Assembly: GCA_903844645.1 (NCBI GenBank)
Contig: CAIMUP010000007.1
Span: 1-43,778, forward strand
Direction: 5' to 3'
Source: an uncultured Bacteroidota bacterium
GTDB lineage: Bacteria; Bacteroidota; Bacteroidia; AKYH767-A; JABDAW01
Length of the DNA stretch: 43,778 nucleotides
The position numbers were made by a program, and so were the translations under genes. How positions within the stretch are numbered: position 1 is the first letter of the stretch; every line of letters begins with the position of its first letter. The notes under the pieces are model-generated. The model saw nothing but the letters and a program-made list of their open reading frames with translations. It ran no database searches and was not told the origin of the DNA. This document shows positions 1 to 43,778 of this stretch, piece after piece.

Positions 1-9
1 AGACCAACA

Positions 10-226
10 ATGTCATTGAAGCAACGTAACATGTCATCGAAGGAACGTAACCTGTCAATGAAGGAAGCTAACCTGTCATTGAAGGAAGCTAACTTGTCAT
101 TGAAGGAAGCTAACCTGTCATTGAAGGAAGCTAACTTGTCACCGAAGGAAGCTAACTTGTCATCGAAGCAACGTAAAATGTCATCGAAGCAACGTAAAAT
201 GACATTGAAGCAACGTAAAATGACAC
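10..226 (+). repeat. 21-bp tandem array 1 (about 10 units)
   Basis: Ten consecutive 21-bp units, beginning at 10, 31, 52 and so on, with consensus close to tgtcattgaaggaagctaac. One frame is open and reads as heptads such as SLKEANL and SSKQRKM. Variants are ordered almost symmetrically: outer units carry KQR-type heptads and central units carry near-identical KEANL heptads. The array is bounded by a perfect 7-bp inverted repeat, agaccaa at 1-7 and ttggtct at 229-235. An 82-residue ORF (10-258) can be read through it, but it has no promoter in view and no non-repeat domain, so I treat it as a DNA repeat rather than a gene. The rest of 1-453 holds no other feature except a promoter-like box. 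Confidence 0.9.
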
Positions 227-352
227 TTTTGGTCTCGTTTTTTTTATTTTCTCCCTAAAACCATTCTCCCAAAAAGTGTGGAAAGTGGCGTGGGTAGAGG
301 GGATAGAGGGGGTATTTATTATTTTATGTAGGATTTATTACGGATTTTTATG

Positions 353-360
353 TAGTTTTG
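353..360 (+). promoter_or_regulatory. Bacteroidota -7 box upstream of the secreted protein gene
   Basis: TAGTTTTG matches the TAnnTTTG -7 consensus of the Bacteroidota sigma factor. No clear TTTG -33 box is seen at the usual distance. It would give an untranslated leader of roughly 85-90 bases before the ATG at 454. Confidence 0.45.
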
Positions 361-453
361 CAACTTGAAGGAATTTGTAAATCTTTAATCAAAACTTAAA
401 AGAATATCTATCTTTTGACATCTATAACAATGCAATAAATCAAAGAAATTATT

Positions 454-1404
454 ATGAGAAAAACAATTTTAATTTTTACAATTTTATCTATCAGTAAATT
501 CGGATTTTGCACAACATGGGATGAGCCATGGCAAGATCAAATTATTAAGGAGGCTGATTGTTTTATTTATGCTAAGGTTAATTCATCGGATAAAAATGAT
601 GGTGTAAAAATAAAGGTGTTAAAAACCTTGGCTGGTACTATTATTAAGGGAGATATTAAAATTAAAAATTATTACTTGCTTCATTTATGCAGTACTTCAG
701 CAGGTCATGGTCCAGAGTTTCATTTTACTGAATCTAAAGAATATTATTTCTTTCTAAAGAAAAATAAGGAAGGTGAATATTGCATTTCTACGCCAACATC
801 TGGCTTTGCAAAAGTTAATGATAAACAGGTTTATGCCACATATCGTCATAGCTATCATCAAGTTATTATTTCCCCTGAGATTTATGAAAAAACAATGATT
901 GCAATTTTTAATAATTACCATAATCTTGCTTATGATAAGAAATATATAGAAGATTTTATCAACAAATATCTTTCTAAGGAACCTGCAAATACTCAAACTG
1001 AAACCAGAGATTTATTTTTCTGCCAACATGTTGCTCTTGAATGCATATATCACCTTCGCTTGACAGGATATTATTCAAAAATAATTCCCTTTCTTCATGA
1101 CACATCAAATTTTCATAACCAGATGTCTGGCGCAAGAGCATTGATTTCATATAACACAAAAGAATGTAAAGATGAATTGCTTAATGTAATTTCTGATACC
1201 AGTAGAACAGGTTTTGTACAAGTAATGTGTGTATTTTCTCTAAGCAGTTTTAATCCAATAGAATTAAAGCCAGAGTTAATAAAGATATTGGAAACAGCAT
1301 CCAATGAAGAATCAGGCTTTGGCGGTGACATTATGGACCCAAGAGTATGTACTCATGTTCCAAGATTTAAAGCCGCCTTGGGTAGATTAATTGATAAATT
1401 ATAA
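454..1404 (+). CDS. Secreted protein of unknown function
   Basis: A 316-residue protein that I do not recognise. Residues 1-19 form a signal peptide (basic MRK, then a hydrophobic stretch ending near FGFCT), so it is exported; the Cys in that stretch is not a convincing lipobox. Residues about 30-130 look like a compact beta-rich domain with a Cys pair (near LHLCSTS and EYCIST). The last 130 residues are alpha-helical with a pattern that resembles HEAT-type repeats. It lies alone between array 1 and a hairpin-rich spacer. Codon use is AT-rich like its neighbours. The call as a real gene is firm; the function is open. Confidence 0.75.
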   Translation: MRKTILIFTILSISKFGFCTTWDEPWQDQIIKEADCFIYAKVNSSDKNDGVKIKVLKTLAGTIIKGDIKIKNYYLLHLCSTSAGHGPEFHFTESKEYYFFLKKNKEGEYCISTPTSGFAKVNDKQVYATYRHSYHQVIISPEIYEKTMIAIFNNYHNLAYDKKYIEDFINKYLSKEPANTQTETRDLFFCQHVALECIYHLRLTGYYSKIIPFLHDTSNFHNQMSGARALISYNTKECKDELLNVISDTSRTGFVQVMCVFSLSSFNPIELKPELIKILETASNEESGFGGDIMDPRVCTHVPRFKAALGRLIDKL

Positions 1405-1539
1405 TGACCATAACATCTGAAAGGGGATCGTGGGCATTAATCATCTTCCAAGTTTATCATCTTAAATTAATCTTTAGAAATAAAACCATATCCCACTCGA
1501 GCGGGACTGAAACGCACCTTCCGGTTTTCATTTCTTTCC

Positions 1540-1582
1540 TCGTTTTGTGATAGTTCCGCCCTTGCGGACTACAACAAAACGA
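1540..1582. repeat. REP-like hairpin in the 1405-1647 spacer
   Basis: A 43-nt imperfect palindrome: tcgttttgt (1540-1548) pairs with acaaaacga (1574-1582), tagt (1551-1554) with acta (1568-1571), and ccgc (1556-1559) with gcgg (1564-1567). A second near-palindrome, cccactcgagcggg, lies just upstream at about 1492-1505. Neither is followed by a T-run on either strand, so a simple terminator is unlikely. The paired GC-rich palindromes look like a dispersed REP-type element, which cannot be confirmed from one copy. Confidence 0.5.
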
Positions 1583-1647
1583 TACTAATTCATATCCTTA
1601 TACCGATACCAAATCTTCTTTTTTTCGTTTAAGTACGGTAATGAATG

Positions 1648-1655
1648 TACATTTG
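1648..1655 (+). promoter_or_regulatory. -7 box of the outer-membrane barrel gene
   Basis: TACATTTG matches TAnnTTTG exactly. Transcription would begin near 1660, on top of the upstream TTG codon at 1661, so translation most likely starts at the ATG at 1676. This box decides the start of the downstream gene. Confidence 0.6.
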
Positions 1656-1675
1656 CGGAATTGGATTTGAAAATA

Positions 1676-4600
1676 ATGATAGCGAATAAGGTTTTGTGTA
1701 ATAAGAATTTGGGCTTTATAATTAGGGGTTTGATATTCCTCTTTCTGTTAATTTATTCTTCTGAATCTAATGCACAATGGGTCAGTAATATCCGTCAGAA
1801 GTATATCACAGTTAAGGCTGATACCGTGGCTTTCGATACCTTGAGCAGCATTCCGAATTCACTTTATTTAATAGCTAATGGAAAGAATATTGATACCTCT
1901 GCTTATATGATTTCTTATGAGGATGCTCGCTTGATTTGGAAGAAGAATTCGGAGGCTTATCGAGCGATTTCGGAGGATAGTGTGCGGCTTACTTATCGGA
2001 TGTTTCCCTACTTGCTGAACCAAACTTATCAGCATAAAGATGTGCATCGGATTCAGAAGGATATTTATGGAAACGTCAATCCTTTCGCCTATTCCAGCGA
2101 GACGGGGAAGGCTGATTTGTTCCAGTTTCAGGGCTTGAATAAGACGGGAAGTATTTCGCGGGGCGTGACTTTTGGTAACAATCAGGACTTGGTTGTGAAC
2201 TCGAATCTTAATCTTCAACTTGCCGGAAAACTGGGCGATAATGTGGAGATACTTGCCTCCATCACCGATCAGAATATCCCCATCCAGCCTGAAGGAAACA
2301 CGAAACAGATACAGGATTTCGATAAAGTTTTTATTCAAATCTCTCGCAACAAAGCGAAGTTGATTGCCGGCGACTTTGAATTGAAAAGACCCGATAGTTA
2401 CTTCATGAATTTCTATAAAAAGGCACAAGGCGGTATCTTTACCGATGAATTTTATCTGGAAGATACTACGAATAATAAACATGCCGGCATCATGAAAGTA
2501 GGCGCCAGTGCTGCCATTTCGAAGGGGATCTTTGCAAGGAATACGATACAGGGAATTGAAGGGAATCAAGGTCCTTATAAACTAAAAGGAAGCAACAACG
2601 AGTTATATATTATAGTACTTTCCGGCTCTGAAAAAGTCTTTATTGATGGGCAATTAATGCAGCGTGGACAGGACAATGATTATATCATAGATTACAACAC
2701 CGGAGAGGTTACCTTCATGCCGAAACGGTTGATAACAAAGGATTCTCGGTTGGTTATCGAGTATCAATATTCTAATAATTACTTTGCTCGATCCATGCTT
2801 TTTGCTAACACGGAATATGCAAAGGATAACTTCAAGATTCGTTTCAATGCATACTCTGAACAGGATAGTAAAAGTCAGCCGTTGTTGCAGAGTTTGGATT
2901 CGGCACAGCAACAATTTTTATCAGGTATTGGTAATGATGTGCAGCATGCCGTTTATCCCGCTGTTGCAGTCGTTACGTATGATTCTACAAAGATTTTATA
3001 TAAGAAAATTGATACGCTAATTGGCTCTGTTCTTTATTCAGGAATTTATGTTTATAGTACGCATCGTGACAGTGCGAAATATCAATTAGGCTTCTCCAAT
3101 GTAGGGAATGGTAATGGCAATTATGTTCCGATTAATAGCACCGCAAATGGAAATGTTTATACATGGATTGCGCCTGTAAATGGCGTGCCACAAGGGAATT
3201 ACGAGCCTGTTGAATTGTTGGTCACTCCAAAGAAACAACAGCTGTTTACATTGGGTGGTGACTATGCTTTCTCAAAGAATACCAAGATGAATTTCGAGGG
3301 AGCATTGAGTAATAATGATGTTAATTTATTTTCTAAAACTGGTAAGCAGAATGATGTTGGAGAGGCAATCAAAATTGGCTTTGAGAATGTGCAAAAACTG
3401 GATAAAGATTCTGCTGGCTGGAAACTTATTTCTGGTATCAAATATGAAGAAACTACTAAGGATTTCAAGCCCATAGAACGTTATCGTCCCACTGAATTTG
3501 AAAGGGATTGGAACATCCCATCAACCGATACTATTAAGGCAGATGATCATCTTGCAGGAGTTAGTTTGTCTTTGATTAATCCCAAGACCGGAAGTATTAA
3601 TTATGATTTTAAAACTTATCTGAAAGCCAGTGAATACAAAGATATGATGAATACTATTAGTACTAATCTTAACTGGAAAAGGTTCCGATTGTTATCGAAT
3701 GTCAGTCTACTGGATGCTTCGGGAACTGTTAATCCATCTACTTTTCTTCGGCAGAAAGTTGATCTTTCAAAATCGTTTAAATCTATTATGATTGGCGTCT
3801 CTGAAGATGAGGAAAACAATAAGTTCAAAGCTGCTGATAGTAATTTTTTGTCGAGTAACAGCTATCGTTATAATCAATGGATGGTTTATGTTACGAACCC
3901 TGATACTACTAAGAATAAATTCAGGATTGATTATGGTGAAAGGTATGATTATGGCACGTGGGGCTTGAGTTTCAAGCAATCAACCAAAGCAAGGAATGCA
4001 GACTTTTCTCTTGAATTATTAAAGAATCCAAACAATAGATTTAGCATCAGCACAACCTATCGAACATTGACGATAATTGATTCAACGTTATCATTTCAAA
4101 AGCCTACTGAATCTTTGTTGAATCGAATGGAATATAGTTTCAACATACTTAATCGATTGATGACTTCTACAACGTTTTATGAAATAGGAACGGGGCAGGA
4201 ACAGAAGCAGCAGTATGTCTATGTGCAGGTGCAGCCGGGCAAAGGCGTGTATCAATACCTTGGCGATTTGAATGGAAATGGTGTGCAGGATCTCAATGAA
4301 TTTGCGGTTGCTCAGTTCCCCGATCAGGCAACATTTATAAGGGTTTATACTCCCACCAATGTTTATGTGAAAGATTATACCAATCGTTTTAACGAGAGCA
4401 TATTCCTCAATCCTGCTGCGGCTTTCGGGAATAAAACTACCGGCATCAAGAAGTTCATCGGTCGTTTCTCTGACAATGCAACTTACTCTACTGATCGCAA
4501 AACGACTAATAATAATCTTAAATCCTTGTTCAATCCTTTTGAAAATATCATCACGGATTCTTCTTTGATTTCTACCAATGTTTCGGCGCGTAACAGCATT

Positions 4601-5221
4601 TATTTTAACAAGACGAGTTCGAGTTGGGGGATTGATTATACAATCTCTGATACAAGAAACAAAAGCCTGCTTTCCAATGGTTATGATTCACGGACGACGA
4701 CCGAAAATGCTATCAATGCTCGTTGGAATTTATCGAGAGTTATCGGCTTGAACCTTTCATTAAAAGATGGAACGAAACGAAGTTTATCGGACTTCTTTTC
4801 TATCTCCGATTACAATTTCATTTATAAGGAAGCAACTTCTAAAATCAGCTACCAGCCGGGTGTATCATTCAGGACGAGTCTGAGTTATTCTTATATTAAA
4901 AAGGATAATGATCCGGCATTGGGAGGGGAGAAGGCGGTTGAAAATAACATCGGTACAGAGATTAAATACAGTTCGACAACGAAAGGAATATTAACTGCTA
5001 AATTCAACTATGTTAAGTTCAATTATAATGCTCCTGAAAATACACAGCTTGCTTTTGTAATGTTAGATGGTTTGCACAATGGAACGAACCTGACCTGGGG
5101 ACTAAATCTACAAAGAAATCTTTCAGGGAATATGCAATTGAGCTTGAATTATGACGGTCGAAAATCGGAGACGACAAGTGCTGTGCATACCGGCAGTGTG
5201 CAGTTGAGGGCGTATTTTTAG
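1676..5221 (+). CDS. Large outer-membrane beta-barrel protein, SprA-like character
   Basis: About 1181 residues from the ATG at 1676; an upstream TTG at 1661 would add five residues but overlaps the predicted transcription start. An uncleaved signal peptide (hydrophobic FIIRGLIFLFLLIYSS, then SNAQ) is followed by a conserved-looking region near residues 150-260 with the motifs SRGVTFGNNQDL and ASITDQNIPIQPEGNT. The rest is long alternating amphipathic strands rich in Asn, Tyr and Ser, and the chain ends in ...QLRAYF. A terminal Phe is the signature of barrels inserted by the BAM machinery. The motif region recalls the repeated barrel segments of SprA, the T9SS translocon, but the protein is about half the length of SprA, so I do not call it SprA. 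It is probably a monocistronic surface or transport barrel. Confidence 0.75.
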   Translation: MIANKVLCNKNLGFIIRGLIFLFLLIYSSESNAQWVSNIRQKYITVKADTVAFDTLSSIPNSLYLIANGKNIDTSAYMISYEDARLIWKKNSEAYRAISEDSVRLTYRMFPYLLNQTYQHKDVHRIQKDIYGNVNPFAYSSETGKADLFQFQGLNKTGSISRGVTFGNNQDLVVNSNLNLQLAGKLGDNVEILASITDQNIPIQPEGNTKQIQDFDKVFIQISRNKAKLIAGDFELKRPDSYFMNFYKKAQGGIFTDEFYLEDTTNNKHAGIMKVGASAAISKGIFARNTIQGIEGNQGPYKLKGSNNELYIIVLSGSEKVFIDGQLMQRGQDNDYIIDYNTGEVTFMPKRLITKDSRLVIEYQYSNNYFARSMLFANTEYAKDNFKIRFNAYSEQDSKSQPLLQSLDSAQQQFLSGIGNDVQHAVYPAVAVVTYDSTKILYKKIDTLIGSVLYSGIYVYSTHRDSAKYQLGFSNVGNGNGNYVPINSTANGNVYTWIAPVNGVPQGNYEPVELLVTPKKQQLFTLGGDYAFSKNTKMNFEGALSNNDVNLFSKTGKQNDVGEAIKIGFENVQKLDKDSAGWKLISGIKYEETTKDFKPIERYRPTEFERDWNIPSTDTIKADDHLAGVSLSLINPKTGSINYDFKTYLKASEYKDMMNTISTNLNWKRFRLLSNVSLLDASGTVNPSTFLRQKVDLSKSFKSIMIGVSEDEENNKFKAADSNFLSSNSYRYNQWMVYVTNPDTTKNKFRIDYGERYDYGTWGLSFKQSTKARNADFSLELLKNPNNRFSISTTYRTLTIIDSTLSFQKPTESLLNRMEYSFNILNRLMTSTTFYEIGTGQEQKQQYVYVQVQPGKGVYQYLGDLNGNGVQDLNEFAVAQFPDQATFIRVYTPTNVYVKDYTNRFNESIFLNPAAAFGNKTTGIKKFIGRFSDNATYSTDRKTTNNNLKSLFNPFENIITDSSLISTNVSARNSIYFNKTSSSWGIDYTISDTRNKSLLSNGYDSRTTTENAINARWNLSRVIGLNLSLKDGTKRSLSDFFSISDYNFIYKEATSKISYQPGVSFRTSLSYSYIKKDNDPALGGEKAVENNIGTEIKYSSTTKGILTAKFNYVKFNYNAPENTQLAFVMLDGLHNGTNLTWGLNLQRNLSGNMQLSLNYDGRKSETTSAVHTGSVQLRAYF

Positions 5222-5307
5222 AACAAGTGTTTACCTCCCCCCTACTCTATTTTTTCCAAATTTTATTGGCTTAACAAGAAGCATTTAAGGAGTTCACGAT
5301 TTTTTTA

Positions 5308-5315
5308 TAATTTTG
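5308..5315 (+). promoter_or_regulatory. -7 box of the tmRNA promoter
   Basis: TAATTTTG is an exact TAnnTTTG match placed 17 bases before the mature tmRNA 5' end at 5332. A clear -33 TTTG box is not seen. Confidence 0.6.
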
Positions 5316-5331
5316 CAGTGTTAAAAAGATC

Positions 5332-5697
5332 GGGGCTGACAGGAATTGACAGCAGGCGCGATAGATTGGTAAGCATGTAGAGCGTTGGGAGTATGGCTCT
5401 TTAAAATCAACTTTCACAGCCATAACTGGCGAAAATAATTACGCATTAGCAGCTTAAGCCAAGCTTAAGAAGCTGATCATCTCGGAGAGGTTTTTTCTGA
5501 CGGCTTTTCCAACGGGGTGTCGTTAGTTCGGGATAGTTTCTACGAGGTCCTGGCGTAGAGGCGAAACAAAGGGAATAAGGTTGTAACCCGGCTGGCGTCA
5601 GGCTGGTTGCAACTCGAAAATCAAAGTGCCGCTAAACATGTAGAAAGCTAATATATTCCTTGTCTGGACGAGGGTTCAAATCCCTCCAGCTCCACCA
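5332..5697 (+). ncRNA. ssrA: Transfer-messenger RNA (tmRNA)
   Basis: tmRNA rescues stalled ribosomes: it acts as an alanyl-tRNA, then as an mRNA that adds a degradation tag. The 5' end ggggctg pairs with the 3' cagctcc, followed by encoded CCA (ends at 5697). The 3' part has the T-arm motif ggttcaaatccc. The tag frame at 5428-5457 reads GENNYALAA then TAA, the Bacteroidota-type tag. The length of 366 nt is normal for a one-piece tmRNA. It has its own -7 box and a strong terminator directly downstream, so it is an independent unit. Confidence 0.97.
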
Positions 5698-5707
5698 AGA
5701 AAAGTAG

Positions 5708-5739
5708 AGGATGATAGAGATACTATCATCCTTTTTTTC
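5708..5739 (+). terminator. Intrinsic terminator of ssrA
   Basis: aggatgatag (5708-5717), a 5-nt loop and ctatcatcct (5723-5732), followed by a T-run. A perfect 10-bp stem, 10 nt after the tmRNA CCA end. Confidence 0.9.
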
Positions 5740-5778
5740 TTTTATAATATTAGGGTAAAGCATCGTTGCCGAGGCTCG

Positions 5779-6777
5779 TTATTTTGTGTTTTCTTTCCCG
5801 AATAATTCCAGCAAAATATGCTTCGATTTTTCGGTCAATACATAGTTCGATGGTGGCTGTTTTTTTACCAAATTATAGTGCAGCATCTTTTGCAAATGTT
5901 TCTCAAATCCTTTTACCGAAAGCCCGCTAAAACCGCGCAATTCAGAACTTGTTGCCTTACCTGCATTATGCAAAAGCAGCAATTCTTTAGCAACAGTTTT
6001 AAAGGAATCCCTATCAGCACGGCGTGCCAATGTTCCCTTCAATTTACTGCTAAAATTTATGATGGAATCTTTATCAGAATTTAATTGTGCAGGAAGGGAA
6101 TGCGTATCCTCCAATCGCGCATTGGATGCCGCTTCCTTAATTTTCGCAGCAGCCGAATTTTGTTCATTTACGGCATCCTCAAAATCGTTGTAGAAGTTAT
6201 ATAACGTGTTTTGTCCATCTCCATTTTTGATGTAATCTTCTAAAGCATTACGAAGCCCTTTCTCGAAAATTTTGTATAGCAAATCGCTTCCGTTACCATC
6301 GGTAATTAATTTTGACAGGGCTTCTGTAACAGGAATACCCCCAAGGTTATTTTCTGAAATGCCCGTTTTCAACTGTATTACCCCAAGGTCATCTTTTGGT
6401 ATGCCCTTATTTAATTGTATTACCCCAAGGTCATCCTTTGGTATGCCTTTATTCAACTGTATTACCCCAAGGTCATCCTTTGGTATGCCTTTATTCAACT
6501 GTATTCCCCCAAGGTCATCTTTTGGTATGCCCTTATTCAACTGTATTCCCCCAAGGTTATCATTTAGGATGTCACTATTCAACTGTATTCCCCCAAGGTC
6601 ATCTTTTACTTTGCCTCCATACAACTTTTTACCCCCAAGGTCGGTTTCAGCAATATCAACTTCAGATTGAAATAAGGAGATATTATTTTTCAGGAACGCA
6701 TTTTCATTCTTCAAAGCCATCAGGTGCTTTAGTAGTATCTTTATAATCTTTCGCTCCTCTATGTTCAGTTTTTCCAT
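5779..6777 (-). CDS. Winged-helix protein with a 14-residue repeat region
   Basis: A 332-residue protein. Residues about 1-40 are helical (KLNIEERKIIKILLKHL). Residues about 45-160 are a tandem array of a 14-residue unit, consensus DLGGIQLNKGIPKD, encoded by exact 42-bp steps. Residues about 165-250 are charged and helical. Residues about 255-330 look like a winged helix-turn-helix of MarR/ArsR character (LLLLHNAGKATSSELRGFSG, then GFEKHLQKMLHYNLVKK and YVLTEKSKHILLE). A DNA-binding regulator is likely; ligand and targets are unknown. The repeat unit is not a recognisable coiled coil. It is the only array in the window that sits in a convincing gene. It lies between the ssrA terminator and a strong bidirectional terminator, so it is transcribed alone. 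Confidence 0.8.
   Translation of the reverse strand: MEKLNIEERKIIKILLKHLMALKNENAFLKNNISLFQSEVDIAETDLGGKKLYGGKVKDDLGGIQLNSDILNDNLGGIQLNKGIPKDDLGGIQLNKGIPKDDLGVIQLNKGIPKDDLGVIQLNKGIPKDDLGVIQLKTGISENNLGGIPVTEALSKLITDGNGSDLLYKIFEKGLRNALEDYIKNGDGQNTLYNFYNDFEDAVNEQNSAAAKIKEAASNARLEDTHSLPAQLNSDKDSIINFSSKLKGTLARRADRDSFKTVAKELLLLHNAGKATSSELRGFSGLSVKGFEKHLQKMLHYNLVKKQPPSNYVLTEKSKHILLELFGKENTK
6341..6676 (-). repeat. 42-bp tandem array 2, inside the winged-helix gene
   Basis: Eight copies of ccaagg on the + strand at 6341, 6383, 6425, 6467, 6509, 6551, 6593 and 6635, every step exactly 42 bp. The + strand unit contains a dyad, ccaaggtcatcctttgg, with a one-base bulge. Central units are nearly identical and edge units diverge. 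In the gene frame the unit is 14 residues, that is two heptads. Confidence 0.95.
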
Positions 6778-6852
6778 GTTGTTATTTTTAATCTTTTTTA
6801 TGTCGTTTTTGGTATCAGTTTTAGTAGAAATTTGTTGTTCCTATCATCAAAT

Positions 6853-6901
6853 AAAAAGCCCCCCGATGATCCCAATAATTCCAGATCACGGGGGGCTTTT
6901 T
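6853..6901. terminator. Bidirectional intrinsic terminator
   Basis: aaaaagcccccc (6853-6864) pairs perfectly with ggggggcttttt (6890-6901). The A-run and T-run on both sides allow termination in both directions. It lies downstream of the 1965-residue T9SS gene and upstream of the winged-helix gene, both on the - strand. Confidence 0.9.
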
Positions 6902-6921
6902 GGTTGTTACTATTTAATGAT

Positions 6922-9900
6922 TTATTGCACCACTATTTTCGTCTTCATCACGGCATCGCCTTTGGCAAGATGAACCATATAAACGCCTTTCGATATTCCT
7001 GAAAGATTCATCTGGAATTGGTTATCGCCTATCACAGAATTATTGGTTGCCGACCACACTTCTCTTCCGGTAATATCCGTCAAACGAATCGTGTAAGCTT
7101 CTTCTTTATCAGATGAAAACACAATCGTCGCCTGGTCTGTCGCAGGATTTGGATAGACGTTGAAGGCACTAATTTCGGATGCGCCATCGCCTTCCAACCT
7201 CGCTAAAGTAGTAAATGTTTGCGGCGCACTAAAGCCGGAGACACTGGTCTGCGAGGCATTGCAATTGGTCTGCACTTCCCAGTCGTACATAGTATTGTGC
7301 ATCAGTTGCGAGAAGGTATAATGGTTATTCGGGAGGATGGTATGGGACACCCAAACATTGGCATTATGGACGCTGATACGAACTGTATATCCGACATAGC
7401 AAGAGGGCTGAATCCAATTTCCCATCGCATACGTGGCACCGATATTGGTGGTCGGCGTGGCAGCAATATTCGGGATGGCGCAAGATCCGGTGATGGTCGT
7501 TGAAGCCGTTCCGGTACATCCATTCGTACTCGTAACGGTAACGGTATAAATTCCGTTTGCATTCACCGAATCGGCTTGGGTAATGGCACCATCGCTCCAG
7601 TTATAACTCGGAAACGTAGCCCCGACAGTAAGCATCGCATAGCCGCCACCACAAAGATTGTTGAGATGCGTAACTAATATATTAGGCACCGGAGCATTGT
7701 AGGATGTGATGGTTCTTTGCGCTGTTCCGGAACAATTTCCTCCGTTAGAAACGGTAACGAGATACGAGCCACTGGTGGAGGTCGTGATGGTCTCCGTAGT
7801 CGCTCCCGTACTCCAATGATAAGTGTTGTACACACCCGCATCTAATGTAACCGTGTTGTTACCACAGAACTGGGTAGGACCATTCGCAAAGATGGTAGGG
7901 ACAATAAACGGAGTAACGGTAACCACCTGCGATGCAGTGCCAGTACAACCGTTATTTCCCGTAACCGTTACCATATAAGTTCCCGATGAAAGGACGAGGA
8001 TGGATTCAGTAGTTTGTGAATTCATCCAATGATACGCGGTATATAATCCGGCATCCAACGTAACCATTCCGCCTTGGCAGAAGTTCGTAGGACCATTTGC
8101 AGTAATCACGGCATTAGGGCTTGCATGGGAAGTAACAGAGATGGAAGCAGAGGCAGTACAGTTGTTACCATTAATAACCGTTACGGTATAAATTCCGGTT
8201 GTGGAGGTCGTAATAGAAGAAGTCGTAGCCCCAGTATTCCAAAGGTAGGATGGATAAGTACCTGCATTCAAAGTAACCGAGCCACCAGTACAGAAGGTCG
8301 TAGGTCCATTCGGAATAATAACAGGAATAGGATGGGTAAATACCTGAACAAACTGGCAGGTACTTCCTATGCAGCCATTGGCATCAGTAACCGAAACGCA
8401 ATACGGTTGCGAGCCGAATACGGTGATAGATTCGGTCGTGCTTCCAGTGTTCCACATGTACGCTCCCCAATTCCCTGCATCCAAAGTAACCGAACCGCCA
8501 TCGCAGAAAGTAGTAGGTCCATTCGCAGTGATGATAGGGGATGGCGAAGGATTGACAGTTACCCCAATCGAGGCGATACCAGTACAACCATTTCCATCAG
8601 TTACAGTAACCATGAATGTTCCGCTGGTAGTGGCAGAGATTGAAGACGATGTAGCACCATTGCTCCAGCTATAGGAGGCAAAAGAACCAGCATTCAACAG
8701 CACCGAACCACCATCACAGAATGTTGTCGGACCATTAGCAGTAACGGTTGGAGTCGGGTTTGTATGAACAGTAACCACTGTCGAAGCTATGCCTGTGCAT
8801 CCCAAATTATCAGTAACCGTTACAGAATAAGTACCTGATGAAGAAGCGGTAATTGTTCCGGTTGTGGCTTGATTACTCCAGTTATAAGAAGTAAAAGTTC
8901 CGGCATTTAAGGTCGTGGAGTTGCCATCGCAAATACTTGCTGCTCCAGTAATGGTTGGGGTGGGATTGGAATACACAGTAACCGTTTGCGAAGCAATTCC
9001 GATACAACCATTAATATCTGTTATAGTAACCACATAAGCCCCCGTTGCAGATACAGTGATGGTTTCAGAAGTTGCATTGTTATTCCAATGATAGGAAACC
9101 CAAGTACCTGCATCAAGCGTTACCGAGCTTCCGCTACAGAAAGTGGTAAGACCATTTGCAACAATATTCGGAGTAGGGTTTTGATTCGCAGTTACCGATT
9201 GCGATGCAGTCGCTGTACACCCGCTACCATTGGTAACCGTAACCATATAATTACCGGAAGCAGTAACGGTAATTGTTTGGGTAGTGGCATTGGTGCTCCA
9301 ATGATAAGAAGCGAATAAACCAGCATCCAACATCACCGAACCGCCTTGACAGAAAATAGTCGCACCATTTGCAATAATGCTCGGGTTCGGATTCGCATTG
9401 ACAGTAACCTGCATATAAGCCAATCCTGTACAACCACTACTATTTGTAACCGTAACGATGTAGGTACCGGTAGTGGTAACAGTTATAGATTGATTTGTGC
9501 TTCCCGTGCTCCATGAATAGGAAGAAAAGATTCCGGTATTCAAGATAACAGAACCGCCAGCACAAAATGTTGTAGTATCGCTTGGAGTAATAATAGGAGA
9601 AGGATTCTGATTGACATTAACCAATTGAGAAGCCGTCCCAGTACAACCGAAACTATTAGTAACGGTTACTCTGTAGTTCCCTGTTTGGGTAATGGTCACG
9701 GTTTGGGTTGTAGCGCCATTTTGTGTGCTCCAATGATAAGATGTATATCCTCCTCCTGCATTAAGCACTACCGAACCTCCCTGACAGAAGGTAGTTGGAC
9801 CATTAGTAGTAATAGTATCTATTGGGTTGGGATTAACAGTAATGGTAATAGAGGCAGTACCGGTACATCCTGTATTATCAGAAACCGTTACGGAATAAAT

Positions 9901-12819
9901 CCCGGAACTATTGACAGAGATAAAAGACTGCGAAGTATTATTGCTCCAATTGTAGGTCAGGTAAGAGCCGACATTCAATACCACAGACCCTCCTTGGCAG
10001 AAGGTAGTATTACCATTAGGAGTAATAGTAGGAGTTAATATTACAGAAGTCGAGACAGCTATAGAATCCATGCCTGTACACCCATTCGCATCGGTAACAG
10101 TAAGCATATAAACTCCAGTGGCATTGACGACTATGTCATGGGTGGTAGCCCCAGTGCTCCAATTGTATAAGGTATAAGTACCCATTGAAGAAAGGGTTAA
10201 GTTGCCACCGGAACAGAAGGTAGTAGGTCCGTTAGCCCCAATAGTGGGCGAGGGGTTTTGATACGCCATTACGAAGACAGGAACAGACATTCCGCTGCAT
10301 CCAGAGAAATCCGTGGCAACTACTTGATAGTATCCAGTGGATGATACGGTAATGGAAGCTGTAGTGGCACCCGTTGACCAGGAATAATAAACTCCTCCAA
10401 AGGCAGTCAAAGTAACACTTCCTCCCTGACAGAATTCCGTTGGTCCACCGGCAGTAACCTGAACATTAGGACCTTGACCTATCGAGATAACTTGTGTGTC
10501 CGTGCCTGTACAACCATTAGACCCGGAGGCGGTAACAGTATAAGTTCCTCCAGTATAGACTTGTGTAAACTGCGTGGTTGCTCCATTACTCCAAAGATAA
10601 GTAACTGCGGCATTAACATACAAGGTAACCGAGTCTCCTTGACAAATTACCGTATCGGTGGCAAAGATGGTCGGGTTTACACTCCCACCTACGGTAACCT
10701 GCAAGAGTTGTGCAGGGCTACTGCCACAACTATCATTAGCGGTAACGGTAATCACTCCTCCTATGGTGCCGGTTGTAACGACAATAGCAGTGGAGTTGGA
10801 GACTCCTGTCCAACCGTTTGGCAAGGACCAGGTGTAGCTCGTAGCTCCCGCAACAGGGGCTATAGAATAGGTTTGCTGGCTATTGGCACATACAGTTCCT
10901 GGTCCTGAAATGATACCGGGCTGGGCAGGTACTCCAGTTCCTGTTACGGTTAAGATGATGGTGGCGGTGCATCCGTTAGCACCTGCTACGGTGCAGGTAT
11001 AATTCCCGGCATCTAATCCGGTAACCGTTGCATTAGAGTTAGTAATCGGACTCCATGTATAAGTAAACGGTCCCAAGCCGGAAACAATATGCACCAAGGC
11101 AGCACCATTCGGTCCGCAGACGGCAGGAAAGGTGTTCCCACTGATGGTTACGCTTCCCGTTAAGATACTGACATGTCTCACGCTGGCAAGACTGATCCCG
11201 CAACTGTCCACAGCTACTACCCTTACATATCCTCCTTGATTCCCTACGGTAACAGTGATGGATGTTCCAGCAGAAGTCCCTGACCAACCGCTTGGCAGCG
11301 TCCATTGATAATAATTAGCTCCTGAAACAGGGGAGATGGAGTACGTCTGTTGAGAATTAGGGCATACGGAAGTGTCGCCTTGCATGAAACCAGGTTGTGG
11401 GGGCACATGGTTTACGGTAATGGTGATGGAGACAGTGCCGGTACAGTTATTAGAATCGGTAACGGTTACAAAATAGGTCGTAGTTTGCTGCACCAGCAAG
11501 TAACCCGTGGACTGCCCTGTGGAACCATTGCTCCAGATATAATGACTGTAACTCCCCGTACTCAAACTAACCGTATCCAAATTGCAACCCGTGGTATTCC
11601 CAGTGGGGGTAATGACTACATTTGCGACATTGCATCCGCTGACAGGTCCATCATTCGCATTCATCACCATACCCGTCGCGGTATTAATTAATAAAACGAT
11701 GGCGTGCATGTTGGCAGGGTTCTGGGAAGTGGGAATAGTATCTACGAAGGTGAACTGATAACTGCCGTTTGCGGTAATAGTCTGTGGCAAACTGCTTGGC
11801 GACCCGATGTAAGCTCCTTTTATCTTCCGAGCCACCATATCGTAATGAATATTAGCGGCAAGAATCGGATTCGGGAGGGATTGGAAGTCATACCCACTGC
11901 CTCCTGGCGGTAAGTATTGGTTCTGACTCTGGAAACTATAATAGTTATGCAGATTATATGCGGCAGTCGTCCCATGCACACCGTCTTCAGTTAGCACGAG
12001 GGCGAGCCTGTAGGTGCCGTTATTAGGATTAATAGGAGCGGCAAAGTGTACATTCGCTATCACGGTGATAACATGCGTTTGGGCATTGTATGAGGGACTG
12101 ACTCCTATGTCAGCAACTCCAAAATCACCGATATGTGCATCGTACTCCTGAACAATTTGCGAAGGATCATCAATCACCTTCCTGTCAACTTCAATAGAAG
12201 GGAATCCGGAGAAGTTAGGGAAACTCTGTACACCGGCAGAATACACTTGGTTCCCCATAGGGTCCGAGGTATTAGAGGCATCATGCACATTAATCAGCTC
12301 GGTGGTACTTGGGTGAATCATCCGCATCGAATCCATATAGACGATGCCGCGTGGCTCAAAACCTAAAGCGATACTGCCCACCTCTTCAAAAGTAACCTTA
12401 TGATTCGGGATGAATAAGGCACTGGTCAATACGGTTCGCAGGGTGTCGTTACCGTGGGCTTGGTCGCCTTGCAACTCCACCCAAACCTTTACATTGTTCA
12501 GCATTGCCGAGGCAGGCAATACATAAGGAGCACTCATCGTGAAGGGGGCGGAATCTCCCACCGCGATGTTACCATTAAATGTGTAGGACGTGGTGGTGAT
12601 GCCGTCCGAACACTTGATAACGCAGGTCGTGATGTTATTCACGCCGTTGTTTTGAAGCTCACCGGAAATCGTTATGCCGGTGTTGGTCAGCCCGAAAGAC
12701 TGCGGCGTTCCTGTGGCTGGGTACAGGGAAATCATTGCCGCATCTACTGTTTGTGCGATGCCTTTGCTCAAGCCCATTATGGCGAACAGCATCAAGAGGG
12801 TTACTACTTTTCTCATCAT
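6922..12819 (-). CDS. Giant T9SS-secreted protein: degenerate Omp28-like domain plus PKD-like modules
   Basis: 1965 residues. Signal peptide 1-23 (LLMLFAIMGLSKGIAQ). Residues about 140-400 resemble the Omp28-related family: the segment near 143-163 matches the usual active-site region but reads GSIALGFEPRGIVYMD, lacking the CxxC-type cysteines expected there. From about 405 the chain is a run of roughly 70-residue PKD/Ig-like modules, about fifteen of them carrying a core like GPTTFCQGGSVTLDAG, then a YxWS...ATT segment and a TVTxxxGCTGTAS strand. One Cys near the start and one near the end of each module could pair. Residues about 1885-1965 are a T9SS type A sorting domain (NVYPNPATDQATI ... 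GVYMVHLAKGD ... KIVVQ). It should be secreted across the outer membrane and anchored or released. Promoter at 12880-12910. Confidence 0.9.
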   Translation of the reverse strand: MMRKVVTLLMLFAIMGLSKGIAQTVDAAMISLYPATGTPQSFGLTNTGITISGELQNNGVNNITTCVIKCSDGITTTSYTFNGNIAVGDSAPFTMSAPYVLPASAMLNNVKVWVELQGDQAHGNDTLRTVLTSALFIPNHKVTFEEVGSIALGFEPRGIVYMDSMRMIHPSTTELINVHDASNTSDPMGNQVYSAGVQSFPNFSGFPSIEVDRKVIDDPSQIVQEYDAHIGDFGVADIGVSPSYNAQTHVITVIANVHFAAPINPNNGTYRLALVLTEDGVHGTTAAYNLHNYYSFQSQNQYLPPGGSGYDFQSLPNPILAANIHYDMVARKIKGAYIGSPSSLPQTITANGSYQFTFVDTIPTSQNPANMHAIVLLINTATGMVMNANDGPVSGCNVANVVITPTGNTTGCNLDTVSLSTGSYSHYIWSNGSTGQSTGYLLVQQTTTYFVTVTDSNNCTGTVSITITVNHVPPQPGFMQGDTSVCPNSQQTYSISPVSGANYYQWTLPSGWSGTSAGTSITVTVGNQGGYVRVVAVDSCGISLASVRHVSILTGSVTISGNTFPAVCGPNGAALVHIVSGLGPFTYTWSPITNSNATVTGLDAGNYTCTVAGANGCTATIILTVTGTGVPAQPGIISGPGTVCANSQQTYSIAPVAGATSYTWSLPNGWTGVSNSTAIVVTTGTIGGVITVTANDSCGSSPAQLLQVTVGGSVNPTIFATDTVICQGDSVTLYVNAAVTYLWSNGATTQFTQVYTGGTYTVTASGSNGCTGTDTQVISIGQGPNVQVTAGGPTEFCQGGSVTLTAFGGVYYSWSTGATTASITVSSTGYYQVVATDFSGCSGMSVPVFVMAYQNPSPTIGANGPTTFCSGGNLTLSSMGTYTLYNWSTGATTHDIVVNATGVYMLTVTDANGCTGMDSIAVSTSVILTPTITPNGNTTFCQGGSVVLNVGSYLTYNWSNNTSQSFISVNSSGIYSVTVSDNTGCTGTASITITVNPNPIDTITTNGPTTFCQGGSVVLNAGGGYTSYHWSTQNGATTQTVTITQTGNYRVTVTNSFGCTGTASQLVNVNQNPSPIITPSDTTTFCAGGSVILNTGIFSSYSWSTGSTNQSITVTTTGTYIVTVTNSSGCTGLAYMQVTVNANPNPSIIANGATIFCQGGSVMLDAGLFASYHWSTNATTQTITVTASGNYMVTVTNGSGCTATASQSVTANQNPTPNIVANGLTTFCSGSSVTLDAGTWVSYHWNNNATSETITVSATGAYVVTITDINGCIGIASQTVTVYSNPTPTITGAASICDGNSTTLNAGTFTSYNWSNQATTGTITASSSGTYSVTVTDNLGCTGIASTVVTVHTNPTPTVTANGPTTFCDGGSVLLNAGSFASYSWSNGATSSSISATTSGTFMVTVTDGNGCTGIASIGVTVNPSPSPIITANGPTTFCDGGSVTLDAGNWGAYMWNTGSTTESITVFGSQPYCVSVTDANGCIGSTCQFVQVFTHPIPVIIPNGPTTFCTGGSVTLNAGTYPSYLWNTGATTSSITTSTTGIYTVTVINGNNCTASASISVTSHASPNAVITANGPTNFCQGGMVTLDAGLYTAYHWMNSQTTESILVLSSGTYMVTVTGNNGCTGTASQVVTVTPFIVPTIFANGPTQFCGNNTVTLDAGVYNTYHWSTGATTETITTSTSGSYLVTVSNGGNCSGTAQRTITSYNAPVPNILVTHLNNLCGGGYAMLTVGATFPSYNWSDGAITQADSVNANGIYTVTVTSTNGCTGTASTTITGSCAIPNIAATPTTNIGATYAMGNWIQPSCYVGYTVRISVHNANVWVSHTILPNNHYTFSQLMHNTMYDWEVQTNCNASQTSVSGFSAPQTFTTLARLEGDGASEISAFNVYPNPATDQATIVFSSDKEEAYTIRLTDITGREVWSATNNSVIGDNQFQMNLSGISKGVYMVHLAKGDAVMKTKIVVQ

Positions 12820-12879
12820 TTAATTTGTTTTAGAATTATTATTATTAATCTGTTTAAGGGGATTTATTTTATCCGGATG

Positions 12880-12910
12880 CAAAATTACAACACGGCTGCC
12901 CGCAATGCAA
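12880..12910 (-). promoter_or_regulatory. Promoter of the 1965-residue T9SS gene
   Basis: On the - strand TAATTTTG (12887-12880) matches TAnnTTTG. A TTG (12910-12908) lies 20 bases further upstream, the spacing expected for Bacteroidota -33/-7 promoters. The leader is about 55 bases. Confidence 0.65.
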
Positions 12911-13066
12911 CCATCATTTTTCGGGATACTTACTTGTTCAGCGGTTTTCTCAGTTTTCATTCGGTATTTAATAGTGGGGTAAAGGGGTGTGGTAAAATCG
13001 TGATGTAAAATTACAAACTATTTTCCGATTATGCAAATAGTTGCAAAGAATTCTTTATAACATTAC

Positions 13067-13176
13067 AATTCCTTATCACCATTTTTTGGGAGCATAAGAT
13101 AGCTATTTAATAAAATAACAACATCCATCCGGAGGCTGTTATTCTGTTAAAATAAGATGCCGAATTCCTTATCACC
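13067..13176 (+). repeat. 14-bp direct repeat in the spacer before array 3
   Basis: aattccttatcacc occurs at 13067-13080 and again at 13163-13176, 96 bp apart. Nothing else was recognised between 12911 and 13200. The repeat may be a duplication scar. Confidence 0.5.
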
Positions 13177-13240
13177 CCTGCTTTTGCTTTCTTTGCGGGG
13201 ATGAAAAACAGAATGAATCTTGCAAATACTCTCCGTAAGG

Positions 13241-13446
13241 ATGCCATGATCTGTAAAGATGATGCCATTGGAACAGGATGCAATGCCGTGTTCTTCAAAG
13301 AAACTGTCGTAGAGCTTGTGGACAATGACGTGTTCTTCAAAGAAATCGTCATACGCCCAATTCCCTATGACAAGTTCTGCAAAGAAATCGTCATAGAGCG
13401 ACTTACCTATGACATATTCTCTGGAGAACATGTCATAGGTAAGTCG
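13241..13446. repeat. 42-bp tandem array 3 with hairpin units and a long terminal palindrome
   Basis: Units begin with atg at 13241, 13283, 13325, 13367 and 13409, exactly 42 bp apart. Unit 13325 contains a dyad: atgacg (13325-13330) pairs with cgtcat (13347-13352), with inner ttct/agaa. The last unit becomes a near-perfect palindrome: cgacttacctatgaca (13399-13414) pairs with tgtcataggtaagtcg (13431-13446), and six more base pairs inside, with one mismatch, leave almost no loop. Both strands are open in one or more frames across it; one + frame (13201-13542) overlaps the next gene by ATGA. I regard the array as a DNA or RNA structural element. Confidence 0.88.
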
Positions 13447-13538
13447 GTATTTTGCTATCTTTTACCCGTTTTTAATACCCCCTTTTATCCCATTATATAT
13501 TTAATAAAAGAAATTAATAGCCACCTAAAAACGAACGA

Positions 13539-14510
13539 ATGAGCATAAACAGAATTCAAGTTACGAGCGACTCGATAGTGCAAGCCGCCATGAATACAGG
13601 CAGTTTTATGATGGGAGAAACTCCTGTTCCTGACTGTCCTTACGATACCGATACGCGAGATTCATTAGACGTTTTGTATCCCGAATTTTTGGAGGGACAG
13701 AAGCAACGCCGTCTCACCAAATCGAACTTTACCAGTGCGAATAAAAGCCTCGAAACGGCAGAAGATGCTTTGCGGCATTACTGCATTAGTTACCTCGAGT
13801 TGGTGAACCTCAAAATCAGGGGCGGATACTACCCTAAATCTATCCGGTTGTTGTTCAAGATGAAGCTCCACAAGGAGGCTCTGCCGTATATGGATACATC
13901 GGTTGCGCTGCAATTGGTTGCCGCGATGATTATCTTTCAAGATCCCCAATTCGCCTTGCGAGGGCTGCGATTAATGACCGATTATAACGCAACGGAATTG
14001 GCTGATCTCCTCGCCGATTGCGAAACGAAGAACGGGGTAAAACTGAATCGCCACCAATTAATGCGAACAGCGAGAGACGAATTTAAAGTCATCAGAAAAA
14101 AGTGCGTTACCCTCGTCATCGCCATGTGGGACCAGACCGAATTTTTCTTTCGGAAGAAGAAGAAACCCGCTCTCCGCAAGGCTTGCCGCCAATGGGGCAT
14201 CGTCTATGAACAAAGTAAGGTAATGACCAATATATCAGTCCTGGGCAGGTATAAAGATGGCGGAAAAATTGTCGCAGCAGCCAAGTACCGCATCGGATAT
14301 TTGCTCACGGAACGCAATAAAGTTTCGAGAGAAGGGACTAAGAAAACCGCCAACCAGCATGGTGTTGCAGACCTATGGACATCGCAGACAGGGGCTTTGT
14401 ATTTGATTGGAGAGGTGGCAGGCTGTCTTCGCAGTGTAAGCCCATTGACCATCGTCGCAGGAGAGAATCAGGTAATAACCGTTCGATTTGAGCGGCTCGC
14501 TAAAGAGTAA
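13539..14510 (+). CDS. Hypothetical cytoplasmic protein
   Basis: 323 residues, family not recognised. There is no signal peptide or membrane segment. The N-terminal 60 residues are polar with two Cys-Pro-type spots. Residues about 70-180 are helical (LEDALRHY-like, then KSIRLLFKMKLHKEALPYM). A very basic patch RKKKKPALRKACRQW lies near residue 210. The last 100 residues look like a small beta domain ending TVRFERLAKE. The basic patch allows nucleic-acid binding, but this is only an inference. It sits right after array 3, divergent from the T9SS gene and convergent with the SET gene 34 bp away. Confidence 0.65.
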   Translation: MSINRIQVTSDSIVQAAMNTGSFMMGETPVPDCPYDTDTRDSLDVLYPEFLEGQKQRRLTKSNFTSANKSLETAEDALRHYCISYLELVNLKIRGGYYPKSIRLLFKMKLHKEALPYMDTSVALQLVAAMIIFQDPQFALRGLRLMTDYNATELADLLADCETKNGVKLNRHQLMRTARDEFKVIRKKCVTLVIAMWDQTEFFFRKKKKPALRKACRQWGIVYEQSKVMTNISVLGRYKDGGKIVAAAKYRIGYLLTERNKVSREGTKKTANQHGVADLWTSQTGALYLIGEVAGCLRSVSPLTIVAGENQVITVRFERLAKE

Positions 14511-14544
14511 TTTCGGGGATTAAGTTTAAGACTTCGACTCCACT

Positions 14545-14961
14545 TTATTCTGCCACCAGCTTCTTGAAAGCGGCTTCCAAAGTTTTCCAATAACCCTTGC
14601 CATAACTGACCAAGATTTCGGTTCCAGCCTTGATATTCCGCGTCGCCACGATGTACGGTTTGCCCTTCCTCACCTCATATTTGCAGTTGTTGCGCAAGCC
14701 CTCTACCCGCGTGAAACCGGTTGCATCATTCGCGTACCTCCCCTCCGAATCCAGGACATGTTGCGCGTCAACGCAGTTCCTCGAATTGATGTAGAAGTAA
14801 TATCCCCCGTGGTTTTCTTGGGTGTTATTGCGGCGAGTGCATTCTTTCCAGGTAATCTTGTCGCCAATGTATTCGCAAACGACATCGCCTTTTTTAATAT
14901 CGTCCTTCGTCCACAGCCCTTGTCCCGATTTCGGTATCTGCGATTTCTTAATCTCTAACAT
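14545..14961 (-). CDS. SET-domain protein (putative protein-lysine methyltransferase)
   Basis: 138 residues, almost wholly a minimal SET domain. Residues 10-33 carry the SAM-binding start (KSGQGLWTKDDIKKGDVVCEY). Residues 75-92 (RYANDATGF...RNN) replace the usual RFINHSCDPN signature, keeping the Asn residues but with a shifted spacing. Residues 102-125 hold VATRNIKAGTEILVSYGKGYW, with the catalytic-type Tyr 120. There is no pre- or post-SET zinc cluster. SET proteins methylate lysines of histones, ribosomal proteins or other proteins; the bacterial substrate here is unknown. It begins 24 bp after the RsmB-like gene, so it is probably the third gene of a parC-rsmB-set operon. A ribosomal or translation-factor target would suit that context, but this is inference. 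Confidence 0.85.
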   Translation of the reverse strand: MLEIKKSQIPKSGQGLWTKDDIKKGDVVCEYIGDKITWKECTRRNNTQENHGGYYFYINSRNCVDAQHVLDSEGRYANDATGFTRVEGLRNNCKYEVRKGKPYIVATRNIKAGTEILVSYGKGYWKTLEAAFKKLVAE

Positions 14962-14985
14962 ATCATCAATATTTTTTAAATTTAT

Positions 14986-16206
14986 TTAATTCTTAATCAG
15001 CCTCGCGACAAAAAACGTGGAAGCACCGTACTTGAAACCATCTATTATTTGGGATTCCTCGAGGGTCATATTGAAGTGGTCGCAAAGAAACTTCACGACG
15101 TCCTCGTTCTCCTGCTTATACACGGAGCAGGTGATATAAATCAGAGGCTTCCCGACCTTGAGATACGGCAACACATGCTGTGCTATCGCAGTTTGGATAC
15201 TATGATGGGTGGCAATGGTATCCAGCTCAAAGGACGTTAACAACTCCGGCGTAGCAGCCCACGTTCCGCTGCCGGAACAGGGAACATCCAGAATGATACC
15301 ATCAAAGAATTCAAAGGGAATGTCAATCGGATGCCGCTTGCTTAAATCGGCTGTAATGGCTTTGTATTTCGTGATGCCAACCTTCTCGAATCGCGTTACG
15401 AGGTTCTCGATGATCTTCTTCCGAATGTCAGTAACGAATAAGGAAATGGAAGGCTCTTTGTCTAATAACATCAAACTCTTTCCGCCGGAGCCGGCACAGG
15501 CATCCCACCATACTTCGTTCGGTAAGGGTTGCATGAAGTTGCCGGTACGTTGGGAGCCACCATCCTGAATTTCGAAATACCCCTGAAGGTAAGTCTTGCA
15601 TTCGTGCAACGGGTAGTGCTTGTGGAATGAGAAACAATCATCCGAGAACGAGGCAATGTCGTAAAGATAGGCGAGTTCTTTCAATTCTTGAATAACCTCG
15701 TCTTGCCTTCCCTCCCGAATACGAATCCACACTCGCGGCTGGTTCAAGTGGGATAGGATAAAAGCATTTACCTCCTCGATCTTGGAAAGGTATCGAGTGA
15801 ATGGGAAGAGTTTCTCTGGCTTGAAGTCAGGGTACTGCATACCAACTAATTTTACCTTCTCATCCATGGGTAAGGTCAGTTGTATAGTATGAAAAGGCGA
15901 ATACTCCTCAATCATAAACTCGAAGAAAGAGAGCCTTTCCGAATTACATAAGAAAGTGGAGATGCCAAGCTTGGTAACAATATCGTAGTCCATAAAGTTC
16001 TTCCCCAACCGGAAGTACTGATAGATTATCGAAGAGAGATTCCTTCTGTCGGCAGCTCCCATATTCTTATGCTTGTTGTAAAAACCACGAAGGAATTCGT
16101 TCAAGGGTTTATTGGGATTGTACGTTTCGATAATCGTTAAGGCTTGGCGCAAACGGTTTCTGTTGCGCTCCAATACGACTTTGTCAACTTGTTTTTCAGG
16201 GTTCAT
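14986..16206 (-). CDS. RsmB/NOP2-family RNA (cytosine-5) methyltransferase
   Basis: 406 residues. The C-terminal Rossmann domain has the SAM motif DACAGSGGKS near residue 233, the DVPCSGSG motif near 305 with the Cys that releases the product, and the YITCSVY motif near 359 with the catalytic nucleophile Cys. Both cysteines of the m5C methyltransferase family are present. The N-terminal 130 residues are helical and could be the NusB-like RNA-binding part. The likely substrate is rRNA, but the exact site cannot be read from sequence. It starts 21 bp after the parC stop and is followed by the SET gene, all on the - strand. Confidence 0.88.
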   Translation of the reverse strand: MNPEKQVDKVVLERNRNRLRQALTIIETYNPNKPLNEFLRGFYNKHKNMGAADRRNLSSIIYQYFRLGKNFMDYDIVTKLGISTFLCNSERLSFFEFMIEEYSPFHTIQLTLPMDEKVKLVGMQYPDFKPEKLFPFTRYLSKIEEVNAFILSHLNQPRVWIRIREGRQDEVIQELKELAYLYDIASFSDDCFSFHKHYPLHECKTYLQGYFEIQDGGSQRTGNFMQPLPNEVWWDACAGSGGKSLMLLDKEPSISLFVTDIRKKIIENLVTRFEKVGITKYKAITADLSKRHPIDIPFEFFDGIILDVPCSGSGTWAATPELLTSFELDTIATHHSIQTAIAQHVLPYLKVGKPLIYITCSVYKQENEDVVKFLCDHFNMTLEESQIIDGFKYGASTFFVARLIKN

Positions 16207-16227
16207 AATGGATCAGGAAGCTAGTAT

Positions 16228-18411
16228 CTAAAACAATGACGGCTGGGAACTATCATCCTCCTCGGTATCCTTCTGCTTCTTCTTAGTCTTAGTGTCTAAT
16301 AGGTCAGCAAGGGTTTGCTTGGAAGGCTTTATCAAGGGAGTGTCATCAGGCGCAATAGGCATGGTATTAGAAACCGTTTCTTCGACCTCTACGCTACTGC
16401 CTACACCGGTTTGGTCTCGCTTCCTGACTATCTTTGCAACCGGATTCCGAGTCAATATATTACCAATAGAATTCCTGCCCCGAACCTCTATATCGTTCAT
16501 ATCGAAGTCGAAGATTAAGTTGCGAAGCCTTGGCTTCGGTTTATGATGAATGGTAATAATATCTGCATTAGCATCTTGCTTCACTGTGAAATATAGGACC
16601 TTAGAGACTTTCGTTCCTTTGGTGAGATTGTATTCCTTCTCCCTCGTAATGCTCTCCACGATAAATCTCTTGATGTAGATATTTCCTTTAGGTCCATCCT
16701 GATAAACCATGTTGTAGGTGGTGTTTTCATCACCTTTTCTGAAAATCGCAATGTGGATAACATCCTTCCCTATATAAGCCTTTTCGGCAACCTTAACGAC
16801 ACGCATAGTGCCGTCTTTGCAAAAGGCAATGATGTCATCAAGGTCGGAGCAGTCGCATATGTACTCATCCTTTTTCATACCGAATCCTGCAAAGCCTTCC
16901 TCCCGATTCACATACAGCTTTTGATTCGCCACCACAACTTCAATAGCATTGATAGTCTCGAAGGTCGTCATCTCCGTTTTGCGCTCTCTTCCTTTGCCAT
17001 ACTTCTTTAAGAGGTTCTTATACCAAGTAATCGCATAGTCTTTAAGATGATTGAGATTATGTTCAACATCCAATAACTTCTGTTCGATTCCCTTGATATA
17101 TTCATCAGCTTTCTTTACATCGAATTTGGAGATGCGTTTAATCTTAATCTCGGTCAATGCAACGATATCGTCTTCGGTATAATCACGATGCAATAATTTA
17201 CGATAAGGTCGCAAACCCTTATCAATAGCGGCAATAACAGCTTCCCAAGTTTCGCATTCTTCGATGTCGCGGTATATCCTCTTTTCAATAAATATCTTTT
17301 CTAAGGAGGAGAAATGCCAGTTCTCTTCCAGCTCATCTCGTTCAATCTCCAGTTCTCTTTTAAGCAACTGAACGGTATTGTCGGTACATATCTTGAGCAT
17401 TTCATTCACGGTAATGAACATCGGTTTATCATCCTTAATGATGCAGGCGTTAGGAGAGATGGACACCTCACAATCGGTGAAAGCATAGAGCGCATCTATA
17501 GATCGGTCAAGATCTTCAGACGAATCGGGATGCAGATGAATCACTATTTCTACAAGGTTGGAAGTATTATCTTCAACCTTCTTAACTTTAATTTTGCCTT
17601 TGTCATTAGCTGTAAGAATAGAATCAATAACAGATACCGTGGTCGTCCCAAAAGGAATATCTCGTACGACTAATGTTTTCTTATCGAGCTTCTCAATCTT
17701 CGCTCTTACCCGGACTTTGCCTCCGCGAAGCCCTTCATTATATTTCGAAAAATCGGCCATGCCACCGGTAATAAAATCGGGCATAATATTCGTTGTCTTA
17801 CCACGAATAATATCTATAGAACCTTCTATCAATTCAATAAAATTATGTGGCAATATCTTACACGCAAGCCCTACCGCAATTCCTTCAACACCTTGCGCAA
17901 GCAGCAAAGGAAACTTAGCCGGAAGCGTTACAGGTTCACGATTCCGACCATCGTAGGACAATTGCCAGATAGTCGTTTTGTCGTTAAATAAAACTTCCAA
18001 AGCAAACTTAGATAGTCGTGCTTCGATATATCGCGGCGCAGCGGCATTATCCCCTGTAAAAACATTCCCCCAATTACCTTGCGTATCAATCAACAAATCC
18101 TTCTGACCCATCTGCACCAACGCATCCCCAATAGAGGCATCCCCGTGCGGATGATACTTCATCGTATGCCCGATAACATTGGCAACTTTGTTATATCTGC
18201 CATCATCCAAATCATGCAACGAGTGCATCAAACGCCGCTGTACAGGCTTCAATCCATCATCAATATAAGGAACGGCACGTTCGAGAATTACATACGATGC
18301 ATACTCCAAAAACCAATTCTCATACATCCCATTTACGGGGATAAGATTCTGCGGTAATTCCACTTTATGATGAATCGGTTTAGGTTCGTCTTTATCTTTT
18401 TTCTTTGCCAT
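16228..18411 (-). CDS. parC: DNA topoisomerase IV subunit A (GyrA/ParC family)
   Basis: 727 residues. The N-terminal breakage-reunion domain is typical: LKPVQRRLMHSL near residue 57, HPHGDASIGDALV near 90, and AAAPRYIEARLS with the catalytic Tyr at about residue 129. The quinolone-determining loop has Ala where E. coli GyrA has Ser83, which I recall as usual for Bacteroidota ParC. After a coiled-coil tower the C-terminal part is shorter and less regular than the GyrA pinwheel, favouring ParC. The last 60 residues are low-complexity and Lys/Thr/Asp-rich. ParC decatenates chromosomes together with ParE, which is not in this window. It has its own -7 box and heads an operon with the methyltransferase and SET genes. 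Confidence 0.93.
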   Translation of the reverse strand: MAKKKDKDEPKPIHHKVELPQNLIPVNGMYENWFLEYASYVILERAVPYIDDGLKPVQRRLMHSLHDLDDGRYNKVANVIGHTMKYHPHGDASIGDALVQMGQKDLLIDTQGNWGNVFTGDNAAAPRYIEARLSKFALEVLFNDKTTIWQLSYDGRNREPVTLPAKFPLLLAQGVEGIAVGLACKILPHNFIELIEGSIDIIRGKTTNIMPDFITGGMADFSKYNEGLRGGKVRVRAKIEKLDKKTLVVRDIPFGTTTVSVIDSILTANDKGKIKVKKVEDNTSNLVEIVIHLHPDSSEDLDRSIDALYAFTDCEVSISPNACIIKDDKPMFITVNEMLKICTDNTVQLLKRELEIERDELEENWHFSSLEKIFIEKRIYRDIEECETWEAVIAAIDKGLRPYRKLLHRDYTEDDIVALTEIKIKRISKFDVKKADEYIKGIEQKLLDVEHNLNHLKDYAITWYKNLLKKYGKGRERKTEMTTFETINAIEVVVANQKLYVNREEGFAGFGMKKDEYICDCSDLDDIIAFCKDGTMRVVKVAEKAYIGKDVIHIAIFRKGDENTTYNMVYQDGPKGNIYIKRFIVESITREKEYNLTKGTKVSKVLYFTVKQDANADIITIHHKPKPRLRNLIFDFDMNDIEVRGRNSIGNILTRNPVAKIVRKRDQTGVGSSVEVEETVSNTMPIAPDDTPLIKPSKQTLADLLDTKTKKKQKDTEEDDSSQPSLF

Positions 18412-18431
18412 TGCTTCCTTATTTGGGGCGG

Positions 18432-18439
18432 CAAATATA
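18432..18439 (-). promoter_or_regulatory. -7 box of the parC operon
   Basis: On the - strand TATATTTG matches TAnnTTTG exactly, 20 bases before the parC ATG. No clear -33 box. Confidence 0.55.
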
Positions 18440-18494
18440 GGATTTCGATGGAGTATAAATAACTATGCACTATCTTCAAGGTAGTAATAATGAA

Positions 18495-18529
18495 AGAGGG
18501 CAGATGAATATAGTATTCACCTGCCCTCT
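18495..18529 (-). terminator. Terminator after the sialidase-like T9SS gene
   Basis: agagggcagatgaata (18495-18510) pairs with tattcacctgccctct (18514-18529) with one mismatch and a 3-nt loop. On the - strand it follows the stop of the gene ending at 18558 and is followed by a short T-rich tail. It separates that gene from parC. Confidence 0.8.
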
Positions 18530-18557
18530 TAATTGCACCTAAACTATTTCTTATCTC

Positions 18558-20033
18558 CTAATTACTCTTCATAAACTTGCCCGTCGAGATTCCTTGCGCT
18601 CCTTTTATCTCATAAAAATAAAGCCCGTTGACAAATTTAGAAACATCAATTTTAGTATCCATTTCAGAGATGATACCATGATAAACCTCTTCGCCAAGAA
18701 CATTTTTAATGGAGATAATCCCCGCTACATTCAGCATAGCCGAAGAATGAATATTTAAAATAGTATTGGTTGGATTCGGATAAATATCAAAACTGTTATT
18801 CCCCGTATTTTCCATGATCCCGACGGTGGAGGGATTGAAAGTTCCTTTGCGATAATGAACCATGCCGTCTGATGTATTTTCCCATACAACATAAACCACT
18901 CCATTCCCCACTGCGACATCGGCGGTACGGATATTCATCGAGGCAACGGTATCCCAAAGAGCGGCGAACCCGTTGTTGATATTACTCGTGAAGCGTAGCC
19001 CCAATTGCGCCATACCATTAACCACCTGAATCCAAGTCGCAGCAACTGCCGTTCCATGATTCGCCATGCGAGGATAATTCTGAACAGTCAAGCCCGTAAT
19101 GTTGCCGGTTAATAAAGTGCTCGCAACAGAGTTCATATTCGTGATGGATGATTTATTAAGATACGCTCTGTACATGCCGCTTGCGCCATTCATAAAATCA
19201 GAATATAAACTATCGCCAACCACGACTCCATCAGGTCCGCTGCCTGGGCAAGAGGTAAGGTTCCAATTGTTGCCATCCACATTATATCCATTCGTAAAGG
19301 TCGCTCCGCCATCATTAGAAATCCCCGCCCACGAATCGCGAATATTAGTAGTATTATCTCTATATAACATCGCGACGCGGTTATTCCCGGCATTAATAAT
19401 CGTTCCCGGACAACAATCGCAGACGACCCCGCCAGCCCAGTTACTGGCAAGAACATCGGCACCGAATGTGGTGCCATAATCACTGGATTTGGTAACGACC
19501 CATTTCGAAGAATTCCCATTCATCGTGCTATCGAATTTCATATACCCAACTACCGGGTTGCCGCTGTCGTCAATAGTAACAGTGGGGAAACGCGAGGTAT
19601 TGCTTCCGATGAATCCAAACTCGATAGGAGCAGAAAATGTCATCCCCCCATTGAATGACCGCATGATGAACAGCCTGTTGGTATCTGGCATTTCGGGATA
19701 GCGTTTCGCGACGACATACACTGTGTCGCCTTTAGATGCGATTTGTGGACCCATCCAATAATCGGAAGAGACACTGATTTGTGCGGTATTCAGCATGACG
19801 GGAGCGGTAAACATACTGCCATTCCATCGCGAGAACATGGCACGTTGCGAATGCCCCCAAAGCACGATCGGATTGTTGTTCGCATCAATCGCGAGGCGAG
19901 GATGGTAATTACCGCTGGATGCCGTATTCACGGTCGTGGCAGGAGACCAGGTGATGCCGGTTTGGGCTTTGGAAATCGTCATTACGAACATCAAAGCGAA
20001 TAATAGTGTGTAAATTTTTTTCATGCTTTTCAT
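18558..20033 (-). CDS. Sialidase-like beta-propeller protein with T9SS sorting domain
   Basis: 491 residues. There is a signal peptide (KKIYTLLFALMFVMTISKAQ); a second ATG three codons in is equally possible. Residues about 25-405 show the repeat pattern of a BNR/sialidase propeller, with Asp-box-like segments SFNGGMTFS, SSDYGTTFG and SNDGGATFT (S-x-D-x-G-x-x-F/W). A Cys-rich spot VVCDCCPG lies in the middle. I do not see the full arginine triad of true sialidases, so enzymatic activity is uncertain. Residues about 415-491 are a T9SS type A domain (DIYPNPTNTILNI ... GLYFYEIKGAQ). It is exported through the Sec and T9SS routes to the surface. A -7 box TATTTTTG lies at 20071-20064 on the - strand and array 4 lies further upstream. 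Confidence 0.87.
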   Translation of the reverse strand: MKSMKKIYTLLFALMFVMTISKAQTGITWSPATTVNTASSGNYHPRLAIDANNNPIVLWGHSQRAMFSRWNGSMFTAPVMLNTAQISVSSDYWMGPQIASKGDTVYVVAKRYPEMPDTNRLFIMRSFNGGMTFSAPIEFGFIGSNTSRFPTVTIDDSGNPVVGYMKFDSTMNGNSSKWVVTKSSDYGTTFGADVLASNWAGGVVCDCCPGTIINAGNNRVAMLYRDNTTNIRDSWAGISNDGGATFTNGYNVDGNNWNLTSCPGSGPDGVVVGDSLYSDFMNGASGMYRAYLNKSSITNMNSVASTLLTGNITGLTVQNYPRMANHGTAVAATWIQVVNGMAQLGLRFTSNINNGFAALWDTVASMNIRTADVAVGNGVVYVVWENTSDGMVHYRKGTFNPSTVGIMENTGNNSFDIYPNPTNTILNIHSSAMLNVAGIISIKNVLGEEVYHGIISEMDTKIDVSKFVNGLYFYEIKGAQGISTGKFMKSN

Positions 20034-20063
20034 TTATTTTTAATTAAAATTATTTTGTGGGTG

Positions 20064-20071
20064 CAAAAATA
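20064..20071 (-). promoter_or_regulatory. -7 box of the sialidase-like gene
   Basis: On the - strand TATTTTTG matches TAnnTTTG, 30 bases before the start codon. There is no convincing -33 box. Confidence 0.5.
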
Positions 20072-20222
20072 CAAAAAAATTGTGATACGCCTTGACCCTC
20101 GCCAGATGGTACGTAATCAGCTTCACAGCTTTGTCTCGACTTTCGGCAGTTTTGCTCAAAAATTCGTTGCTACTATATTTTAACTTATTTGCCATTATTT
20201 ATTTGCTATTAAGTGTTAGAAA

Positions 20223-20474
20223 TTTGGTTTTACCTCCGTCAACTTTGAAGTCAGGAGAAACAGTCTTGGTTTTAGTAACTTCAACTTTGAAGTTAGGGGA
20301 AACAGTCTTGGTTTTCGTAACTTCAACTTTGAAGTCAGGAGAAACAGTCTTGGTTTTAGTAACTTCAACTTTGAAGTTAGGAGAAACAGTCTTGGTTTTA
20401 GTAACTTCAACTTTGAAGTTAGGGGAAACAGTCTTGGTTTTAGTAACTTCAACTTTGACGGAGCTAAAACCAAA
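20223..20474. repeat. 42-bp tandem array 4 bounded by 20-bp inverted repeats
   Basis: Five units start at 20241, 20283, 20325, 20367 and 20409, all exactly 42 bp. Each junction carries the dyad taacttcaa-ct-ttgaagtta (9-bp arms, some units with one change). The array is enclosed by arms of 20 bases that match inverted at 19 of 20 positions: tttggttttacctccgtcaa at 20223-20242 and ttgacggagctaaaaccaaa at 20455-20474. ORFs of 136 and 91 residues run through it on opposite strands with 14-residue periods; neither shows a domain. The remaining parts of 20034-20599 hold only the -7 box at 20064-20071. Confidence 0.93.
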
Positions 20475-20599
20475 CTTCGCAGCCTCCGCACCCTTATTAT
20501 AAGAGGAGAAAATGGAAAGAAATCCAGCAGGGGATCCTCAATAACTTGTTAATGACAAATTTTATATCTTCGCCCCAACAAATAAAAAAACAAATAGCA

Positions 20600-21118
20600 A
20601 TGAAAAAAGATTACACCCTGTTTATCGTCGATGACGATCCGATGCAATTGGAGATGCTGAAAGACCATCTCTCCAAGTTCAAGAACTTTGAAATAAAGAT
20701 ATTCCCCACTGGCGAAGAATGCCTGATGGCACTGTCCGAAAAACCGGATATTGTGATCCTCGATTTCAACCTCAACAGCATCAGCAAAGGTGCTATCAAT
20801 GGGCTGGATGTTTTGAAATTAATCAAGAAAGATGCACCTGATGCCGAGGTCATCATGCTCTCCGGTCAAGAGAAAATAGAGGTCGCGGTGAACACCATGA
20901 AGTATGGTGCCTTCGACTATGTGGTGAAGAATGAAAGCTCGTTTTATCGTTCCGAAAACGCGATATTCAACCTGCTTCGCAAATTCAAACTGACGAAAGA
21001 CGCAGCGATGTATAGGCGGTTGGCATTTGCCTTTGCCATCGGTTTTGTGGTGTTGCTTATCGGTATTGCATTTCTGTTTTTCACAGGGCATATCACCAAT
21101 AATGTCGGCTGGGCATAA
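20600..21118 (+). CDS. Response-regulator receiver domain with C-terminal membrane anchor
   Basis: 172 residues from the ATG at 20600 (an in-frame ATG at 20546 adds a non-conserved leader). Residues 5-125 are a complete receiver: acidic pocket D11-D12-D13, phosphoacceptor D55 in VILDFNLNS, S88 in MLSG and K110 in YVVKN. A histidine kinase could therefore phosphorylate it. There is no DNA-binding or enzymatic output; instead residues about 141-163 form one hydrophobic helix (AFAFAIGFVVLLIGIAFLFF) followed by a 9-residue tail. A membrane-tethered stand-alone receiver is unusual. It ends 51 bp before mutS on the same strand and may be co-transcribed, but no functional link is known. The kinase partner is not in the window. 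Confidence 0.85.
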   Translation: MKKDYTLFIVDDDPMQLEMLKDHLSKFKNFEIKIFPTGEECLMALSEKPDIVILDFNLNSISKGAINGLDVLKLIKKDAPDAEVIMLSGQEKIEVAVNTMKYGAFDYVVKNESSFYRSENAIFNLLRKFKLTKDAAMYRRLAFAFAIGFVVLLIGIAFLFFTGHITNNVGWA

Positions 21119-21169
21119 GCCGCAGCGAGCGTTTTGGTGCATCCAATAATTCCGAATTAACAACCTGAA

Positions 21170-23764
21170 ATGAAGTCAGCCGATACCCCCTTGATGCGGC
21201 AATACGCCACCATCAAGGCTAAGTATCCCGATGCATTATTGCTGTTTCGTGTTGGCGATTTCTATGAAACCTTTGGCGAAGATGCCGTCAAAACATCTAC
21301 CATTCTCGGTATCGTTTTAACGAAACGGGCAGGCGTGGAACTGGCAGGATTTCCAAACTTCTCGCTAGATTCGTATCTTCCGAAATTAGTCCGTGCAGGG
21401 CAGCGTGTCGCCATCTGCGATCAGTTGGAAGACCCTAAATTAACCAAGACCATCGTCAAGCGAGGCGTTACCGAATTGGTTACTCCCGGGGTATCGTTTA
21501 ACGATAAAGTCCTGGATAATAAGAGCAATAATTTTCTTTGTGCCATCCATTACGATGCAACGCTATGCGGTATTGCTTTTGTAGATATTTCTACTGGAGA
21601 ATTTATCGTATCGCAAGGACCGCCACCGTATATTGATAAACTCCTGCAAAGCCTGCAACCTTCCGAAATTCTTTTTCAGAAGAATAAGGCAAAAGAATTT
21701 ATCGAGAATCACGGGGATAAATTCTACACTTACCGCCTCGATGAATGGATATTTAAGGATGATTATGCCCGCGGGACTTTGCTGAAACACTTCGGTACTA
21801 ATTCATTAAAAGGCTTCGGAATAGAAGAACTTAATCTCGCGATTATTGCGGCTGGTGCTGCCATTCATTACCTTGCCGATACCCAACACGAGAAGTTGGA
21901 ACATATCTCCTCCATCGCGAGAATGGAAGAAGAAAAGTATGTTTGGTTAGACCGATTTACGGTGCGGAATCTGGAGCTGATTAATTCTCCAAATGAAAAT
22001 GCAAAGACCTTGTTCGATATCTTAGACCATACCATTTCGCCTATGGGAGCACGGCTTTTGAAGCGATGGATAGTAATGCCTTTAAAAGAAATTGAACCAA
22101 TTGAAGAACGTCTGGAAGTAGTGAATCATTTAGTTCATCATCCCGAATTATCCGAAGGCATCATTCAAAACATCAAGACCATTGGCGACTTGGAAAGATT
22201 GATTTCTAAGGCTGCCATGGCGAGGATTTCTCCACGCGAATTAATGCAGTTGAACAGGGCTTTGCATTCCATCATTCCTATTAAAAAAACCTGCGAGGAA
22301 TCCAAGAACAACCAACTAAAGAAGATTGGCGATTTGTTGAATCCCTGCCAAATCATTAGAGAAAGAATAGATAAAGAACTTCTGCCAGATGCCCCGCCAT
22401 TAGTGCAAAAGGGAGGAGTCATAGCCAAGGGAGTTTCCGCTGAATTGGACGAACTAAAAGAGATCGCTTATGCTGGGAAAGATTTCTTGCTCAAGATTCA
22501 ACAACGAGAGATTGAGAAGACAGGAATCACTTCCTTAAAGGTAGGTTTTAATGGGGTCTTTGGGTATTATATCGAAGTTACCCATACGCATAAAGATAAG
22601 GTTCCAGCAGATTGGATGAGAAAGCAAACATTAGTAAATGCTGAACGTTATATCACCGAGGAATTGAAGGTTTATGAAGAAAAGATTCTGGGTGCAGAAG
22701 AAAAAATATTAGCACTCGAAACGATTCTCTTTAATCAATTAGTTAGAGCGACTTCAGACTATATTCAACCTATTCAATTGAATGCAACATTGATTGCTAA
22801 ATTAGATTGTCTGCTATCATTCGCCACTATCGCAATAAAGAATCATTACACCCGCCCAAAGATTAATGATTCATCCTCTCTTGACATCAAGAATGGGCGA
22901 CATCCTGTCATTGAAAAACAATTACCTTTGGATGAACCTTATATTGCCAATAACATTTATCTGGACAACGAAACCCAACAAATAATCATCATTACCGGAC
23001 CGAATATGTCAGGGAAATCCGCGCTACTGCGGCAAACCGCGTTGATTGTATTAATGGCACAAATGGGAAGCTTTGTTCCTGCGGCATCTACTACTATTGG
23101 GTTAATTGATAAAATATTTACCCGCGTCGGAGCTTCAGATAATATATCTTCTGGTGAAAGCACATTCATGGTCGAAATGAATGAAACGGCAAGCATCCTC
23201 AACAATATTTCCAATCGCAGCCTAATTCTTTTGGATGAAATCGGTCGAGGCACCAGCACATACGATGGTATCAGTTTGGCATGGGCTATTGCGGAGTTTA
23301 TCCATAATCACCCTGCCGCAAAAGCCAAGACCTTGTTCGCTACTCACTACCATGAATTGAATGAAATGGCTCAAACCATGCCCCGCATCAAGAATTTTAA
23401 TGTGTCGGTTAAAGAAATAGAGAATAAAGTTTATTTCATGCGGAAGTTAATACCTGGTGGCAGTGAACATAGTTTCGGGATTCATGTGGCGAGGATGGCT
23501 GGTATCCCTGATAAAGTATTGCGAAGGGCAGAAGATATTCTTCAACAATTGGAAAAGAATAGGAGTAATCCGGAGATGAATTCGCAGCCAAGAATCAAAG
23601 ATGACAGCCTCCAATTAAGTTTTTTTCAGTTAGACGATCCGTTATTGGAACAAATTAAGGAAGAAATATTAAGTATTGACATCAACACACTTACCCCTGT
23701 AGAGGCGTTAATGAAGCTAAATGAGATAAAGAAATTAGCTACCGGAAAGCGAAAAGGTAAATAA
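21170..23764 (+). CDS. mutS: DNA mismatch repair ATPase MutS
   Basis: 864 residues, a full-length MutS. The N-terminal mismatch-binding domain has [16 protein letters not shown] and the Phe-x-Glu motif in [10 protein letters not shown]. The connector, lever and clamp domains follow. The ABC-type ATPase has Walker A GPNMSGKS at residues 610-617, then the GESTFMVEM signature and Walker [14 protein letters not shown] near 689, then [10 protein letters not shown]. The C-terminal tail ([17 protein letters not shown]) is the dimerisation/beta-clamp type region. MutS recognises base mismatches and recruits MutL, which is not in the window. All key residues appear intact. Confidence 0.97.
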
Positions 23765-23776
23765 TTTTACAAAATG

Positions 23777-23809
23777 TTTGTTTGTATTACAAAAATTTAG
23801 TTACATTTG
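23777..23809 (+). promoter_or_regulatory. Promoter of the tRNA pair
   Basis: TTTG at 23777-23780, a 21-bp spacer and TACATTTG at 23802-23809 (TAnnTTTG): a textbook Bacteroidota promoter, 14 bases before tRNA-Gly. Confidence 0.75.
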
Positions 23810-23822
23810 CAGCCTCAAAAAA

Positions 23823-23895
<73 letters not shown>

Positions 23896-23907
23896 CAACA
23901 GTTCAGA

Positions 23908-23933
23908 AAACCTCTTCACAGAGGTTTTTTTCA
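23908..23933 (+). terminator. Terminator-like hairpin between the two tRNAs
   Basis: aaacctct (23908-23915), loop tcac, agaggttt (23920-23927), followed by a T-run. It separates the two tRNAs, although processing rather than termination is also possible. Confidence 0.7.
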
Positions 23934-23935
23934 TT

Positions 23936-24020
23936 GCCCTGGTGGTGGAACTGGTAGACACGCAGGACTTAAAATCCTGTGGCCGTTGAGGCCGTATCGG
24001 TTCGATTCCGATCCGGGGTA
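23936..24020 (+). tRNA. tRNA-Leu (anticodon TAA)
   Basis: A class II tRNA of 85 nt with a long variable arm (tggccgttgaggcc). The anticodon stem cagga/tcctg with loop cttaaaa places TAA at 23970-23972. The T-arm has ggttcgattcc. The acceptor has two G-U pairs. Confidence 0.94.
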
Positions 24021-24031
24021 CAAGAGAAGGG

Positions 24032-24062
24032 AGAGCAATGGAAACATTGCTCTTTTTCTTTT
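24032..24062 (+). terminator. Terminator after tRNA-Leu
   Basis: agagcaatg (24032-24040), loop gaaa, cattgctct (24045-24053), then a T-rich tail. It faces the convergent SBBP gene. Confidence 0.88.
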
Positions 24063-24067
24063 TATGG

Positions 24068-25747
24068 TTATTTCGAGAGTATGAAGTAGCCTGCCTTCGA
24101 GGTGCTTTGGCTGGAGACGAGGTGCCAATAGTAAATGCCATTACTCAAGGAGGATAGATTTATATTTTGTGTTCCTGCTGGGCTGTTTAAGGGATAGGAA
24201 GACAGGGTTCTGCCAAAAACATCTGCTATCAATAACTCACTATGGGGAGAGGAAAGGCGATAAGAAATAGTAAACTTCCCATCATTGGGATTGGGGTAAA
24301 TGAAAATGCCGGACGGGATTGTTATTTTTTCTATGCCTTCTGCGGAAGCATTAATTTTGGCAATAAAAGCATTTTCATCTCCTGTCTGATGCAGAGTATC
24401 TGTTCCAACAATAAAAGGTTCCATCGCAAAATCTCCACCAACAAATATATTTCCAAATGCATCTGTTGCAACTCCATTTTGGTCATCTCCACCACTTGCC
24501 AATCCTTTAGCCCAAAGAACAGTTCCGGTGGGGTTATATTTTACAAGAAACATGGGGTCAGTTGCAGATGATGATGGAAACAAAGTGTCAGAATCAAAGG
24601 TGATGAAAGGACTATAAAAAGATCCTGCCACCAATACATTTCCGCTTGCATCGGTGGCAACGCTATAGCCTTCACTACCACCAGAGCCGCCTGCACTCTT
24701 TGCCCAAAGCACAGTTCCACTTGAATCATATTTCACAATAAAAATATCAGGAGCAATTCCAATATTAATGGGATTTGTTAAAGTAAATGAGCCAAAGGTG
24801 ATGGTAGGACTTGTAAAATAGCCCGTTGCCAAAACATTTCCGCTTGCATCGGTGGCAATACCGTAGCCTTCATCTTCATCAGTACCACCTGCACTCTTTG
24901 CCCAAAGCACAGTACCACTTGCATCATATTTCACAATAAAAATATCAGCACTACCCGTATTGGTTAAAGTAAATGTGCCAAAAGTAATAGTAGGACTATA
25001 AAAGTAACCCGTTACCAAAACATTCCCGCTTGCATCGGTGGCAACACTGTATCCATAATCATTAGAAGTACCGCCTGCACTTTTTGCCCAAAGCACAGTA
25101 CCGCTTGAATCGTATTTCACAATAAAAATATCACAGTCACCTGCATTGCCTCCATTGGTTAAAGTAAATGTGCCAAAGGTAATAGTAGGACTATAAAAGT
25201 AACCCGTTATCAATACATTCCCGCTGGCATCGGTGGCAATGCAGTTCCCAACCTCATAATCAGTTCCACCTACGCTCTTTGCCCAAAGTACAGTACCGCT
25301 GGCATCGTATTTTACTATAAAAATATCACCAATACCTACATTGGTTAAAGTAAATGTTCCAAAGGTGATGGTGGGACTACTAAAAAAGCCCGTTACCAAT
25401 ACATTCCCATTTGCATCAATAGCAACGCTCTTGCCAACATCATCAGAAGTACCACCTGCGCTCTTTGCCCAAAGTACATTCCCACTTGCATCGTATTTCA
25501 CAACAAAAATATCATTTTGACCAGCATTGGTTAATGTTGTGGTGTCAAAGGTGATGGTAGAATCAATAAAAAAGCCCGTCATAAATACATTCCCGCTTGC
25601 ATCGGTGGCAACGCTCCAGCCTTCTTCAGCATTAGTATCACTTGCGCTTCTTGCCCAAGCCCAATTGGGTGATTGTGCAGTTAGTGAATTGCTCAATCCA
25701 ATGACGGCGAGCATTACGATTAATACTATTCTTGTTTTCATCTTCAT
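24068..25747 (-). CDS. SBBP-repeat beta-propeller protein with T9SS sorting domain
   Basis: 559 residues. Signal peptide 1-24 (IVLIVMLAVIGLSNSLTAQ). Residues about 30-450 are tandem SBBP-type repeats of roughly 55-60 residues, with the recurring sentence DIFIVKYDASGTVLWAKSAGG followed by a GYSVATDASGNVLVTGYF strand pair; about seven to eight are visible, consistent with a propeller. The last 80 residues are a T9SS type A domain (FIYPNPNDGKFTI ... GIYYWHLVSSQ). The repeats are so alike at DNA level that recombination between them is expected. The protein should be a surface or secreted beta-propeller; its ligand is unknown. The promoter lies at 25766-25798 and array 5 directly upstream. Confidence 0.9.
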   Translation of the reverse strand: MKMKTRIVLIVMLAVIGLSNSLTAQSPNWAWARSASDTNAEEGWSVATDASGNVFMTGFFIDSTITFDTTTLTNAGQNDIFVVKYDASGNVLWAKSAGGTSDDVGKSVAIDANGNVLVTGFFSSPTITFGTFTLTNVGIGDIFIVKYDASGTVLWAKSVGGTDYEVGNCIATDASGNVLITGYFYSPTITFGTFTLTNGGNAGDCDIFIVKYDSSGTVLWAKSAGGTSNDYGYSVATDASGNVLVTGYFYSPTITFGTFTLTNTGSADIFIVKYDASGTVLWAKSAGGTDEDEGYGIATDASGNVLATGYFTSPTITFGSFTLTNPINIGIAPDIFIVKYDSSGTVLWAKSAGGSGGSEGYSVATDASGNVLVAGSFYSPFITFDSDTLFPSSSATDPMFLVKYNPTGTVLWAKGLASGGDDQNGVATDAFGNIFVGGDFAMEPFIVGTDTLHQTGDENAFIAKINASAEGIEKITIPSGIFIYPNPNDGKFTISYRLSSPHSELLIADVFGRTLSSYPLNSPAGTQNINLSSLSNGIYYWHLVSSQSTSKAGYFILSK

Positions 25748-25765
25748 TAATTATTTATTGAATGG

Positions 25766-25798
25766 CAAAATTAGGAAAAAAGAAACCATTGCCGCAAA
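25766..25798 (-). promoter_or_regulatory. Promoter of the SBBP gene
   Basis: On the - strand TTTG (25798-25795), a 21-bp spacer and TAATTTTG (25773-25766). The leader is about 12 bases, which is short but possible. Confidence 0.65.
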
Positions 25799-25916
25799 TC
25801 TTGCTATTATATAAAGGAGTGGTGGCTTGGCGGGAGGTTGCTGAAAAATCCGTAAAGTGCTGTAAAATACCCCTTTCCCAGATATTAAAAAAAGCTGCCG
25901 AGACATTATCCCCCGC

Positions 25917-26110
25917 TTATTGTCTTCTTTCAGGGGGATATAGTCTTCTTTCAGGGGGATATAGTCTTCTTTCCGGGGGACATTGTCTTCTTTCAGGGGG
26001 ACATAGTCTTCTTTCAGGGGGATATAGTCTTCTTTCAGGGGGACATTGTCTTCTTTCAGGGGGACATTGTCTTCTTTCAGGGGAATATAGTCTTCTTTCA
26101 GGGGGATAGT
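25917..26110. repeat. 21-bp tandem array 5 (nine units)
   Basis: gtcttctttc occurs at 25922, 25943, 25964, 25985, 26006, 26027, 26048, 26069 and 26090, every step exactly 21 bp. The + strand unit is tatagtcttctttcaggggga, with alternative tata/catt variants. A reverse-complement piece of the unit, tatccccc, sits just left of the array near 25907. On the - strand one frame reads heptads PLKEDYI/PLKEDNV inside a 123-residue ORF (25751-26122), on the + strand LSGGYSL. I take neither as a real protein because both strands are open and the ORF overlaps the promoter of the SBBP gene. Nothing else is seen in 25799-26158. Confidence 0.93.
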
Positions 26111-26158
26111 ATCAACGAGCAATGGTTTTATGTCTTTTTGGATAATGGATAAAAAAAT

Positions 26159-26192
26159 AGCCCTCCGATTGGGTATCGGAGGGCTTTTTTTG
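26159..26192. terminator. Bidirectional terminator downstream of the M16 peptidase gene
   Basis: agccctccgat (26159-26169), loop tgggt, atcggagggct (26175-26185), with a T-run on the + side and an A-run on the other. Perfect 11-bp stem. Confidence 0.9.
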
Positions 26193-26212
26193 TTTAATAT
26201 TATTTCATTACT

Positions 26213-27463
26213 TCACTTCTCCCCTACCCTATCCTTCTTGTAATATAAGGTCGAACAATTGGTAGGCTTAAAGACGTTTTTGGCTTCCGCAATAATTTCA
26301 TCTTTCGTAACTGCGAAGTAATATTCTATCTCATGATTGATATTTTCGGCACCGTCCAGCAGCTCCCAATAAGCAAGGTTTAATGCGCGGTCAGCAATAT
26401 TCATCTCCCCAAACCGGAGGGTAGATTCTAATTTATTCTTCACCTTCGTCAGCTCGTCATCGCTAATTCCGTTGGTCATAAAATCATTCAATACACCGTT
26501 GATACCTGCTTCGGCAGCCTCCATCGTGATGTCCTTATTAATCTTCCCATCCACCACAATCAAGCCCTTGTCTATATCACCGGTAATGTAGCAAGCAATG
26601 GAACTGAAGAGCTTTTGATCCTTCACCAAAGCGGTATATAATCGAGAAGATTGTCCACGAGAAAGTACGTCTGTAATCAGTTCCGTAGCGTAGAATTCCT
26701 TATCCATTCTCGCACAACAATGGTAGGCTTTATAGATGGCATCGCAAGGCACTTTCCGCGTTACTTCCAAGGTCCTCGCCTCCTCCTGAACAGGTTCTTG
26801 AGGCAAGATTTTATGAATGGTATTTCCCTTCGGGATGGGTGCAAACCACTTGGCACAAAGCTGCTTTACTTCATCCGTAGTTACATTTCCGGCAACCACC
26901 AAGATGGCGTTATCGGGGCAGTAATATTGCTTGAAAAATGCCTTCACATCCTCCAACGTAGCATCCTCGATATGCGCCACTTCCTTCCCGATAGTGGACC
27001 ATGAATACGGATGCACCTTGTATGCCAAGGGGCGTAACAACAACCATACATCGCCAAAAGGTTGGTTGAGATACCGCTGTTTGAACTCTTCAATAACGAC
27101 GCTCCGCTGCACATCCAAACTCTTTGGGGAGAAGGTAAGATTCAACATCCTATCCGACTCCAACCAGAAGCCTGTTTCGAGATTGTTGGCAGGCAAGGTC
27201 AGGTAATAATCGGTAACATCGTTGCTCGTAAATGCATTGTTGTCGCCACCTGCCCGTTGCAACGGTTCATCATAACTCGGAATATTAATGGAGCCACCAA
27301 ACATAAGGTGTTCAAAGAGATGTGCGAAGCCTGTTTTATCAGGATCTTCTACGCGAGCACCAACATTATATAGGATATTTATGGACACCAATTGGGTGGA
27401 GGTATCGCGGTGGACGATTACTTTCAGTCCGTTTTCTAATGTGAATTTATCAAAATTAATCAT
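26213..27463 (-). CDS. M16-family zinc metallopeptidase
   Basis: 416 residues from the ATG at 27463; an upstream in-frame start would add 16 poorly conserved residues. The zinc motif HxxEH is H48-L-F-E-H52 with a downstream VIEEFKQR providing the third ligand. Residues about 90-110 have NAFTSNDVTDYY, typical of insulinase/processing-peptidase proteins. The C-terminal half is the second M16 fold without a zinc motif. There is no signal peptide, so it should be cytoplasmic. In Bacteroidota, M16 proteins often occur as an active/inactive pair of neighbouring genes; no partner is adjacent here, so it may form a homodimer or use a distant partner. Confidence 0.9.
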   Translation of the reverse strand: MINFDKFTLENGLKVIVHRDTSTQLVSINILYNVGARVEDPDKTGFAHLFEHLMFGGSINIPSYDEPLQRAGGDNNAFTSNDVTDYYLTLPANNLETGFWLESDRMLNLTFSPKSLDVQRSVVIEEFKQRYLNQPFGDVWLLLRPLAYKVHPYSWSTIGKEVAHIEDATLEDVKAFFKQYYCPDNAILVVAGNVTTDEVKQLCAKWFAPIPKGNTIHKILPQEPVQEEARTLEVTRKVPCDAIYKAYHCCARMDKEFYATELITDVLSRGQSSRLYTALVKDQKLFSSIACYITGDIDKGLIVVDGKINKDITMEAAEAGINGVLNDFMTNGISDDELTKVKNKLESTLRFGEMNIADRALNLAYWELLDGAENINHEIEYYFAVTKDEIIAEAKNVFKPTNCSTLYYKKDRVGEK

Positions 27464-27589
27464 AGTAAATAAATATAGCCATTCTCGTGAATGAGGGCGC
27501 AAAAATAGCATTCCAAAGGACTTGGAATGCTATTAATGAAAAGAGTAAGTCAATATACCCTTCCTTTTTACAACTTATGTGCAGAAAGC

Positions 27590-30500
27590 CTATTCTATCA
27601 CTAACTTCGTCTTGTTTAGGATTCCGTCTTTTTCTATCATTAAAAGATAAATGCCAGCCGAACAGTCTGCAATATTAAGTTCTATTTGATTATCGCCAAT
27701 GGCGGCTTCCCTCGTACTTGTTTGAAGAACTCGTCCCTTCATGTCAACTAATTTCAGGGTATAAGAGGATTCATTATCAGAAGCAAAAACAACTCTGACA
27801 GCTCCGTGAGCCGGATTAGGATAAGTATTAAATGTTGCAGTATTTTCGGTATTCGCCTGATCTATTCTATTGCCACTACAAGCCACCGTTACGTTATGCA
27901 CGGTACCTAAACAGCCATTGGCATCTTTCACTATAACCGGGTAATTGGTAGGAGCCAAATTGCTAAAGGTGTATGCCGATTGGTAATTAGTTCCGTTATT
28001 CTTCGAGAAGTTATACACACCTGTCCCACCACTTGCATACACTATGATTTGACCTGTATTGGAACTGCATGACGAATTGAGGACGGCAGTAGTGAATGTA
28101 AGAGCAGTAGGCTGGGAAACAGTAATGGTATTGGTATTGGAAAGACATCCGTTAGCATCTTTAATCATCGCTGTATAAGTTGCAGGAGATAATCCCGAAA
28201 ACAGATTGCCAGATTGATACGATGCACCGCCATTGTCGGTATAGGTCTTGATACCTGTACCACCTCCGGCCGTAAGGGTTATAGAACCATTGGTATTGCC
28301 ATTGCAATTGATATTGGTAGCGGTATAAGTCTGGGTAAGCCTCGAAGGTTGAGTCAATATCACGATAGAAAGAGCAGACGTACAACCGGTAACATCGGTA
28401 ACCTGCATCTTATATCTGGTAGCCACCAATCTATTGAAAAAGTTCGCACCCGAATGAGTGGTAAAGGTGTTATCTATCATGTTCGTTACCGCATAATTGT
28501 AAGGAGCATTACCGCCTGAAGTATTCATTGTAATAGTCCCCGAACTATCTGCATTACAAAGAAGATTGGTGTAGGAGGAAGTGAAGGAAGGCGCAGAAAC
28601 AGAGACCGTAACAGAGGTAGCTGTAACGCCGCAAGCATTCGTCCCGGTAATGGTGTAGGTAATAGGGCTGGTACTTGGTAGATGGCAGGAAACAACGGCA
28701 CTGGTAGGGGAATTTAATCCAGTTGCAGGATACCAAGTATAGGTATTTGCTCCAGAAGCCGTAAGCGTTGTGCTTCCACCAGGACAAGTAAGCAGGTATC
28801 CTGAAACTATTATAGGCTGGGCTGTATTAACTTCCACATGAACGGAAGGAGAGGTCGCAGAACATGCGTTGGAATTAGTAACGACTACAGAATAATTTCC
28901 GGTAGTGTTCACCATCGTGGATAAAGTGGTCGCACCATTGCTCCAAAGGTAACTATTATATCCGGCATCTGTACTTAATATAACGGAGTTCCCAGTGCAA
29001 ATGGTAATTGCTCCATTCGGTAAATTAGTAGTGGTAGGTAATGCGTAAACGGTCTCCGTTCTTATGGCAGTTCCCGTACAACCAGAGGCATTAGTTACCG
29101 TAACTGTGAAAGGACCAACACTGGAAACAGTAGTAGTTTGAGTTGTCGAACCATTGCTCCAATTATAAGAAGAATATGATCCGGCATCAAGAACTACTGA
29201 TGCACCAGAACAGAAAGCAGTAGTACCATTAACAGTGGGAATCACCAAAGAAGGTTGGGTAATGGTCATGCTTCTGGAAGTAGTACAACTGCCATTACCA
29301 GTGATGGTAACAGTATAAGTTCCGATACTCAAGTTGCTTATGTTTTGAGTGGTCGCTCCATTATTCCAATTATAAATGAACGGACTTGTTCCACCATTTA
29401 TGGAAAGACTTATGCTTCCATTCGTGCCACCGTAACAAGTTACGTTTGTAGGTGTCGAAGTAATGGTAGGAGTTGCACAGGCTTCACCAATAATGAAATC
29501 ACTAAAGGAAGTAATGGTTGTTAATTGAGTATTTAATGCGGCTCTTATGCCTACCGTTGGTTGATTCCATGAACTACCATTCCATTCTGAACCTATGAAT
29601 ACATTGGTGTTCGCACCAGCATCAATATCACCGCTAACAAAGCTGAAGGTCGCATTGAAAGAGGTGTTAAAGGTAAGATTGGTTGGAGTTAATGACCAAT
29701 ATCTGTTCACACTTTTCAAAGAAGTGATTAATGATGTAGAAATGTTTGGATGATCACCATTTATTGAAGCCGCTAAAAGCTTACCCGATGTGCTTGTAAT
29801 TCCTGTTCCATTAAAGGAAATACTGATAGGAGTGTAGTTACTGCCATTACCTATTTCAAAGGATGTTGAAGTAACACCAGATGCTAATATCTTCTCTAAA
29901 TTACCATTAACGAACTTGCTTGATGAAACACCTGTAATGCTTCCAGAAGCTCCGATAGTAACCTTGTTTGAACCCGTTGTAATTGTTCCATTCGTGAAAG
30001 CTAATGTTCCATTTATCGTAACAGTATTTGTTAATGATAAACCACTTGTATTATTAACAGAAAGGTTGCTAATTGTAGAAGGCAAACCACTTCCGGTAAC
30101 TTGTGCAGTACTTGAATCATAGATATAATTTCCTGATGTGGAGAATATCCTTATTCCTGATGATTGAATGTTTCCTGAAGCGCCGGAAGTGGTGATTCCA
30201 CTGGCATCCGCCATCTCTAGAGTTCCTCCGCCATTCAAAGTAAATGCCCCTGTACCACTTACATGATTTGTTCCGCAGTTTATGGTTCCATTGATGATTA
30301 ATGCGCCATTGTTATTAACCGAACCACCCGTAAAATTGAAGGTTCCATCAATCATTAATGTATCACCAGCATCAATGGTAACTGCTCCACTTGATAAGGT
30401 TAGATCATTCAATTCCTGATTAGCTGAAATACGAAGTGTGCCACCATTAATTAGGACATCGTTTGTTGTATTAAGAGTTGTACCAAAAGGATTAGCTAAT

Positions 30501-33500
30501 TTAAGAGTTCCTCCACTGATAGTCGTTAAATCAGTAAAGCCATTGAAGCCTGTAAGGGTAAAGGTTCCGGTGTTTACATTCGTTAAGTTAAGGGTGATGC
30601 CAGAGTTGATTATTCCATCAAATGTCGTATTAATATTCCCTTCAATAGAAAGGATAGATGGACCATTAGAACTTAATATTCCAGCACCTGCACCTGTAAC
30701 ACCGGCTAGTTTTTGATTATATCCATTCAAGTCAAACTGACCACTACCAGGACCGAAGATAAAATTAGTAGTTACTCCTAAAGCATTATTAATTCCAAGA
30801 CTGAAAATAGCATTGACACTGGAATTAAAACAAGTAACACCATGATATGTACATGCACTGTTGAATTGGCAATGACCAGCACCACCACCTGTTACAATAC
30901 CAGGGGCATTTCCTAAGAACAAAGTATCTACTATTCCACTGATTACACCTGAATATTCTGTATGATCTAGATTGGCGTTATTGGTAGCACCGATTGACAG
31001 GACGAACGGCGATATGTTGTTAGTATTAAGATGAATGTCATTCGGGATATTGATAACAGTTCCTGGATTCGGAATATCATTAGGAACTCCTGTGGCATTA
31101 TGATTCGAGAACCTAATACCAGTGGAATTAATTACGATAGGTCCACCTCCGGTTCCACCAACAGCATTTTGATTATTGATATTTACGCGAGAAATACCAT
31201 TGTCAATTATCATTCCACCGGGAAGAATATTATTGCCATCCAAATCCAGGATGACAGCACCGGTTACACCCGAATTTAATTTCACTTCAACAGGATTTAC
31301 AGAGCTAATCGAGGCAGTAATAACGCCATCTGTTTTCACTGTTCCATTACCTAATGAGATAGTTGGGTTTGCACCGATAAGGGTAATAGTATCGGTTCCT
31401 AAGAGGTTAAATTCATTGGAAGTATTCTCTGCAAAATTGATTCCAGAAGTTACTAAATGATTTGAACCTGTTGTGATATTAGTTACTGAAGTCCCTACGA
31501 ATACTGCGTAGTTGGTATCCGCCCAAGCTAAGTTGAAAGGACCGGAGGAGGATGTTCCCCAATTGGTATTTGATGTAGTCCATGTACCTGTTCCAGACTT
31601 AAAAAGATTGCCAGGCAATGTTCTTCCTGTAGCCGTTGGTGCGGAAGTAGAAAGGTAGTTATAGGTCGCAGAATTTGTGCCATCCCAAGTAAAAGGGATT
31701 AATAAATAATTGTAATAAGTCAAGCCAGCTAATGCGGATGAAACATCATTGTATGAATTGGCATTGCCAGCAATTGTAGAACTAACTAAAGTCGTGTTTG
31801 AACCTGCCGATGGTGCTTGTCCATTTGATGATGCAAGTGATGGTGTATTAGGATATTGCGCTCTTAACAAAACACATCCTATTACCGTTGCTCCGGAACC
31901 AGGGAAGGTAGCTCCACTCCATGAAAGATTAATTTGATTTGCCGCAGCACCAGTTCCAGTTAAGCCAGTAGCTTGGGTAGTTGGTGCATTCGAGAGGGTA
32001 TAGAAATTACTTTCTGTACTCAAACTCGTGCCACCCGCATTTGTTCCATAGCCAGCAAAGAAATAATGTGTTTGAGGACTCAAACCATTACGGGAATGTG
32101 TAAATGATGAAACACTTGTTCCTCCTTCTGCCAATGGATTATCGGTTGATGTAACACCTGTTGATATTTTATAAACAGTACCACGTGCTGTCAACGCACC
32201 GCCTCCATTACTTGTAACTGTTGCTCCAAGAACCGCTGAATTAGCCGTAATCGCGCTAACTGTCGGAGTCGTTAATGTAGGAGGACCAGGCAATGTTGTT
32301 GCATTAGCTGTGGGAGCAGAGGTAGTTAAATAGTTATAGGTCGAAGCATTCGTTCCATCCCAAGTGAAGGGAATTATCAAATAATTATATTGCTGAATAG
32401 CTCCAAGGCTTGTGTTATTAAAGGAAGTTGTGGCACCTGATATTATCGTTGTTGTCAAGGTAGTTCCAGAAGGAAGCGTCAATACCCCGGGTGCTTTTGC
32501 GTTCACAACACCTGAAGAAGTAGGATTAGTTGCATCTTGTCTTCTTAAAACTATATAGCCTGTACTACTTGCACCAGAGCCAGGAAATGAAGCTACTGTC
32601 CATCCTAAATTGATTTGAGAACCCGATACGGCAGTAGCTGTAAATGAACCTGGCTGTGCAGAAGGAGGATTTGATAAAGTATAAAAGCTACTGTCAGAAG
32701 TAGTCAATCCCGTTCCATTTCCATTGATGGCATAACCTCGGAAAAAGTATTGCGTTTGTGGGCTAAGTCCGGTTCTTGATTGCGTAAAAGCACTTACACT
32801 TGTGCCTCCTTCTGCCAAGGGATTATCACTTGCAGTAACACCTGCACTTGTCTTATAAACAGTTCCTCTTGATGTCAAGCTACTACCATTATTGGTAGTA
32901 ACAGTAGCTCCGAGAGTTGCAGAATTATTAGTGATATTAGATAAGGTGGGACAACACATTGTTGGAGGATCTGCAATGGCAGTAATAGATACATCATCCA
33001 AACCTAATAACGGCGAACTGCCTGTGTTTAAGCTACCTTGCACTGCATAATTCCATGCAAAGTAGAATGTAGTATTAGGTGTTATCGGACTTGCAGGGAA
33101 AAATCTTGCGCTAGCAATCGAGTAAGTTACTCCTGGAGAACTTCCAACATTACCATTGATTGTACAGAAAACATTTCCATCATTCGGAGTGGATAATTTG
33201 AATTGCGTTGTGTCCGCTTTAACAAAAGTGATTCCATCGGTTGAATAAAACAGTTGAATGATAAATGGATTCCCTGCATTGTTATTCATGAACTTCAAAA
33301 TATTGTAGCTAATGGTAAAGCTGGAGATAGCAGTCGTGCCACTATTATTCCTCATCTGCAAATACCAAGTGTCGTTTTTGTTGTTGCTACCTGTCGCTCT
33401 GAAGCCTATACTTCTGTTACCTGTGTTACTCGTGTTGTAGCAGTTCCAAGCCAATTGCGCACCACTTGGGCAGGCAGTTCCTACATTTGGCATCACTGCT

Positions 33501-33835
33501 ACTGCACCTGTTGCAGCGGCTGTCCAAGCAATATTCACCAGCCCTTCTTGCGATAATTGGGTTGGTGCTTCGCCACTGATTTTCCAATTCGTTGGGCAAG
33601 ACCAATTAGTAGTAGTCCCAATACCATCAAAGTTCTGCGAATAATTTCCTCCGGCAATAATGTTCGCTTGTCCAAAACTTTCTTTGGAATTCATCATCAA
33701 AAGAACTACCATCAAAACAGTGGCAAGCATAAATTTGCCTACATGATTCATTGAATTCCTTTTAAAGAGATTTTGCCCGGAAATCGTTATAACGAATGCA
33801 TCAGGCGGGTTCAAATTGTTACTTTTGTTTTTCAT
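27590..33835 (-). CDS. Giant T9SS-secreted multidomain surface protein
   Basis: 2081 residues from 33835. A signal-like stretch begins at the internal ATG 33751 (MNHVGKFMLATVLMVVLLMM), so a 2053-residue product is at least as likely. Residues about 55-285 form a jelly-roll-like domain (YSQNFDGIG start). Two to three fibronectin-III-like units follow, each with the phrase NPLAEGGTSVS. Residues about 780-1400 are repetitive beta-strand segments such as GGTLKLANPFGTT and GGTLEMADASG, the autotransporter-associated style. Residues about 1480-1990 are PKD-like and SprB-type repeats (LLCNADSSGTITMNTSGG, NINCNGNTNGSITL). The last 80 residues are a T9SS type A domain (NTYPNPAHGAVRV). A large adhesin or gliding-type surface protein is the best reading. 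Confidence 0.88.
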   Translation of the reverse strand: MKNKSNNLNPPDAFVITISGQNLFKRNSMNHVGKFMLATVLMVVLLMMNSKESFGQANIIAGGNYSQNFDGIGTTTNWSCPTNWKISGEAPTQLSQEGLVNIAWTAAATGAVAVMPNVGTACPSGAQLAWNCYNTSNTGNRSIGFRATGSNNKNDTWYLQMRNNSGTTAISSFTISYNILKFMNNNAGNPFIIQLFYSTDGITFVKADTTQFKLSTPNDGNVFCTINGNVGSSPGVTYSIASARFFPASPITPNTTFYFAWNYAVQGSLNTGSSPLLGLDDVSITAIADPPTMCCPTLSNITNNSATLGATVTTNNGSSLTSRGTVYKTSAGVTASDNPLAEGGTSVSAFTQSRTGLSPQTQYFFRGYAINGNGTGLTTSDSSFYTLSNPPSAQPGSFTATAVSGSQINLGWTVASFPGSGASSTGYIVLRRQDATNPTSSGVVNAKAPGVLTLPSGTTLTTTIISGATTSFNNTSLGAIQQYNYLIIPFTWDGTNASTYNYLTTSAPTANATTLPGPPTLTTPTVSAITANSAVLGATVTSNGGGALTARGTVYKISTGVTSTDNPLAEGGTSVSSFTHSRNGLSPQTHYFFAGYGTNAGGTSLSTESNFYTLSNAPTTQATGLTGTGAAANQINLSWSGATFPGSGATVIGCVLLRAQYPNTPSLASSNGQAPSAGSNTTLVSSTIAGNANSYNDVSSALAGLTYYNYLLIPFTWDGTNSATYNYLSTSAPTATGRTLPGNLFKSGTGTWTTSNTNWGTSSSGPFNLAWADTNYAVFVGTSVTNITTGSNHLVTSGINFAENTSNEFNLLGTDTITLIGANPTISLGNGTVKTDGVITASISSVNPVEVKLNSGVTGAVILDLDGNNILPGGMIIDNGISRVNINNQNAVGGTGGGPIVINSTGIRFSNHNATGVPNDIPNPGTVINIPNDIHLNTNNISPFVLSIGATNNANLDHTEYSGVISGIVDTLFLGNAPGIVTGGGAGHCQFNSACTYHGVTCFNSSVNAIFSLGINNALGVTTNFIFGPGSGQFDLNGYNQKLAGVTGAGAGILSSNGPSILSIEGNINTTFDGIINSGITLNLTNVNTGTFTLTGFNGFTDLTTISGGTLKLANPFGTTLNTTNDVLINGGTLRISANQELNDLTLSSGAVTIDAGDTLMIDGTFNFTGGSVNNNGALIINGTINCGTNHVSGTGAFTLNGGGTLEMADASGITTSGASGNIQSSGIRIFSTSGNYIYDSSTAQVTGSGLPSTISNLSVNNTSGLSLTNTVTINGTLAFTNGTITTGSNKVTIGASGSITGVSSSKFVNGNLEKILASGVTSTSFEIGNGSNYTPISISFNGTGITSTSGKLLAASINGDHPNISTSLITSLKSVNRYWSLTPTNLTFNTSFNATFSFVSGDIDAGANTNVFIGSEWNGSSWNQPTVGIRAALNTQLTTITSFSDFIIGEACATPTITSTPTNVTCYGGTNGSISLSINGGTSPFIYNWNNGATTQNISNLSIGTYTVTITGNGSCTTSRSMTITQPSLVIPTVNGTTAFCSGASVVLDAGSYSSYNWSNGSTTQTTTVSSVGPFTVTVTNASGCTGTAIRTETVYALPTTTNLPNGAITICTGNSVILSTDAGYNSYLWSNGATTLSTMVNTTGNYSVVVTNSNACSATSPSVHVEVNTAQPIIVSGYLLTCPGGSTTLTASGANTYTWYPATGLNSPTSAVVSCHLPSTSPITYTITGTNACGVTATSVTVSVSAPSFTSSYTNLLCNADSSGTITMNTSGGNAPYNYAVTNMIDNTFTTHSGANFFNRLVATRYKMQVTDVTGCTSALSIVILTQPSRLTQTYTATNINCNGNTNGSITLTAGGGTGIKTYTDNGGASYQSGNLFSGLSPATYTAMIKDANGCLSNTNTITVSQPTALTFTTAVLNSSCSSNTGQIIVYASGGTGVYNFSKNNGTNYQSAYTFSNLAPTNYPVIVKDANGCLGTVHNVTVACSGNRIDQANTENTATFNTYPNPAHGAVRVVFASDNESSYTLKLVDMKGRVLQTSTREAAIGDNQIELNIADCSAGIYLLMIEKDGILNKTKLVIE

Positions 33836-34119
33836 TTTTATTAGATATTTTATTAAATTAATTTACCATTTATTTGCGCGGCAAAAATCCATCTATGTTG
33901 TTAACTGAATTTTAATGAAAGGTTATGAATTTACAAAGGAAAAATATCTATATTGTAGCAAGCGAACTTTATTGAAAAAACACCATAGAATATTCTTCAA
34001 TTATTGGGCTGTTTTTTCTCATAAAATGGCGAGTTGAAAAAGACGAAAAACACCTTCCCATTTAACATAATATTTTAGACATGCCTTGATAATGAGCATT
34101 ATCCACCATAGAGCTGGAC

Positions 34120-34545
34120 AAAATTGGGGATTGGACGGAGAGTTTTGGCGTAGAGGAGGAGGGTTTTTCCATCGAGCCGGAGGGTATCGTCATTGGGGTG
34201 TAGGATTTGGTGGATGAGGTGAAAAAACAGTGTTTTTAGGGGTGGTGGATGGGTGGTGGGGTGAAGCAAAAGTGGCAATAATGGCAGGAATGAAGGGTTT
34301 GGGTGGACAAATTTGCGGGTGGAGGGGTACGAAAATCTCATAGAGATGGAGGGTTTTGGGAAATTGTTGGAGGTTGTTTTGGGAGGTACGGGGGATTTTG
34401 AAATTGTGGGATTTGGTGGTTTGAAAATGGTGGAGGATGAGGGGATTTAGGGGAAGGATTTTTATGCTTGGGGATGGGGTGATTTTATTGGATTGGTGGG
34501 TTATGTGAAGGAGGCGAAGGGTGTGAATGAAGGGTAGCCACAGAT
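34120..34545. repeat. Degraded G-rich array with 21-bp period (array 7)
   Basis: The + strand is extremely G-rich and C-poor here. Cut into 21-base rows, the motif GGAGGGTTTT keeps the same column over many rows, for example around 34130-34200 and 34300-34540; roughly twenty rows fit, with strong divergence between rows. Proline-rich ORFs on the - strand (80 and 148 residues) are by-products of the skew. With the flanking 33836-34119, which shows no gene, and 34546-34777 this is the largest gene-free stretch of the window. Confidence 0.65.
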
Positions 34546-34735
34546 TCAAGATTAAAAAGAAAAAAAGAATTTCACAGAGAAAAAAAAAGGAGATACACAG
34601 AGAGGGCGAGTTACCACAGATTTCTAGGATTTGCACAGATTATGGTTTTTGTTTTGCCCTGTAGGGGCAGGATATTGGTAGAAAAGAATGAGACGGAATA
34701 GTGCCAATGCTCCGTAGGTGCTTTATGTTTTTTTA
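34546..34735. repeat. Dispersed-repeat debris (REP-like palindromes)
   Basis: This contains phrases that I associate with dispersed intergenic repeats: cacagag and cacagatt runs at 34570-34640, the palindrome tgccctgtaggggca at 34655-34669 and ctccgtaggtgc near 34710. There is no coding signal. The assignment rests on memory of Bacteroidota intergenic sequence, not on a second copy in this window. Confidence 0.45.
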
Positions 34736-34777
34736 GATAATGAACCAATAACCATAATCTCAATTGTTTTTGTTTTA

Positions 34778-35089
34778 CTACTTTTGCTGCCTGAAAAAAA
34801 TACTGTCTTTGATGATGATAAAAACACTTGATAGATTGAATGGAGAAAGATTAAAAAATCCTTTTGAGAAGGCAATGGATTGCAAATCCGTCGAAGCGAT
34901 ACGTTGCATATCCAGCGGCTCTGGGTATATGGAAATGTACCTATCAACAGGTTTAACCCATGACCCAAAAATGAATAATGGAAGAACATTTTCAGAACTT
35001 TTTAAAGCTTCATAAAATCCATGATTATCGTTAATCCTTAAATCCCTGCGAAACCAGAAAATGGTTATTGCCTTATCAATTTCTTTCAT
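34778..35089 (-). pseudogene. Truncated cryptochrome/DNA photolyase
   Basis: The first 41 residues are an unmistakable photolyase N-terminus (ITIFWFRRDLRINDNHG, then LPLFIF). After about 34967 the frame stays open for 62 codons but reads unrelated sequence (WVKPVDRYISIYPEPLD), and the FAD-binding domain of about 400 residues is absent. The ATG overlaps the cyclase stop as TAATG, so the gene was translationally coupled as the last gene of the carotenoid operon. The sequence at the break contains a palindrome-like ggattgcaaatcc near 34880, which may mark a repetitive element that caused the deletion. It cannot repair DNA; an intact copy may exist elsewhere. Confidence 0.8.
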
Positions 35090-35781
35090 TATTTGGCAAC
35101 AAATATTCTTTTAAAATATTCATAAAGAAAAACATTCAAAAGAATCAATTCAAATCCATAGAAAATATCTTCAAAAGGTATAGTGAGTAATCTAACCCCT
35201 ATATTTTCACTGTTATTATACCACACTACAGGATGTTCAATCCCACTACCAGTAAGGATTCCATTAACAATAAAGAATGGGATAAGTAATATTGGATAGA
35301 TGCTAAACAGCTTACCAAGCCAATCAACTTTTAGAATAAATTTAAGAATGAAAAGAACAAAAGCCAAACTGAAGAAAGTGGATGCTGTATAATATCTATC
35401 ATGAAATAGAATACCGATTATAAATAATAGAATGCAAAGTGTAGCAACAAATATATTCTCTGACTTGATCTTCCAATTAAAAGAAAAAAAGATATTCAAA
35501 CAATGAAAAGTAAAGACGCAGGAGAAGGGAATACAAATGAAAAATAATACCTCCTCAAGAGGCAGGTTGATGATGTTTATTCCTAAAATATAATCCTTGT
35601 TGAAGCCCCAAACACCAAGTTTTACAAAGATGCTGTCCCATATAAGAAAGACGATGGCAATGATCATATTGGAAATAAAGAAGGCCTTCCAATGCTTATA
35701 AAACCTTAGTTTGGGATGAAAAGAAAATAGGAGAGGAACAAAAATGGTAAAGAAATCAATAAGAAGATAAAGCCATTTCAT
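35089..35781 (-). CDS. Lycopene cyclase, CrtYcd type (membrane)
   Basis: 230 residues from the ATG at 35781, two bases after the crtZ stop; longer starts would overlap crtZ by 60 bases. Seven hydrophobic helices are visible. The two halves each carry the family's motif: NLPLEEVLFFICIP in the first (CrtYc-like) and TIPFEDIFYGF in the second (CrtYd-like), so this is the fused form of the heterodimeric cyclase. It closes both ends of lycopene to give beta-carotene in the inner membrane. Its stop overlaps the start of the photolyase remnant. The assignment is firm from motifs plus the gene neighbourhood. Confidence 0.87.
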   Translation of the reverse strand: MKWLYLLIDFFTIFVPLLFSFHPKLRFYKHWKAFFISNMIIAIVFLIWDSIFVKLGVWGFNKDYILGINIINLPLEEVLFFICIPFSCVFTFHCLNIFFSFNWKIKSENIFVATLCILLFIIGILFHDRYYTASTFFSLAFVLFILKFILKVDWLGKLFSIYPILLIPFFIVNGILTGSGIEHPVVWYNNSENIGVRLLTIPFEDIFYGFELILLNVFLYEYFKRIFVAK

Positions 35782-35783
35782 AG

Positions 35784-36251
35784 TTACAGAATGCTCTTGT
35801 CCTTCTTGAAATACTTCATAGGTACCCATAGCATTCCAAAGCATTCACCATTTTCCTTTCCTGTATGTTTATGATGCATCTTATGAGCCCTCCTGATGGC
35901 TTTGAAATAAGTACCATCAGCATTCCGAAATATCTTGAATCGCTGATGAATAAAAATATCATGAACAAAAAAGTAAGCAAATCCATAGATGGTAATTCCT
36001 AATCCTATCCAGAATAAAACGTTGTAATCGGCTTGCATGCCAAATAATAAACCAAGTATTCCTGGAATAGCGAATATCAGGAAGAAGTAATCATTCTTTT
36101 CAAAGAAACCGTAAGTATCTTTCTTATGATGATCTCTATGCAAACTCCATAGAAATCCATGCATTACAAATTTATGTGTTAGCCATGCAACCGCTTCCAT
36201 ACTGAAGAATGCAAGTGCAACAATCAAACAATTAATTAAGATTCTTTCCAT
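35784..36251 (-). CDS. crtZ: Beta-carotene hydroxylase
   Basis: 155 residues, a fatty-acid-hydroxylase-type membrane di-iron enzyme. His motifs: HKFVMH at 26-31, HRDHH at 38-42, HDIFIH near 96 and HKMHHKH near 122. The iron ligands of the CrtZ family appear complete. It adds hydroxyl groups to the rings of beta-carotene to give zeaxanthin. It overlaps the SRPBCC gene by 20 bp upstream and is two bases from the cyclase, which indicates one operon. Confidence 0.92.
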   Translation of the reverse strand: MERILINCLIVALAFFSMEAVAWLTHKFVMHGFLWSLHRDHHKKDTYGFFEKNDYFFLIFAIPGILGLLFGMQADYNVLFWIGLGITIYGFAYFFVHDIFIHQRFKIFRNADGTYFKAIRRAHKMHHKHTGKENGECFGMLWVPMKYFKKDKSIL

Positions 36252-36705
36252 TATTTATGAATATTTTTTCCAATACTTGTTTTCTGTAAACGAAGATATT
36301 CTCGATTTTGTTTTTTACTATTAAAGTATGAGCGATATTTCCAATAAACCAAAAGGGCAATTGATAATTTACCACATCATGCATCATCACACCTCCATTC
36401 ATTTCGGTAAATGTATGGGTATGTTCCCAAACTTTATAGGGGCCTTTCAGTTGCCTGTCGGTAAAAGAACATTTATCCTTTACATCATATATTTCTGTTT
36501 GCCAATGCATAGGTATTCCAAATATTGGCCTAACTATATAATCTATTTTCATTCCATTAAATATCTCCTTATCATTTATATCAGACAATACTTTAAAATC
36601 CATTTCGGGAGGAGTAATGATTGATAAATTATTAGGATTAGAAAAAAAATTCCATGCCTCATTCAATCCAATCGGAAGAAATTGTTCGGCTCTAATTTGA
36701 AACAT
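36232..36705 (-). CDS. SRPBCC-family (START-like) protein of the carotenoid operon
   Basis: 157 residues from the ATG at 36705, 14 bases inside the end of idi; a longer start at 36747 would overlap idi by 56 bases. The pattern is that of the SRPBCC ligand-binding fold: FLPIGLNEAWNFFSNPNNLSIITPPEM at the start, GIPMHWQTEI in the middle and a C-terminal helix. Members of the fold bind hydrophobic ligands. A role in handling carotenoid intermediates is inferred from position only. Confidence 0.8.
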   Translation of the reverse strand: MFQIRAEQFLPIGLNEAWNFFSNPNNLSIITPPEMDFKVLSDINDKEIFNGMKIDYIVRPIFGIPMHWQTEIYDVKDKCSFTDRQLKGPYKVWEHTHTFTEMNGGVMMHDVVNYQLPFWFIGNIAHTLIVKNKIENIFVYRKQVLEKIFINNGKNLN

Positions 36706-37252
36706 AATCATTATTAATTTTGCTTTTTGGGAGAAACATAGTTGCATACTTTTCCTTTACTTTAGGGAAACATAATTTCAACCACTCTGTATATCTTTTA
36801 GGATGCAATGCTAAATCCATCTCCAGATTTTTAAGGCTGATATAATTCCAATTTTGCACTTCATCTTTATTTGGTAATGGAATTTCATTTGTTATTCCAA
36901 AATATACATGATCATATTCATGCTCTGTTAAACCATTCTCAAATTTAACTTTGTAAAGAAAACTAAAGGCAAATTGCACATCACAAGTCATGCCCATTTC
37001 CTCTTCTAATCTTCTATTTACAGCATCATTGGTTTCTTCTCCAAACTGCGGATGACTACAACAAGTATTTGTCCATAATCCTGCGGAATGATACTTGCCA
37101 TCAGCACGTTGCTGCAAAAGCAATTGACCTTTTGTGTTAAAGATAAACACTGAAAACGCCCTATGAAGCAAACCTAATTGGTGAACCAAAAGCTTTTCCA
37201 GTTTACCCCATTGCTTATCATTTTCATCTACTAAAATTAAATAATCATTCAT
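36692..37252 (-). CDS. idi: Isopentenyl-diphosphate delta-isomerase, type 1
   Basis: 186 residues with a Nudix-like fold. The catalytic motif TNTCCSHP is near residue 62, a Nudix-like helix RRLEEEMGM is near 85, and EHEYDHVYFG supplies the catalytic Glu and metal ligands near 110. It interconverts isopentenyl-PP and dimethylallyl-PP, setting the precursor ratio for carotenoid synthesis. It overlaps its upstream neighbour by ATGA, a sign of translational coupling. Confidence 0.93.
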   Translation of the reverse strand: MNDYLILVDENDKQWGKLEKLLVHQLGLLHRAFSVFIFNTKGQLLLQQRADGKYHSAGLWTNTCCSHPQFGEETNDAVNRRLEEEMGMTCDVQFAFSFLYKVKFENGLTEHEYDHVYFGITNEIPLPNKDEVQNWNYISLKNLEMDLALHPKRYTEWLKLCFPKVKEKYATMFLPKSKINNDYVSN

Positions 37253-37752
37253 GCTTTTATATTTTGTTTTTCAATTTCTGTTAAATAATCTGATTTCAAC
37301 AAATAGGGAATCATAAACTGTTTTAATTCCTTATCTTCTAGTTTATCGATAGTCATTACGATAAAATTCTTATCATCTTCTATAGAGCTTTTATAAAATA
37401 AAAAAAATGGTGCATTTGCCTGTGCTGCAAATCTAAGAAATCTTAATTCTATGTTCTGTTTGTCAGCGTCAACTGCTTTTTCTAGTAACGACTTCCCTTC
37501 TAAAAACTTCTCATATTTAGTGTAAGGATTAAAAACATAATTTGCCATCATCATTATTGCGCATGCCTTGTACCCTGCCAGTAATGCATCATTCTTTTCA
37601 TTATAATTTTGTAAAATCGACAAGATGCCTTTGCAGGCTAATTCTTCTGTAGCAGCCTTTTGGAATAGATTTCTAATATCCTGTTTTAAAGGTACATTGG
37701 AAAAACTATTTATTGTAATAAGGAATAAAATCAACGTAACAAAATTTCTCAT
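37249..37752 (-). CDS. Small exported helical protein of the carotenoid operon
   Basis: 167 residues, function unknown. The N-terminus MRNFVTLILFLITINSFS is a signal peptide, so it should be periplasmic. The rest is helical with a TPR-like rhythm (GKSLLEKAVDADKQNIELRFLRFAAQ). It overlaps crtB by 4 bp and idi by 4 bp, so it is locked into the operon, which makes an accessory role in pigment production plausible. No catalytic motif was recognised. Confidence 0.75.
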   Translation of the reverse strand: MRNFVTLILFLITINSFSNVPLKQDIRNLFQKAATEELACKGILSILQNYNEKNDALLAGYKACAIMMMANYVFNPYTKYEKFLEGKSLLEKAVDADKQNIELRFLRFAAQANAPFFLFYKSSIEDDKNFIVMTIDKLEDKELKQFMIPYLLKSDYLTEIEKQNIKA

Positions 37753-38585
37753 AACAGATTAAACTTATATTGAAACATACTATTTACCATCAAGCCAAAT
37801 TTCTTCCCATTACTAATTCTGATTCTTTCAATTAATACTCTTTCAGCAGGAACACGTTTGATTTTCTTAAATAGGGAATTGTAATAAACATAGGCCAAGT
37901 AAACACCTCCTTTTGATGAAGATGGAAGCATTTTAATCCCTATTAACGCCTCTTTGAAATCATCCTCTATTTCTTTTTCAATCGCAGCTTTTGTTGAAGA
38001 AGAAAATTTGGTCATATCAACATTTGGAAAGTAGGTCCTACCTAATTGTTGGTAATCTGCCTTTAGGTCCCTTAAGAAATTTATCTTCTGAAAAGCCGCC
38101 CCCAACTTCATGGCATAAGGTTTTAGTTCTTCAAAGTTTTTTTTATTTCCCTCAGTAAAAACATGAAGGCACATCAAACCAACAACTTCAGCAGAACCTA
38201 AAATATATTGGTTATATTTATCGGAAGTATAATCAATTTTCTCAAGATCCATCTCCATGCTTTGCAGAAAGGTATCGATTAAATCATAGCTGATATTAAA
38301 TTCATGAACTACTTTCTGAAAAGCATTTAATATTGGGTTTAATGAAATACCTGATTCGAGTGCTTCATAGGTATCATTTTTAAATTTTTCCAAAAGATAT
38401 TTCCTGTCATATCCTTCAAAGCTATCCACTATTTCATCAGCAAAACGAACGAATCCATAGATGGAATAGATCGGATTTCTCAAGCTATTCTTAAGGAAGT
38501 ATATTCCTAATGAAAAACTTGTGCTGTACTCTTTGGTGGTGAGTTTGCTGCACTTCACCGACACATCATCAAATAACAACTTCAT
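37749..38585 (-). CDS. crtB: Phytoene synthase
   Basis: 278 residues, squalene/phytoene-synthase fold. The first Asp-rich motif is D50-E-I-V-D54 in FVRFADEIVDSF and the second is D173-L-K-A-D177 in INFLRDLKADYQQLGRTYFP; both bind the Mg-diphosphate. It condenses two GGPP into phytoene, the first committed step. GGPP synthase is not in the window. It overlaps crtI by 17 bp. Confidence 0.94.
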   Translation of the reverse strand: MKLLFDDVSVKCSKLTTKEYSTSFSLGIYFLKNSLRNPIYSIYGFVRFADEIVDSFEGYDRKYLLEKFKNDTYEALESGISLNPILNAFQKVVHEFNISYDLIDTFLQSMEMDLEKIDYTSDKYNQYILGSAEVVGLMCLHVFTEGNKKNFEELKPYAMKLGAAFQKINFLRDLKADYQQLGRTYFPNVDMTKFSSSTKAAIEKEIEDDFKEALIGIKMLPSSSKGGVYLAYVYYNSLFKKIKRVPAERVLIERIRISNGKKFGLMVNSMFQYKFNLL

Positions 38586-40065
38586 GATTATTTTTATTTA
38601 TTATTTTTATTAATTCATTTGCGACTACTTTACCAGATATTATTGAAGGTGGAACACCCGGTCCTGGAACAGTAAGCTGGCCAGCATAAAAGAGATTACT
38701 TACTTTCTTGTTTCTGATTTTTGGTTTTAATATGGCAGTTTGCATCAAGGTATTTGCCAAACCATAAGCATTACCTTTATAGGAATTATAATCTAAAATA
38801 AAATCATTGACGCAATAACTTTTCTTATAATCTATATGATCAATAATATTTTCGTCACATTGTTTTTCCAAACGTTCCATCATGATCTTGAAATAGGTTT
38901 CTCTTGTTTGCTCCGAGTCTTTTAAGCCAGGGGCAATAGGCATTAGCAGAAATAAGTTTTCATGTTCATCCGGTGCTACTCTTGAGTCTGTTTTTGAAGG
39001 GCAACATGTATAAAACAAAGGCTTGTTTGGCCATTGTGGATTCTTATATATTTCTAAAGAATGATTATACAAATCTTCATCAAAGAATAAGGTATGATGA
39101 TTCAGCGACTTAATTTTCTTTTTAATTCCTAAGAAATATATCAGACAAGAAGGCGCGAAGGTTTTATTATCCCAATAGCTTTCATCATAATTTCTATGTT
39201 CCTCTTGCAACAACTTGCTTTCTACATGATGGTAATCTGCTGATGCAATTATTGTATCAAACGAAAATATTTCACCATTGACAAGTATGCTTTTAGCTTG
39301 ATTGCCTTCAACAATTATCTTTTCAACATTGGCATTAAGATGAAAAGTTGTTCCTTTATTCTTGGCAACTTCTATCATTCCATCAATTACTTTTCCAAAG
39401 CCTCCCATCGGATACCAAGTCCCTAATTTCAGTCCTGCATAGTTCATTAGACTATAGAGTGCGGGCGTGTCTTGAGGCATTGCACCAAGAAACAAAACAG
39501 GGAATTCCATCAATGCAATTAATTTAGGATTAGTAAAGAACTTCCTGACATGCTTACTGAAAGAAGAGAAAACCTGTAATCGAAACATTCCTTTTATCAA
39601 ATCCATATCAGCGAATTCAGAAAGTGAAAGCCCTGGTTTATAGACCAAGTTTTCGATGCCAGTTTTGTATTTATATTCTGCTTCTTTCAAAAAGGCATTC
39701 AATTTTTCTGAACTCCCTTTTTCTATGGATTCAAAGAGCTTGCCTAGTGCTTCGTAATTCTCTGGCACATGCATGGTGTCATTGTTTCCAAAAACTACAT
39801 CAAAGGAAGGATCCAACAGTTTCAATTCATAAAAATCAGAAACTTTATAACCAAAATCATTAAAGAACTTCTCGAAAACTCCAGGCATCCAATACCAACT
39901 AGGGCCCATGTCAAACAAATATCCATTATCAGTTTTGAAATTCCTGGCTCGGCCACCAGCTTGTGAATTCTTTTCAAAAACATGCACATCATGACCTGCG
40001 GCAGACAAATATGCTGCTGCACTTATCCCTGAAAAACCTGATCCTATGATGGCTATTTTTGACAT
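38569..40065 (-). CDS. crtI: Phytoene desaturase (CrtI-type FAD oxidoreductase)
   Basis: 498 residues. The N-terminal FAD-binding motif is G8-S-G-F-S-G13, followed by the acidic strand end VFEKN and GGRARNF. The C-terminal CrtI signature FYAGQLTVPGPGVPPSIISG ends with the FAD-binding helix. It introduces the conjugated double bonds that turn phytoene into lycopene. Its start lies 29 bp after the regulator stop, so it is probably the second gene of the operon. Confidence 0.94.
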   Translation of the reverse strand: MSKIAIIGSGFSGISAAAYLSAAGHDVHVFEKNSQAGGRARNFKTDNGYLFDMGPSWYWMPGVFEKFFNDFGYKVSDFYELKLLDPSFDVVFGNNDTMHVPENYEALGKLFESIEKGSSEKLNAFLKEAEYKYKTGIENLVYKPGLSLSEFADMDLIKGMFRLQVFSSFSKHVRKFFTNPKLIALMEFPVLFLGAMPQDTPALYSLMNYAGLKLGTWYPMGGFGKVIDGMIEVAKNKGTTFHLNANVEKIIVEGNQAKSILVNGEIFSFDTIIASADYHHVESKLLQEEHRNYDESYWDNKTFAPSCLIYFLGIKKKIKSLNHHTLFFDEDLYNHSLEIYKNPQWPNKPLFYTCCPSKTDSRVAPDEHENLFLLMPIAPGLKDSEQTRETYFKIMMERLEKQCDENIIDHIDYKKSYCVNDFILDYNSYKGNAYGLANTLMQTAILKPKIRNKKVSNLFYAGQLTVPGPGVPPSIISGKVVANELIKIINKNNHEVVI

Positions 40066-40094
40066 TTTATCTGTTTATTTTTATGCGATGACTT

Positions 40095-40973
40095 TTAAAC
40101 GAGGGAGGCTTCCAATTCTTCAACAGAGCGAATCCAACTATTGCTTTTACCCATCTTTAATTTCTTGATCAAATTTTCATTTCCTGATAGGTGAATCTTG
40201 ATATTCTTAAAGCCCTTATTCAAGGTATTCAAATACATTTGTGAATATTCCGGATTGTCATTATGCACCAGAAAGAATAAAAGATTGGTCGGTTCTATTT
40301 CTTCAACGGCTGTTACAATAGTTTCGCAAGGGACATTATTACCTAGGTAAACAACCTTTTTACCAGCCTGTCGAATAATATAAGAGGCAAACAGCAAACC
40401 TATCTCATGATATTCGTTTTCTGGAAGGAATAAAAGCCAAGTGTCGTTGGATGTTTTTGAAGGGGGTAAAGAATCAATGGCGGTAAATAATTTCTGCCTG
40501 ATAATATTACTGATGAAATGCTCTTGAGCCGGTGACATCGTGCCACTTGACCACATCAAGCCAATTCTATTCAGCATAGGATAAATAATCTTAATATAGC
40601 AATCCTTGACCCCCATTCGCAGTAGGCAATTAGAGAATATTTTCTCAAAATGAAGCTCATCAAAACTTACTCCAGATGCAATCAACTGAGAGATGAAATA
40701 TTCATTTCCTCCAACCGAAACAATACTTTTTTCGAGTTGTTCTTCCAATATCATAAACAGTTCCTTATCCGTCATGACACATAATTGGGATACCTTATAT
40801 CTAACACCCATAAGACATACGATATTCAGCAATCGCCTAAGCTGTGAGTTATCATAATATCTTGTATTCCCCTCCGAACGCATTGGTGTAAGGGCATTGT
40901 ATCGCTGTTCCCATACACGGATGGTATGGGCTTTGATACCTGAAAACTGCTGCAATTGTGATATTGTGAACAT
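40095..40973 (-). CDS. CarH-like MerR-family B12-dependent light-responsive regulator
   Basis: 292 residues from the ATG at 40973. An in-frame TTG at 40997 falls inside the -7 box and is rejected. Residues 1-70 are a MerR helix-turn-helix (TISQLQQFSGIKAHTIRVWEQRY). Residues about 85-165 are the four-helix cap with W141 and E151-H152, the Wx9EH motif of CarH that covers adenosylcobalamin. Residues about 175-285 are a B12-binding Rossmann domain with E187-Y-H189-E-I-G192, the ExHxxG motif carrying the lower-ligand His. In the characterised CarH proteins, light breaks the B12 Co-C bond, the tetramer falls apart and repression ends. All the motifs are intact here, so a working photoreceptor is likely. 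It heads the carotenoid operon. Confidence 0.9.
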   Translation of the reverse strand: MFTISQLQQFSGIKAHTIRVWEQRYNALTPMRSEGNTRYYDNSQLRRLLNIVCLMGVRYKVSQLCVMTDKELFMILEEQLEKSIVSVGGNEYFISQLIASGVSFDELHFEKIFSNCLLRMGVKDCYIKIIYPMLNRIGLMWSSGTMSPAQEHFISNIIRQKLFTAIDSLPPSKTSNDTWLLFLPENEYHEIGLLFASYIIRQAGKKVVYLGNNVPCETIVTAVEEIEPTNLLFFLVHNDNPEYSQMYLNTLNKGFKNIKIHLSGNENLIKKLKMGKSNSWIRSVEELEASLV

Positions 40974-40980
40974 ATATTTT

Positions 40981-41010
40981 TGTTTAAGACGGTGCAAATT
41001 TACTTAAACA
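40981..41010. promoter_or_regulatory. Operator-like dyad 1 over the -7 box
   Basis: TGTTTAAG (40981-40988), 14 bases, CTTAAACA (41003-41010): a perfect 8-bp inverted repeat enclosing the -7 box of the regulator promoter. A bound repressor here would block transcription. Confidence 0.65.
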
Positions 41011-41026
41011 ATACGACATGACCAAA
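40995..41026 (-). promoter_or_regulatory. Promoter of the carH-crt operon
   Basis: On the - strand TTTG (41026-41023), a 20-bp spacer and TAAATTTG (41002-40995): a full Bacteroidota promoter. Transcription would start near 40989, giving a leader of about 15 bases. Confidence 0.8.
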
Positions 41027-41042
41027 TACATTATACTTATTT

Positions 41043-41072
41043 TGTTTAAATATCTTATTTTTAACTTAAACA
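41043..41072. promoter_or_regulatory. Operator-like dyad 2 upstream of the -33 box
   Basis: TGTTTAAA (41043-41050), 14 bases, CTTAAACA (41065-41072). It has the same arms (one base differs) and the same 22-bp arm offset as dyad 1, displaced by 62 bp, close to six helical turns. It lies between the divergent LytTR gene and the carH promoter. Confidence 0.6.
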
Positions 41073-41226
41073 TTAACATCATCTAATAAATGATTGTTAC
41101 TTTGGATTTGAAAATATAGTCCATTACTCGATGCTTGATAGCTATTGCTCACGATAGCATCAAATCTTACAATTATAATGCGTTACTTTGGCCTGCTAAA
41201 GAGTATGGTAAATAAAACACCTTATA

Positions 41227-42015
41227 ATGGGTCAGTTTGCATCAATAATTGTCTTCACCGAAGATCATCATTTCGCCGCTACTGTTGATGATTTGATTCA
41301 TCTCGAGCCAGTGGGTTTGTTATATCTGGGTTGCTATACCGACTTGAATTTATTCCTTCACGACCTCGAGGTAGAAGATGACGCCATCGTTTTCATCTAT
41401 CTCGTTGCTGGTAAAAAGAATCTTCAGGAATACCTGCTTTCACTGCATTTGCTGCATCGTAAGTTCGTTTGCATCATTCCTGAAGATGGCGAATATGCTG
41501 CGGAATTGCAGTGCATGAAAATTCATTACATTTCCCTGCCTGTTACAAAAATCAAAATCCTGGTAGAGATAAAATGTTCATCAAAGAAGAAGCCCTTGGT
41601 TGAATTGATAGTGCTGCCGGAAATGGTGCATGATGATTCCGTCAAGAAATTGAAACCCATTACCATTCCGCTCGGAATAAGGTATGTTTTCAAGGTGGCG
41701 GGTGGCAAAAGGCGTTTTTATTTGAATGCCATCATACGGTTTTACATGAAAGACCGCAAGCTGTATTTGGTAAATAACAATCATCGGAGTTTTGAAATCA
41801 AAGACAAGTTCAACACCCTGCGAGATTGTTTATTGGAGCATGGCTTTGTGTGTTCGCATCGCTCTCAACTGATGAATTTGAATTATGTGGACGACCTGAA
41901 AAAGAAGGATCGGATTTATATGTCCAAGATTGGCACTACCGAATTTCCTGTTGGCAATGTTTATTTGATGGAGTTCAGAAAAGCATGGAAAAATTTCGCT
42001 CCTAAGAATATTTAG
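41227..42015 (+). CDS. LytTR-family transcriptional regulator with a degenerate receiver-like domain
   Basis: 262 residues. Residues about 165-257 are a LytTR DNA-binding domain (IIRFYMKDRKLYLVNNN ... FVCSHRSQLMNLNYVDDL ... FPVGNVYLMEFRKAW). Residues 1-120 have the alpha/beta rhythm of a receiver (SIIVFTEDHHFAATVDDLI, then DAIVFIYLV) but lack the phospho-Asp; IVFIYLV stands where ILDxxM is expected. It therefore probably does not respond to phosphorylation. It is divergent from the carotenoid operon and shares the upstream region that contains operator-like dyad 2. Confidence 0.85.
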   Translation: MGQFASIIVFTEDHHFAATVDDLIHLEPVGLLYLGCYTDLNLFLHDLEVEDDAIVFIYLVAGKKNLQEYLLSLHLLHRKFVCIIPEDGEYAAELQCMKIHYISLPVTKIKILVEIKCSSKKKPLVELIVLPEMVHDDSVKKLKPITIPLGIRYVFKVAGGKRRFYLNAIIRFYMKDRKLYLVNNNHRSFEIKDKFNTLRDCLLEHGFVCSHRSQLMNLNYVDDLKKKDRIYMSKIGTTEFPVGNVYLMEFRKAWKNFAPKNI

Positions 42016-42043
42016 CGATTTCACAAATAGATTCAACGATAAT

Positions 42044-42085
42044 ACAAGTTCGGTCGCAAAATACACAAGTTCGGGCCATATTATA
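42044..42085 (+). repeat. Two-copy 21-bp direct repeat
   Basis: acaagttcgg at 42044-42053 and 42065-42074, offset exactly 21 bp, in the spacer downstream of the LytTR gene. It may be a nascent or decayed member of the 21-bp class, but two short copies are weak evidence. Confidence 0.5.
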
Positions 42086-42207
42086 AGCTAAAAAGTTTTT
42101 CATTTAGCCAGGCGGTTAATTATCTCCAATTTTGCTGCCGTAAATCGCTTTAACGATAGCGACACAAAAATTTAAAGTATTAATAATAACAATTAAAATT
42201 AAAGAAA

Positions 42208-42393
42208 ATGGTAGAAACAACATTAGAAGGCCGCTGGAATGAAAAGAAAGCCGCAATGAAAAAGGCCTATCCGAAACTGACGGATGCCGACGTAAAGTAT
42301 GTATCCGAGGGGCATCAGGAACTGCTCGACAATCTCTCGCACAAAACTGGGTTGGATGAAGAAGAACTGATAATTTGGCTCGACTCACTGTAG
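42208..42393 (+). CDS. CsbD-like small stress protein
   Basis: 61 residues. The pattern EGRWNEKKAAMKKAYPKLTDADVKYV ... QELLDNLSHKTGLDEEEL matches the CsbD-like family of small, soluble, helical, general-stress-associated proteins. Its length is normal. The molecular role of the family is unknown. It is 51 bp upstream of the next gene on the same strand and could be co-transcribed. Confidence 0.85.
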   Translation: MVETTLEGRWNEKKAAMKKAYPKLTDADVKYVSEGHQELLDNLSHKTGLDEEELIIWLDSL

Positions 42394-42444
42394 GAATTAT
42401 GAATTATAGATTATGAATTATAAACCAATTAAAAAATAAATAAA

Positions 42445-43122
42445 ATGGTAAAGACAATTGTATTCAAAAAAGGAAAATTTTATGTGGTAACAGGCTCAAA
42501 GAATGGTAAGGGCAATTACATCGTATTGATGAGCATGCCTACGGCCATTCACATTATTACGGCAGCATTAAACATTAAGGACTCTGACCCAAGCCGAGGA
42601 GTAAAAGCATTAGTGGTGGCAACTGCTTGTGGCACCAGCACCTTTGTCATCATCCCCATCGGTACCATCACGGCACTGTTGGCAGCCATTGCGGCTTATA
42701 ACAGTGCTGTAGGAGCACAGAAAAAGGCGAAGTGGAGAATCGTTAAGACCAGTTTAAAATCAATTATGAGGACCTTCCAAAACGCAATGGATTTGGTCCC
42801 TGCCGATGCGGTAGCTTGTTGTGAAAGCGGAGGTTTTAAGGTTAAAAAAGTGTCTATTAAGCAAAAGAATGTCTTTACCGCAGAAAGAGGACTTGAATCT
42901 GGAACGGTGCAATTAGTAGGTAATACAAGTCGTGCAAATCATTTCCACGCATGGTGGGTTTCTACAGATGGGATTAATTTTATATTAATCATGGGAACCA
43001 GCGATGCCGATAATCTGATTACCGATTTGCTGCCGAATAAAAGATATTGGTTTCAGCATCAGTTAAGGATGGCTAAAGGACCACATGGAGCCTTGCAAAC
43101 CTTGTTTGTTGATGTTCTTTAA
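42445..43122 (+). CDS. Conserved-looking protein with C-terminal Fn3-like domain
   Basis: 225 residues, function unknown. Residues about 1-95 include a Gly/Ala-rich hydrophobic stretch (ALVVATACGTSTFVIIPIGTITALLAAIAAY) that could form a helical hairpin. Residues 95-140 are basic and helical (KKAKWRIVKTSLKSIMRTFQNAM). Residues about 150-225 look like a small beta sandwich of fibronectin-III type (SGTVQLVGN ... HAWWVSTDGINF ... ITDLLPNKRYWFQHQ). There is no signal peptide. It is followed by an 18-bp hairpin and array 6. Confidence 0.7.
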   Translation: MVKTIVFKKGKFYVVTGSKNGKGNYIVLMSMPTAIHIITAALNIKDSDPSRGVKALVVATACGTSTFVIIPIGTITALLAAIAAYNSAVGAQKKAKWRIVKTSLKSIMRTFQNAMDLVPADAVACCESGGFKVKKVSIKQKNVFTAERGLESGTVQLVGNTSRANHFHAWWVSTDGINFILIMGTSDADNLITDLLPNKRYWFQHQLRMAKGPHGALQTLFVDVL

Positions 43123-43130
43123 TATAAACT

Positions 43131-43176
43131 TCATTAAATGGGTTAATGGTAATATCATCATTAACCCATTTAATGA
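43131..43176 (+). other. Long perfect hairpin without T-run
   Basis: The arms are 43131-43148 and 43159-43176: 18 bp, perfect, with a 10-nt loop (gtaatatcat). No T-run follows, so it is not a standard intrinsic terminator for the gene ending at 43122. It could stabilise the 3' end or be a palindromic element. Confidence 0.8.
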
Positions 43177-43209
43177 TGATAGATTAGGGTAAAAGTGAAG
43201 CATCTTACC

Positions 43210-43472
43210 ATTGAAACAACCAATTGTAATGCTGTAGAGACGAACAATAGGGCTGTTGGAACGGACTGTAGTGCAAAACTAACGGACTGTAAGGCTGTAC
43301 ACACGGACTGTAAGACAGTAGAGACGGAGAGTAAGGCTGTACACGCCTATTGTATGGCTGTAGAGACGAAGAGTAAGGCAGTACAAACGTATTGTAAGGC
43401 TGTACAGACGTATTGCATGGCTGAACAGACGTAAAGCAAGGATGTACAGACGATCTGCATGGCTTTTGGTCT
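43210..43472 (+). repeat. 21-bp tandem array 6 (about 12 units)
   Basis: Units start at 43231, 43252, 43273, 43294, 43315 and onward to 43441 at exact 21-bp steps, with a weaker one at 43210. The open frame reads heptads such as AVHTDCK and AVQTYCM. An in-frame TAA at 43432-43434 ends the ORF, but the 21-bp phase continues for the rest of that unit and one full further unit. The array ends with cttttggtct (43463-43472), the same ten bases that end array 1 (226-235). Confidence 0.9.
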
Positions 43473-43566
43473 GAACATTTTTATTTTTAGCTTAAAAACA
43501 AGGTGAAAATTTAAAAGCAAGGGAGAATAAATAAATACTATGCTGTAATAAGGATGAAAGATTTAG

Positions 43567-43574
43567 TACATTTG
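43567..43574 (+). promoter_or_regulatory. -7 box before the terminal small ORF
   Basis: TACATTTG matches TAnnTTTG, 34 bases before an ATG at 43609. There is no -33 TTTG box. Confidence 0.45.
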
Positions 43575-43608
43575 CCGAATGAAAATAATAATGACAATTG
43601 GATAAAAT

Positions 43609-43776
43609 ATGAATAAAGCGAAATACATTTTACTTAAAACCTTCGCAAATCCTACCAAAAAGTGTTGGACTTACGAAAGTTTTGAGAGAGGAGTTTCGTA
43701 TATATATATGTTAGCTGAAATAATAGGAACGCGCGTACCAACTTTAACCGACAGACAGAAATTAATTATAAACTAA
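43609..43776 (+). CDS. Small hypothetical protein (55 residues)
   Basis: An ORF from ATG 43609 to TAA 43774-43776: MNKAKYILLKTFANPTKK ... YIYMLAEIIGTRVPTLTDRQ. It is basic, with no signal peptide and no recognised family. Support comes from the exact -7 box just upstream and the absence of any competing feature in 43473-43778. Short ORFs occur by chance, so it remains tentative. Confidence 0.4.
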   Translation: MNKAKYILLKTFANPTKKCWTYESFERGVSYIYMLAEIIGTRVPTLTDRQKLIIN

Positions 43777-43778
43777 AA

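Follow-up and report, generated by a model that had tools for sequence, protein, structure and literature searches.

CarH proteins are known for binding direct repeats, unlike other MerR proteins, which bind palindromes, and in classical MerR activators the palindrome occupies the spacer that separates the two promoter boxes. The CarH or class I LitR proteins are defined by two motifs, Wx9EH and ExHxxG (PMC8156234), and the published core of the CarH half-site is TnnACA (PMC9304148, PMC8156234). Thermus thermophilus CarH, a class I LitR with MerR, four-helix and Rossmann B12 domains, uses an operator of three tandem 11-bp direct repeats (PMC8156234). Its His132 serves as the upper ligand after light, and loss of this residue leaves most of the protein tetrameric (PMC10442372). 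The His132 position varies among other light-responsive proteins (PMC11796333), and bis-His ligation is a Thermus feature that does not define CarH or class I LitR. The CarH proteins of Bacillus megaterium and myxobacteria are repressors of crt operons of the AdoCbl type; their operators, over -35 or -10, usually comprise three to five 11-bp units in the form of direct repeats or pseudo-repeats (PMC9304148). Inverted repeats were once proposed at a Myxococcus promoter and have since been re-read as direct repeats (PMC9304148). For Bacteroidota, no CarH operator was found in the open-licence literature on CarH/LitR in the phylum, and one Chryseobacterium with a light-induced pigment has been reported without car or lit genes, its regulator being not known (PMC7064467).

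The window, i.e. the whole 43,778-nucleotide stretch analysed here, encodes a regulator that resembles Thermus CarH, its best PDB fold match, in its three domains, in having equivalents of W131, E141, H142 and H177, in the TnnACA core at its promoter and in its linkage to carotenoid genes. It differs from Thermus CarH in that the half-sites are inverted and ~21 bp apart, sometimes doubled, and in that Ser replaces His132; the identity in the fold alignment is ~21%. It is probable that the two dyads at this promoter are the operator of the adjacent CarH-type regulator, which would repress its own crt operon in the dark and release it in the light. As far as the sequences go, the inverted arrangement is new relative to the published CarH operators examined, all of which are tandem 11-bp direct repeats.

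The regulator and its carotenoid operon

The operon lies on the minus strand with its genes tightly spaced or overlapping and the regulator first.

40095..40973, minus strand: CarH-type MerR regulator (carH), 292 aa, MerR HTH and B12-binding domains (Pfam/NCBIfam; PDB sequence and fold matches, Thermus CarH)
38569..40065, minus strand: crtI, phytoene desaturase/3,4-desaturase CrtID (NF058655, 718.9 bits, above cut-off)
37749..38585, minus strand: crtB, phytoene synthase (PF00494)
37249..37752, minus strand: conserved operon ORF without Pfam/NCBIfam match; homologues in several relatives' crt operons
36692..37252, minus strand: idi, isopentenyl-diphosphate delta-isomerase (TIGR02150, NF002995, above cut-off)
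36232..36747, minus strand: conserved operon ORF without Pfam match; homologues in relatives' crt operons
35784..36251, minus strand: crtZ-like carotenoid/fatty-acid hydroxylase (PF04116)
35089..35844, minus strand: lycopene cyclase (PF18916, TIGR03462)
34778..35089, minus strand: photolyase/cryptochrome N-terminal fragment at the operon end (PF00875; tblastn with an intact homologue)

The preliminary description had placed a CarH-type regulator at the head of a carotenoid operon, and the annotation supports this, with carH preceding crtI-crtB-idi-crtZ-crtY. The regulator most likely starts at the ATG at 40973 and not at the mechanically listed TTG. The photolyase gene is broken; ~41 N-terminal residues align to the intact homologue, and the window does not contain the rest.

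The N-terminal MerR-type DNA-binding domain of the regulator was detected by PF13411 (E 2.5e-13) and PF00376, and the four-helix B12 domain by PF02607 (E 1.8e-9, above its cut-off). The Rossmann B12 domain scored 22.2 bits with PF02310, below that model's own cut-off of 32.1, and the predicted structure matches TtCarH over both domains. This structure (pLDDT 89) had Thermus CarH (5c8d/5c8e) as its best Foldseek match, and the best fold match by Z was the light-sensitive CtMerR of Chloracidobacterium thermophilum (8jbt, Z 18.9), of which the matched entries comprise the B12 domain alone. The best-scoring NCBIfam model was NF052513 (TransRegCarH; 80.5 bits, E 1.2e-22); the score is below the 400-bit equivalog cut-off, a narrow orthology threshold and not the literature definition of CarH, and we therefore call the regulator CarH-type and not the named equivalog. 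Both signature motifs were seen intact in the sequence, as had been claimed beforehand: Wx9EH (W141, E151 and H152; WSSGTMSPAQEH) and ExHxxG (E187, H189 and G192; EYHEIG). Assignment to class II LitR, in which the four-helix domain alone is kept and the Rossmann B12 domain is lost (PMC9758184), was ruled out by the presence of the Rossmann domain and the axial His. A plasmid search with the regulator as query returned only distant matches.

An alternative is that the regulator binds the dyads and represses the operon without itself using AdoCbl or light, with another signal as the trigger. The conservation of the ligand-binding residues was compared among 111 Bacteroidota homologue sequences (a few contigs counted twice). 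Such a CarA-like mode has a precedent in Myxococcus xanthus CarA, a CarH paralogue that is a dimer, represses a crt promoter, lacks Wx9EH and acts independently of B12 on an operator of this kind (PMC8156234). It would also suit the Ser142 that follows the motif Trp of the window protein, a position at which none of the 111 sequences has the equivalent of His132. In contrast to CarA, the window protein keeps Wx9EH. The equivalents of W131, E141, H142 and H177, the last being the axial His of ExHxxG, are intact in it and occur in 111, 109, 109 and 108 of the homologues, i.e. each in at least 108 of 111. The fold moreover matches that of CtMerR, which binds AdoCbl and responds to light with Arg in place of His132 (PMC11796333), and a cobalamin adenosyltransferase, an AdoCbl-making enzyme, is encoded in the window's genome. 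We thus regard a regulator that works without AdoCbl and light as unlikely. Conservation of the motifs makes AdoCbl binding likely, as judged from sequence, and together with the fold, the motifs suggest that dark repression and relief by light may accompany it. The absence of His132, which Thermus CarH needs for its normal disassembly in light (PMC10442372), counts against this reading. Some close relatives show an altered Wx9EH, with D for E141 in L037 and L008 and Y for H142 in L040/L009, so that proteins close to this one may no longer depend on B12, like CarA.

Two inverted dyads at the carH promoter

The promoter region contains the following features.

40981..41010, no strand assigned: proximal operator dyad, candidate, TGTTTAAG-N14-CTTAAACA, perfect 8-bp arms; exact match; kept in the C110 copy and in relatives
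41043..41072, no strand assigned: distal operator dyad, candidate, TGTTTAAA-N14-CTTAAACA, arms 7/8; exact match; kept in C110
40995..41002, minus strand: -7 box TAAATTTG, the sole perfect TAnnTTTG in the stretch on either strand; inside the proximal dyad
41023..41025, minus strand: -33 box TTG, 20 bp upstream of the -7 box; kept in C110

Two equal dyads with a 22-bp arm offset and 62 bp apart had been reported, and both were found exactly; they share the pattern TGTTTAAR-N14-CTTAAACA, and the count expected from shuffles of the window is 0.00. The pattern written as TGTTTAA-N14-NTTAAACA gave no match because it is one base short. When read as a 6-bp core, the dyad is TGTTTA-N18-TAAACA with a core start offset of 24. 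Perfect 8/14/8 palindromes are not rare in themselves, the window having 6 against ~0.9 expected, and we therefore place weight on repetition and conservation and not on one dyad. The window's own genome contains five exact TGTTTA-N18-TAAACA sites, four of them at the two crt promoters of the window and of contig C110; the fifth, on contig C39, is without the extended arm match and was judged to be a chance occurrence. A wider regulon did not emerge in this genome, where one-mismatch matches were barely above the control (30 vs 23).

Direct repeats hidden in the dyads were considered and rejected, as no 11-bp tandem series was found. Matches to the full nAnnTnnACAn were confined to three of the four arms, one overlap shifted by 6 bp and one site at the start codon, and the TnnACA cores at the dyads are inverted, ~21 bp apart, and do not form tandem 11-bp direct repeats.

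The -7 consensus of Bacteroidota is TAnnTTTG. The coordinates bear out the claim that one dyad covers the -7 box and the other is upstream of the -33 box; the distal dyad starts 17 bp further upstream of the -33 TTG, and the centre of the proximal dyad falls at the 3' edge of the -7 box, outside the -33/-7 spacer. Placement of the proximal dyad over the -7 box of the regulator's own operon also fits the autoregulation that had been proposed. The MerR-type DNA-binding domain raises the alternative that the regulator activates transcription by twisting the promoter spacer, like classical MerR proteins. This is very improbable, because the proximal dyad is not in the spacer and because the -7 box takes differing positions within the dyad between clades: it occupies dyad positions 9-16 in many carH promoters and 15-22 in Algoriphagus ECF promoters (read off the sequences). 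The regulator was not placed in the classical MerR activator class, as one dyad is over the -7 box and the other upstream of the -33 box. The difference in box position further indicates that the dyad does not simply result from the promoter sequence.

The same assembly contains the region a second time, on contig C110 (L005, 3018 bp); this copy could be paralogous, or the contig could come from a related strain and have been binned here. It carries a regulator 79% identical to that of the window, the first part of crtI and the two dyads, again at a distance of 62 bp. Its DNA is 84% identical to the window, and BLAST homology stops where the distal dyad has its outer edge (41072); the flank that follows is unrelated and has no LytTR gene. 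Between the two copies, the arm bases are identical at 32/32 positions and the remaining bases at 42/60 (Fisher 2e-4). It had been suggested that the distal dyad also controls the divergent LytTR gene. This suggestion was not upheld; neither C110 nor any of the 80 relatives' loci contains the LytTR gene, its start lies ~155 bp away from the dyad, and a -33/-7 pair that could serve it did not turn up next to the dyad.

Conservation of the dyad across Bacteroidota

In the loci of 80 relatives, the inverted TGTTTA/TAAACA pair occurred near the regulator 67 times at an offset of 24 bp, three times at 25 bp, and once in all at the other offsets from 16 to 33 bp, against a shuffled mean of 0.02. The 72 exact dyads in these loci preceded an ECF sigma gene (37, ECF by Pfam), carH (25), crtI (6) or another gene (4). 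Conservation in the crt promoters of relatives had been set beforehand as the test on which the reading could fail, and the dyads proved to be conserved, including before carH and crtI. In a regulator tree (FastTree), the window's branch has the dyad mostly on carH and the other branch mostly on the ECF gene. Since the same site recurs before these sensors or the sigma factor that accompanies them, it is very probably the binding site of CarH-type regulators across Bacteroidota, as judged by this recurrence. Two loci, L043 and L044, carry TGTCTA...TAGACA, in which both arms are altered together at a free position of TnnACA; an identical change in both arms is expected if identical domains read both.

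The dyad also follows the regulator across genomes. Among 247 genomes of the class, it was present in exact form in 119/152 with the regulator and 8/95 without it (Fisher 3e-29), with totals of 231 and 8 dyads, respectively, against 27 in all for a reversed-pattern control; 33 of the 152 regulator genomes are without an exact dyad. In a set of 61 genomes, made up of the window's own plus 60 relatives, the exact dyad was present in 37/43 with the regulator and 4/18 without it (Fisher 3e-6). These genomes and loci share ancestry, and the p-values of co-occurrence therefore overstate independence.

As a further alternative, the dyads could be bound by another factor of the same regulon that reads palindromes, e.g. 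the LytTR protein or another MerR protein. The eight genomes with a dyad and no detected regulator would be accommodated by such a factor, as would the direct repeats, not palindromes, of known CarH operators (PMC8156234, PMC9304148). The absence of LytTR from C110 and from the relatives' loci, although the dyad is retained in most of these, the tracking of the dyad with the CarH-type regulator, and the CarH core TnnACA in the half-site, which the changes in L043 and L044 preserve, make a separate factor quite improbable. From conservation, co-occurrence and the compensatory arm changes, the dyads are most likely the operator of the regulator.

Dyads also occur in pairs in the window lineage, Algoriphagus, Pontibacter, Flammeovirgaceae, Cyclobacteriaceae, Crocinitomicaceae and others. 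The nearest paired dyads, among the pairs listed and partly read by eye, are 40-46 or 62-64 bp apart. The spacings of the listed pairs are thus near multiples of 21 bp and cluster in phase at 10.5 bp (p 5e-6 vs uniform spacing, uncorrected for kinship). Before carH, a single dyad and no distal one is present in the nearest relatives that share the operon (L036-L042, Pedobacter, Dyadobacter), which indicates that the second dyad is an addition and not a requirement. This weakens the proposed bridging of both dyads by one tetramer as the essential device, but the spacings of ~42 and 63 bp in other lineages do suggest cooperation on the same face.

In Algoriphagus, Pontibacter and Bacteroidales loci (e.g. 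L068, 10876-11605), the gene that the dyads precede encodes an ECF sigma factor and is often placed at the head of crtI-crtB, and on the ECF branch a dyad is usually missing from the regulator gene itself.

A model for light control of the operon

Each dyad would consist of two inverted TnnACA half-sites separated by ~21 bp (two helical turns), which would let two DNA-binding domains of an AdoCbl-bound oligomer read them from one face of the DNA. In the dark, occupation of the proximal dyad would cover the -7 box and block the single promoter of the carH-crtI-crtB-idi-crtZ-crtY operon, and the distal dyad, six turns upstream, would add affinity through cooperative binding on the same face. Light would cleave AdoCbl, the protein would release the DNA, and the pigment genes would be co-expressed with the regulator in a negative feedback loop. 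We infer binding, AdoCbl dependence, repression, light release and cooperativity from the features described above.

More tentatively, and with somewhat more doubt than confidence, the CarH proteins of Bacteroidota could be a mechanistically distinct class, with true inverted half-sites two turns apart, a 21-bp operator lattice (42 or 63 bp) that one tetramer can span, light release without the bis-His switch, and a shared operator that controls either the crt operon containing the regulator or an ECF sigma factor. If true, a phylum-wide palindromic operator, together with the lack of His132 in every homologue examined, would mean that the family solved both DNA recognition and light release in more than one way. 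The symmetric dyad would offer a simple operator for green-light switches, and TGTTTA-N18-TAAACA would be a readable motif that predicts light-controlled genes across Bacteroidota, including those for ECF sigma factors and GTP cyclohydrolase.

In some genomes, the dyad also precedes genes for GTP cyclohydrolase I, PTPS, SOUL and others. In L162 (G013 contig C1, about 76000-80500), a gene for an ECF sigma factor and one for GTP cyclohydrolase I diverge from a region with three dyads, which suggests that pterin synthesis belongs to the same light regulon.

Apart from the promoter, the window contains an array at 43282-43452, downstream of an ORF for which Pfam gave no match. Its unit is 21 bp long (consensus TGTAAGGCTGTACAGACGTAT) and is repeated ~8 times; units of 42 and 63 bp were scored as well. 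Another 21-bp array ends contig C110 (about 2870-3018).
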